NCBI GenBank assembly: GCA_945870455.1
Contig: CAMBSL010000013.1
Location: 1-46,060 of the forward strand
Source of the DNA: Pirellula staleyi DSM 6068
Lineage (GTDB): Bacteria > Planctomycetota > Planctomycetia > Pirellulales > Pirellulaceae
Direction of reading: 5' to 3'
Length of the DNA stretch: 46,060 nucleotides
Shown: positions 1 to 46,060 of the stretch, piece after piece
Layout of the letters: each line of letters starts with the position of its first letter
Position numbering within the stretch: the stretch's first letter is position 1
Made by a program: the position numbers and the translations under genes
Notes under the pieces: generated by a model
Database searches by the model: none
What the model was told of the DNA's origin: nothing
The model's input: the letters and a program-made list of their open reading frames with translations, nothing else

Positions 1-563
1 CCTGCACCTGCACCCCCTGTACCTGCAGCTTGCGTTGGCACTGGAACGTTGATCTGGATATTGGCCGTGTTGATATCCCCTTGGACGCTGGCTTCGGCTG
101 TCGTTTGTTTTGTCTCGTCCGCTTGACGTGTCTGCTTGTCCGCTAGAAATTTTTTGGGATTCTGTACCAAGGCGAGCCGGGCACGCTCCTCGAGCACCAT
201 TTTGTTGGCGCGCTCTGGATCGATTTGGGTCCAACTCTCACGAAAACTTCGACTTGTAATTTTCCGCACCAAGCGTTGGTCGTTATCAAACCAATCCACT
301 TGATATCGCTGCGTTTCTACGTTTTTCACAGGTCGGCGACTAAGGTTATCCCTATCCTCAATGAGGCACCATGCTCTCACTTGAAAGCGACCGGTTTCAG
401 GCGACTGCTCATAGAATATCACCTGATCGTAAACATGACGACCTTGATGATCGTAGAAATGATTTAACTCAATCAGATCGACATATTCTTCGGCAGTGTT
501 GGTGCCCTTAGAAGATGACAGTGCAAAAACGCACAAACATAAAGTGAATGTGTTTGTAAACAT
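1..563 (-). CDS. Hypothetical secreted protein, 3' end outside window
   Basis: The frame is open from an ATG at 563 down to the window edge (187 codons), so the ORF track misses it. The N-terminus (MFTNTFTLCLCVFALSSSKG) looks like a signal peptide. It is followed by a compact region with aromatic and charged residues (LIELNHFYDHQGRHVYDQ, then RAWCLIEDRDNLSRRP), then a charged helix, then a Thr/Gln/Pro/Gly-rich tail that runs off the window. The pattern resembles small exported planctomycete proteins, but I do not recognise a functional family. Nothing in the sequence suggests an enzyme. The 3' end, and therefore full length, is unknown. Confidence 0.65.
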   Translation of the reverse strand, partial: MFTNTFTLCLCVFALSSSKGTNTAEEYVDLIELNHFYDHQGRHVYDQVIFYEQSPETGRFQVRAWCLIEDRDNLSRRPVKNVETQRYQVDWFDNDQRLVRKITSRSFRESWTQIDPERANKMVLEERARLALVQNPKKFLADKQTRQADETKQTTAEASVQGDINTANIQINVPVPTQAAGTGGAGA

Positions 564-632
564 GACCGCGAACCCTCAACTTGAAAACTCCTAAGGTAGA
601 TCGATGTCTTGTGAGACTATCGAGGAGATCAC

Positions 633-770
633 ATGAGACGCGATGAATCACGCGGTGGTCCAAGAGTCCAACGAATGCCCGTGCAAACGAAGAGGCTATT
701 AAACCGAGAGGGTGGAGAGTTTCCGCGTTACATCATCGAACGATTCTGCAATGCAATCACCTCATATTAA
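633..770 (+). CDS. Possible 45-aa small ORF
   Basis: An ATG at 633 is preceded by a good ribosome binding site (GAGGAG, 5 nt spacing) and opens a 45-codon frame ending at TAA 770. The peptide is basic and rich in Arg, with no membrane segment or known motif. It is divergent from the truncated gene at 1..563. The only support is the strong Shine-Dalgarno; a chance ORF is quite possible. The rest of 564..1281 shows no other gene, only the palindromic repeat at 1024..1089. Confidence 0.22.
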   Translation: MRRDESRGGPRVQRMPVQTKRLLNREGGEFPRYIIERFCNAITSY

Positions 771-1023
771 GATAGAACTCTGATCCACAACGATCGGAAA
801 CGAACTATTTGTGGAGAATCCGAACCGAAGATTGAATCCCTGCTTCGTAGCGCGATTCGAATCCATCCGGACTCATCAATAGCAATTTATCGGAACCTAT
901 GTCCATAGTAGTTAAGACAAAACCGTAAGCCAAGGAAATCTTTTTTCAGAATCGTTAGATTGCCCAACGCAACCTACCTGCCGAACGTCTTTGGAAGCGA
1001 CCGTAATGGCATGAGATAGTCCC

Positions 1024-1089
1024 GTAGCACAGGCTGCTAGCCTGTGCTTTTGACAATTACAGGCTAGCAGCGCTAGCAGCCTGTGCTAC
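1024..1089. repeat. Inverted repeat, 18-bp perfect arms
   Basis: The arms GTAGCACAGGCTGCTAGC (1024-1041) and its exact reverse complement (1072-1089) enclose about 30 bp. The arm itself holds the short palindrome AGGCTGCTAGCCT. It is intergenic, of the REP-like type common in planctomycete genomes. Transcripts from either side would fold it into a strong hairpin. Confidence 0.85.
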
Positions 1090-1281
1090 GTGAATTCCCA
1101 ACCGAGACGGACAAAATTTGACCACCGCCGGTGTCGTCTTTTTTAAGGGCGAGCCTATACTTAGGGCGTGCCTCCACTTAGGATCGTTCGAACAATCAAC
1201 GTCTGATCCTAAAGAAACGGATTGGTCCGAATTAAGAACACGAAACCACGAAACAACCTCCAATCGAACATAGGTCAAGCC

Positions 1282-2376
1282 ATGAAACCAGCGAATTTCC
1301 TTGCCTGGGCTGCTGCCATTGCTGTTTCCACGTTCGCGGTATCCATCACCACCGCAGAGGAGTCGGCCGATCGAAAGGCGATGATCGAAAAGGCTGTCGG
1401 CTTCCTAAAAACCGTTGGCCAATCGGAAAATGGTTCTTTCAGCAGTAAAACGGGACCTGGCGTGACTGGGCTGGTGACAGCCGGACTACTGTCGGTCGGA
1501 CTCCCTGACACCGATCCCTTGGTTGCTAAATCGCTCAAGTATCTTGAAAGCACACGTCACGAAGACGGTGGACTTTATGCACCTGAATCCCGTCACGCAA
1601 ATTACGAAACTTGCCTTGCCATGATGGCCTTTTCCAAAGTGAACTCAGACGGTCGCTACACCGAGCTAATCAAGGGTGCCGAGAAATTTGTTAAGTTGCA
1701 ACAGTGGGACGAAGGGGAAGGGCTCAAGTCCGATGATAACGCATACGGTGGTGCGGGCTACGGCAGTAAATCGCGACCGGACCTGTCCAATACAGGGTTC
1801 TTGATCGAGGCACTTCGAAACGCGGGTTGTCCCGAGGACGATCCCGCTATCCAACGAGCGCTGGTCTTTGTATCCCGCTGCCAAAATCTAGAATCGCCAG
1901 CGAACCGAACCGAGTTCGCGCCCAAAGTCAACGATGGCGGCTTCTATTATACACCCGCCGCCGGAGGTGAATCCTTTGCGGGCAAGGAAGAAAACGGCGG
2001 ACTGCGTTCCTATGCATCCATGACGTATGCTGGTCTCAAAAGCATGATCTTCGCGGGTGTTGACAAGAACGACTATCGTGTCAAAGCCGCGAAGAATTTC
2101 CTTTATAGCAATTACTCTGTTTCCACCAATCCTGGAATGGGAAGTTCCGGTTTGTATTATTATCAGCAAACGATGGCAAAGGCCCTGGATGCCCTGGGTG
2201 AACCAGAATTCAACTCGAAAGAAGGACCTCGCAACTGGAAATCCGATTTGCTAAAGTACTTGTCGAAGCAGCAGCAAGAGAATGGATCGTGGACAAATCC
2301 CGACGCGCGATGGATGGAAGGTGACCCGAACTTGGTGACCGGATATGTGCTGCTCACTTTGTCGTATTTGAAGTAA
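1282..2376 (+). CDS. Secreted prenyltransferase/squalene-oxidase repeat protein
   Basis: About 364 aa. I start at ATG 1282 rather than the TTG at 1222, because the residues from 1282 form a clean signal peptide (MKPANFLAWAAAIAVSTFAV) with an AGGTC upstream. The mature part has repeated QNxDGSF/G-like motifs (NGSFSSKTGPGVTGLV, DGGLYAPES, NAYGGAGYG, DGGFYYTPAAGG, NGSWTNPDARW), typical of the alpha-alpha toroid fold shared by squalene cyclases, prenyltransferase beta subunits and alpha-2-macroglobulin-like proteins. No DxDD or zinc-binding catalytic set is visible, so a cyclase reaction is unlikely. In planctomycetes such exported toroid proteins are common and functionally uncharacterised. Monocistronic; the 458-bp spacer after it contains repeats. 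Confidence 0.85.
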   Translation: MKPANFLAWAAAIAVSTFAVSITTAEESADRKAMIEKAVGFLKTVGQSENGSFSSKTGPGVTGLVTAGLLSVGLPDTDPLVAKSLKYLESTRHEDGGLYAPESRHANYETCLAMMAFSKVNSDGRYTELIKGAEKFVKLQQWDEGEGLKSDDNAYGGAGYGSKSRPDLSNTGFLIEALRNAGCPEDDPAIQRALVFVSRCQNLESPANRTEFAPKVNDGGFYYTPAAGGESFAGKEENGGLRSYASMTYAGLKSMIFAGVDKNDYRVKAAKNFLYSNYSVSTNPGMGSSGLYYYQQTMAKALDALGEPEFNSKEGPRNWKSDLLKYLSKQQQENGSWTNPDARWMEGDPNLVTGYVLLTLSYLK

Positions 2377-2565
2377 TGGACCGACCCGCCGCCGGCTCGC
2401 CCCCAGTTGGCACTCACTTCGCCGATAGGCTGTGAGTTTTTGGATGGCAGTTTGGTAACCCGTTCCCGTAACGGCTTGTTGCTTTAATGGATTGTGAGAC
2501 GGGGTATTCGAAAGTGGCATGGGCGCGCTCGCGGGGTAACCCCAGGGGCATTCAATGCATGCCAT

Positions 2566-2580
2566 CTGGCTTTATGCCAG
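2566..2580. repeat. Short palindrome related to the 27120 copy
   Basis: The sequence CTGGCTTTATGCCAG followed by TGGTA is a small hairpin. The same core (GGCATAAAGCCAGTGGTA) appears near 27120, so this is a dispersed short repeat family. Confidence 0.6.
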
Positions 2581-2643
2581 TGGTAATTGACCTTCGCCCT
2601 AGCATGACGGTAATGATCCCCAGTGGTAAACCGGTGCCACGCA

Positions 2644-2707
2644 ATGGTAACCCGAAGCGTGAGCGAGGAGCCGAGCGCAATCCCTCGCTCACGCGTCGGG
2701 TTACCAT
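2644..2707. repeat. Long REP-like hairpin downstream of toroid protein
   Basis: The outer arms ATGGTAACCCGA (2644-2655) and TCGGGTTACCAT (2696-2707) are perfectly complementary. The inner arms GCGTGAGCGAGG (2657-2668) and CCTCGCTCACGC (2683-2694) are also perfectly complementary. The result is an approximately 25-bp near-perfect stem. The 131-aa track ORF over this region (2487..2882) is translated repeat and is not considered a gene. The spacer 2377..2834 contains no other gene. Confidence 0.88.
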
Positions 2708-2834
2708 AGCCTATCCTAGGGCGAACGCGTACTTTCGCAGAGCGAAAGGCGACGATGATAAATTCACAGCCTCAGCGGAACAGCGCAAGCTGTCCGGTGA
2801 GGATTCGGAAGTTACCACTCCAATTAGATCGACT

Positions 2835-4649
2835 TTAAATCAGTTCATCAAGCTGCTCGACCAGGCTTGCAAACCGACTTAAGGCTGTTTCAACGGGCTC
2901 GGGTTGGGTCATATCTACACCCGCTCCCCGCAACAGTTCGAGCGGATCTTGCGAGCATCCTCCCTTGAGAAATCCAAGATAGTCGTTGAGTTCGGATTGC
3001 CCTCCCTCTAAGACCCGTCGCGATAATGCGATCGCCGCCGACAAACCGGTTGCATACTTATACACGTAAAAACCGCGATAGAAGTGCGGGATGCGGAAAC
3101 ACTCAAGCGACAGTTCTTCATCCACTTTGAAATCGGGGCCAAAATAAGCATCGAGAAGATTTCGATAGACTGATTTCATACTCGCTACGGTCAATGGCTC
3201 ACCACTTTCCCCCATTTCATGGGTGATTTTTTCGAATTCGGCGAACATGGTTTGCCGAACCACCGTTGCGCGGATGCTATCGATTTCATGATTGATAATC
3301 GCTGCCTTTTGCTCCTTGGTGGTCGCATTGCGAATCATTTGGTGGGCAAGTAGCTGCTCATTGAAAGTACTGGCCACTTCTGCGACGAAGATGGTGTAAT
3401 TGTAATATTGAAAAGGTTGATTGGCGGCTGAGTAATAGCTGTGCATCGAATGGCCCGCTTCATGTGTGAGCGTAAAAATATCGTTGAGCACGCTTGTCTT
3501 GAAGTTCATCAGGATGAATGGATCGGCATCAAAAGTCCCGCAGCTAAAGGCACCGCTCTGTTTGCCTTGGTTGGGATATCGGTCACACCAACGTCCTCGA
3601 AGCCCTTTTTCAAGCACGTTGGTATATTCGCTCCCAAGCGGCGCGAGTGATGTCAGAATGGTCTCGACCGCTTCGTCCCAAGTGTGATGGGCTTGATCGT
3701 CTGCGAGAATCGGCACGTACGTGTCGTAATGTCGAATGTCCTTGAGACCCATCTTCCGACGGCGCATGTCGAAATAACGATGCACTGCGGGCAAGTGCTT
3801 TCGAACGGCGACAATCAAATTGTCGTAGACGCACTCCGGGATGTTGTCGGAAAAGAGCGAACTTGCACGCGCGCTGGAGTAGTTGCGCGCCTTTGCATAA
3901 TAGACATCGCCATGAATGCTGCCCGCCAACGTTGCCGCTAACGTGTTCTCGTGCGACTGAAACTGGTGGTAGTACTGATGAAATGCTCTTTTGCGAACTT
4001 CGCGGTCTGGCGAAAGCAAAAACGAGCTAAATGATGCGTTCGTCAATTCGACTGCGATTCCTTTTTCGTTAACAACCTCGCCAAACTTGAGATCAGCGTC
4101 ATTCAACTGGCGAAATGCCTTGTTGGCCGTTTGAGCCATTTCCCCTTGCATGGCTAGCAAGTTTTCTTCTGGCTGGCTCAACGTGTGTTTACGGAAGCGA
4201 TTGATTCGTTCGAGGACAAGTCGATAGGGGCTCAGACATTCTTCGGCCATCATGGCTTCTAGTTTTTCGGCTGGAATGGCGAGGATCTCAGGTCGCACGA
4301 AACTTGCCGCTTGCCCCGCCTTGGTGGCGATGTTTTGATACCGAGCTACAAAGCCTTGGTAGTGACTGTTGCTTTGGTCTTCGGTTGTCTTCAAAAAGGC
4401 ATAAGTACCAATCCGTTCTCCGAGCCGATCTAGTTTGATGTCGAACTCAAGGCACTCGGCCAACGTTGCTGCGGAATCTCCGAGTCGGCCGACAAACTGA
4501 GCAAAACCGCCCAGCTCTTGCTCGAACTGAGCCAGTGTTTCGGTCCATTCGGCATCCGTGTTGAAAAGGCTGCTCAAGTCCCAAGTGTCACCAACTTGTA
4601 CGTCCGATCGCTTTGGGTTGGCATTAGCTGGGGTGTTTTCAACGATCAT
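2835..4649 (-). CDS. pepF: Oligoendopeptidase F (M3 family metallopeptidase)
   Basis: About 604 aa, the usual length for PepF. It cleaves short peptides in the cytoplasm; no signal peptide is seen. The zinc site HEAGH lies at about residues 396-400 (context LTHEAGHSMHSYY), with the downstream glutamate expected in VAEVASTFNEQL, a standard M3B arrangement. The N-terminal part (WDLSSLF, EFDIKLDRLGERIGTYA) is the PepF oligopeptidase region. I use ATG 4649; the track's TTG at 4700 adds 17 residues that look untranslated. It is divergent from the ferredoxin reductase, sharing the spacer 4650..4866 for both promoters. The 3' end lies just past the REP hairpin region. Confidence 0.96.
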   Translation of the reverse strand: MIVENTPANANPKRSDVQVGDTWDLSSLFNTDAEWTETLAQFEQELGGFAQFVGRLGDSAATLAECLEFDIKLDRLGERIGTYAFLKTTEDQSNSHYQGFVARYQNIATKAGQAASFVRPEILAIPAEKLEAMMAEECLSPYRLVLERINRFRKHTLSQPEENLLAMQGEMAQTANKAFRQLNDADLKFGEVVNEKGIAVELTNASFSSFLLSPDREVRKRAFHQYYHQFQSHENTLAATLAGSIHGDVYYAKARNYSSARASSLFSDNIPECVYDNLIVAVRKHLPAVHRYFDMRRRKMGLKDIRHYDTYVPILADDQAHHTWDEAVETILTSLAPLGSEYTNVLEKGLRGRWCDRYPNQGKQSGAFSCGTFDADPFILMNFKTSVLNDIFTLTHEAGHSMHSYYSAANQPFQYYNYTIFVAEVASTFNEQLLAHQMIRNATTKEQKAAIINHEIDSIRATVVRQTMFAEFEKITHEMGESGEPLTVASMKSVYRNLLDAYFGPDFKVDEELSLECFRIPHFYRGFYVYKYATGLSAAIALSRRVLEGGQSELNDYLGFLKGGCSQDPLELLRGAGVDMTQPEPVETALSRFASLVEQLDELI

Positions 4650-4866
4650 TTTACGTGCGTACTTTCTATTCGATTCACATGAGCTTGTCGGAAATTGCAA
4701 CGGATCTTTTCCGTATTCGTTATGGTAGCGTACCGCGAGAAGCGGCCAACATCAGTCTTTGGGATGGATCGAAAAAGTTAGGTTGCTCCACCTATTTCGG
4801 TTCAAATTTGGATAGGATATTCAGTTCCTCGGTTGATTCTTCTCCATCAGTAAGGAATTCGGATCT

Positions 4867-5613
4867 ATGGCTGTCCAATGGATCTCAGGCAAAATTGCTC
4901 GAAAACAGATTTGGTCGGATGGCTTATTTACGGTTTCCATCCACTGCCCAGGAGTTGCCCCTTTTGAGTCTGGCCAGTTCTTGCAAATCGGAATGCAACT
5001 GCCCGAAAAACATTTGCATCGCCCTTATTCTGTCGCCTCGCCACATGGCGAGACACTTGAGTTCTTTATCGTTCGCGTGGATGAAGGTGAGTTGACACCG
5101 CGTTTGTGGGCTTTGAATGAAGGGGACGCAATCGATGTTTCCGCTAAGGCGACCGGTGGTTTTACGCTTTCGCATACGCCTGTCGCCGATTGCATCTGGC
5201 TGCTCGCAACAGGCACCGGACTTGCACCTTATATCGCAATGATGCGAGAGGATGACCTCTGGGAGCGATACAAGAATGTTGTTTTGGTGCATGGTGTCCG
5301 ATTTGCGACCGACCTCGCTTATCAAAACGAGTTGTTGGAAGTGCGTGCTCGGTTTGGCGAACGTTTCCATTCGATACCGGTTGTATCGAGAGCCGAAGTG
5401 CCGGGCGCCATCTCGGGAAGAATCACGACTGCAATCGAGAATGGTTCGCTTGAATCGCAAGCAAACCAAGCCCTTTCGGCATCGAACAGCGTGGTCATGA
5501 TGTGCGGCAATCCACAGATGCTCGACGACGTGGAGGCGCTACTCGACGCGCGCGGCATGGTTCGCCACAAGAAATCAGCCCCTGGCCAACTCGTCGTTGA
5601 ACGCTATTGGTAG
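4867..5613 (+). CDS. fpr: Ferredoxin--NADP(+) reductase
   Basis: A 248-aa flavoprotein exchanging electrons between NADPH and ferredoxin or flavodoxin. The FAD-binding motif RPYS is at residues 52-55, the NADP-binding glycine motif ATGTGLAPY at 114-122, and MMCGNPQM is near the end. The C-terminus VERYW matches the bacterial Fpr class, whose terminal aromatic residue stacks on the flavin. ATG 4867 has an AAGGA upstream. It is followed 63 bp later by yaeQ on the same strand, so the two may be cotranscribed. No subunit or domain is missing. Confidence 0.94.
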   Translation: MAVQWISGKIARKQIWSDGLFTVSIHCPGVAPFESGQFLQIGMQLPEKHLHRPYSVASPHGETLEFFIVRVDEGELTPRLWALNEGDAIDVSAKATGGFTLSHTPVADCIWLLATGTGLAPYIAMMREDDLWERYKNVVLVHGVRFATDLAYQNELLEVRARFGERFHSIPVVSRAEVPGAISGRITTAIENGSLESQANQALSASNSVVMMCGNPQMLDDVEALLDARGMVRHKKSAPGQLVVERYW

Positions 5614-5676
5614 TGAACGCGATGGGTCCATGCTAGACTGACCGCCTTTCAAGTTTTCCCAAGTGAACAATTTTCG

Positions 5677-6219
5677 ATGGCGATTAAATCCACCGTATAC
5701 AAAGCTGAGTTGGTGGTCAGCGACATGGATCGCAACTACTATGCAACGCACAATCTCGTTTTGGCACAGCATCCTTCAGAACCAGATCGCCGACTGCTGG
5801 CTCGATTGATTGTGTTCGCCCTGTTTGCACATGAGCAATTGGAGTTCGGACGCGGGATTAGCAACGACGAAGATCCAGATTTGTGGCGACGCGATTTGAC
5901 TGGCGCCATCGAGCAATGGATCGAACTTGGCCAGCCCGATGAATCTAGGATTCGAAAGGCGTGTGGTCGCGCGCAACAAGTTGTAGTGGTCAGCTATAGC
6001 GGTAATTCAGCCGAAGTCTGGTGGAATAAGATCGCGTCGTCTGTGGCAAGGTCCAAAAATCTGATGGTGATCGATCTCGACCCTGCCCCTTTAGACCAAG
6101 CATCGCGGTTGTTGCAACGCACCATGAGATTGAGCGCAACGATTCAAGATGGCGACTTGCACTTGAGTAACGACACAGACTCCATCGCCTTGACACCAAT
6201 GACTCGAATGCAGAAATAG
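5677..6219 (+). CDS. yaeQ: YaeQ family protein
   Basis: 180 aa, full family length. The start MAIKSTVYKAELVVSDMDRN and the motifs TLxLAQHPSExDxRLLARL and FGRGISNDEDPDLW are YaeQ hallmarks. The family has a PD-(D/E)XK nuclease-like fold; E. coli YaeQ was proposed as an RfaH-like suppressor, but its activity is unresolved. Soluble, no signal. It lies in tandem after fpr with a 63-bp gap, and its 3' end faces the convergent SH3-domain gene 33 bp away. Confidence 0.93.
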   Translation: MAIKSTVYKAELVVSDMDRNYYATHNLVLAQHPSEPDRRLLARLIVFALFAHEQLEFGRGISNDEDPDLWRRDLTGAIEQWIELGQPDESRIRKACGRAQQVVVVSYSGNSAEVWWNKIASSVARSKNLMVIDLDPAPLDQASRLLQRTMRLSATIQDGDLHLSNDTDSIALTPMTRMQK

Positions 6220-6252
6220 TAGTTGACGTTGTGACCTTGATCTCGTTCCCAA

Positions 6253-8508
6253 TCATCGCATACGCACCACGCGTTCCGCGAGGATCTGTTTGGCAGCCAA
6301 ACCTGGAATATAGCCTCTTACTCCTTGAATCATCACAGGCTGTTGAAGATATCTCCTTAGATTCAATCCTGCGGACGACTGCACATAGGTGATCACGTTG
6401 CCGGTATCGTCGGTCAATGCGAACTCGGGTTGACCCGGATTCGAAGTGTGGACTTGTACAAGCCAACCCGATGCGTCGCCGGCTTGACCGACTAGCTCGC
6501 TTGTTGCACGCGTAACGAGACTGTTATTGCTAAAGCCAGCAGCCGAGGCTGGCACCACGTTGTTCGGTTGGCTCGACGGATAGAGATAATTGTTTGCTGC
6601 ATTGCCGGCCGTTCGTTGAGCGATGAGAGAGGTGTCTTGAACCATACCCAGTGTCCGTTGTTGCAACGATTCGAATCGTTCGACTCGCTCCAACAGTAAT
6701 CGGGCTTCTCCGCGTACCATGGCGGTCGATCCACTCTCGATCCACTGGGCGGCTTGATTTCGAAAAGGCGTCAAGTTCCAGTTTTCGGTTGGACTTGCAA
6801 TTTCTTGGGTCAATTTTGCAAGAGCCGATTGGATCTCCGGAGTTTGAAATTCACCATGATTGGTCGAACCGTCCATTGTGTCTACTGCATCGTGGGCATG
6901 CGTTGAACTATTGGATAGAGACGAATGTGAAGTGCGCATCGATGGGCTCAAACCATGCCAAGCGGACGTGTCCTGAGGAATCGTGTTGAATTGAGCTGGC
7001 AGCGTTGCTTGGTTTCCATTCGCCGAAGGAACTCCATAGAACATTGGACCGGACGCGAGGCGTCCATCTGGCACAGGTTGCATGATGGCAGTCGCAGTTT
7101 GTTTTCCTCCAAAGAGCGGTTCATTTCCATTAATCAACCGCGAAAACGTGCTCTCGCCTTGACGATAGGGGGATGGCTGAGGCGCTGATGGGCCGGCCAT
7201 TTCGGTTCGACCAAAAGGATTCAACCGATTTGCCTCTAGCCCGGCATTCCCCTGCATGATTCCATTCGTAGACATTGGAAGTCCATCGGGAGGCATTGCC
7301 ATGGTTGGTCCGCGATAACTAGGTCGCGGCAATCGATCGAGACGGTTTGCTTCGACCGGGCCGATACGACCAAGGTTTCCTTGAGATGGGCTTGAATGAA
7401 ACGGTTGTGCGATTCGTGTGTTCGCAGGGGCTCGATCAGCCTCAACAACGCTAATCCCAATTAGTCCAAGGACGCTGCCCACAGGACCCACTCGCAGTTT
7501 TGGATTGTGGTTGGTTTGCATGGAGTCCCATTGACGCATGGAATCTGTTTGGTGCGCTGTCGCTGGCTGCTTGTTGCGAGTCGAATTCGCTGGTAATGGA
7601 CGCATTTTTCTCCCAGAGGACTTGGGGTTAGCGTTGGATGTTTCTTGGTGGGTTGCTTCGACTGGAACGCCATCTGCCACCATTTTGCGTTGAACATCCG
7701 CTTGCTCTTTTTTGATTTGTTGTTGGACTTGAGCAAGAACTTCTTGTTCGTCCGACCAGACGATTTTTCCTTCGACTTGGTTGCTTGTTTCATCCGCAGT
7801 GGGCACAGGCTCAGCGTAGCTTGCCAGCTGAGCTGCGTCCGCCTTCTTTTTAGGTTGTGTGGATTGGGTGTTGTCGGGTCGTTGCGTGGCAAGACTTGGC
7901 GGATCTGCAGGAGTGATGGAATCCGATAGTTGCGAACTCTTGATCCATCGGAATTCGCCCTGCGGTGGAGCGATACGATACCAAAGGTTTTTTTTGCCAT
8001 CGTCGTTTTCTTGCATCTCTTCGCCCAGGATCTGAACCTGCTGTGACTTCGTAAGGGACGATTGCCACATGAATTCCGACACGTTGGGTGAGTCGCTACC
8101 GATCCAAGCGGGTGTATCGACCTCGATAATCTCGGCTGACTTTCCCCCGGGCAAAAGGTAGGCAACACTTGCAGGAATCCAATCATGACTACCTACCGGG
8201 GGACGAATACCGGACCATCCATCGGACGTTTCTAGATAAACGTCGACGACCGCACCTTGCGTCAGCGTGAGCGTTGCGTAGTATTGGTCCGAAGGGCCGG
8301 AACGCACAATGGCTTTATTGGCATGAACGCCTCGAACTCGCGGTTTTTCGTGCTCAACAGCAATATACGCAGGTACCGACTTGCGTTGGGCTTTTTCCTC
8401 TGGTTCGCCGCCTCTGACACGTGGCCCATTGAATGCGATTGCAGACATCTCCGCCGAAAGAACTGAAATGAGTGCGATGCGTCCAAAGTAAGCCGGTAGC
8501 GTATGCAT
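6253..8508 (-). CDS. Secreted SH3b-domain protein, Pirellulaceae type
   Basis: About 751 aa from ATG 8508; the TTG at 8514 is an alternative, with AAGGA 4 nt before it and 10 nt before the ATG. A signal-peptide-like N-terminus (ALISVLSAEMSAIAF) is followed by two bacterial SH3-like stretches, about residues 55-125 (HANKAIVRSGPSDQYYATL) and 130-205 (PAWIGSDSPN ... LWYRIAPPQGEFRWI). SH3b domains commonly bind cell-wall or peptide ligands. The middle, about 210-530, is low-complexity and rich in Pro, Asn, Gln, Ser. The C-terminal part (LLLERVERFESLQQRT; then SGWLVQVHTS ... YVQSSAGLNLRRYLQQPVMIQGVRGY) resembles an OB/SH3-like module. It sits 14 bp after the HEAT-like membrane gene, so the two form an operon. 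Function unknown; likely envelope-associated. Confidence 0.8.
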   Translation of the reverse strand: MHTLPAYFGRIALISVLSAEMSAIAFNGPRVRGGEPEEKAQRKSVPAYIAVEHEKPRVRGVHANKAIVRSGPSDQYYATLTLTQGAVVDVYLETSDGWSGIRPPVGSHDWIPASVAYLLPGGKSAEIIEVDTPAWIGSDSPNVSEFMWQSSLTKSQQVQILGEEMQENDDGKKNLWYRIAPPQGEFRWIKSSQLSDSITPADPPSLATQRPDNTQSTQPKKKADAAQLASYAEPVPTADETSNQVEGKIVWSDEQEVLAQVQQQIKKEQADVQRKMVADGVPVEATHQETSNANPKSSGRKMRPLPANSTRNKQPATAHQTDSMRQWDSMQTNHNPKLRVGPVGSVLGLIGISVVEADRAPANTRIAQPFHSSPSQGNLGRIGPVEANRLDRLPRPSYRGPTMAMPPDGLPMSTNGIMQGNAGLEANRLNPFGRTEMAGPSAPQPSPYRQGESTFSRLINGNEPLFGGKQTATAIMQPVPDGRLASGPMFYGVPSANGNQATLPAQFNTIPQDTSAWHGLSPSMRTSHSSLSNSSTHAHDAVDTMDGSTNHGEFQTPEIQSALAKLTQEIASPTENWNLTPFRNQAAQWIESGSTAMVRGEARLLLERVERFESLQQRTLGMVQDTSLIAQRTAGNAANNYLYPSSQPNNVVPASAAGFSNNSLVTRATSELVGQAGDASGWLVQVHTSNPGQPEFALTDDTGNVITYVQSSAGLNLRRYLQQPVMIQGVRGYIPGLAAKQILAERVVRMR

Positions 8509-8522
8509 TTTCAAGAATTCCT

Positions 8523-9356
8523 TTATCGATGGTTGTTGGTGGTGCTTCCAAAAGCCAACAACACTTGGCTGATCTGTTCGACGATTGCGCTATCTGGTTC
8601 CCGCAGCTCCAGCATGCGCAGCGTGTGGATCGCGTTGGGATTCGACATGAGGCCTAATAGCGAAACGGCTTTCCTTCGCACTTGGATATCAGACTGTTCC
8701 GCCATCCAGACAAGCCATGGGATCGGATCGATATCTTGATCCCGAACCAATCGATCCATTGCCATCGTTCGTTGCTCGATGTTTCCCTGGGCCAAATCGA
8801 TTGCCAATTCAAGTTGCGGTGCGCTCATTCCTCGTTGGACCAGTTCCTTCGATGCCTCTTGAACGATTTTCGGCAGCGTGCTCGACAGAAGCGGGAACAA
8901 TTTTTCGATAGGAAGCTTTTCGATACCGCGAATTGTCGTAAGTGCCTGATTCCCAGGAATCGATTCGACAGCCGGTTTCTGCGACCGGAATATGTCATTG
9001 GGGGTGTTTGGATGTAGCTTGCTAGACTGAGGCAACAGCGTTATGCCCGCAACGGCTAGCTGCTCAATCGCGGATTCACTGTGTTTTGGATCGAGGTCAT
9101 TGAGTGCCAGCAGGCTTGGCAAGATATCTTCGGATGAATTATTTTCGGGTCGGCTCAATTGCTGTTTCCAGTCCAACGGAAGCCACTGCCTCGATACATA
9201 TGGCCAGCTCCAAACTGCCGCGACAACGAAGCCTAGCGGCAAGACGATTCGAAGGAACGATGAACGACGGGGCAACGGTCGATCCATCGATTCGCCGAGC
9301 AGCCAATCCGCATCGATCTGCACAAGTTCTTTATTACCGTTCTTTCGGCCTGCCAT
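8523..9356 (-). CDS. Membrane-anchored HEAT-repeat-like protein
   Basis: 277 aa. There is a basic N-terminal cytoplasmic segment of about 33 residues, then one transmembrane helix (about 35-52, IVLPLGFVVAAVWSWPYV), then a helical periplasmic or external part. The C-terminal 120 residues look like HEAT/armadillo repeats (EQRTMAMDRLV, IQVRRKAVSLLGLM, NAIHTLRMLEL), a scaffold fold for protein contacts. It is the first gene of a two-gene unit with the SH3b protein. The pair could form an envelope assembly, but that is inference. ATG 9356 chosen; the upstream spacer 9357..9729 holds the repeat cluster. Confidence 0.72.
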   Translation of the reverse strand: MAGRKNGNKELVQIDADWLLGESMDRPLPRRSSFLRIVLPLGFVVAAVWSWPYVSRQWLPLDWKQQLSRPENNSSEDILPSLLALNDLDPKHSESAIEQLAVAGITLLPQSSKLHPNTPNDIFRSQKPAVESIPGNQALTTIRGIEKLPIEKLFPLLSSTLPKIVQEASKELVQRGMSAPQLELAIDLAQGNIEQRTMAMDRLVRDQDIDPIPWLVWMAEQSDIQVRRKAVSLLGLMSNPNAIHTLRMLELREPDSAIVEQISQVLLAFGSTTNNHR

Positions 9357-9558
9357 AGAAAGGGATTCGATCGCCTACAAAAGGGACAAGCAGCGACCAC
9401 TCACTGCCGAAATTTTTTCGTCAAAGATCGCATATAAATTAAAGTCCTCCCGCGATTCAACCCCAACTCAAATAGAAGTGTACAATTGGGCTAGGTGGGA
9501 AAGCTGGCGAGCTGAGCTGCTAAGAAAAAAGATTTTGGAACAGTGCCATTGGGCGCTT

Positions 9559-9700
9559 GCCGCGCTAGCCCCGGTTCTCTTAGCCGTCGGGCGCTAGCCC
9601 CGGTTCTCGACGAATGTCTTAGCCGTCGGGCGCTAGCCCCGGTTCTCGAAGAATGTCGAGCAATTAAAAAACCGGGGCTACTGCCCAACGGCTCTATCAG
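9559..9700. repeat. Tandem CTAGCCCCGGTTCT repeat cluster
   Basis: Three direct copies of GCTAGCCCCGGTTCTC (near 9562, 9591 and 9633), spaced by TTAGCCGTCGGGC, are followed by an inverted relative (AACCGGGGCTACTGCCCAACGGCT) near 9668. The same family occurs at 22862..23046. The track ORF 9043..9597 and others overlapping here are shadows. No gene is seen in 9357..9729. Confidence 0.85.
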
Positions 9701-9729
9701 ATTTTTAACACCGCGTGAAAGTGAACAAT

Positions 9730-10812
9730 CTATCGTTGCACGCGAGCTGAGCCGCCTTTGGCTAGCGCCTCGACTTCCGGTAGTTTCGCCATCGTGGTGT
9801 CGCCGGGGAATGTTGTGATCAAGGCACCATGCGCCCATCCCAGCCGCAATGCTTGCTCGGGTTCTTTGCCCGTTAGCATGCCATAAATCAATCCGGATGC
9901 AAAACCATCTCCGCCACCGATGCGATCGACCACGTCGAGACTGCAGGTCGGGCTAACATAGCGTTTGCCGTCGTACCACAAAACAGCAGCCCAGTCGTGG
10001 CGATTGGTCGAATGCACTTCTCGCAAAGTGGTTGCGACCATCTTGACATTGGGAAATTTTGCAACCGCACGCTCAATCATCTTAAAGAAGGAATCGGGAT
10101 CCAGTGCGCCTTTGGATTCCACGTCATGCCCTTCGATGCCTAAACTCTTTTGAAGATCCTCTTCATTGCCAACAAGCATGTCCACATTCTTGACGATCTT
10201 GCTAATCATCTCTTGCCCCTTGGCTGCACCGCCGATGGTAGCCCACAATTTGGCTCGATAGTTTAAGTCGAACGAGGTGACAGCACCGGACGCTTTGGCC
10301 GCTTGCATGCCTTCGACAATCACTTCGGAAGTGGTTTCGGAAAGGGCTGCGAATATACCGCCGGAATGGAACCATCGTACGCCTGACGCGAAAATAGACT
10401 TCCAATCAAAATCGCCTGGCTTGAGCATTCCTCCCGCTTCGTTGGCTCTGTTGTAGAACACGACCGGTGGACGAACTCCCTGACCACGATCGGAGTAAAC
10501 CGTGGCAATGTTGGGGCCGCGTACACCATCGTGCTCAAAGTGCTTGTAAAATGGTTTCACTCCCATTTCACGAACTCGGCCTTGTACCATTTCGCCGATG
10601 CCGTAGTTCACCATCGCCGTGGCGACACCGGTCTTGAGTCCGAAACAGTCGGCGAGATTGGCTGCAACATTGTACTCACCCCCAGAGACGTGAATATCAA
10701 ACGATTTAGCTTTGCGAAATGGGATGATTCCTGGATCCAATCGGTGGACTAGTGCGCCAAGGGCCAGGAAGTCGAGATCACACGAATCGGTACGAACACT
10801 GAGTTGCGCCAT
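9730..10812 (-). CDS. kdgK: PfkB-family sugar kinase, probable 2-keto-3-deoxygluconate kinase
   Basis: 360 aa. ATG 10812 is preceded by GGAG at 5 nt; the track's upstream start is rejected. It is a ribokinase-fold kinase: the substrate-side HVSGGEYNVAANLA near the N-terminus, and the C-terminal DRIGGGDGFASGL with the catalytic base Asp at about 302. The family pattern and the neighbouring SDR point to 2-keto-3-deoxygluconate phosphorylation, the step feeding hexuronate breakdown into the KDPG aldolase reaction. The SDR gene lies 74 bp upstream on the same strand. A fructokinase-like specificity cannot be excluded from sequence alone. Confidence 0.82.
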   Translation of the reverse strand: MAQLSVRTDSCDLDFLALGALVHRLDPGIIPFRKAKSFDIHVSGGEYNVAANLADCFGLKTGVATAMVNYGIGEMVQGRVREMGVKPFYKHFEHDGVRGPNIATVYSDRGQGVRPPVVFYNRANEAGGMLKPGDFDWKSIFASGVRWFHSGGIFAALSETTSEVIVEGMQAAKASGAVTSFDLNYRAKLWATIGGAAKGQEMISKIVKNVDMLVGNEEDLQKSLGIEGHDVESKGALDPDSFFKMIERAVAKFPNVKMVATTLREVHSTNRHDWAAVLWYDGKRYVSPTCSLDVVDRIGGGDGFASGLIYGMLTGKEPEQALRLGWAHGALITTFPGDTTMAKLPEVEALAKGGSARVQR

Positions 10813-10886
10813 TATATCTCCATCAGATGCAATACGAGTTAGGGAAACCCACTCCAACGAATGGGTTCTAGATTAACGATTGGGTT

Positions 10887-11699
10887 CTAGATTGTCGTTG
10901 CGGAAAAACCACCATCAACGACCAAGTTATGGCCAGTAATAAACGAAGAGGCCTCAGACGAAGCCAAAAACACAATCGCTCCAGCCAGTTCGTGCGAATA
11001 TCCAAATCTTCCGGCTGGCGTATGATTGATGATTTGCTGCCCACGTGGTGAGAGGCTTCCATCGGGGTTATAGAGCAGCCCGCGGTTTTGTTCGGCGGGA
11101 AAAAAACCGGGACTGATGCAATTGACTCTCACACCGCGTGAAGCCCATTCGCGAGCCAAGAATTGAGTCAGATTGATCACCGCAGCTTTGGCCGCAGAAT
11201 AGGCTACCACCCGAGACAAAGGAATGATGCCCGACATGGAAGCGATGTTGATGATACTCCCTGAATTCCTAAGCAGCATGGTTTCGCCAAACACTTGACA
11301 TGGAAGCACTGTGCCGCCGATCAAATTGAGGTCAAAAACCTGTTGCCAAGCTCTTATGGGTAAGTTGCAGAAATCATCTCCGGGTTGCAAAGTCGCTTCG
11401 GCTTGATTCCCGCCGGCGGCATTGATGAGGATTTCGATCGGTCCAAGCGAACGTTCGATCATATCCCGCGCTCGAACGAGGGAGTCGTGGTCTAACGCGT
11501 CGGCCGAGTGAAAGACAGCTTCGCCACCATCGCGACGAATTTGTTCCGCTCGATGCATTCCGCGTTCGGCGCTTCGTCCAAGAATGGCCACGCGGGCACC
11601 GCTTGCCCCTAGCGCTTCTGCCATCGCACCACCGAGGCTGCCGGTGCCGCCCAAGACAACGGCTGTTCGGTTACCTAATTGAAAAAGACTGTTACTCAT
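10887..11699 (-). CDS. SDR oxidoreductase, probable D-mannonate/fructuronate type
   Basis: 270 aa, a classical short-chain dehydrogenase. The nucleotide-binding GGTGSLGG is at residues 17-24, the NAAGG strand at 93-97, and the catalytic Ser154, Tyr167 and Lys171 lie in the contexts NIASMSG and YSAAK. The C-terminus VVDGGFSATTI is typical. Adjacent to a probable KDG kinase, it most likely acts in hexuronate or deoxyketo-acid metabolism (the Bacillus-type UxuB SDR interconverts fructuronate and mannonate; KduD is another candidate). Substrate assignment is inference from context. No strong ribosome binding site is visible upstream. Confidence 0.82.
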   Translation of the reverse strand: MSNSLFQLGNRTAVVLGGTGSLGGAMAEALGASGARVAILGRSAERGMHRAEQIRRDGGEAVFHSADALDHDSLVRARDMIERSLGPIEILINAAGGNQAEATLQPGDDFCNLPIRAWQQVFDLNLIGGTVLPCQVFGETMLLRNSGSIINIASMSGIIPLSRVVAYSAAKAAVINLTQFLAREWASRGVRVNCISPGFFPAEQNRGLLYNPDGSLSPRGQQIINHTPAGRFGYSHELAGAIVFLASSEASSFITGHNLVVDGGFSATTI

Positions 11700-11761
11700 G
11701 ATTTTTTATTCTTGCGAGCATTTCGCGCTGCCGGAAAGATTTCCGTCCGGGTGTTCACCAG

Positions 11762-11803
11762 CTTTGATTTCGGTGATTGGATCTTTGATTTCGGTAATTG
11801 GAT
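11762..11803. repeat. 21-bp tandem duplication
   Basis: CTTTGATTTCGGTGATTGGAT is repeated twice head-to-tail with one mismatch. The track ORF across it (11696..11947) is low-complexity translation (KSKIQSPKSK) and is not accepted as a gene. Confidence 0.8.
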
Positions 11804-11843
11804 GGAATGGAGTTCGCTGTGACAAGGGGGCTTGGCTGAATTA

Positions 11844-11925
11844 AAACCGCCACACACCGCCACACACCGCCAAATAAAAACCGCTAAATAAAAACCGCCA
11901 GGAGCCAAATAAAAACCGCCAGCGG
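11844..11925. repeat. Short direct repeats (ACCGCC/AAATAAAAACCGCC)
   Basis: Copies of CACACCGC and then CAAATAAAAACCGCC alternate across about 80 bp upstream of the tRNA gene. They look like slippage-type simple repeats. The remainder of 11700..12167 shows no convincing gene. Confidence 0.75.
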
Positions 11926-12167
11926 TCCGTGGAATGATTTCGCCCAAGGAGCGTAAAAGCGGACGCTCGCTTTTTTGATCTTTTTCGCGGTCGGCTTGGA
12001 GTCAAGTGGGCAAAGTTGGACTGCAGGATCTGGTTTTGAAGGCTTGCAAGCATCGGGTTTGCCGATAGAATCCTTTTTCGACGCCTGCTTTTGGGAATTT
12101 GCTATTGTGGGGCGTAAAAATCAACTGAGCGGATTGGGGCATGCAAATACCCTGTGATTTCGTTCAA

Positions 12168-12241
12168 GCACCCATAGCTCAACTGGATAGAGCATCGGCC
12201 TACGAAGCCGAAGGTTTCAGGTTCGACCCCTGATGGGTGTA
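12168..12241 (+). tRNA. tRNA-Arg (anticodon ACG)
   Basis: A full cloverleaf can be drawn. The acceptor GCACCCA pairs with TGGGTGT (a G-U at the first pair), and the D arm is GCTC/GAGC. The anticodon stem TCGGC/GCCGA has loop CTACGAA, giving anticodon ACG. The T arm TCAGG/CCTGA has loop TTCGACC. CCA is not encoded. A34 of this tRNA is the usual substrate for TadA, whose gene is at 27320..27823. tRNA genes are common integration sites and the accessory island begins directly after this one, but no duplicated 3' end was found downstream. Confidence 0.96.
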
Positions 12242-12255
12242 CTTTTATTGACTAG

Positions 12256-12540
12256 CTGAGAGACGCAATAGATCAATACATCACGGTCATGCACCGTCGC
12301 AAGACCTTTGGCAGACGATTGAATCTCCACGAAATTGTCGCCATTCTCAAGCTGGATGATGTCCTGGCTCTTGGTCGGTACGTGGACCTCCCCGACGAGG
12401 AAGACGGATTCGATTTTGCCGAACGCTTTGCAGCACTCAAAGCAGAGTTCGAAGCACAGCTTCAGGAAAAAGCCAAGCTCAATCAAGCCACAGCCGAGAA
12501 CCTAGCCAAAGTAAAAATACCGGAGGGCAAGGAGCCATGA
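12256..12540 (+). pseudogene. C-terminal fragment of a type I DNA methyltransferase (HsdM)
   Basis: The frame is open from about 12256 (after a TAG) and encodes a tail typical of one HsdM class: ALGRYVDLPDEEDGFDFAER, then a coiled-coil helix AEFEAQLQEKAKLNQATAENLAKVKI. The SAM-binding and NPPY catalytic domains are absent, and the fragment starts just 15 bp after the tRNA gene. It overlaps the next gene by ATGA, as an intact hsdM would. It is therefore best read as the leftover 3' end of a methylase lost at the island boundary. A short standalone protein starting at ATG 12289 could still be translated. Confidence 0.7.
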
Positions 12541-13667
12541 GCGATATCATCAAGTCCGATGAATACCGGCAATGGATCGTTTCGATCAAGAAACGGATCC
12601 AGGCGTCGCAAATCAAGGCCGCCATCGCCGTCAATCGCGAGCTTCTTGAGCTGTATTGGTTTATGGGGCAGCAGATAATCGAACGTCAGGAGTCTGCCAA
12701 ATGGGGTGACGGATTCTTGGTTCAGATGAGTGACGACCTACTAAAAGAATTCCCTGAAATGAAAGGATTTTCACATCGCAATCTGAAGTCGATTCGCCAA
12801 TGGTTTCGGTTTTGGAATTCCGCGTTAGAAATTGGGAAACAGCCTGCTGCCCAATTGCCTCCAAAAGGGAAACAACTTGTTTCCCAAACAGAAACAAAGC
12901 AGCCACTGCCGAATTCGCCGATAACTCCAATTGCGCCACAACTTGTTTCGCAAATTCCTTGGGGTCACAACATTCTGATAATTCAGAAGTTGAGCGATCC
13001 AAAAGATGCACTTTTTTACGTCCAAGGAACGATCGAAAACAATTGGTCTCGAGCCGTTCTGACCCATCACATCGAATCCAACCTGCACCTGAGGGAAGGG
13101 CGTGCGATCAATAACTTTGCTGCGACCTTGCCCGAGCCTGAGTCCGATTTGGCAAAGCAACTCCTTCGCGATCCGTACAACTTTGACTTTCTGACGTTAA
13201 CGCAGCGACACAACGAACGCGAACTGGAAGACGGTCTCATCGAGCACATCACCAAGTTCTTGTTGGAACTCGGAGCAGGCTTTGCTTATGTCGGGCGACA
13301 ATATAAGATCGAGGTCGACGGCGACCAGTACAGCATCGATCTGCTGTTCTATCACCTGCGATTGCACTGCTATGTGGTAATCGATTTGAAGGTCGTAAAA
13401 TTCAAACCCGAGTTTGCGGGGAAACTGAACTTTTACGTCTCCGCAGTCGACAGCCAGATTCGCAACGAAGGCGATGCTGCCACGATCGGCATTTTGATCT
13501 GCAAGAGCAAGAGCGACATCAAGGTCGAGTACTCGCTAAGAGACCTAAACAAGCCGATCGGGGTCAGCGAATACCAAATCACGCAGAACCTGCCTGAACA
13601 GTTGCGATCTTCGCTACCGAGCATCGAACAGATCGAAGCTGAAGTTGGTGATTGGGGGGCGGAATGA
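12537..13667 (+). CDS. DUF1016/YhcG-type PDDEXK nuclease domain protein
   Basis: 376 aa. The N-terminal DUF1016 domain (LELYWFMGQQIIERQ, FSHRNLKSIRQWFRFW, QIPWGHNILII) is followed by a C-terminal PD-(D/E)XK module (YSIDLLFYHLRLHCYVVIDLK, then KLNFYVSAVD) carrying the expected Asp and xDxK residues. Proteins of this family often travel with type I restriction genes and are thought to act on DNA, but their role is not settled. It overlaps the preceding HsdM tail by 4 bp. An unusual Pro/Gln/Lys-rich stretch (about residues 99-140) interrupts the usual DUF1016 sequence and contains a 66-bp-period duplication (see findings). Confidence 0.9.
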   Translation: MSDIIKSDEYRQWIVSIKKRIQASQIKAAIAVNRELLELYWFMGQQIIERQESAKWGDGFLVQMSDDLLKEFPEMKGFSHRNLKSIRQWFRFWNSALEIGKQPAAQLPPKGKQLVSQTETKQPLPNSPITPIAPQLVSQIPWGHNILIIQKLSDPKDALFYVQGTIENNWSRAVLTHHIESNLHLREGRAINNFAATLPEPESDLAKQLLRDPYNFDFLTLTQRHNERELEDGLIEHITKFLLELGAGFAYVGRQYKIEVDGDQYSIDLLFYHLRLHCYVVIDLKVVKFKPEFAGKLNFYVSAVDSQIRNEGDAATIGILICKSKSDIKVEYSLRDLNKPIGVSEYQITQNLPEQLRSSLPSIEQIEAEVGDWGAE

Positions 13668-13671
13668 GTGT

Positions 13672-14390
13672 ACTCTGGAAAATGACGACACTCGCAGATG
13701 CGGCTCGATGGTATTCCGGGGGTACACCATCCCGGATGCGCTCGATCACCAATGCCAGAATCACTGGTTTGTAACTCGTTGCCGTTTGCATCCCATCAAT
13801 GAGCGTTATGAATTGCTCGGTCGCCCTGGCGGGATCCTCGAATAGAACAGCCGTTTTTCGGTCTGCAGCCACTGATCGAAGGTCTCGAAGTCGGATTCAC
13901 CAGGACCTACCTTCCATCGTTTGCGCAAGGTCCATCCTCGAGCAACCGTTGCTCCGATTTCCTGACGCAGTTCAAGCGGCAATCGCTGCAATCCAATTTG
14001 AAACTGAGCCAGTGCAATCTCGCTTTTCTGCCGAGTCTCAACGTTGTTGATCTGTCCAGGTCCTGAACCAAGGCAAAAACCAATCTCGACGCCGGGTCCC
14101 CAGACAATTAAGGCCACTTGCAATCCATATGACTTATTGGGAACGACCTTTGGACATACACAGCTCCAGAACTATTTGGGCGTCCGGCCCATCGGCGTTG
14201 GATGCGAAGAGAACTCCTTAAACTTCGTTGATCCCGAGTACCGCCGAGCCGCTCCAATCGCCACGCTTTTCAGGCGATTCCACAAATCCTTGATGGCGTT
14301 GCGATCGCTCTCTTCCGCATCCTTCCAAGGCTTGCTCTCTTGATAGCGAGCGAGTAATTGGCAGTCCTGGGGCGTACATGGCATTCGCAC
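13672..14390 (-). pseudogene. Decayed gene, possible restriction-associated protein
   Basis: From ATG 14390 one frame reads MRMPCTPQDCQLLARYQESK and continues for 72 codons to an in-frame TAG (14172-14174). It then resumes in the same frame as CPKVVPNKSYGLQVALIVWG and CLGSGPGQ, down to about 13870. The reading then shifts to another frame (LFEDPARATEQFITLIDGMQ, SYKPVILALVIERI) toward 13670. One nonsense codon plus at least one frameshift indicate a broken gene. The layout recalls N-terminal modules joined to McrB-like or HNH restriction proteins, but I cannot name the family with confidence. It converges on the DUF1016 gene. Confidence 0.55.
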
Positions 14391-14516
14391 TCTATTTTTT
14401 TCTTTTGTCTTGCCGTAGTCACCGCAAACATTTGAACTCAGTTGTGCACTATGCTATCAAAACGCTGTAGACTTCGATAGACTTTAGTGCTTCGACTCAG
14501 GGTTCAGTAGGACTGG

Positions 14517-14765
14517 ATGATGAAAACAAGACTTAGCGAGTACGTAAAGGTCGCCGAAGCCGCAGAGATTCTTGGGGTCTCGCAAGGGACGGTTCGGGCT
14601 TGGGCGGAAACGGGCAAGATTCCGATGCAGAAAAACCCAGCGAATGGATACAGATTGTTCTTACGAGGGGATTTAGATTCGTTCTTGGAAAAATGTGCCA
14701 GGCCCGTTAACAAAAACGCTCTCACTTCTGAAAGGTCAATTTCGGCTCGGAAGCGAGCAAAGTAG
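14517..14765 (+). CDS. Small MerR/excisionase-type HTH DNA-binding protein
   Basis: 82 aa. VAEAAEILGVSQGTVRAWAETGKIP followed by NGYRLFLRGDLDSFL is the MerR-like helix-turn-helix plus wing found in excisionases and small regulators. The basic tail (SISARKRAK) would favour DNA contact. The start is ATG 14517 or the adjacent ATG 14520. It lies 86 bp before hsdR on the same strand and could regulate it or be left over from a mobile element. There is no effector domain. Confidence 0.8.
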   Translation: MMKTRLSEYVKVAEAAEILGVSQGTVRAWAETGKIPMQKNPANGYRLFLRGDLDSFLEKCARPVNKNALTSERSISARKRAK

Positions 14766-14851
14766 AAAGCGACTTTACATCAAGAACATCCTTGTCGGCG
14801 TTCAATCAAAGCCACCAACTACGCTACAGCTCCCAATCGCCAAAAACATTT

Positions 14852-17800
14852 ATGACCACGCCATCATCATTCAACTCACCTAACTTCGGCTTCCTTGCGA
14901 AGCATGATGTTATTTTGGTGAAGCATGCCGCTCTTGCTGAGCGATATGTATTTGGTGATGCAAATTTATCGCTGATCAAGCTGCGGCAATTCGCTGAGTT
15001 GTTGGCGGAGCACTGCGCAGCCTATGCAGCTATTACCGTTGACGAGCAAGATTCTTTTCTTAACGTGCTCGACAAGCTTTGGAATGCAGGAGTTTTAGGG
15101 GCGCAAGTTAGCCAACTGTTTCATGGCATTCGAAAATCTGGCAATGAAGCGGCTCATGGACACACAGGCGATCGTCGCGAAGCACTGCATCAACTGCAGA
15201 TGGCAAGGAAGCTTGCCATCTGGTTTCATCGAACTTTCGGCAACGACAAGACCTTCGAGGCAGGCTCCTTCATCGTTCCTCCCGATCCTGCAGCAGCGGA
15301 AAAGGAACTACTCGACGAGCTGAATCGACTTCGAGAATCTGAGGTTGCTGCCGCCAATCAAGCAGCGGACTTGAAAGCCACGCTTGAAACTGAGCTTCGT
15401 CAAAAAGCTGAGGCTGAATCGAAGGCAAAACTCGCGTATGACGACCTTGACGCAGCTTTGGAGCTCGCTGCAGAAAGTGAGCAGCAACTCGCAACTGAAC
15501 GGAAGAAGTTCCACGAGCGTTTGAACGAGCTACTAGCCAAGACCGCGGCAGAGCCAGCTGACAAACGAAACGCGACGATGACGACCGCGCTCGCGCAGGA
15601 TGCAAGTCTCGAACTTGACGAACAAGCAACCCGACACATCATCGATTCGCAGCTTCGCGAGGCGGGCTGGGAAGTCGACTCACTGACATTGCGCCACTCC
15701 AAAGGAACACGTCCCGCCAAAGGTCGGAACATCGCGATTGCTGAATGGCCGACAAAGAACGGACCAGCCGATTACTTGCTCTTTGTCGGACTCTGCCCGG
15801 TTGCATCTATTGAGGCCAAAAAGTTCAAAGTCAGTGTCGCCAGTCGCGTTGATCAAGCTGCCCGCTACTCGAAAGGGTTCCAAACTGAATTGAGTTTCGA
15901 ATCCAACGGCGGCCCATGGCGAGAATATCATGTGCCTTTTGCTTTTGCCTCGAACGGTCGGCCCTACCTTCCCCAGATAAAAGAACAATCAGGCGTTTGG
16001 TTTCACGATCTTCGCGAGACAACCAATAAGCCACGCGCTCTGAAAACCTGGTACACACCCCAAGGTTTAGCTGACTTACTCGCCCAAGATATTCCCCAGG
16101 CCGAAGAAAAACTCACAGTTGAGCCGCTGGACTACTTACCACTCTACGACTTTCAGAAAGCCGCGATCGAAGCAGTTGAAACGCATCTCGCCGCCGGTCA
16201 TCGCCGAATCTTGATTGCAATGGCAACCGGTACCGGCAAGACACGTACCTGCCTTGGTATGTTGTACCGATTCATCAAATCCAATCGTTTCCGTCGAGTT
16301 CTATTTCTTGTGGACCGAACATCGCTGGGTGAGCAAGCCGAGGGAACCTTCGAAAATGTCCGGCTCGAGAACCATCAATCGTTCGACGACATCTATGACA
16401 TCAAGAAGATGGGAACACTCAAGCCAGATTCTGATACGAGGCTTCAAGTCGCAACAGTGCAAGGAATGTGCAAGCGTATTCTCGGCAGCGACGATACCGA
16501 GCCCGTGCCGGTTGACTGGTACGATTGCATAATTGTCGATGAATGCCATCGAGGTTATGCCCTCGACATGGAGATGTCGGAAACGGAGATGCAGTTTCGC
16601 AGCCCAGCCGATTATTTGAGTCGCTATCGCCAAGTCCTCGATCATTTCGATGCTGTTCGAATTGGGCTTACAGCAACGCCGGCACAACACACATCACAGA
16701 TCTTTGGACCCCCGATCTTCGAATACAGTTATCGACAAGCCGTGATCGACGATTATCTTTGCGACCACGAGCCACCCTATCGATTCATAACCGACTTGGC
16801 TACTAGCGGAATGGTATGGCAAAAAGGTGACGAAGTTGAGGTCTTTCATTCCGGCGATAAGTCGGTCAAGAAATTCCAAACACCTGACGAAATCAAGATC
16901 GAGGTCGCGGAATTTAATAAGCGAGCAATCACCGAAAATTTCAATCGAGTGGTTTGCCGCGAACTCATCAATCACATCGACTTTGATGGCTCTGGAAAAA
17001 CGCTAATCTATTGTGTGAACGACGATCACGCCGATCGTGTCGTTCGAATTCTCAAGGAGGAGCTGGATGACGCCTTTGGCGCATTCCCCAATGATGCAGT
17101 GAAGAAAATCACAGGTAGCATCGACAGGCCATCCGAGACGATTCGCCGATTCAAGAACGAGTTTGATCCTCGCGTTGCTGTTACCGTTGACTTGCTGACC
17201 ACGGGCATCGACGTTCCTAAAATCACGAACTTAGTTTTCCTAAGACGAGTCAGCAGTCGTATTCTCTACGACCAGATGCTCGGCCGCGCGACGCGAAAGT
17301 GCCCAAATCTGTATGGCGATGGACAACATAAAACAGCGTTTCGTATTTTTGATGCAGTAGACCTCTACAATGCTCTATTGCCGATGACCGACATGAAACC
17401 AGTGGTGGCTCGTCCCAATCTAACATTCGGTCAACTCATAACCGAGTTGCGCGATATCGAGGACGTCGAATTCACCGAAGAGTCGAAGCGGCAATTGCTC
17501 GGCAAGCTGCGACGCCGCAAGCTAACGGCAAAGCAAGAAGAGAAGATGCAGTCCCTTTTAAACGTAGCTTGGGACCATTGTCCCGAGCAAACACACCAAC
17601 CGATTGAGCAGGACGGGACAATGGTCCCATCCTACGGCTCAACTCGAAGATTGTCACAAGCAACGAACCAATTGTGTGACTTGTTGAATTCAAAAAATCC
17701 AAAGCAAATAGCGGAGTGGTTCGACACAAATGGGAACGTGCTCGCAATTCTTGACGACACGACATCTGCGGGCAGTTACGTGTTTATCTCAAAGCACCAA

Positions 17801-18346
17801 GATATCGTACGATCCGTCGAGACCGGATACGGCACAGCGACAAAACCCGAGGATTACATCGAGTCCTTCCGAAAGTATGTGACTGAAAACCAAGACACGT
17901 TACCAGCATTGATCGTCGTGACCACTCGACCACGTGATTTGACCCGTGCTCAGTTGCGTGAACTGAAGCTAGTCATGGACGAAGCGGGTTTCACCGAGCA
18001 AAACTTGCGTGTTGCAGTGCGAGAAACTACGAATCAAGACATTGCAGCGTCGATCATCGCTTACATTCGCCACGTTGCACTTGGTCAACCATTGGTTCCC
18101 CATTCTGATCGTGTACAATCCGCCATGAAAAAAATCTTGGCAAGCCGACAATGGACCGAACCACAACGAAAGTGGTTGGAGCGGATTGGCAAGCAGCTGG
18201 AGCATGAGATCATCGTCGACCGCGATGCACTCGACGCCGGCCAGTTCAAAGAAATGGGCGGCTTTACTCGTTTGAACAAAGTGTTCAAGGGTGAACTAGA
18301 AACAATTCTCCGCGACATCGCCGACGCGATGTGGGTAGCCGCGTAA
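14852..18346 (+). CDS. hsdR: Type I restriction endonuclease subunit R
   Basis: About 1164 aa from ATG 14852 (the track start at 14792 adds 20 unlikely residues). Order: a DUF4145-like N-terminal domain (LIKLRQFAELLAEHCAAY), a coiled coil (about 150-245), then a PD-(D/E)XK nuclease (PADYLLFVG ... ASIEAKKFK). The SF2 motor follows with Walker A MATGTGKT at about 457, DECHR at about 563 and GLTATP near 605, then helicase motif VI (LGRATRKCP), and last an EcoEI-like C-terminal domain. HsdR translocates DNA and cuts when bound to HsdM/HsdS. No hsdS is present and the adjacent hsdM is truncated, so this subunit is probably orphaned although its own frame is intact. A REP-like palindrome is inserted in frame at 17563..17636. 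Confidence 0.95.
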   Translation: MTTPSSFNSPNFGFLAKHDVILVKHAALAERYVFGDANLSLIKLRQFAELLAEHCAAYAAITVDEQDSFLNVLDKLWNAGVLGAQVSQLFHGIRKSGNEAAHGHTGDRREALHQLQMARKLAIWFHRTFGNDKTFEAGSFIVPPDPAAAEKELLDELNRLRESEVAAANQAADLKATLETELRQKAEAESKAKLAYDDLDAALELAAESEQQLATERKKFHERLNELLAKTAAEPADKRNATMTTALAQDASLELDEQATRHIIDSQLREAGWEVDSLTLRHSKGTRPAKGRNIAIAEWPTKNGPADYLLFVGLCPVASIEAKKFKVSVASRVDQAARYSKGFQTELSFESNGGPWREYHVPFAFASNGRPYLPQIKEQSGVWFHDLRETTNKPRALKTWYTPQGLADLLAQDIPQAEEKLTVEPLDYLPLYDFQKAAIEAVETHLAAGHRRILIAMATGTGKTRTCLGMLYRFIKSNRFRRVLFLVDRTSLGEQAEGTFENVRLENHQSFDDIYDIKKMGTLKPDSDTRLQVATVQGMCKRILGSDDTEPVPVDWYDCIIVDECHRGYALDMEMSETEMQFRSPADYLSRYRQVLDHFDAVRIGLTATPAQHTSQIFGPPIFEYSYRQAVIDDYLCDHEPPYRFITDLATSGMVWQKGDEVEVFHSGDKSVKKFQTPDEIKIEVAEFNKRAITENFNRVVCRELINHIDFDGSGKTLIYCVNDDHADRVVRILKEELDDAFGAFPNDAVKKITGSIDRPSETIRRFKNEFDPRVAVTVDLLTTGIDVPKITNLVFLRRVSSRILYDQMLGRATRKCPNLYGDGQHKTAFRIFDAVDLYNALLPMTDMKPVVARPNLTFGQLITELRDIEDVEFTEESKRQLLGKLRRRKLTAKQEEKMQSLLNVAWDHCPEQTHQPIEQDGTMVPSYGSTRRLSQATNQLCDLLNSKNPKQIAEWFDTNGNVLAILDDTTSAGSYVFISKHQDIVRSVETGYGTATKPEDYIESFRKYVTENQDTLPALIVVTTRPRDLTRAQLRELKLVMDEAGFTEQNLRVAVRETTNQDIAASIIAYIRHVALGQPLVPHSDRVQSAMKKILASRQWTEPQRKWLERIGKQLEHEIIVDRDALDAGQFKEMGGFTRLNKVFKGELETILRDIADAMWVAA
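17563..17636. repeat. Palindromic repeat pair inside hsdR coding sequence
   Basis: The arm CGTAGCTTGGGACCATTGTC (continuing CCG, 17563-17585) is the reverse complement, with two mismatches, of CGGGACAATGGTCCCATCCT (continuing ACG, 17614-17636). It encodes in-frame residues VAWDHCPEQ and DGTMVPSYG. The same family occurs at 18358..18417 and 23634..23742. Confidence 0.88.
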
Positions 18347-18357
18347 TAGCTATCCAA

Positions 18358-18417
18358 CGTAGGATGGGACCATCGTCCCGTCAGTCTATGCGCTCGGAAT
18401 AATGGTCCCAAGCTACG
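18358..18417. repeat. Palindromic repeat pair downstream of hsdR
   Basis: CGTAGGATGGGACCAT followed by CGTCCCG, then the inverted partner ATGGTCCCAAGCTACG near 18402. It is the same family as the copy inside hsdR, and lies 12 bp after the hsdR stop, where it may act as a transcript-end hairpin. Confidence 0.82.
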
Positions 18418-18537
18418 GATCCTACGCGTTTCGCCAACGATCTGCTAGTTCAGCCTTCTTGACTAATCCCCGCCTCTAGTCTAGAAAATGGCGAATTCGT
18501 GGATTAGTGTGGTGCGTTGGTATAGAGGGCTGAACTA

Positions 18538-19752
18538 GTGAATGAATCGGACTTCCAGAAAGATTTCCCTGGGAAACTGGTCACAACCTGTCTCACCGAA
18601 TACTTGAACGGGCCAATGGAGCCCCCAATTCAGACAAAAACGTTTGCATTCGTTCCGGATCCCCTTCCTCCCAAAATTGATTGGAAGGCTTTGCAGCTAG
18701 AGCATTTCGATCGCTATTCCGAAACGCTCTTGGCCTTAGGAAAAATCAACGGACTACACAAGCGAGTTGGGAACGCTGCGGGAATGTTGCGAACCTTGTG
18801 GATGCGTGAAGCAAAGCTATCCTCGGAAGTAGAAAACATTCACACCACGGCAGAAGAGCTTGTATTGGCGGGGGCAGGACGATCCTTGAATCCGCGTGAT
18901 AGCAGTCTCGAAAGTTGGAACTATGTCCGAGCGCTTGAACATGGGATCCATTCCGAGTTCTCTTTTACGAGAGAGCGTGAAATAAGAACTCGGCCAACTC
19001 GGCCATTCCCATCACTGAATGGATGAATGGTTTCAAATTGATAATGAGTGAGGGCGACGGCAAAGAGAGGAGGAATATACTCGTGAGAATTGTTCACGAA
19101 GACTTCGAGATCGCGAATTGCATTGAGCCAATCATCTCCGGGAGGCATTGGAATAAACCGGGCGTGTCGAGCTCCGGGTAGCGGCCCACTCAAGTAGACA
19201 CCTTTGTCGCGGAACAGACCTGGGCGATGATGCTTGCCGCGAACGCTTTGTAGCAAGATATCGTGCATTTCCCGAATGAGTCGAGATGACCATGGCAAAC
19301 TGCTCGAGCACCCTGTCGTCTACATGAGTGCTTACATCAACGAACATCGCAAGCAGTACGTCGACCTTCTTTTAAGAATCAGTCAACAAGGAGGTCAAGC
19401 ATGGTCTGACTGGATTGGTTTCTTTCTGGAAGCTATTCGAACTCAGTCTCTCGACGCTATTTGGCGCAGCGAAGAATTGATCAACCTGCAGGTTCGTTTT
19501 CAGGACCTTCTTAAAACAGACGGCGCACCGACAAGGTTGTTTCCCGTTGTCGATTCATTGTTTGCTTCTCCTGCAATCAATATTGCAGATCTCATGAAAC
19601 ATACAGAAACCACTAAAACAACCGCAGGAAAAGACATGGAGCGTCTCGAACGTCTTGGTATCGTCCGAGAGATTACCGGACGCGAACGCGAACGCGATTG
19701 GCTTGCACAAGACATCGTCAACGTCATCTCCAAGGAATCGCCGCAACAATGA
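18538..19752 (+). pseudogene. Fic family protein gene disrupted by internal inversion
   Basis: Three pieces of one Fic (AMP-transferase-type) protein. The N-terminal part on the plus strand (18538..18956) has the inhibitory-helix motif SSEVEN and NYVRALEHGI. The Fic core lies on the minus strand (18957..19299): LPWSSRLIREMHDILL and the active-site HPFSDGNGRVGR. The C-terminal part is back on plus (19300..19752): LLEHPVVYMSAY and a winged-helix-like tail. Turning the middle segment round gives exactly 405 codons including stop, reading GIHSDLPWSS and LVKENLLEHP across the joins. As it stands no active Fic protein can be made. The start could be GTG 18538 or ATG 18616. The 3' end overlaps hsdM by ATGA. 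Confidence 0.9.
18957..19299 (-). other. Inverted 343-bp segment carrying the Fic catalytic core
   Basis: The segment reads as Fic core only on the minus strand, while both flanks read on plus. Breakpoints are set by in-frame restoration: CATTCCGA|GTTCTC on the left and GGCAAA|CTGCTC on the right. No inverted repeat longer than about 4 bp is seen at the ends, which argues against a classical invertase switch. The track ORF 18921..19298 is this segment plus antisense of the flank. Confidence 0.85.
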
Positions 19753-20213
19753 CCACAACACAAGACATCGTCGCAAAACTCTGGTCGCTGTGCCACGTCC
19801 TACGTGACGATGGCATTACGTATCATGAGTATGTGACCGAACTTACATTTCTCCTCTTCCTTAAGATGATGAAGGAGACACAGCAAGAAAAGCTGCTGCC
19901 GGCTGGGTATCGTTGGGATGATCTGACAGCGAAAGATGGCGTCGATCAATTGGCTTTCTATCGATCGTTGCTTGTACATCTGGGCAATGAAGGCTCCGGT
20001 CGAGTACAAGCAATTTTCGCCAACGCCAATACCTCATTACGCCAACCAAAGAACCTTGCCAAGATCGTTGGCGACATCGACAAGCTAGATTGGTACTCGG
20101 CTCGCGAAGAAGGGTTGGGTGATCTGTACGAAGGCTTGCTAGAAAAAAACGCGAGCGAGAAGAAGTCGGGGGCTGGTCAATACTTTACGCCGCGACCATT
20201 GAGCAGTATGTGA
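19749..20213 (+). pseudogene. hsdM: N-terminal fragment of type I DNA methyltransferase HsdM
   Basis: About 150 residues matching the HsdM N-terminal domain (VAKLWSLCHVLRDDGITYHE, LFLKMMKET, YRWDDLTAKDG, then GLGDLYEGLLEKNASEKKSG) and ending in GAGQYFTPRPL, the point where the SAM-binding domain should begin. The rest of the roughly 490-aa protein, including the NPPF/Y catalytic motif, is gone. ATG 19749 overlaps the fic stop. After about 20200 the sequence belongs to an oppositely oriented EEP gene, so the truncation is a rearrangement, not a point mutation. Its class differs from the HsdM tail at 12256, so these are pieces of two methylases. Confidence 0.92.
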
Positions 20214-20484
20214 CTCCATTGATCTTCGCGGCTGCACTTGCCTCATGAGGATCTTCCAATCGCTCCAAAGGGAGGAGACTCAGGACTGCTGCCCAATGCT
20301 GGTTGCGTCCCATTACTTCCTTGGAAAGATTGGCGTTGAAGCCCAAGATCTTTGTCCCGTCGTTTTCAGACCACTTCGGGTGAACCTCAGTAAGCAGCCA
20401 TACATCGCATTCTTGACCGAGAATCAAGTCCCGGTGCTGCTCCGTCATAAGCCGATTTTCTACATTCCAAGTTCCGATTCGCAT
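20200..20484 (-). pseudogene. 5' fragment of endonuclease/exonuclease/phosphatase family gene
   Basis: From ATG 20484: MRIGTWNVENRLMTEQHRDL, ECDVWLLTEVHPKW, HEASAAAKINGVTYCSM. The GTWN(V/L)EN and LTE(V/T)H motifs are the start of the EEP (DNase I-like) fold, holding the first metal-binding Asn and Glu. The similarity stops at about 20200, where HsdM begins on the other strand, so the catalytic C-terminal half (His, Asp-x-Asn) is missing. The track start at 20499 is within duplicated sequence. Confidence 0.75.
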
Positions 20485-20569
20485 GGTGCCTTCCATCAAG
20501 CTTTTGCCAGGGTTCTAGGTGGACGGCACATGGAATGTGCCTACTACTTTTTCGCATGGTGCCTTCCAT
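20478..20569. repeat. 19-bp direct repeat flanking a REP-like insert
   Basis: TTCGCATGGTGCCTTCCAT occurs at 20478-20496 (over the EEP start codon) and at 20551-20569. Between them lies the 53-bp palindrome-containing unit at 20498..20550. The arrangement looks like a target-site duplication around an inserted element. Confidence 0.8.
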
Positions 20570-20796
20570 TCTGTCCGTGTTTAGTTTAGTCGTGGCCGAA
20601 AATCACTTTTCTTATCGGTGCTGTGAACGACCATTGCTTCTACCGCCGATTACTGCCCGCAGAGCCCATTGTCCGCCACGGGCTATCGCAAAAGATACAG
20701 CCCACTAGAGTAGCAGGCACGATCCGCCGTGCCGTTCGCAGTTAAGCTTTTGCCAGGACTCTAGGTGGACGGCACATGGAATGTGCCTACTGCTTT
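20498..20796. repeat. Two copies of a 53-bp unit with GGCACATGGAATGTGCC palindrome
   Basis: Copy 1 (20498-20550) and copy 2 (20744-20796) differ at three positions over 53 bp. Each contains the palindrome GGCACATGGAATGTGCC. A third, diverged hairpin (GGCACG...CGTGCC) lies at 20716-20733. No gene is seen in 20570..20994. Confidence 0.85.
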
Positions 20797-20994
20797 GACT
20801 TTTGTCGGCTGAGCTCGGACGCTATCACAAATATGCGAGAATGACATAAGGACGGGCTGAAATCCGACAAAACCTTTGTCGCTTCTCGGCCGCTATACCA
20901 ATATGATGTTTCAAGACATTGTTGTTCTGGCCATCCAACCATGCTTGCGTTGGGATAAACCCATCGTGAGAATTTTGAGAAGACTTCGGATCCC

Positions 20995-22569
20995 ATGTAT
21001 CGACGCGATTTTACTCTCTCCTCCGTTGCTGCTCTGCTTTTTCAAACTCGCTGTCCCAGCAGACTCCTATCGCAGATTCCATCCGACCCAAAAGCCGATA
21101 TCACAACAGGCAACGGACTGTCGGGACCCGCTGCAGGTCCTTGGCGACGGTTGTTTCTCGATGCAACTGTCGTCGAAGAACAGCAAGGCTTAACCCGGCA
21201 ATTTCATTCCGCTGAAAAGCATAGCAGCAACCCAATTATCATTGCCGATCGGCCCTGGGAAGGTACCTCCGCAATTACTGGTCCGTACGTTTACGGGACT
21301 GTTTTGAAAGACGGACAGCGTTACCGAATGTGGTACCAAGTGCTGTTTCAAGGCAACCATGTAGGCTATGCCGAGTCAGATGACGCTATCCATTGGCAGA
21401 AACCAGCGCTCGATATCATTCATTATGAGGGCCAATCCACTAACTTCGTCGTGTCCGAATTCGACACCGAAAAGTCTGGTGGTCGATGCCACAATCCCAA
21501 CGTCATTCTTCGACCAAATGACCCCAACCCCGAGCGGCGATATGCACTCTATGGATTCGATGGAAAAGCCGGGCACGCACGAGTCGCTTTCTCCGCCGAT
21601 GGTTTGAACTGGCGGTATCCTCCCGAGAGTGCACAGCAACCTCTGTTCACTTCGTCGGATGTCGTAAACTTCGGCTACGATCCGTATCAAGATCGTTACT
21701 TCAGCACTTGGAAGACACGGGATCGACGCGGCCGAGCTGTTGGGATCGCTTGGTCTAAGGATGGTGAGAAATGGAACAAACCCTTCGATGGGCCGGTTTT
21801 TGTGGCCGATGACTTGGACCCAAGCGACACGCAGATTTACGGCATGCCTGCCTTTGCATATCAAGGTATGTATATCGGCTTGCCCTGGATGTATCGGGCT
21901 CGCTACTTTCGTTATGGCGAATACAGCGTTGAGAAGCTGCATGAAGCCCAATCCGATTCACCGCGAACCATGGAGGTGCAATTGGCTTGGTCATGGGACC
22001 TTGTCAATTGGACTCGCCCTCCCGAGCGGAACCAATTCATTCCGCGTGGCCAAGCTTCGGATTGGGATCGCGGCATGATCGTGACAGCTTGTGCACCCAT
22101 TGTGGTTGGAGACAAACTCTATTTCTATTTTGGAGGCACCGATCGAGTGCATGATGAAAAACGAGTTCAAACTGCGATCGGTTTAGCAACCTTGCGATTG
22201 GATGGATTCTGCTCCATGTCAAACCTTGACTCCAAGGAAGGCTGGTTGATCACGCGACGGGAGCCGTTTCGAACTCCAATCGTCACGATCAATGCTCGCA
22301 CACAACCGAGCGGCTCAATCTCGGCCGAAATCCTCGACCGAAAGAACAAGGTGGTCGCTGGTTTTTCTCGGAATCAATGTATGCCATTTCAAGGCGACTC
22401 GGTCCGACATCGTTTGCAATGGACGACAAAGAACTTTCCGGAAGGTGCAATGGCGAGCGATTTCAAAATTCGCTTTTGGCTAAAGGATGCGGAGCTGTTT
22501 TCGTATTTACCCGAATCGCTCGACCCAAACCAAAGGGACTTGGCGAGATTCCCAAGCACGGGTCCATAG
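20995..22569 (+). CDS. Secreted beta-propeller glycosidase-like protein
   Basis: 524 aa. The N-terminus MYRRDFTLSSVAALLF resembles a weak Tat or Sec signal. The body has repeated bladed motifs of five-bladed GH32/GH43/GH130-type propellers: GTVLKDGQRYRMWYQ, VGYAESDDAIHWQKP, NPNVILRPNDPNPERRYALY, RVAFSADGLNW, GIAWSKDGEKWNKP, WSWDLVNWTRP. The C-terminal part (IVTINARTQPSGSISAEILD) looks like a beta-sandwich module. Such proteins are plentiful in planctomycete genomes, often near sulfatases, and are assumed to act on polysaccharides; substrate and activity are unknown here. ATG 20995 chosen. Monocistronic, flanked by repeat-rich DNA. Confidence 0.8.
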   Translation: MYRRDFTLSSVAALLFQTRCPSRLLSQIPSDPKADITTGNGLSGPAAGPWRRLFLDATVVEEQQGLTRQFHSAEKHSSNPIIIADRPWEGTSAITGPYVYGTVLKDGQRYRMWYQVLFQGNHVGYAESDDAIHWQKPALDIIHYEGQSTNFVVSEFDTEKSGGRCHNPNVILRPNDPNPERRYALYGFDGKAGHARVAFSADGLNWRYPPESAQQPLFTSSDVVNFGYDPYQDRYFSTWKTRDRRGRAVGIAWSKDGEKWNKPFDGPVFVADDLDPSDTQIYGMPAFAYQGMYIGLPWMYRARYFRYGEYSVEKLHEAQSDSPRTMEVQLAWSWDLVNWTRPPERNQFIPRGQASDWDRGMIVTACAPIVVGDKLYFYFGGTDRVHDEKRVQTAIGLATLRLDGFCSMSNLDSKEGWLITRREPFRTPIVTINARTQPSGSISAEILDRKNKVVAGFSRNQCMPFQGDSVRHRLQWTTKNFPEGAMASDFKIRFWLKDAELFSYLPESLDPNQRDLARFPSTGP

Positions 22570-22623
22570 CGATTGACAATGCGAAAACCCTTGCGACGAT
22601 CAAGATGATAAACTTCCGACTTT

Positions 22624-22854
22624 TCACATTGGATGAGCAAGCCGATGCATTCTGCCTAAACGGGAAAGACTATCTCTCTGGGGTTTACGGATATTCTGTG
22701 GCGGGATGACTTCCAGCGAAGCCATTTCACCAGGTAGTGGACCGGATTTTGGTACTGCGATTAAATCCTGCTGCCGCCAATCGAGAGCTTGCTGGACGAA
22801 CAGCGACAGATCAAGAACTTCGGAGACAATGTTGCCGGCTTCGTCACTAGCCAA
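22624..22854 (-). other. Possible coding remnant between propeller protein and repeat cluster
   Basis: An open minus-strand frame (EAGNIVSEVLDLSLFVQQAL, then WRQQDLIAVPKSGPLPGEMA) has a more protein-like composition than the shadow ORFs nearby, but there is no convincing start signal and no family that I recognise. It may be a gene remnant or chance. The rest of 22570..23266 is repeats. Confidence 0.2.
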
Positions 22855-22861
22855 GCATCCC

Positions 22862-23046
22862 AGGAACCGGGCTAGCCCCGGTTTTCTTGACGCAGACGGA
22901 TCGGAACCAGATGAAAAACCGGGGCTGATCAGGGAACCGGGGCTAGACTTAGAACCGGGCTAGACTGAGAACCGGGCTAGGCTTAGAACCGGGGCTAGGC
23001 TTAGAACCGGGGCTAGGCTTAGAACCGGGGCTAGCGCCCAACGGCT
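22862..23046. repeat. Cluster of AACCGGGGCTAG repeats
   Basis: At least six tandem copies of the unit TTAGAACCGGGGCTAGGC (some lacking one G) are preceded by an inverted copy (GCTAGCCCCGGTTTTC, near 22872) and end in GCTAGCGCCCAACGGCT. It is the same family as 9559..9700 in the opposite orientation. Confidence 0.88.
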
Positions 23047-23266
23047 CGCTAAGATCTGCTCGCGACCTGCGGTATGCGTTTGCAAGGTTTACATGAAATA
23101 ACAAGTTTGTTTTAAATCGTGCGCCCAAAATGATTCAGAACCGTGCCTCGTGTGTTGGGACTATTTTGGCCCAATGTAACTTTGCGTTCGGCATAATGCC
23201 TCTATCCATGGATTTTGCGTTGATCTGCTTCAATGATACTTTGCTCGCACAAATTGGGTGTCTTCC

Positions 23267-23563
23267 ATGATTGAACTGAAAAATGAAATTGGGCAGATTC
23301 TTCTGAGTCTTGACTGCGGCCTGATCAAGAACAGTCAGGGACAAACGATCGGCTCGACGCGTGGGAATGCCCTCTTGAATCTGCAGGGGCAAGTGCTGGC
23401 TGAGGTGACTGAGGGGTGCGTCTATAGCGTCTCAAAAGAGCTTCTGCTCGAAACGCGTGGCAATGAGATTCTCAATTTGAAGGGTCAGCGACTGGCCACG
23501 GTCGATGGAGGAGAGCAACTTGAACGCGGCCTGTTGGCTGCGGCTTTTCTCTTGTTCTGCTAA
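23267..23563 (+). CDS. Small beta-repeat hypothetical protein
   Basis: 98 aa from ATG 23267 (the track's GTG at 23258 is less likely). The sequence alternates hydrophobic beta strands with Gly turns in a recurring pattern (NSQGQTIGSTRGNALLNLQG, then TRGNEILNLKGQRLATVDG), suggesting a short repeated beta structure. A hydrophobic C-terminus (LLAAAFLLF) could be a membrane or hydrophobic tail. No family recognised. Repeat clusters lie on both sides. Confidence is moderate because composition and internal repeats look protein-like. Confidence 0.6.
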   Translation: MIELKNEIGQILLSLDCGLIKNSQGQTIGSTRGNALLNLQGQVLAEVTEGCVYSVSKELLLETRGNEILNLKGQRLATVDGGEQLERGLLAAAFLLFC

Positions 23564-23633
23564 ATGGTCGCGTGGCCTACGAGCGTGCGGAGGTACGTGT
23601 CATTCCCGTCTACTCGAAATAGACGGGATTCCT

Positions 23634-23742
23634 GAGTAGGATGGGACCATTTGTCCCGTCCAAACAAAGGCCCATTTGTCCCGTTGTCCCGTCCAAACAA
23701 AGGCCCATTTGTCCCGTTGTCCCGTCCAAACAAAGGCCCGGA
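23634..23742. repeat. Tandem GTCCCGTCCAAACAAAGGCCC repeats with REP core
   Basis: It begins with GTAGGATGGGACCAT (the same core as in and after hsdR), then three near-identical units containing TCCCGTCCAAACAAAGGCCC, two of them followed by ATTTGTCCCGTTG, with a period of about 34 bp. The track ORF starting at 23651 translates this repeat (RPNKGPFVPLS) and overextends the next gene. Confidence 0.88.
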
Positions 23743-23836
23743 CATTGTTGGCTCATGGCCTGTGATTTCTTGCCAACCACGGTTTTTGAGGTTATCGTTA
23801 ACGAACGAAAACGACCTCATTTTTGTAAGGACTTGC

Positions 23837-24256
23837 TTGAATCCACAAACATCCGACTCCAAAGATCCTCGCGTTGATCTTGCACATGAGCGAACCGATA
23901 TGGCCAACTACCGTACGCAGTTGGCATTGGACCGAACTACGCTGGCGTGGATCCGAACTTCACTGACGTTTGCAAGTTTTGGATTTGGAATGGTCGGATT
24001 TTTTCGGTCTCTTCCTCATGATCCGTTGAAGCGGGACCCAAGTCGAGTTCATGCAGCGGCCATTCAATTTGGAACAACGCTGATCATCATTGGAATTGTA
24101 GCGATGGCGCTTTCGAGCGTCTCGCATTGGCGAGCTCTTCGAAGATTGCGGCGAGGAGAGCCACCCATACTGACTGTCTGGCCATTGAGCATCGTGGTCG
24201 CTACCTTGGTGGCGGTACTTGGGCTGGCTGGTCTTTGGGCAATTTTTTTCATATGA
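23837..24256 (+). CDS. DUF202 family membrane protein
   Basis: About 139 aa from TTG 23837, which has AGGA 5 nt upstream; ATG 23900 is the alternative (118 aa). The motif LALDRTTLAWIRTSLTFASFGFGM is the DUF202 (YidH-like) signature, followed by two more membrane helices (TLIIIGIVAMALSSV and LSIVVATLVAVLGLAGLW) around a basic loop. Three transmembrane helices in total. DUF202 proteins are small inner-membrane proteins of unknown role, some linked to acid or polyphosphate biology in other phyla. The track extends it 62 codons upstream into the tandem repeat, which is not credible. Confidence 0.82.
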   Translation: MNPQTSDSKDPRVDLAHERTDMANYRTQLALDRTTLAWIRTSLTFASFGFGMVGFFRSLPHDPLKRDPSRVHAAAIQFGTTLIIIGIVAMALSSVSHWRALRRLRRGEPPILTVWPLSIVVATLVAVLGLAGLWAIFFI

Positions 24257-24437
24257 ATTGAGGCTATTTCCAGGCAGAATCAACCATTATTCGTGCGACC
24301 TTGCACGAAGACAATCGCTATACTGGCAGACGTGAGGCGCAAAAGCGAACCTGTCTAACTATCTCGCCCCTTTTTCTTACGGGCTTGCAATGGCTGCGTC
24401 GACGACATTTCGCTTCTAATTGAATAGGGGACAAGTC

Positions 24438-25988
24438 ATGAATCGTGAACGACGAGAGTTTTTGTCGGACGTCGGTAAAGGGAAGCTCGTAGCGACCATA
24501 GGTACATCGCTAGCAACCGAATTGGGTCTTGAGCAAGTGGTCGCTCGCGATGTGGACGATCATCTCAAGTTCGGTAACATGGAACCACTTGTCGACATGA
24601 TGGAGAATACACCGGTCGCGAAACTGCAACAGACTGTTGTGGCCAAGCATCGAGCCGGAGCGGATTTGCGATCCCTGACTGCGGCAGCGGCACTTGCAAA
24701 CGCGAGAGCATTCGGTGGTCAAGATTACGATGGCTACCATACGTTCATGGCGTTAGGACCGGCCCTGGAAATGGCGAGAGAATTGCCGGACGATCGCAAA
24801 CTTCTGCCGCTACTCAAGGTCTTTTACCGCAATACCAATCGAATTCAAACAACGGGCACAAACGAAAAGGAAGTGCTGCGCCGTATCGAAGTCGCGCAGC
24901 GAGCAGGCAAACGTCCTGACGGCGAAATGCTTAGACAAGCGACGCGCGATGCCGATTTCGATCATGCCGAAGAGTTGTTCGCGGTATTGGCAGATGCGCC
25001 GCCGAACGAGGCTTACAATCATTTGCAGTTCGCGATCCAAGACGAGGTCGACGTCCATCGAACGGTGCTAGCTTGGCGGGCATGGATGATGTTGGATGTG
25101 ACCGGCCCGCAATATGCGCATACGCTCTTGCGGCAATCTGTTCGGTACTGCGTTGATTCGGAACAAAGTCGAATCAAACGAAATACCGCACCATCGGGTG
25201 TTCGAGACTTGTTGCCGAAATTGCTTGACGAGTACGGCTTGGTCGGAAAAACGTTAGGCCAACGCGAGCCAAGCGACTCAAGCCTCGACGAACTCGTTCA
25301 GATTGTCTTCAGCGAGGATCGAACTCAAGCGGCGACGGCCGTAGCCGCAGCTCTTGCAGATGGCGTTTCACCGGAATCGATTGGTGAATCACTATCACTG
25401 GCTGCAAATCGACTGCTGCTGCACGATCCAGGAAGAACTGCGCCCCAAGCATCGAAAGAAAAGCCTGTCGGCAGTGTGCATGGCGCCAGTGTTGGAGTTC
25501 ACGCAATGGATTCCGCGAATGCTTGGCGAAACATTTCAAGAGTCAGCAATCAACGCAATCAAGTTGCTAGCTTGATCGTCGGTGCCTACCATACGGCCGG
25601 CCAGACCAAGTCTGTCGGATCGCAGCCGCTGGAATTCGCGACTGCATCCGATGAATTGAAGTCACTTGATTCGTCCAAACTGCTTGCAGAATTGGCGTTG
25701 TCCGTTCGCGATGGCAATCAGCTTCGCGCGTGTTCGGCAGTCTTTGAGCTCAATCGCAAAGGCACCGGCCCTGAGCCTGTTTTCGCGGCGCTGCTACCCT
25801 TTGCCGTGAGTGAAGACGGAGCCTTGCATGCTGAGAAATTTTATCGCACGGTCCGAGAAGAATTCATAGCAACGCGACCATCGCAGCGGTGGAATCATCT
25901 CATCGCGCTTGCAAGGGTGACGGCAAGCGAATACGGCAACCCGGCACCGGGTCGGGACGAAGCCATCCAATTGCTTGGACTCGGATAG
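24438..25988 (+). CDS. Conserved hypothetical protein with Tat-like N-terminus, next to mtdB
   Basis: 516 aa. ATG 24438 follows AGGGGAC. The N-terminus MNRERREFLSDVGKGKLVAT has an RRxFL Tat-like motif, though the following segment is only weakly hydrophobic. The body is almost all alpha-helical, with stretches such as LRSLTAAAALANARAFGGQD, DGYHTFMALGPALEMAREL, AYNHLQFAIQDEVDVHRTVL and SLIVGAYHTAGQ, conserved-looking with several His residues in GYHTF, VHRTV and AYHTA. I do not know a function. It ends 50 bp before mtdB on the same strand, so an operon is likely, but a link to C1 metabolism is inference only. Confidence 0.75.
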   Translation: MNRERREFLSDVGKGKLVATIGTSLATELGLEQVVARDVDDHLKFGNMEPLVDMMENTPVAKLQQTVVAKHRAGADLRSLTAAAALANARAFGGQDYDGYHTFMALGPALEMARELPDDRKLLPLLKVFYRNTNRIQTTGTNEKEVLRRIEVAQRAGKRPDGEMLRQATRDADFDHAEELFAVLADAPPNEAYNHLQFAIQDEVDVHRTVLAWRAWMMLDVTGPQYAHTLLRQSVRYCVDSEQSRIKRNTAPSGVRDLLPKLLDEYGLVGKTLGQREPSDSSLDELVQIVFSEDRTQAATAVAAALADGVSPESIGESLSLAANRLLLHDPGRTAPQASKEKPVGSVHGASVGVHAMDSANAWRNISRVSNQRNQVASLIVGAYHTAGQTKSVGSQPLEFATASDELKSLDSSKLLAELALSVRDGNQLRACSAVFELNRKGTGPEPVFAALLPFAVSEDGALHAEKFYRTVREEFIATRPSQRWNHLIALARVTASEYGNPAPGRDEAIQLLGLG

Positions 25989-26038
25989 ACGACTGCAACG
26001 TTCTTGACGGGAACGTCTCTGCAAGCTTCAATAGGGCC

Positions 26039-26911
26039 ATGAGCAAACCAAAAATCTTGATTCAACTGGACACCGATTCCCAGGCCAGCGTTTTTGATGC
26101 CGTGGTGGCAATCGATTCGGGCGTCGACAAGTTACTCCAATACTCCAACGTGAGTCCTGACGAAGTTCGAGCATTGGTCCACGGTGCCATGTATACGCGT
26201 GGACCTGCCGACCTCAAGAATACGGCAATTTTTGTGGGTGGCAGCAATGTGAGCGAGGGGGAAGCCATCGCAGCCGCAGCCAAGGGGACTTTGTTCGATC
26301 CATTCCGGGTCTCAATCATGCTCGATAGCAATGGCGCGAACAGCACTGCGGCTGCAGCCGTGCTTTGTGCAAAAAAACACCAGTCGCTCGAGAATTCGAC
26401 CGCGCTGGTGCTGGCTGCAACAGGCGCTGTCGGCCAACGTATCTGTCAGATTTTGGCGAGCGCGAACTGCAACGTCATCGTCGCGTCACGACTGCTCGAA
26501 CGTTCCCTCGAATGCATCGAAAGATTGGTAGCCAACGGCAGCGCATCCGATCGCTTCACCCCGATTTGTTCAGCGGATACGCTCGCTCTGGGCGAAGCCC
26601 TAAACAATTGCCACATGGTGTTTGGTTGCGGTGCAACCGGAGCAAGGCTGCTGCCATCCAAACAGCTCGCAGATGCAAAGAAACTACGGGTTGCCATCGA
26701 CCTAAACGCAGTTCCGCCGAGCGGCATCGAGGGGATCGAGTTGATGGACAAAGGAACGCAACGAGGCGACCGATTCGACTACGGGGCGCTGGGAGTTGGC
26801 GGATTGAAGATGAAAATCCACAAAGCTTGCATCTCCTCGTTGTTTCAATCCAACAATCAATTCCTGGATTGCCGGGAGATGCTGGCGATAGGCGAACAAA
26901 TTCTTGGCTGA
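26039..26911 (+). CDS. mtdB: NAD(P)-dependent methylene-tetrahydromethanopterin dehydrogenase
   Basis: 290 aa from ATG 26039; the track frame begins 50 codons too early inside the preceding gene. The opening KILIQLDTDSQASVFDAVVA, the motif HGAMYTRGPADLKNTAIFVGG, the dinucleotide-binding stretch ALVLAATGAVGQRI and the C-terminal YGALGVGGLKMKIHK match the MtdB-type enzyme. It oxidises methylene-H4MPT to methenyl-H4MPT in the tetrahydromethanopterin formaldehyde-oxidation pathway, which planctomycetes share with methylotrophs. Cytoplasmic. No other H4MPT gene (fae, mch, fhc) is in the window, as often seen in this phylum where the genes are scattered. Cofactor preference cannot be read from the sequence. 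Confidence 0.93.
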   Translation: MSKPKILIQLDTDSQASVFDAVVAIDSGVDKLLQYSNVSPDEVRALVHGAMYTRGPADLKNTAIFVGGSNVSEGEAIAAAAKGTLFDPFRVSIMLDSNGANSTAAAAVLCAKKHQSLENSTALVLAATGAVGQRICQILASANCNVIVASRLLERSLECIERLVANGSASDRFTPICSADTLALGEALNNCHMVFGCGATGARLLPSKQLADAKKLRVAIDLNAVPPSGIEGIELMDKGTQRGDRFDYGALGVGGLKMKIHKACISSLFQSNNQFLDCREMLAIGEQILG

Positions 26912-26926
26912 TTGCTGAGCTTACTA

Positions 26927-27140
26927 TGCCAAGTCTTGCTATGGCAAGTCTTGCTATGGCAATGAAGGCATCAGAGACTAAGGTTGAATTCTTGCTTCCC
27001 TCGCCTCGAAGCGGCAACGCTGTGAAGCATTTTCGTCAATGAAATGGAACGCTATTTGAATTTAAGCCTTCCGTTCGGGCTTGTCCCGACGGAGGCAACA
27101 GTAGCCACCAATTATCGCCCCACTGGCATAAAGCCAGTGG
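26927..27140. repeat. Short tandem and palindromic repeats in the mtdB-tadA spacer
   Basis: AAGTCTTGCTATGGC occurs twice in tandem near 26932-26961. A near-hairpin CCGTTCGGG...CCCGACGG is at 27071-27092. A hairpin CCACTGGC-ATAAA-GCCAGTGG is at 27120-27140 (related to 2566). The spacer 26912..27319 contains no gene; the small track ORFs there are shadows. Confidence 0.7.
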
Positions 27141-27319
27141 TAGCGAATCGCAGGAAAATATGCTTCACAGCGTTGCCGAAGCGGGGCGAGGGGGAGAAAA
27201 CTGGCTGGGATCGCGCAAATGCATTGGGATTTCGAGTCTAGCGTGCTGCGAAATGTGGGTAAAGATGAGGCTATCGCCCTTCGGCACTCAGTTTGTTTTC
27301 ATACCGATGTGCCACACCT

Positions 27320-27823
27320 TCACTTCTTGTCGAGCCTGCGCTTGTTCTCAAAGAATTCCGTCAGCATGCGTCCGCATTCCAATGCGAGAACGCCGCTGGT
27401 GATATCGCACTGATGATTGAGCCTTGAGTCCGATAGAAGGTGAAAGAGCGATTCGACCGCTCCCGCCTTGTTGTCTATCGCGCCATAGATGACGCGTGGA
27501 ATCCTCGACTGTAGAATTGCGCCGGCGCACATCGGGCATGGTTCAAGTGTCACGTACAATTCGCATTCGAGCAGTCGCCATGATTTTAGGTAGGCTGCTG
27601 CTTGCGTGATCGCGATCATCTCGGCATGTGCGGTTGGGTCCGCCAAGTTCTCTCGCTGATTGTATGCCGCAGCGATGATACTGTGCTTGTACACGATGAT
27701 GGCTCCTACAGGCACTTCGTTCTCAGTAGCCGCCTGCTGAGCCAATTCAATCGCCCGTCGCATAAAATGCTCTTTGCCAAATAGCAGCAGGGATGCTGCA
27801 TCGTCATCGTCTCGGAATTCCAT
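27320..27823 (-). CDS. tadA: tRNA adenosine(34) deaminase
   Basis: 167 aa. It is a zinc cytidine/adenosine deaminase fold: HAEM with the catalytic Glu at residues 66-68 and the zinc cysteines in PCPMC at 95-99. The TadA-type features [17 protein letters not shown] and CPMCAGAI are present. It converts A34 to inosine in tRNA-Arg(ACG), a copy of which is in this window. ATG 27823 is used; about 20 residues precede the usual TadA start, so [10 protein letters not shown] at residue 21 is a possible alternative. It follows the TolC-like gene by 33 bp on the same strand. Confidence 0.94.
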
Positions 27824-27856
27824 GTGGTCTTGGTCTTGTTGCGTGATAATCTGAGG

Positions 27857-30739
27857 CTATTTCAATTGAATGGGAGTCGCCGCTCGTGCTGGTACGTCTG
27901 GGTTGGCTGGACTAGGCAGTGAGTTTGTATCGAACAGCACTGGCGGAACCGCTTCGAGAGTCCCGGTCGGTTCACACCACATCATTGGACCATTTTCCAT
28001 TCCGCCTTGTTGCAACCCGCTGGAGTTCGCGGCACCGAAACCGTACGCTTCCGACGTGATTGCACCTGGATCAACCCAAATGTTATCCGCGTCGACTCGG
28101 ATTGTGCCAAGATCTTGGTCAAGATTTCTGCGTTGGGCTTCGTAAAAAACCCAAACTCCCTGAAATGTATTTTGTGCCGTGAGCAAATCCTGCAAAGCAG
28201 ACACGCTATCTCGTGCCGCAGTTGGGCCCGACGAAAGGCTCAGCGTTTCACGAATTTGACGCAAGTCTTCGTTGATCGTGATTTGCTGTGCGGCAATGCG
28301 AACTGCATAACGCTGTAATTCGAAGTTATATTGGTTGTAACGAATGTTTCGCAGTTGCGAACGCAATGTTTGCCAAACAAGATCTTCGAATCGATAATAG
28401 TTGCGTTTGGCTTGCTGGTACTCGATGAGTACTTGGCGATACTGATTGCGTTCTTGCATTCGGGTCAAGGGGGAATCCCACTGCAAACCTGCTCGCAAGC
28501 GTCCCGTTTTGGCTTTCAGTGAAAACGGGTTGTCGTTTGCATTTTGCACATCCCCGGAGAACACCACATCAAGACTGCTTTCCAAGCTATCCGCTACGAC
28601 TTCGATGGCTCTCCACGAGTCGACAAGACTGGCTCGACTGTTCATCCAGTCAAGTCGATTGACGCGGGCGATTTCGACAGCTTCCTCGGCTGAGAGGTCC
28701 ACAGGCGGTAGCATTACGCTTTCGATTCTCGTTCGAGCCTGTAACACCTGAAGCGCCAAGACGTCTTCTGCGAATTCGGAAAGAATACTCTGGCTAGGCA
28801 AGAGGGCATTGTCTCGAACTGACTCGAAAATCGCCTTGGGATTTGATCGATCTTGGTTCGAAAGGATCTTCTCTAAATTGATATCGAGCAAATTGATCTT
28901 TTGTTCGCGCTCTTTGAACCGAGCTTCCAACTTGTCAAGCTCCTCGGTCAAGTTCGTTGGCAAAGATCGAATTTGACCGGAATCCAACAACGCTATGTCC
29001 AAGGTCGCGGTTGGCAATAAGCTGCATACGGTTCCGCGTTCTTGCTCATAGAGTTGTCGCAAGCGAGCCAACTCCTTTTCTCTTGGGCCAACGATGCCCT
29101 TAAGCTTCTCGATGTCGGCTCGTACCTCGGGAAAGTCTCGACCTAAAATGGTTCGACGAAGCGATTCAATGGAATCGATTTTCCCTCGAATTTCGCTGAT
29201 TGCTTGCGCCGTGTCCTTGTTCCAGGGCATCGAGCGGGACTTGTTGCCAGTCGCTGCGTCTATTTCAATGGGACTCAGCTCTAGCAATTTACTGTTGCTA
29301 TTGCCAACCGCTTCGCGCAAGTCGTTGGCTCTTGAGCGTCGTTCTTTCAGTTCGTCGCTGATTAAATTGAATTGATCAAGAATAGGGTCCTTGATTTCAA
29401 CACACACATACGGAGGCAGGCCAAGGGTTAATTTGAAGGCGTCCAGCGATTGCTCGTAATTGAATTTTTGTTGCAATAGACTTGCTTGCAGCGAATTCAA
29501 TGCTTGCCTGGTTTGTGAAACTTGCAATTGTTGGCTTGGAATCGCATCTTGAGTCGCGGATACGACGGTTAGTTGTTCTCGGAGAGCATCCTCGAATCGA
29601 GCCACGTTTTCACGCAGTCTTGCAACGTTTTCTTCGACATTTCGAATCTGCAATTGGTTTTGGACTAAGCCTAGGAATCCGCCCACGGTTGGCACCCCGC
29701 CACCGCCACCAAATCCAGCCGCACCACTCGTCTGTACGTTCCCAACGGTACCGAAGCCCCCACCCAAACCCGTAAAACCTTGGAGACCCGCACCGCCAAA
29801 CAATCCTCCTCGACGCGTTGGGCCTGGTTCGGCTGCTCTTCCGACTGTGATCGTCGTGTAGAATCCGGTCCGGTATCTCTCGAAGGAACGCACATTATAG
29901 AGCAACGTACGCTCGGCCAACGTCAAGCGTTCCATGATCAAATCGCGTCCGCCGCCTCTCAACAACGGTTGAATTAAGCTGAAATCGAGCAGCGTCGTGG
30001 CCGATTGTGTGTCTGGGCCAGCAAATTGCCATGTCATCGAATTAGCAAATCCGATGATCATATCCGCACCGTTCGTAAACTGTCGCCGGAACGCGATTGG
30101 ACGTGCTCCCCTTGAAAAGGTCGATCCGTTCAAGGTCGAACTGCTGTTCCCACCGGCACCGCGTCGCAGAGCGCCATCGGCGGTATAGAAGGTTGAGTAG
30201 CCAGCATAGAGCTGGTTTCCCAGGAAAAAGCGTTCCGTGCTGACGTCCAACGCAGACAAGTAAAGCGTTTCTATTTCGGACTGATAGGACGTATTGTGAA
30301 GCACCGCTGTTCTGACTGCCGTATCCGCGTCGAGGACAAGTACGCCTCGCTCATCGAGTGGCAGATACTGCCACCAAATTGGGTTCTCGGCTGTGTTGGT
30401 CTTGCCGTTCACGTCCCAAAGCGGATAGCCCTTTTTGCCGTTAAGCACCTTCATATATTGATGGGAGACATTGTCATCTTCGGGCATCGGCGGGCGATCC
30501 GGATTGAACGGATCGAACATTCGTGATGCGCGATTGACTTGAATATCGCGGATCTCGGGCGAACATGCATCTGCGATTTTTTCGCCGATGAGATTCGTGA
30601 CTTCTTGGTCGGCCCGATTGCGGTAGTGGGCTCGATTGCAGCCCGTCGACGATGAGATCGATTGTGCTGCAAGCAACGTGACACACGCGATGCGCAGTGT
30701 TTTTCGCAACCAATTGCGTTTTTGAGTTTGATCACTCAT
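27857..30739 (-). CDS. TolC-like outer-membrane efflux lipoprotein, enlarged
   Basis: 960 aa, about twice the length of an ordinary TolC protein. The N-terminus ends in a lipobox (SSSTGC), so it should be a lipoprotein. Coiled-coil helices typical of the outer-membrane efflux family follow (QNQLQIRNVEENVARLRENV, LSAEEAVEIARVNRLDWMNS, GLQWDSPLTRMQERNQYRQV, YQQAKRNYYRFEDLVWQTLR, TAQNTFQGVWVFYEAQRRNL). A Gly-rich insertion (RRGGLFGGAGLQGFTGLGGG) and a long extra coiled coil (about 500-690) account for the added length. It would form the outer channel for an ABC or RND exporter, but no partner is encoded nearby. tadA lies 33 bp downstream. Confidence 0.87.
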   Translation of the reverse strand: MSDQTQKRNWLRKTLRIACVTLLAAQSISSSTGCNRAHYRNRADQEVTNLIGEKIADACSPEIRDIQVNRASRMFDPFNPDRPPMPEDDNVSHQYMKVLNGKKGYPLWDVNGKTNTAENPIWWQYLPLDERGVLVLDADTAVRTAVLHNTSYQSEIETLYLSALDVSTERFFLGNQLYAGYSTFYTADGALRRGAGGNSSSTLNGSTFSRGARPIAFRRQFTNGADMIIGFANSMTWQFAGPDTQSATTLLDFSLIQPLLRGGGRDLIMERLTLAERTLLYNVRSFERYRTGFYTTITVGRAAEPGPTRRGGLFGGAGLQGFTGLGGGFGTVGNVQTSGAAGFGGGGGVPTVGGFLGLVQNQLQIRNVEENVARLRENVARFEDALREQLTVVSATQDAIPSQQLQVSQTRQALNSLQASLLQQKFNYEQSLDAFKLTLGLPPYVCVEIKDPILDQFNLISDELKERRSRANDLREAVGNSNSKLLELSPIEIDAATGNKSRSMPWNKDTAQAISEIRGKIDSIESLRRTILGRDFPEVRADIEKLKGIVGPREKELARLRQLYEQERGTVCSLLPTATLDIALLDSGQIRSLPTNLTEELDKLEARFKEREQKINLLDINLEKILSNQDRSNPKAIFESVRDNALLPSQSILSEFAEDVLALQVLQARTRIESVMLPPVDLSAEEAVEIARVNRLDWMNSRASLVDSWRAIEVVADSLESSLDVVFSGDVQNANDNPFSLKAKTGRLRAGLQWDSPLTRMQERNQYRQVLIEYQQAKRNYYRFEDLVWQTLRSQLRNIRYNQYNFELQRYAVRIAAQQITINEDLRQIRETLSLSSGPTAARDSVSALQDLLTAQNTFQGVWVFYEAQRRNLDQDLGTIRVDADNIWVDPGAITSEAYGFGAANSSGLQQGGMENGPMMWCEPTGTLEAVPPVLFDTNSLPSPANPDVPARAATPIQLK

Positions 30740-30938
30740 TATCGTTTCGCCGCCAAATAAAGGGACTGAATGAAACCCAGCTTTCCCCTCTTTCGGCTTT
30801 TAACGATCCTGTTGTTGATTCCCGTAATACCAGCTCTGCACGAACTACGGATTTTAACTGTCTTAACAGTCTTGCCGATTATGTAGCTAGCATTGCGAAT
30901 GTTTTTTGCGAGCGAATGTCTACTGTGCACTTTAGTTA

Positions 30939-30961
30939 CCAGGCTCTGCGGCAGAGCCTGG
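30939..30961. repeat. Perfect palindrome CCAGGCTCTGC-G-GCAGAGCCTGG
   Basis: It has 11-bp complementary arms and a single central base. The core AGGCTCTGC/GCAGAGCCT is shared with hairpins near 34717-34765 and 36165-36211. Confidence 0.85.
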
Positions 30962-31094
30962 GAGCGAGCATAGCCTGGGCGACGAGTAATCTCCTGGGCG
31001 ACGTTCCTTCCAATCAGTGGCAATAGGGCGCCCGAATCCACGCCCGTCGCTCACCGGGATTGTTGATTAAATAGATTTGCCGTTAGGCAAACCG

Positions 31095-31163
31095 GTAGGA
31101 CGGCCTTTCCAGGCCGTCGCGAGCATTTACGCAGCTTTCGACGGCCTAGAAAGGCCGTCCTAC
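31095..31163. repeat. Inverted repeat with 25-bp arms
   Basis: GTAGGACGGCCTTTCCAGGC (to 31119) is complementary, with one mismatch, to the segment ending GAAAGGCCGTCCTAC (31139-31163). It lies downstream of the rsmH stop. The spacer 30740..31269 holds this, the 30939 palindrome and further short palindromic sequence, and no gene. Confidence 0.87.
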
Positions 31164-31269
31164 AAACAAGCCGTCACGCTATGGGTTACCATCGGGTGGC
31201 ACGAGCGCGCTCGTGAATTCATGGGCGAGCGTGCCCATGCCACTTTCGAATACCCCGTCTCGCAATCCA

Positions 31270-32376
31270 TTAAAGCAACGAGCCGTATTGCTCTGGGTGT
31301 GCCACCCCGGGAATGGTGCCGCCGTCCCGCTTAACGGCAAATCGAAGTTTGGCGGATGAGGATCTCGGATTGGCTCGTTGCTCTTGCATGGATGGGCGAA
31401 TGATCTCCTCGGAAATTTTCGCGTACATGCCGTTGATCAGTCCTTGTTTGAACGCATGCTTCACTCGTCGATCCTCACCCGAGTGGAACGTCATGATAGC
31501 AACTCGACCGCCAGGCACCAAACATTCTGGGATCTGCTTGAGCAGCGCATCCAAGACCGAGAACTCATCGTTCACTTCAATCCTCAACGCTTGAAAAACG
31601 CGGCGCACCGTGTCGCTGGATTCGTCTTTATCGTATTGGCGTTGCGACGTCACCGACGACCGAATCACTTCAGCCAACTTGAACGTGGAATCGATGGGCA
31701 AGCGCGCGTGAGCATCGAGAATGGCTTTCGCAATACGCATCGCCTTCGGTTCATCCGAATTGATCTCAAGCAATAGGGCCAACGATTCTGTTTCCAAAGC
31801 TGTTAGCAACTTGGATGCAGATCGGCCTCGCAACGGATTCATCCTCATATCCAAAGGACCATCCGTCTTAAAGGAAAAGCCTCGCGATGGATCATCGATT
31901 TGCATGGAGGAGAGGCCTAAGTCAGCCAGAATGATTTGCACACCCTCGGGTGCCTCCATGGCAAGGATTTGGCTGAGGCTAGCGAAGTTCGTGCGATGCA
32001 CAGCGATCGAATCGTCCGGATAGCCTAGGGAACGCAATCGTGCCTCGGTCTTTGGCAGTTCGATTGGATCGGCATCCAAGCCGACGAGATGGCCATGGGG
32101 CTGGATAGCAGACAACAGCGACGTAGCATGTCCGCCATAACCCAGCGTGCAATCGACAGCGAAATCGCCCGGCTTTGGATCGAGCACTTCGAGGATCTCT
32201 CGGACCATGATGGGGCGATGTGAACCGGCGGGTGTCCTGCCACCTGCCAGTACTTTGGCGATGTCCAAGGGGTACTTTTCAGGCTGCTGTTCTTTGTATT
32301 TTTGTTCGAATCCACGAGGGTTCTTGCCTCGATATCGCTCGCGACGCGGTGGCTTTTCTGGATCAGGTTCCGTCAT
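31270..32376 (-). CDS. rsmH: 16S rRNA (cytosine1402-N4)-methyltransferase
   Basis: 368 aa. It methylates N4 of C1402 in 16S rRNA, in the cytoplasm. The motif HRPIMVREILEVL, the SAM site DCTLGYGGHA at 75-84, ADLGLSSMQIDDPSRGFSF, GPLDMRMNP and IMTFHSGEDRRVK are all RsmH hallmarks. An N-terminal basic extension of about 50 residues is unusual. The last residues (after SSAKLRFAVKR) run into sequence related to the adjacent repeat, so the tail GTIPGVAHPEQYGSLL is probably not conserved. It stands alone rather than in an mraZ-dcw cell-division cluster, as expected in planctomycetes lacking ftsZ. Confidence 0.96.
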   Translation of the reverse strand: MTEPDPEKPPRRERYRGKNPRGFEQKYKEQQPEKYPLDIAKVLAGGRTPAGSHRPIMVREILEVLDPKPGDFAVDCTLGYGGHATSLLSAIQPHGHLVGLDADPIELPKTEARLRSLGYPDDSIAVHRTNFASLSQILAMEAPEGVQIILADLGLSSMQIDDPSRGFSFKTDGPLDMRMNPLRGRSASKLLTALETESLALLLEINSDEPKAMRIAKAILDAHARLPIDSTFKLAEVIRSSVTSQRQYDKDESSDTVRRVFQALRIEVNDEFSVLDALLKQIPECLVPGGRVAIMTFHSGEDRRVKHAFKQGLINGMYAKISEEIIRPSMQEQRANPRSSSAKLRFAVKRDGGTIPGVAHPEQYGSLL

Positions 32377-32585
32377 AGCGCGACTTGGCTCAAACGAACC
32401 GCAGGAGTTTTCAACATGTGATTAGCATACTCTCGATTGCGTTTTTCTGCTCAATCATGAACTTGCGTTTCGGCGATTAATTGTGAATGCGACTGGAATG
32501 ACGTAGAATCGGGTTGGTTGGTTTATCCTCCCCGCAAAGAATCCCTTTCGCAGAAAACTCCTTTCTGCCTCGAAAGCATCCACCT

Positions 32586-34700
32586 ATGCAACGTTTGAGA
32601 TTCGCTTTCCTAGCCACCTTTTTATTGGCGAGCGTAAACGCCCGAGCAGATGGCCCCACCGATAATCAAATCGCATCCGTGCGACCCGTGCCACCTCCAG
32701 GCGTGATGATTACCTCCGACGAACGAAGCAAGCTAGAGACCGATCTCAAATCGCTCAACGAAGCAATCGCTAAGCTTCGAAACAACAAATCGCCACAGAT
32801 CCAAAAGTACTTGCCTGACGTGGAAGTCTTCGCGCGTGCTGTCGATCTAGCATTAAAAGAGGACGGATTCTTCGAAGCAAAAGATGCGAGCCGCGCCGTC
32901 GATGTTTTGAGCGAGGGATCACGTCGGGCCAAAGCCCTGGAAAAAGCCCAGGAAAAAGCACATTTGCCGGTCTATTGGCTCATGCAATCAGGTCCTGTCG
33001 TTCGCGGCTACCGTTCAAAACTGGACGGGACTGTTCAGCCTTATGGCGTCGTTTGGGACGGGCCAGTCATTAGCCCCGGAGAGCATCGCGCAGACATTTG
33101 GTGCCGCGGTCGAAGCGAAAAGGGGCTCGAACTGCAATTCATTGCAACTCGTATGACGAGCTCGGATCCCCTTCCAGCCAAAAATACGATCATGATTCAT
33201 CCCTTCGGTCGCTATTGCAACGCCAACAAACTAGCTGGCGAAGTCGACACGCTCGAGGTCCTCGAACACGCACTGCAAGACTACCCGATCGATCCCGAAC
33301 GAGTCGCCATTCGCGGTTTCTCGATGGGTGGAGCTGCTGCTTGGCATCTGGCTGTCCACTATCCAGACAAATGGTTCGCGGCTAATCCAGGAGCTGGCTT
33401 CTCGGAGACGCCACAATTTCTTAAGGTGTTTCAATCAGAAGATCTCAAGCCGACTTGGTATGAGCAAAAGCTTTGGCAAATGTACGACTGCCCAACATGG
33501 GCTCGCAATCTCAGAGTGTTGCCAACCATCGCGTACAGCGGCGAGATCGACAAACAAAAGCAAGCAGCCGATGTGATGGCGGAGGCGTGTTGGAATTTGC
33601 CGGAGGGTGAACGCTTTGAGCTGACGCACATCATTGCCCCAAGGACAGCCCACAAAATCGACCCAACGGCCCGCATCGAGATTGAAAAACGATTGGCAAC
33701 GCTCGATCGTATTCGAACAAATGACGCTCCAACCAAACTCTCGTTTACGACGACTACACTTAAATACAACCGATCGCATTGGATTACGGTCAATGCAATG
33801 GAAGAACATTGGAAACCAGCGATTGCAGTCGCGAGAAGTACACCCAACGCCATAGGCTCCATAGTGATCGCAGTCGAAAACATATCGGATGTGTCGATCG
33901 ATTTCGCAGCCGATCAAATGCTAGAGATCAATCAGGTGGCGATCGTTCCCTACCAAGAACTCCTTTTGGCAAAAGGGAATATAAGGATGGAATGGTTGTC
34001 CTCTCCCGAAGTTTTTCGAGCATCGGCACCCCGGAAATCAGACCGCTCCTGGGGCGTCCGTCTGCGAAATACGGGTAACAAGTGGGAGCAAGTCTCACCC
34101 ATCGAGCCCGCATCCACACAACTTGTCAAAAAGCACGGCCTTCAAGGCCCCATCGACGATGCCTTCATGGAGAGTTTTCTCTTCGTTAAGCCGTCCAAAG
34201 CTGGGCGTCATCCGGAAGTGGACAAGTGGGTTGAATCGGAATTCCAACACGCGGTGCGAGAATGGCATCGACAAATGCGAGGCGACGTGCGAATTAAATC
34301 CTCCGAGGATCTCAAACCGGAAGATATCGAAAACAACAATCTGATCCTTTGGGGCGATGCGCAAAGCAATCCAACGCTTGCAAAAATTGCGGACAAACTG
34401 CCAATCCAATGGGGCGGAGAGCAGATCGTCATTGGCGATCGCAAGTACGCTTCCGAAACACACTCACCCGTTTTGATATACCCAAATCCGCTCAATCCCG
34501 AACGGTATATTGTTCTCAACAGTGGCTTTACGTATCGTGAATACGACTACCTCAACAATGCACGCCAGGTTCCAAAGCTTCCCGATTGGGCTGTGGTGGA
34601 TATTACAACTCCCCCTGATTCTCGTTGGCCCGGCAAAATTGCGGACGCGGACTTCTTCGGTGAGAAGTGGGAGTTAAAGCCTGCCAGAACGATCAAGTAA
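32586..34700 (+). CDS. Secreted alpha/beta hydrolase (prolyl-oligopeptidase-like)
   Basis: 704 aa from ATG 32586, which opens a clear signal peptide (RLRFAFLATFLLASVNARA); the TTG at 32514 is rejected. An N-terminal helical domain is followed by an alpha/beta hydrolase core with the nucleophile elbow GFSMGG (Ser at about 246) after DPERVAIRG, and HPFGRYCNANK before it. The Asp and His of the triad are probably in SGEIDKQKQAAD and PRTAHKID. The C-terminal half (SHWITVNAMEEHW, NLILWGDAQSNPTLAKIADK, GFTYREYDYLNNARQVPKLP) is a beta-rich region common in exported planctomycete peptidase/esterase-like proteins. Substrate unknown. Confidence 0.86.
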   Translation: MQRLRFAFLATFLLASVNARADGPTDNQIASVRPVPPPGVMITSDERSKLETDLKSLNEAIAKLRNNKSPQIQKYLPDVEVFARAVDLALKEDGFFEAKDASRAVDVLSEGSRRAKALEKAQEKAHLPVYWLMQSGPVVRGYRSKLDGTVQPYGVVWDGPVISPGEHRADIWCRGRSEKGLELQFIATRMTSSDPLPAKNTIMIHPFGRYCNANKLAGEVDTLEVLEHALQDYPIDPERVAIRGFSMGGAAAWHLAVHYPDKWFAANPGAGFSETPQFLKVFQSEDLKPTWYEQKLWQMYDCPTWARNLRVLPTIAYSGEIDKQKQAADVMAEACWNLPEGERFELTHIIAPRTAHKIDPTARIEIEKRLATLDRIRTNDAPTKLSFTTTTLKYNRSHWITVNAMEEHWKPAIAVARSTPNAIGSIVIAVENISDVSIDFAADQMLEINQVAIVPYQELLLAKGNIRMEWLSSPEVFRASAPRKSDRSWGVRLRNTGNKWEQVSPIEPASTQLVKKHGLQGPIDDAFMESFLFVKPSKAGRHPEVDKWVESEFQHAVREWHRQMRGDVRIKSSEDLKPEDIENNNLILWGDAQSNPTLAKIADKLPIQWGGEQIVIGDRKYASETHSPVLIYPNPLNPERYIVLNSGFTYREYDYLNNARQVPKLPDWAVVDITTPPDSRWPGKIADADFFGEKWELKPARTIK

Positions 34701-34716
34701 TCGACTAATTGGAATG

Positions 34717-34765
34717 GCAGGCAGAGCCTGCGATTCAGTGGGTTCCAAGGCAGAGCCTTGGAACC
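34717..34765. repeat. Two GCAGAGCC hairpins after hydrolase gene
   Basis: GCAGG-CAGAG-CCTGC at 34717-34731 and GGTTCCAAGG-CAGAG-CCTTGGAACC at 34741-34765, the latter with 10-bp perfect stems. They lie between the hydrolase stop and the next start on the same strand. Confidence 0.87.
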
Positions 34766-34813
34766 AGTCGCTGAGTACGACATCGAAAAACAAAAATTAC
34801 AAAACACTGCGAT

Positions 34814-36160
34814 ATGTCTCAATCGTCAATCAAACCCGTTGAGCCCATTGCAGAGTACCCTGTTCCTTGGGCGCATGTCTTACCGAGTCTGTTGGGGCAT
34901 ATTTCTTTCCGGGTTGAACACTCCTCCAACCGGATCCCTCCTCGATCATGGCTTGCCGTTGTCTCCTCGCACAATTCCCAGTTTGGGTTCACAAGTTCTG
35001 TTTGGCAATTGTCGTTGCAGTCGGCATTGCACCTAGCTCAACAGCAGGGTTGGGGAATCCTATGTGCAACGAATACGCCGTACTCCGAGTCAATCCTTCA
35101 CGCTTGCCGCCGGATGCATGTGCCATGGCTCGAAATCGAAATCGACGATCATGCTGGCCGAACGAAAATCAACCACGGACCCACAGAAAACCTCAACCAA
35201 TCTTGCTTTCAAGGCAGGATCGTTTTGGGTAGGGATCCGCAGGACGCGAGCCCAATTCCGCTGCAGGACCGAGCGGCCGTATTTCTGTCGGACCATCTGT
35301 TCGCGTTGAACGTGCGAGAGGGAGGTAAGATCGCGCAGCTCATCGAGACGCGGTTAGAAAAGGGTGAGTTCAAGGACGCGTCAACGTATGTTTCCTTAAG
35401 CTCGGTGAAGCCAAGAACATCGACAGCCAGTTGTCCCGACTGGCTGCAGCGCGGAGCGATTGGCTGGATTGCGATTGACCGAGCGGATGACCATCCGCAT
35501 ACGGAGGCAGCCGTTCAGTCGACTTGGCAGCCCATCCTGCCTTTGCGAAGTTTGATTGGTTCGAATCGCAAGTTCCTGATCCATTGCACACGCGCCAGAC
35601 GTGGCCCTTGGCCAGATCAATCTCTCGATCAATTTCATGACGAGTTGCTGCATTCCCCTTGGTTGCAATATCCTGAAGTTATCACATCGCTAAAGCGTAT
35701 CTTGTCGCAACAGCGACTTCTTGCGACTAGGAATTACCGTAGAGGAGATATCGAAACGGTTTGCTTCTCGGAAGTACCCATAGACCAATTGTTGGCGAGG
35801 CGGCGTTTTCAATCTCATTTGTCGAGATGGGATTGGGAGCCTTATGGCATCATGATCGATCAGGAGTGGTTGATGGAGTTTGGAGTCAAGCAGGTAAGTT
35901 ATGTCGATCGAGAGCAAGCGAAAAAGATGAGCGACGGAGAGTTGACTTATAGCCAAATCGTTTCGAATCGAACTAACTCGCAAGACTGGACCGCAGAAAA
36001 AGAATGGCGTCTGGCAGGGGACCTAAGACTCACCCATGTCCCTTTCTCGAAAGCTTTTGTCTTTGTGCCAAGCATGGCAGAAGCGGTTGCGATTCAGCAT
36101 TTATCGCGCTGGCCGATCGCGGTATGCGATCATTCTCACACGTTTTCGTCGCTATCTTAG
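34814..36160 (+). CDS. Uncharacterised two-part protein, N-terminal Rossmann-like (SLOG-like?)
   Basis: 448 aa, no signal or membrane segment. The N-terminal half (residues about 40-200) alternates strands and helices: SWLAVVSSHNSQFG, LAQQQGWGILCATNTPYSES, ACRRMHVPWLEIEID, RAAVFLSDHLFALNVREGG, which recalls the SLOG/DprA-type nucleotide-binding fold. The C-terminal half has a distinct set of conserved-looking positions: FLIHCTRARRGPWPDQS, CFSEVPIDQLL, WEPYGIMIDQEWL, QVSYVDREQ, DWTAEKEWRLAGDLRL. The latter block (FSEVP ... YGI ... EWR) is seen in proteins of unknown function that I associate loosely with stress or defence. No named family is certain. It lies 113 bp after the hydrolase gene, with hairpins between. 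Confidence 0.7.
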   Translation: MSQSSIKPVEPIAEYPVPWAHVLPSLLGHISFRVEHSSNRIPPRSWLAVVSSHNSQFGFTSSVWQLSLQSALHLAQQQGWGILCATNTPYSESILHACRRMHVPWLEIEIDDHAGRTKINHGPTENLNQSCFQGRIVLGRDPQDASPIPLQDRAAVFLSDHLFALNVREGGKIAQLIETRLEKGEFKDASTYVSLSSVKPRTSTASCPDWLQRGAIGWIAIDRADDHPHTEAAVQSTWQPILPLRSLIGSNRKFLIHCTRARRGPWPDQSLDQFHDELLHSPWLQYPEVITSLKRILSQQRLLATRNYRRGDIETVCFSEVPIDQLLARRRFQSHLSRWDWEPYGIMIDQEWLMEFGVKQVSYVDREQAKKMSDGELTYSQIVSNRTNSQDWTAEKEWRLAGDLRLTHVPFSKAFVFVPSMAEAVAIQHLSRWPIAVCDHSHTFSSLS

Positions 36161-36164
36161 CTCT

Positions 36165-36211
36165 CGTTACCAAGCTCTGCTTGGTAACGACATTTTGGAA
36201 GCTCTGCTTCC
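36165..36211. repeat. Paired CTCTGC hairpins after the 448-aa protein
   Basis: CGTTACCAA-GCTCTGC-TTGGTAACG at 36165-36189 and GGAAGC-TCT-GCTTCC at 36197-36211. They are the same core as the 30939 and 34717 copies, and lie between two convergent genes where they may serve as a bidirectional transcript-end hairpin. Confidence 0.82.
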
Positions 36212-36269
36212 CGTCCCACGTAGGGTTTTCGGGTGCCGATGATCGGAACCATCACACTCCGCGTAATTT

Positions 36270-36485
36270 CTAGAACGACTCGCTCTCGAGGGCCTGGGTT
36301 AACGGGTCGAGTTTATTTGCGCTCGGAATGACTTGGGTCACGCTCACTTTGCCTCGCTTCAGCTCTTCGATTTGGGCCGCCATGCGTTGGATCAAGGAAG
36401 CGATTTCGTTCCCTGCGCTTTCTCCCAAATGGACGGTTAACGCTTTGCGAGCGCTATAGGACAAACTTAAGTCGTCTTTTTTCAT
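36270..36485 (-). CDS. Small coiled-coil hypothetical protein downstream of glmS
   Basis: 71 aa from ATG 36485. It is mostly one helix (GNEIASLIQRMAAQIEELKR) followed by a short extended tail (KVSVTQVIPSANKLDPL). It resembles small planctomycete proteins of unknown role. The start is 16 bp after the glmS stop, so cotranscription is very likely. No DNA-binding or catalytic motif seen. Confidence 0.7.
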   Translation of the reverse strand: MKKDDLSLSYSARKALTVHLGESAGNEIASLIQRMAAQIEELKRGKVSVTQVIPSANKLDPLTQALESESF

Positions 36486-36501
36486 GACAATGATCCTTGG
36501 T

Positions 36502-38397
36502 CTATTCTACTGTAACGCTCTTGGCTAAATTTCGCGGCTTATCCACATTGCAACCGCGTAAGACCGCAATATGATAAGCTAAAAGTTGGAGTGGAATCGA
36601 CGCCACAATAGGTTGCAGAAAATCCTCGACGTACGGGATTTCAATAAAGTCATCGACAAGACCAGCTAACTTGTCATCGATTTGGTCGACGATTGCAATG
36701 ACCGGGCCTCGGCGTGCCTTGACCTCTTGGAGATTGCTCATGACTTTGTCGTAAACGTGTGATCGAGACAGGATGAAGACCGACGGGGTATGTTCGTCGA
36801 CCAAGGCGATTGGTCCGTGCTTCATTTCAGCAGAAGGATAGCCTTCGGCATGGATATAGCTGATTTCCTTTAGCTTCAACGCACCTTCAAGTGCTGTCGG
36901 GAAGTTGTAATGACGACCGAGATAAAGAAAATTGGTCGCGTCCTTGTATTTTTCTGCGATGGAACGGACTGCGGCATCGCAACCGAGTGCATGTTCGACG
37001 ACGGTGGGCAGATTTTCAAGTTGATCAATGATATGAAGGCCAGCTTCAAAGCTCAGGTGCCGCAGGCGGCCAAAGTACAATCCCAGCATCGTCAAAACGC
37101 ACAGTTGCGATGTGAAGGCTTTTGTCGACGCGACCCCGACTTCAGGGCCTGCGTGCAAGTAGATTCCACCATCTGCTTCCTGTGCAATACTGCTCCCAAC
37201 GACGTTGCAAACGGCGAGTGTATGGTGTCCTTTTCGCTTCATCTCGCGAAGGGCCGCTAATGTATCTGCCGTTTCCCCGCTTTGAGTTATTCCGAAGATT
37301 AACGTGTCATGCTCAACGGGTGGATTGCGGTATCGCAACTCGCTTGCGTATTCGACTTCGACCGGCATACGAGCGAACTCCTCAATCAAGTACTCACCCA
37401 CCAAGGACGAGTGCCACGAGGTTCCGCAAGCGGTCAAAATGAGGCGATTCACGCCCCTCAGTTGTGCGGGAGTCAGGTTCAAGCCACCGAACTTAGCTGT
37501 CGCGTTCTCGCGATCCAGTCGACCTCGCATGGCATTGCGAAGTGAAGTTGGTTGCTCGTGAATCTCCTTGAGCATGTAGTGTGCATAACCTTCGCGTGAG
37601 ACCTCTTCGCCGCGATCTTCTAACATGCGAACGTCCGGTCGTATTCGGCCTTGATCGCGATGCGTGACTTGGATTGCATCCTTTGTTACGACGGCGATTT
37701 GATGGTCGGCAAGATAGATGATGCGTTCTGTATGTCCGACGAGTGGTGAAGTGTCGCTTGCTACGAATTGTTCGCCACGTCCGACACCAAGCACCAGCGG
37801 GCTACCGAAACGTGCTGCCACAAGCAGGTCGGGCCGGTCGCGAAACATCACCACGAGCCCGTAAGTGCCTCGCAACAATGGCAGTGCCGCTCGAACGGCT
37901 TCCACAAAGACCGCATTCGGTCCTCCAGTCCCCAAATTCGACTGTTCATCCCTGCTGGCGGGCGAATCGAGAAGCACTTTCAGGTTGTCGGCAACCAGAT
38001 GGGCAATAACTTCTGTATCGGTTGCCGACTGAAAGATGTATCCCTTTTCAATGAGAGCCTGTTTGAGCACTTGATAGTTTTCGATAACGCCGTTGTGAAC
38101 GACAGCAACCAAACCGCGACCTCCTAAATGAGGGTGTGCATTCTCGGTTGTGGCAGGACCATGCGTTGCCCATCGGGTATGACCAATTCCCGTAAAGCCA
38201 TTCATTGGATTTTTGGCAATTTGGTCTTCCAAGTTATCGACATGACCGACAGATCGATTTAGTTGAAATGCGCTGCCTGATGTTCCCAACGTTGCAATTC
38301 CTGCGCTGTCGTAACCTCGGTATTCAAGCCGCCGAAGTCCCGCTACAAGAAAGGGCGTCGCTTCTTTTTTACCAACATAGCCTACAATTCCGCACAT
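36502..38397 (-). CDS. glmS: Glutamine--fructose-6-phosphate aminotransferase (isomerizing)
   Basis: 631 aa. I use ATG 38397 so that the catalytic Cys is residue 2 (MCGIVGYVG); the track frame begins 23 codons earlier. An N-terminal class II glutamine amidotransferase domain (RRLEYRGYDSAGIA, GIGHTRWATHG, NGVIENY) is followed by two SIS sugar-isomerase domains (ACGTSWHSSLVGEYLIEE, GITQSGETADTLAALRE, GRHYNFPTALEGALKLKEIS, AEGYPSAEMKHGPIAL), with the C-terminal KPRNLAKSVTVE. It makes glucosamine-6-phosphate for UDP-GlcNAc synthesis. No glmS ribozyme-like structure was recognised upstream (38398..38586). A small coiled-coil gene follows. Confidence 0.97.
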   Translation of the reverse strand: MCGIVGYVGKKEATPFLVAGLRRLEYRGYDSAGIATLGTSGSAFQLNRSVGHVDNLEDQIAKNPMNGFTGIGHTRWATHGPATTENAHPHLGGRGLVAVVHNGVIENYQVLKQALIEKGYIFQSATDTEVIAHLVADNLKVLLDSPASRDEQSNLGTGGPNAVFVEAVRAALPLLRGTYGLVVMFRDRPDLLVAARFGSPLVLGVGRGEQFVASDTSPLVGHTERIIYLADHQIAVVTKDAIQVTHRDQGRIRPDVRMLEDRGEEVSREGYAHYMLKEIHEQPTSLRNAMRGRLDRENATAKFGGLNLTPAQLRGVNRLILTACGTSWHSSLVGEYLIEEFARMPVEVEYASELRYRNPPVEHDTLIFGITQSGETADTLAALREMKRKGHHTLAVCNVVGSSIAQEADGGIYLHAGPEVGVASTKAFTSQLCVLTMLGLYFGRLRHLSFEAGLHIIDQLENLPTVVEHALGCDAAVRSIAEKYKDATNFLYLGRHYNFPTALEGALKLKEISYIHAEGYPSAEMKHGPIALVDEHTPSVFILSRSHVYDKVMSNLQEVKARRGPVIAIVDQIDDKLAGLVDDFIEIPYVEDFLQPIVASIPLQLLAYHIAVLRGCNVDKPRNLAKSVTVE

Positions 38398-38586
38398 TTC
38401 ATTGCCCTGTTCGTTGCCCTGATAAGGACGTTCAAACTCTAGATGGATTGAAAAAGTGTACGCCATAAATTAATTCGCTGGCGGACCTGAATGCATGCTG
38501 CGCATTCTATACCATTGCCACATCCTATTCAGTCCATTTTATCGTTAAGATTGTTAAGAAACGTGGACCGCGTTACCAACAATGCC

Positions 38587-39297
38587 TCAGTGGTTCAAAA
38601 ATGGTTGTCGTGGTGGCTGAACGTTAGAAACACGCCCAAGAATTTCGCGAAGCAATCGTTGCTCAAGATCCGCATCATTTTCCTGGCGAATCCATCCTAG
38701 CGTAATCGGTTGACCAGCTAAGTTGGCACCGGTTCTGACAATGGTACCATCATGGCGTGCGATCGCGGACCCTTCCGAGGAGAATTGGGAACGATCTACG
38801 TCCTCCAACTCTTTAATGACCTCGATGCCAACGCTGAATCCTTCGTTCGTTGGAATCACTCGTATATTGGCGGTGCGTCTCATCGTTTGCAATGTGCTTT
38901 GCCATCGTTGGTAGCCTTCCACTGCGTCTTTTCGCCACGGTTCTAAGTAAGTGGCTCCTATCTGAGGAAACGTCTCCAGCCGACCTTCGTACCATTGTGC
39001 GTTGTCGCGAGTAGGACGCTGTTCGCTTTTGATCTGGAAGTAATCTTCCACGGTGTCAACGATTTGATTCCATAGAAACTCGGAATCTTGCGTGTTGACG
39101 TTGATCGGGTTTGCTAAATTTGTCTTTCGTCCTAGCTCTATCGATGGAATAGACAACGTCGTCGCTGGCACTTGGCCCAATTGACTACAGCCAGCGAACA
39201 AAAACAAGACAACGGCCCAAGCCAAGCGAACACGTATCCATGAACTCTTGCAATAGAGCCAGCGGGCCAAAAATAAACGAACGAAAAAAGTGAGCAT
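38587..39297 (-). CDS. Lipoprotein of unknown function
   Basis: 236 aa. A basic N-terminus and hydrophobic helix end in a lipobox (LFLFAGC), so it should be lipidated and exported. The mature part has a small alpha/beta region (EFLWNQIVDTVEDYFQIKSE, EGRLETFPQIGATYLEPWRK, RVIPTNEGFSVGIEVIKELE). The pattern is familiar from planctomycete lipoproteins, but I know of no function. It is 9 bp downstream of the small gene at 39307..39576, so the two form an operon. ATG 39297. Confidence 0.82.
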   Translation of the reverse strand: MLTFFVRLFLARWLYCKSSWIRVRLAWAVVLFLFAGCSQLGQVPATTLSIPSIELGRKTNLANPINVNTQDSEFLWNQIVDTVEDYFQIKSEQRPTRDNAQWYEGRLETFPQIGATYLEPWRKDAVEGYQRWQSTLQTMRRTANIRVIPTNEGFSVGIEVIKELEDVDRSQFSSEGSAIARHDGTIVRTGANLAGQPITLGWIRQENDADLEQRLLREILGRVSNVQPPRQPFLNH

Positions 39298-39306
39298 CGC
39301 TTGAAG

Positions 39307-39576
39307 CTACGACGCCGGTTTGGGTTGCTCGATATCCCGCAGAGAACGCCCTAATCGCTTCCGACCCGTGGAGCTGGGCAATTTGCGAGGACTGGCTTCC
39401 TCCATGCGAACGTTGGAAGCTGAAACACTCTGCTTCGCAAACGACATCAAGGCTGGATTCAGCTCGCGAGGATCGTCGGGTGAACCAATGGTGTCAATCG
39501 CATCGCTGACCCCAAGAAGTACCGACTGCTTGACCCCGTCGCGAATCCAACCAAATAGACCCAATCCGTTGCTCAT
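39307..39576 (-). CDS. Small conserved hypothetical protein
   Basis: 89 aa from ATG 39576. The N-terminal part (MSNGLGLFGWIRDGVKQSVL then LGVSDAIDTIGSP) looks like a short amphipathic segment repeated in many Pirellulaceae genomes. The C-terminal half is basic and disordered (PRKLPSSTGRKRLGRSLRD). Upstream partner of the lipoprotein gene. Function unknown. The spacer 39577..39687 to the giant gene holds nothing notable. Confidence 0.68.
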   Translation of the reverse strand: MSNGLGLFGWIRDGVKQSVLLGVSDAIDTIGSPDDPRELNPALMSFAKQSVSASNVRMEEASPRKLPSSTGRKRLGRSLRDIEQPKPAS

Positions 39577-39687
39577 GACTATGGACTCCTATGACTTTGC
39601 TACCATTCTTCGATACCTCTGGGAAGAATAGCGATCGGCGAGCCAAGAAACCATATCAAAAATCGCAGAACTACGAGTGTCCAAGCG

Positions 39688-42600
39688 TCAGTCTATCGTC
39701 TGAATGGTGATGCCCATCACGACTGGGGCTGTGATGTCATCCCCCTTGATCAGCTCGATCTTGGCTAGCGAATCGCGAGTCTCGGGCCGAACTGCCAAAT
39801 ATCGGATCTGGCGGCCACCCAAGTCGAACGCGAACTCGCTCTTGGGAACATCCACTCGCCGAATGTAATCTGCGAAATGTTGGCCATTGATCATTTTATG
39901 ATCTTCGGTTTTCCCATTCGCATAATGCAAGCGAACGATCATGGATAATGTTCCTTCCTTGGATGCGGGGAACGACCAGCCGCCAACGCCACTCAACAAA
40001 TGGATGGCAACCGCCGAAGTTTGGCAGGTCAGCTCAACTTGTTTTGGCATCTTCGGTGCGAAATTCCCCTGCGAACCGTATAGCATGATTGCATTCGCAA
40101 CTCGGTCGCCCTGCGGATCCACCAACACAAACGGAACATCCTTGAATACCTTGGGAGACCAGTCGGAAAAGGTTAACCTTTCCGCTCGATTGTTCTCTTC
40201 CCAAAACATACCTTTGGTGGTTATCGAAGTCGCGACACTATCGATGGGTAACGGGACATACTTACCCTTGCTCGTAAGAAACTCCAAAAGATCGGTCATT
40301 TCTGCACGACTCATTTGTCCTTCGAAGCCCTCTGGCATGAGCGACTTCTTCGACGCGATCAATTCTTCTATATCCTCTCGCAAAACAACTTCTTTCTTAC
40401 CTTGCGAATTGACGATCTCGATCGAAGTCTTGCTCTCGCTGGCTAACATACCTGTCAACACGAGGTTGTCCGTAGTGCGAATGCTATACGTACGGAAATT
40501 GGCTTCGACGCTGCGACTTGGGTCAAGGATATTCATAAGTAGTTCGGCTTTTGGATGAACTGCCATACCTGTCAGATTCGGGCCGATGTTGATTCCTAGG
40601 CTGCCATGAATATGACAAGCTGCACAGTGCTTTTGATACATGGCCTTCCCGCTCGCAACGTCGCCCGATTCGCGAGTGACGTCGAGCCAAGCGTCAAGGA
40701 CCTTCTGTCGATCGCTGTTAGGAACACCTCCGCTCGATTTCATGATCGCAAGGGCTCGATTGCGAACCGATTCCTCCGGGTGTTCGCGAAGGGCTTGCTT
40801 TTGGTCCAATTGCAGATCGCTCAGTGTGAGCTTTCCAGCTTCGATCGAATCCAATAGTTCGAGCGTGGATTGAGGTCGACTCATGAGCAACCGAATCGCG
40901 CTCTTTCGGAATTCGGGAGTCAAGTTGCGGCTGCGTTCCAAAAGCAACTCTCCTAAACCCTTGAGCCGTGAACTTGTTAACGACTGCAGCATGCCAGCCG
41001 AGAACTCAGGGGAGGATTGGGCCGAAATCTGCGCGAGTACCGCAGTTGCGATTTCGCGATTTTCCGGCTGAAGCACAACCGATTGCTTTGCCGCGGCAAT
41101 ACGGCTCGATTCGTCCTTGGATGCGTCGGCAAACACCTTGCTTAGTTCGCTTTGGATTTTGGCGATGCCGGGACCAAGATCTTTGATGCCGACGGTCGTG
41201 GCAAGTTGCAAAACCTGACTCTTGACTTCAATCGGAAGCTCGTTCTTGAGCCATGCGTTGATGAATCGGTCTTGGCCGGCTTTGGCGATGTTCAGCTCGT
41301 AGTCTTTTGGCCAACCTGCGACCAAACCATTGATCAATGTGGTTCCAACCGCCGGATTGTTTGGGGCAACGAGGATTTGCTCAAAGCCGCTTGCATCCAG
41401 TTTGGACCGGGCCGCATGCTGAGCAACAATGCCAATATGCTTGAGCACGTCCGCGGATGGATTCCAATCCTTCTGAGATAGCACCAATGGTAACACCTCG
41501 CGTGCGTGACCAGCCGAAGCACTTGTCCACGCGTCCAAGAGCCATCGATCGGTCGAGACCTCTTTGCCCGTCGTTACTTGCGTTAACTGATCAGGTCTAG
41601 ATAGCGCGATTCCGAGATCGTTCGTGTATGCTGGGATGTCGGCAATCTTGAGCAACGCGGCCAATCGTACTTGGAGGTCAGAATCGTTCAGGTTTCCTGC
41701 GGCAAGCATGGCATTGAGAGTTTGTTCGTTATTTGCTGCGACAATGATCGCATTGCGACGAACTGCAGGACTCTTGTGTTGGAAGGCCGACAGCACCGAG
41801 CTATCCGGCTTGGCTTGTTGAGGAACGGCGTTAAAGGAAACGGACTTGGTTTGCTTAACAGCGTTGAGAACCCACATCGCATGAATGGCACCTACATTGA
41901 GCCCATTGCTATCGACGCTCGAATCCTCCAGCAATGCCAGGAGCGAGTTGATGGTTGTTGGCGTTAGCACTTGCCTTTCGATCAAAAGACGCTGAGCCGT
42001 TTTGCGCCACAGCATGGTTGGGTGTTTGAGCGCGGCTACGAGAGCGGCTTCGTCGTTGGGATCGAGTCCGTTGAGGATCGACTTGTCGGCCGCTTCTTGA
42101 GCCTTTGCGTCTAAACCTTCGTTACCGTTGTAGACAACGCGATAGATACGTCCATATTTTTTGTCCCGCAATTCGTTTTCGTATGCGTTTCCCTTGCCTG
42201 TTTGGAATCCTTGCGGCGTAGGGTTATGCTGAATGATGAAGTTGTACCAATCGATTACCCAAACGTTTCCATCCGGTCCCACCTCGGCCATAGTCGGGGC
42301 CGCCCACTCATCATCGCTTGCAACAAGATTGAATGGGTTGGCACTTTCGTAGCCAGCTCCAACGCGATCGAGGACAAAGGTTCCGACCAAGTGCCCAGTT
42401 GGCTCGCATACAAAGGCAACTCGATTCCACCAACTCTTGGGATACTTGCGAGCAGTATAAAGAGCATGGCCTGCACCAGCGGTGTAACCGCCGTGCCAGT
42501 CAACTTGGCGAACATTTGGCGTGGCAGCCTTGAACATGTAGGTGTTTGCGATGGGCTTTAAGACGTCTGGAGACCAACCGTTCACGCTTTCGTAGTAGCG

Positions 42601-44286
42601 ATTGGGGATCGGCATGAATCCACTGGGATTTCCGTTGGCGGTCGAACCAAAGATGAGCCCTTCTTCGCTGATTCCAAGCCCCCACGTGTTGTTGTTGGTG
42701 GAACGCATGAACTCCAGCTTACTAACGCGAATGGAGTGGCTGTCGAAATCGTCCGTCCGTTTGTCCATCGCTCTGCCATCTTTCAGCGCGAAAACTGGCG
42801 CTGTCTCACTGGACGAGCCTGGTTCCACCGCAAATCTCCAGAAGCCTTGTCGGAATCGCTGTTGACGTTCCCCGTTGATGACAGGCGTCGAATCGTTGTA
42901 ACCTTGCATGGCCCAAATCCAGTTATCGAGCCCGTACTGAAAATTGCTCACGCCGCCATGCGTATCGGTTATCCCCCAACCGGTGATGAGTTCCTGACGC
43001 ATATCCGCCACATCGTCGCCATTGGTGTCTTTAAGGTATACCGTGGTTGGGCCGTCTTGAATGATGGCTCCACCGCGATAACAAACGATCGCCGAAGGAA
43101 TGCTCATGTGCGTTGCAAAAACAGTGAACTTGTCAGCTACGCCATCGTGATCGGTATCTTCGCATATTCGAATACGGTCGCGGCCTTTGCCCGGTGGTTG
43201 CAACTCGTTCGGGTAATCGATTGTTTCACAAAGCCACAATCGACCTCGATGATCCCAATTCATGGCCAGCGGTTTGCCCGCTAGGCCCGCATAGGATTCG
43301 CCTTTAGTATCGATTTCCGATGCCCAAATCTTCATCTCAAACTGCTTGGGTGTGACGTAGTGTTTGACGGAATCTTGCGGCGAAACGGGATCTTGCATCC
43401 GCGTGATCGGTTTACCCTGCCCACCCCGACCGGGCATATAATTCGGAATCTTTTCGCCGACTTCCGTGTACGTAAACTTGGGAAGATCTCCAGAGATCGA
43501 AGTCGTCTCTGGAACCGGGACTCGACTACTATCCGAAAAGGCCGCAACGTCCTGGAGCGATTTACCGGCAGCCCACTTGACACCACGTTCCAATAGATTG
43601 ATAAAACCAGGTTGCTGCCAAGTATCGAGATTGTGTCCCCATGCTGTGTAAAAGACTCTCCCTTTTTCGTGCGTCCGAATCCAAGTCCAAGGTTCTGCAG
43701 TCGTACCGGCAGCTAGTTTTCCTTGGCGACGTTCCTCTAAAACGATCCTGTCGATTGGATTGTGTTTGTGATGAATATAGGTTTCATCCCAGCTTTCGAA
43801 CCCGCCGAAGCCTTTCATGATTTCATGGTTTGGTGCGACGATTTGAGTTGCAAATCGTTCGCCACCATGTTCCTTGAACTGCCCGCCGACAAGCTCGACA
43901 TAGGCATCCGAATTGCGAAAGCAGAACGTTGCGCAATGCAACGGAACCAGACCTCGGCCACCCGCGACGTAGCTGAGCATGGCTTCTTCCTGGCCCTTGC
44001 TGATGGTATCGATGTTGGCATAGATCAGCAGTGCATCGAATTGCTTAAGTCGCTCGCTGTTGAGAGTGCCGTCCAAGTCATCGCTGTATTCAATGTCGAT
44101 ACCGACGGCTGCGAGCGGTTTTTGGATGGCTCGATAGAGCGAGGCCGGTTGATGATGCCCTTTGTCTCCGAGCATGATGACCTTGGTTCGATCCGCCGAC
44201 AGCCCGATTTTTGGGCAAACCAAAGAAGTCAATGACAAAACAAACAAGAACGGAATCGTAGAGAGAAGTTTTCTTGGTGAACGCAT
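39688..44286 (-). CDS. ThuA / PVC-type dehydrogenase / HEAT / cytochrome c fusion protein
   Basis: About 1532 aa from ATG 44286, where a signal peptide begins (LLSTIPFLFVLSLTSLVC); the track adds 77 residues covering tandem repeats. Order: a ThuA-like trehalose-utilisation/GATase domain (about 30-260; VIMLGDKGHHQPASLYRAIQ, GRGLVPLHCATFCF, RVFYTAWGHN), a PVC-type beta-propeller dehydrogenase domain (about 330-780; AMNWDHRGRLWLCETIDYPN, FATHMSIPSAIVCYRGG, VWVIDWYNFIIQHNP), HEAT-like helices (about 800-1180), a c-type heme domain (CAACH at about 1221-1225; GINIGPNLTG), then a C-terminal beta domain. It is expected to be periplasmic or exported and involved in polysaccharide or sugar oxidation. 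It is divergent from the DUF1501 gene, a typical planctomycete partner. Confidence 0.9.
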   Translation of the reverse strand: MRSPRKLLSTIPFLFVLSLTSLVCPKIGLSADRTKVIMLGDKGHHQPASLYRAIQKPLAAVGIDIEYSDDLDGTLNSERLKQFDALLIYANIDTISKGQEEAMLSYVAGGRGLVPLHCATFCFRNSDAYVELVGGQFKEHGGERFATQIVAPNHEIMKGFGGFESWDETYIHHKHNPIDRIVLEERRQGKLAAGTTAEPWTWIRTHEKGRVFYTAWGHNLDTWQQPGFINLLERGVKWAAGKSLQDVAAFSDSSRVPVPETTSISGDLPKFTYTEVGEKIPNYMPGRGGQGKPITRMQDPVSPQDSVKHYVTPKQFEMKIWASEIDTKGESYAGLAGKPLAMNWDHRGRLWLCETIDYPNELQPPGKGRDRIRICEDTDHDGVADKFTVFATHMSIPSAIVCYRGGAIIQDGPTTVYLKDTNGDDVADMRQELITGWGITDTHGGVSNFQYGLDNWIWAMQGYNDSTPVINGERQQRFRQGFWRFAVEPGSSSETAPVFALKDGRAMDKRTDDFDSHSIRVSKLEFMRSTNNNTWGLGISEEGLIFGSTANGNPSGFMPIPNRYYESVNGWSPDVLKPIANTYMFKAATPNVRQVDWHGGYTAGAGHALYTARKYPKSWWNRVAFVCEPTGHLVGTFVLDRVGAGYESANPFNLVASDDEWAAPTMAEVGPDGNVWVIDWYNFIIQHNPTPQGFQTGKGNAYENELRDKKYGRIYRVVYNGNEGLDAKAQEAADKSILNGLDPNDEAALVAALKHPTMLWRKTAQRLLIERQVLTPTTINSLLALLEDSSVDSNGLNVGAIHAMWVLNAVKQTKSVSFNAVPQQAKPDSSVLSAFQHKSPAVRRNAIIVAANNEQTLNAMLAAGNLNDSDLQVRLAALLKIADIPAYTNDLGIALSRPDQLTQVTTGKEVSTDRWLLDAWTSASAGHAREVLPLVLSQKDWNPSADVLKHIGIVAQHAARSKLDASGFEQILVAPNNPAVGTTLINGLVAGWPKDYELNIAKAGQDRFINAWLKNELPIEVKSQVLQLATTVGIKDLGPGIAKIQSELSKVFADASKDESSRIAAAKQSVVLQPENREIATAVLAQISAQSSPEFSAGMLQSLTSSRLKGLGELLLERSRNLTPEFRKSAIRLLMSRPQSTLELLDSIEAGKLTLSDLQLDQKQALREHPEESVRNRALAIMKSSGGVPNSDRQKVLDAWLDVTRESGDVASGKAMYQKHCAACHIHGSLGINIGPNLTGMAVHPKAELLMNILDPSRSVEANFRTYSIRTTDNLVLTGMLASESKTSIEIVNSQGKKEVVLREDIEELIASKKSLMPEGFEGQMSRAEMTDLLEFLTSKGKYVPLPIDSVATSITTKGMFWEENNRAERLTFSDWSPKVFKDVPFVLVDPQGDRVANAIMLYGSQGNFAPKMPKQVELTCQTSAVAIHLLSGVGGWSFPASKEGTLSMIVRLHYANGKTEDHKMINGQHFADYIRRVDVPKSEFAFDLGGRQIRYLAVRPETRDSLAKIELIKGDDITAPVVMGITIQTID

Positions 44287-44386
44287 GTTTTTGTGAGTTC
44301 GATTGAGATGGTGAGGAATGTTGCAGAGCAGCGGGCAAATTGCCTGCTTTCGACTGGAAGTTGGATAGGTTGCCAGCGCTGCCAGC

Positions 44387-44452
44387 CTGTTAAGCTGAAA
44401 AAGACAGGCTATTAAGCTGAAAAAGACAGGCTGTTGAGCTGAAAAAGACAGG
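44387..44452. repeat. Three 22-bp tandem repeats in divergent promoter region
   Basis: CTGTTAAGCTGAAAAAGACA plus GG is repeated three times in a row with changes at two positions. It lies between the start codons of the ThuA-dehydrogenase gene (44286) and the DUF1501 gene (44670), so it is close to both promoters. No other feature is seen in 44287..44669. Confidence 0.88.
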
Positions 44453-44669
44453 CTAATGCGTCGTTGCAGTTCCCGGCGGCCAAAACCTAAACTCCAACGC
44501 TGCTCCCCAAGGCTCATCCAAGGTTTAACCCGCCGTTACGTAGCTTACTTTAACCTAGATCTACTGTTGCTGGGAGTGTGTTAGCGCCGCAACTACGGTA
44601 AAATATTGATCGCCTTGGATTTGATTGGTTGGATTCCTCGCGACTAATTATTAAACTGACTAAAAAAAC

Positions 44670-46060
44670 ATGAACATCGAATTCGATCCGAGCTCACCGA
44701 AAACCGAACTTCGTCGCCAATTCTTGAAGTCGTTGACCGCAGCCAGTGCAGCCGCGATGGCTGTCCGAGAGCCTCGATTATTGTTGGGAGCGGATCGCGA
44801 GCCGATCGATCATCCGCGACCAACAGCCGACGCCTGTATCTTGCTTTGGATGGGTGGGGGAATGGCCGCACCGGATACGTTCGATCCGAAACGGTACGTG
44901 CCATTCGAGGTCGGAGTGCCAGTAAAAGATGTCGAAAGTACATTTCCCCAAATCGACACTGTCGTCGACAACATCAAGATCACGCAAGGGCTTGAAAATA
45001 TCGCTCAAGTGATGGATCGCGGGACGTTGATCCGATCCCACGTCTTGCCAGACTTGGGCAGCATTTTGCATTCAAGACACCAGTATCATTGGCATACAGG
45101 CTACGTGCCGCCGCAAACCGTCGCATGTCCACACATTGGAGCTTGGATGGCGCGTGTCCTGGGACCTCGTAATCCGGTCATCCCACCATTCATCACGATT
45201 GGGCAACGGCTAGAGGGAGTTGGCGAATCGGAAGAGCTCAAGGCCTTTACGACCGCTGGGTTTTTCGGAAGCGAGTTCGGACCGATGGTGCTGCCCTATC
45301 CAGAAGTAGCCGCTCAGTCGGTTCGCCCACCCAAGGGTATGGAACCGGGGAGGTTTGACAATCGATACAAGCTCTACCAACGCCTCATTGACCAGAACCC
45401 TCACCGAGAGCTCATGAGTGACTATCAGCAACAATCGATGCTGAGGTCGATGGACAACGCCTACCGATTGCTTAGTTCCAAAGATCGGGCGGCGTTCGAT
45501 ATCTCGCTTGAACCCAAGGATAGTTATGCCAAATACAACACCAGCCAGTTCGGCCAAGGCTGTTTGTTAGCCAGACGTCTCGTTGAGGCTGGAGCTAGAT
45601 TCGTAGAAGTGACCACGGAGTACGTTCCGTTTCTCAATTGGGACACTCACGCCAACGGCCACGAAACGTTGGTACGGTTGAAGAAAGACATCGACCAACC
45701 GATAACGCAATTGATTCGAGACTTGGAAGAACGAGGCTTGCTCGACAGAACATTGATCGTGCTCGCCAGTGAATTCAGCCGGGACATGATCATGGAGGGC
45801 AAGCCGGGTTCGACTGCGAACGACCAGACTACGTTCCCTGTCGATAAGTTGCAAGAGATGAAGCACTACGGTCAGCATCGACATTTCACCGGCGGCTCCT
45901 GTGTGCTGATGTTCGGTGGTGGCATCCAGCGCGGGTTGCTCTACGGAGCTTCTGCTAACGAGCGTCCGTTTGTCGCAATTGAAAATCCGATTAGCGTCAT
46001 GGATCTACACGCCACAGTGCTGTCGGCGATGGGAATCAGCCCCAAGACAGCGTTCGACAT
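44670..46060 (+). CDS. DUF1501 family protein, Tat-exported, 3' end outside window
   Basis: 463 codons are visible from ATG 44670; the frame stays open to the window edge, so it is absent from the ORF track. The N-terminus carries a Tat signal (RRQFLKSLTAASAAAMAV). DUF1501 features: CILLWMGGGMAAPDTFDPKR, LIRSHVLPDLGSILHSRHQY, QYHWHTGYVPPQTVACPHIG, GCLLARRLVEAGARFVEVTT, WDTHANGHETL, LIVLASEFSRDM, GGSCVLMFGGGIQRG. These are sulfatase/phosphatase-fold proteins abundant in planctomycetes, nearly always paired with DUF1549/DUF1553 or cytochrome-type partners; their substrate is unknown. The neighbouring ThuA-cytochrome protein is the likely functional partner. Confidence 0.93.
   Translation, partial: MNIEFDPSSPKTELRRQFLKSLTAASAAAMAVREPRLLLGADREPIDHPRPTADACILLWMGGGMAAPDTFDPKRYVPFEVGVPVKDVESTFPQIDTVVDNIKITQGLENIAQVMDRGTLIRSHVLPDLGSILHSRHQYHWHTGYVPPQTVACPHIGAWMARVLGPRNPVIPPFITIGQRLEGVGESEELKAFTTAGFFGSEFGPMVLPYPEVAAQSVRPPKGMEPGRFDNRYKLYQRLIDQNPHRELMSDYQQQSMLRSMDNAYRLLSSKDRAAFDISLEPKDSYAKYNTSQFGQGCLLARRLVEAGARFVEVTTEYVPFLNWDTHANGHETLVRLKKDIDQPITQLIRDLEERGLLDRTLIVLASEFSRDMIMEGKPGSTANDQTTFPVDKLQEMKHYGQHRHFTGGSCVLMFGGGIQRGLLYGASANERPFVAIENPISVMDLHATVLSAMGISPKTAFD

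Follow-up and report, generated by a model that had tools for sequence, protein, structure and literature searches.

Gene and genomic context

An intact open reading frame with an ATG start occupies positions 34814-36160 on the forward strand of the window (the whole stretch of DNA that was analysed, 46,060 nucleotides) and encodes a protein of 448 amino acids. The reverse strand across the same interval contains many stop codons. Homologues in two sister genomes share 95% and 91% identity with this protein, and NG86 estimates of dN/dS were about 0.19 in both sister pairs (0.0245/0.127 and 0.046/0.246). Purifying selection, together with the existence of the sister homologues, indicates that the reading frame is a real gene.

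The upstream neighbour in the window is an esterase/peptidase-like gene (32514-34700, forward strand), and the neighbours on the opposite strand are a 71-aa ORF and glmS. The order of neighbouring genes is lost beyond the nearest species.

The glmS-type gene (654 aa, 36502-38466, reverse strand), along with the 71-aa ORF, separates the studied gene from the next conserved gene. The two sister genomes closest to that of the window (L031, L041) have a corresponding stretch that is approximately 2 kb shorter and lacks the glmS-type gene, and elsewhere in these genomes only a very weak match to the glmS-type protein was found. This pattern suggests an insertion or a replacement specific to the lineage.

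Distribution and inheritance

Homologues were detected in 192 of 241 Pirellulaceae genomes (126 of the 159 of good quality), nearly always as one copy per genome. Outside this family, some genomes of a second family in the class (f22) had the gene, as did isolated members of other parts of the class and a few other families of the phylum, chiefly f71. No full-length match was obtained in genera g41 and g42, which seem to do without the complete gene. Named genomes were also scanned, using short exact patterns only, and no fused relative was found in a named organism outside Planctomycetota; given the patterns used, wider occurrence is possible.

In a tree of the C-terminal domain, the 24 sequences from the window's genus formed one clade (support 99/95), and g7, g50, g73 and g38 were each recovered as a clade; f22 did not come out as a single clade and g85 was without resolution. 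This single-copy, near-universal and clade-recovering distribution argues for mostly vertical inheritance with losses and not for mobile cargo. The gene is near-core in Pirellulaceae, mostly vertically inherited, and atypical as defence cargo.

Domain architecture

A sequence-only reading of this locus had proposed an uncharacterised protein with two distinct domains, a nucleotide-binding fold at residues 1-210 and a second domain at residues 230-448, and had named a profile match to a housekeeping family as the finding that would count against it. No such match was found in Pfam or NCBIfam, where the protein had zero matches even at E 10, and sequence searches of the PDB with the single protein and with profiles gave no meaningful match. 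AlphaFold2 modelling of the whole protein, using a 30-sequence alignment, yielded two confident domains (mean pLDDT 86.6, pTM 0.82) with a low-confidence stretch between them at residues ~201-230. The two-domain architecture is solid, with slightly shifted boundaries: the N-terminal domain spans residues ~12-225 and the C-terminal domain residues ~245-440. The three motifs singled out earlier in the C-terminal half (CFSEVP, YGI and DWTAEKEWR) are present and conserved. The features of the gene are as follows.

34814-36160, forward strand: whole gene, predicted SLOG-type domain fused to an AbiGi-like domain (ORF, translation, purifying selection, presence across the family)
34847-35488, forward strand: predicted N-terminal SLOG/DprA-like Rossmann domain, residues ~12-225 (AlphaFold2; Foldseek to DprA, ShosA, LOG and Moco carrier)
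34961-34975, forward strand: VSSHN, residues 50-54, S52 invariant in 27/27 (conservation)
35318-35332, forward strand: EGGKI, residues 169-173, G171 in 28/29, candidate phosphate-binding loop (conservation)
35546-36133, forward strand: C-terminal AbiGi/DUF2971-like domain, residues ~245-440 (AlphaFold2 of the domain alone; PADLOC AbiGi; hhalign)
35576-35593, forward strand: LIHCTR, residues 255-260, H257 in 80/80 and T259 in 78/80 (80-sequence conservation)
35762-35779, forward strand: CFSEVP, residues 317-322, C/S317 and F/L318 conserved (sequence, conservation)
35843-35851, forward strand: YGI, residues 344-346, G345 in 80/80 (conservation)
35900-35902, forward strand: tyrosine Y363, 80/80 (conservation)
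35984-36010, forward strand: DWTAEKEWR, residues 391-399, E395, E397 and R399 each in 80/80 (conservation)

The N-terminal domain has a SLOG-type Rossmann fold

When the modelled N-terminal domain was compared with the PDB by Foldseek, the top match was DprA (3uqz; E 1.2e-4, prob 1.0), followed by ShosA (8zva), more DprA chains, the Moco carrier 2iz5, and LOG (5zbl, 5its); 5zbl and 2iz5 also matched with prob 1.0. As all of these fold matches are SLOG-superfamily proteins, the earlier guess of a Rossmann/SLOG-type fold was borne out by the AlphaFold2 model and the Foldseek results, and the N-terminal half is, on its predicted structure, a SLOG-type Rossmann domain. It has the same fold as the DprA/ShosA/LOG/Moco-carrier branch of the superfamily. 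The protein differs from that branch in lacking the LOG motif PGGxGTxxE, in having no significant profile match to DprA, and in the attachment of an AbiGi-like domain.

Comparison of an N-domain profile with 16 planctomycete DprA sequences by hhalign was not significant (P 0.039). In this weak, non-significant alignment, EGGKI pairs with the DprA segment SGaLiTA, and DRA..FLSD..GGKI..GA lies opposite RNR..LS..SGaLiTA..GA, the register expected from the fold. VSSHN probably occupies the position of the DprA VG(S/T)R loop.

Two specific identities were considered and rejected. The protein is not the genome's own DprA, as PF02481 gave no match on it and the canonical DprA is encoded at G000:C5:43745-44365. 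It is also not a LOG (cytokinin-type phosphoribohydrolase), as EGGKIAQLIE is found where the PGGxGTxxE motif would be.

The C-terminal domain is related to AbiGi and DUF2971

AlphaFold2 modelling of the C-terminal domain alone was confident (pLDDT 89.2, pTM 0.84). The PADLOC AbiGi model matched the window protein with an E value of 0.0016 and its C-terminal domain alone with 2.1e-4, and it matched 30 of 58 homologous C-terminal domains, the best at 2.2e-6. The curated AbiGi cut-offs (PF10899, NF042957) were not reached by the window protein.

The C-terminal domain was also compared by hhalign with 11 stand-alone proteins from plasmids and planctomycetes, which gave a probability of 99.9% (E 1.6e-32 for a single comparison). 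Because some of these 11 relatives had been found with the query profile itself, the comparison with members named by NCBI carries particular weight. Probability was 98.8% against only the two proteins, from Sphingobium and Rhodococcus, whose NCBI name is 'abortive infection system antitoxin AbiGi family protein', and 97.3% against the one NCBI-named DUF2971 protein, from Paenibacillus. Controls in which the query was column-shuffled or reversed scored 0.1-0.3%. Judged by these profile comparisons, the C-terminal half is clearly, if distantly, homologous to the AbiGi/DUF2971-type domain.

The conserved blocks HxT, CF, G, PVxY and W..E.EWR follow one another in the same order in the C-terminal domain, in the AbiGi family (PF10899; NF042957; PADLOC PDLC02331) and in the DUF2971-type proteins that stand alone in prophages and plasmids. 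The window protein differs from AbiGi in its N-terminal SLOG domain and its scores below the curated thresholds, and its family has segments of its own (GPWPDQS, RWDWEPYG) and mostly vertical inheritance. No AbiGii partner was seen, judging by the identities of the adjacent genes (the esterase/peptidase-like gene, the 71-aa ORF and glmS). PHROGs returned only a weak match, phrog_13416, of unknown function. The fusion of a SLOG domain to an AbiGi-like domain appears to be undescribed in the literature and databases searched.

Invariant residues suggest an active site

Residue conservation was assessed across 80 sequences, of which 58 were fused and 22 stand-alone. H257, G345, Y363, E395, E397 and R399 were invariant throughout, and T259, I296 and W392 were nearly so. 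In the alignment of 30 homologues, G345, W392, E395, E397 and R399 were invariant. Invariance that extends over both fused and stand-alone sequences is the pattern expected of an active site or a tight ligand site, and on sequence grounds these residues point to an active site. The C-terminal block had previously been described as having the look of an active site, with no family assigned; the invariance supports that impression, and the block can now be placed with the AbiGi/DUF2971-type.

These residues bear on an alternative in which the protein is a DprA-like nucleic-acid-binding protein and its C-terminal domain has a structural or protein-binding role, not a catalytic one. In its favour, the N-terminal domain has DprA as its top match in the PDB. 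However, a separate canonical DprA gene is present in 17 of the 18 genomes checked, including that of the window, and the invariant charged and polar residues of the C-terminal domain look catalytic or ligand-binding in fused and stand-alone proteins alike. We regard this alternative as quite improbable.

Relationship to ADP-ribosyltransferases

We compared the C-terminal domain alone with the PDB by structure and found no match at E <= 0.001. ADP-ribosyltransferases recurred among its individually insignificant matches (exotoxin A three times, Arr twice, PARP1 and KptA), and the highest listed TM-scores, which are low, were to KptA (0.26) and exotoxin A (0.25). In a library of viral structures, the best match was the unnamed A0A7S5UVD0 (prob 0.96), followed by phage G gp532 (prob 0.54) and gp336 (prob 0.57). 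Near their N termini, gp532 and gp336 each have the HGTS motif that typifies the PARP-like superfamily, and gp336 matched a PARP profile weakly (E 0.021).

The C-domain profile found nothing in KptA or DarT by hhalign (probability ~0.1%). The residues compared with the catalytic triad of the superfamily, H257, Y363 and E395/E397, are all invariant, but H257 and Y363 are 106 residues apart, a spacing unlike that of PARP-type enzymes. The structural hints of a fold resembling ADP-ribosyltransferases (PARP, exotoxin A, Arr, KptA, DarT) are weak, and they stand against the lack of a significant structural or profile match and against a residue spacing that departs from the canonical one. An ADP-ribosyltransferase-like fold of the C-terminal domain is possible on the modelled structure. 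Literature searches on AbiGi with ADP-ribosyltransferase, or on DUF2971 with abortive infection, found nothing relevant in the papers covered.

The two Bacillus phage G genes, gp336 (L097:20995-21468) and gp532 (L098:17422-17886), are unannotated and have the look of a small PARP-like ADP-ribosyltransferase fold.

Linkage to nadA

In at least 19 of 73 Pirellulaceae genomes, belonging to six genera, the next gene downstream, in the same orientation, is nadA, which encodes quinolinate synthase; the 73 are the family genomes in which both genes were located, in a sample that was chosen and not random. The gap between the matches to the gene and to nadA is less than 500 bases. In nine such loci of ~6-13 kb, nadA was the sole neighbour common to all six genera, and two other genes were each common to two genera. 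Neither the window's genome nor the distant f22 family has the adjacency, and nadA was not found in some genomes that carry the gene (G141, G150, G143, G152). The linkage may go back to a single ancestral gene order that a clade has retained.

Among the neighbours, no fixed or defence-gene partner recurred apart from nadA in its six genera. Genes of the moaA-type radical-SAM and MoxR/DUF58 kinds were repeat neighbours within the window's genus only. One subgroup of that genus (L046, L047, L050, L051) has it next to genes of the MoxR-type ATPase and DUF58/vWA kinds.

The linkage could reflect a direct role in NAD metabolism, unconnected with conflict; the protein might, for example, regulate quinolinate or NAD synthesis or assist it as an accessory enzyme. 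Retention of nadA downstream in six genera, while other neighbours were scrambled, speaks for such a role. Yet most genera, that of the window included, lack the adjacency, nadA went undetected in some gene-bearing genomes, and a single ancestral event retained in a clade could account for the adjacency. A purely metabolic role of this kind seems unlikely to us.

A proposed NAD-linked regulator or effector

The Thoeris protein ThsA (SIR2-SLOG) uses its SLOG domain as a sensor of cyclic ADP-ribose isomers that switches an NADase (PMC7272460, PMC11204291). According to a survey of NAD/ADP-ribose systems, many SLOG domains are predicted to have ligands related to NAD (PMC9503650). The window protein shares with ThsA the design of a SLOG domain joined in one chain to a second domain that probably acts on a ligand or on NAD. 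It differs in having the opposite domain order and an AbiGi-like second domain; no SIR2 match was found on it with Pfam, and no ThsB-like partner recurred among the neighbours.

The ThsA-like design, the linkage to nadA and the weak hints of an ADP-ribosyltransferase lead us to favour, tentatively, a chromosomal regulator or effector that is core to Pirellulaceae, gated by a ligand and linked to NAD, a reading that we hold to be plausible but short of probable. The N-terminal SLOG domain would bind a nucleotide-type ligand, preferably, we would guess, one derived from NAD or ADP-ribose, and binding would control the C-terminal AbiGi-like domain. The likely active site would comprise H257-x-T259, G345, Y363 and E395-x-E397-x-R399, and might act on NAD+ or a nucleotide in the manner of an ADP-ribosyltransferase, which is again a guess. 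The logic would be that of ThsA, a SLOG sensor coupled to an NAD-acting domain, with a different effector. A broader proposal is that the protein is a SLOG-gated enzyme of a new class that consumes NAD or ADP-ribosylates, its AbiGi/DUF2971-type domain being an ADP-ribosyltransferase-like enzyme not recognised before. The domain would then serve planctomycetes in a core NAD-linked checkpoint, and prophages and plasmids as a stand-alone effector. This broader proposal strikes us as doubtful.

The name AbiGi dates back decades, to its description as a phage-resistance protein. The sequence-only reading had thought a role in stress or phage response conceivable. The gene could encode an effector of anti-phage abortive infection that has become fixed across the family, whose SLOG domain would sense infection or nucleic-acid damage and whose AbiGi-like domain would arrest the cell. 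The AbiGi homology of the C-terminal domain leans that way, as do the DprA-like ShosA among the N-domain fold matches and the occurrence of stand-alone relatives in prophage-like contigs and plasmids. Examples of the latter are an AbiGi-like gene on the Vibrio plasmid pVEu (L102), a few genes from an annotated anti-phage Hhe, and another on the Sphingobium plasmid pEP2 (L099), beside an AAA ATPase and helicase pair. Against this role, the gene is near-universal, single-copy and mostly vertical, without a recurring defence-gene partner, and we know of no biochemical activity for AbiGi itself. In addition, a published screen in E. coli found no toxicity for either AbiGi or AbiGii (PMC3985639).

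We consider a fixed anti-phage effector rather unlikely. Given its distribution, the gene is less likely to be mobile defence in the classical sense. The stress or phage role suggested earlier would draw on the AbiGi homology, which leans towards it; the single-copy vertical distribution, the lack of a defence partner and the nadA linkage argue against ordinary mobile defence cargo.

An AbiGi version that is wired to a SLOG domain, keeps a small set of residues invariant and, in part of its range, is linked to NAD synthesis offers a concrete hypothesis on the function of the AbiGi/DUF2971-type superfamily and on the residues involved. The distribution also indicates that an AbiGi-like domain can settle as a near-core gene of one bacterial family and need not be only mobile cargo.

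Other AbiGi-like proteins were noted in the course of the searches. Stand-alone versions, ~200 aa long, occur commonly in viral contigs that resemble prophages. One widespread family of this length, related to AbiGi/DUF2971 and essentially unnamed in PHROGs, has the pattern THLTK...AVCFQ..PL...PVIYE...DWTHEREWR and was found in the prophage-like contigs L156-L176 as a single gene, in some cases near terminase- or HNH-like genes. A further protein (L087:4329-5222, genome G281) combines an AbiGi-like domain with an N-terminal zinc-ribbon-like region in place of the SLOG domain.
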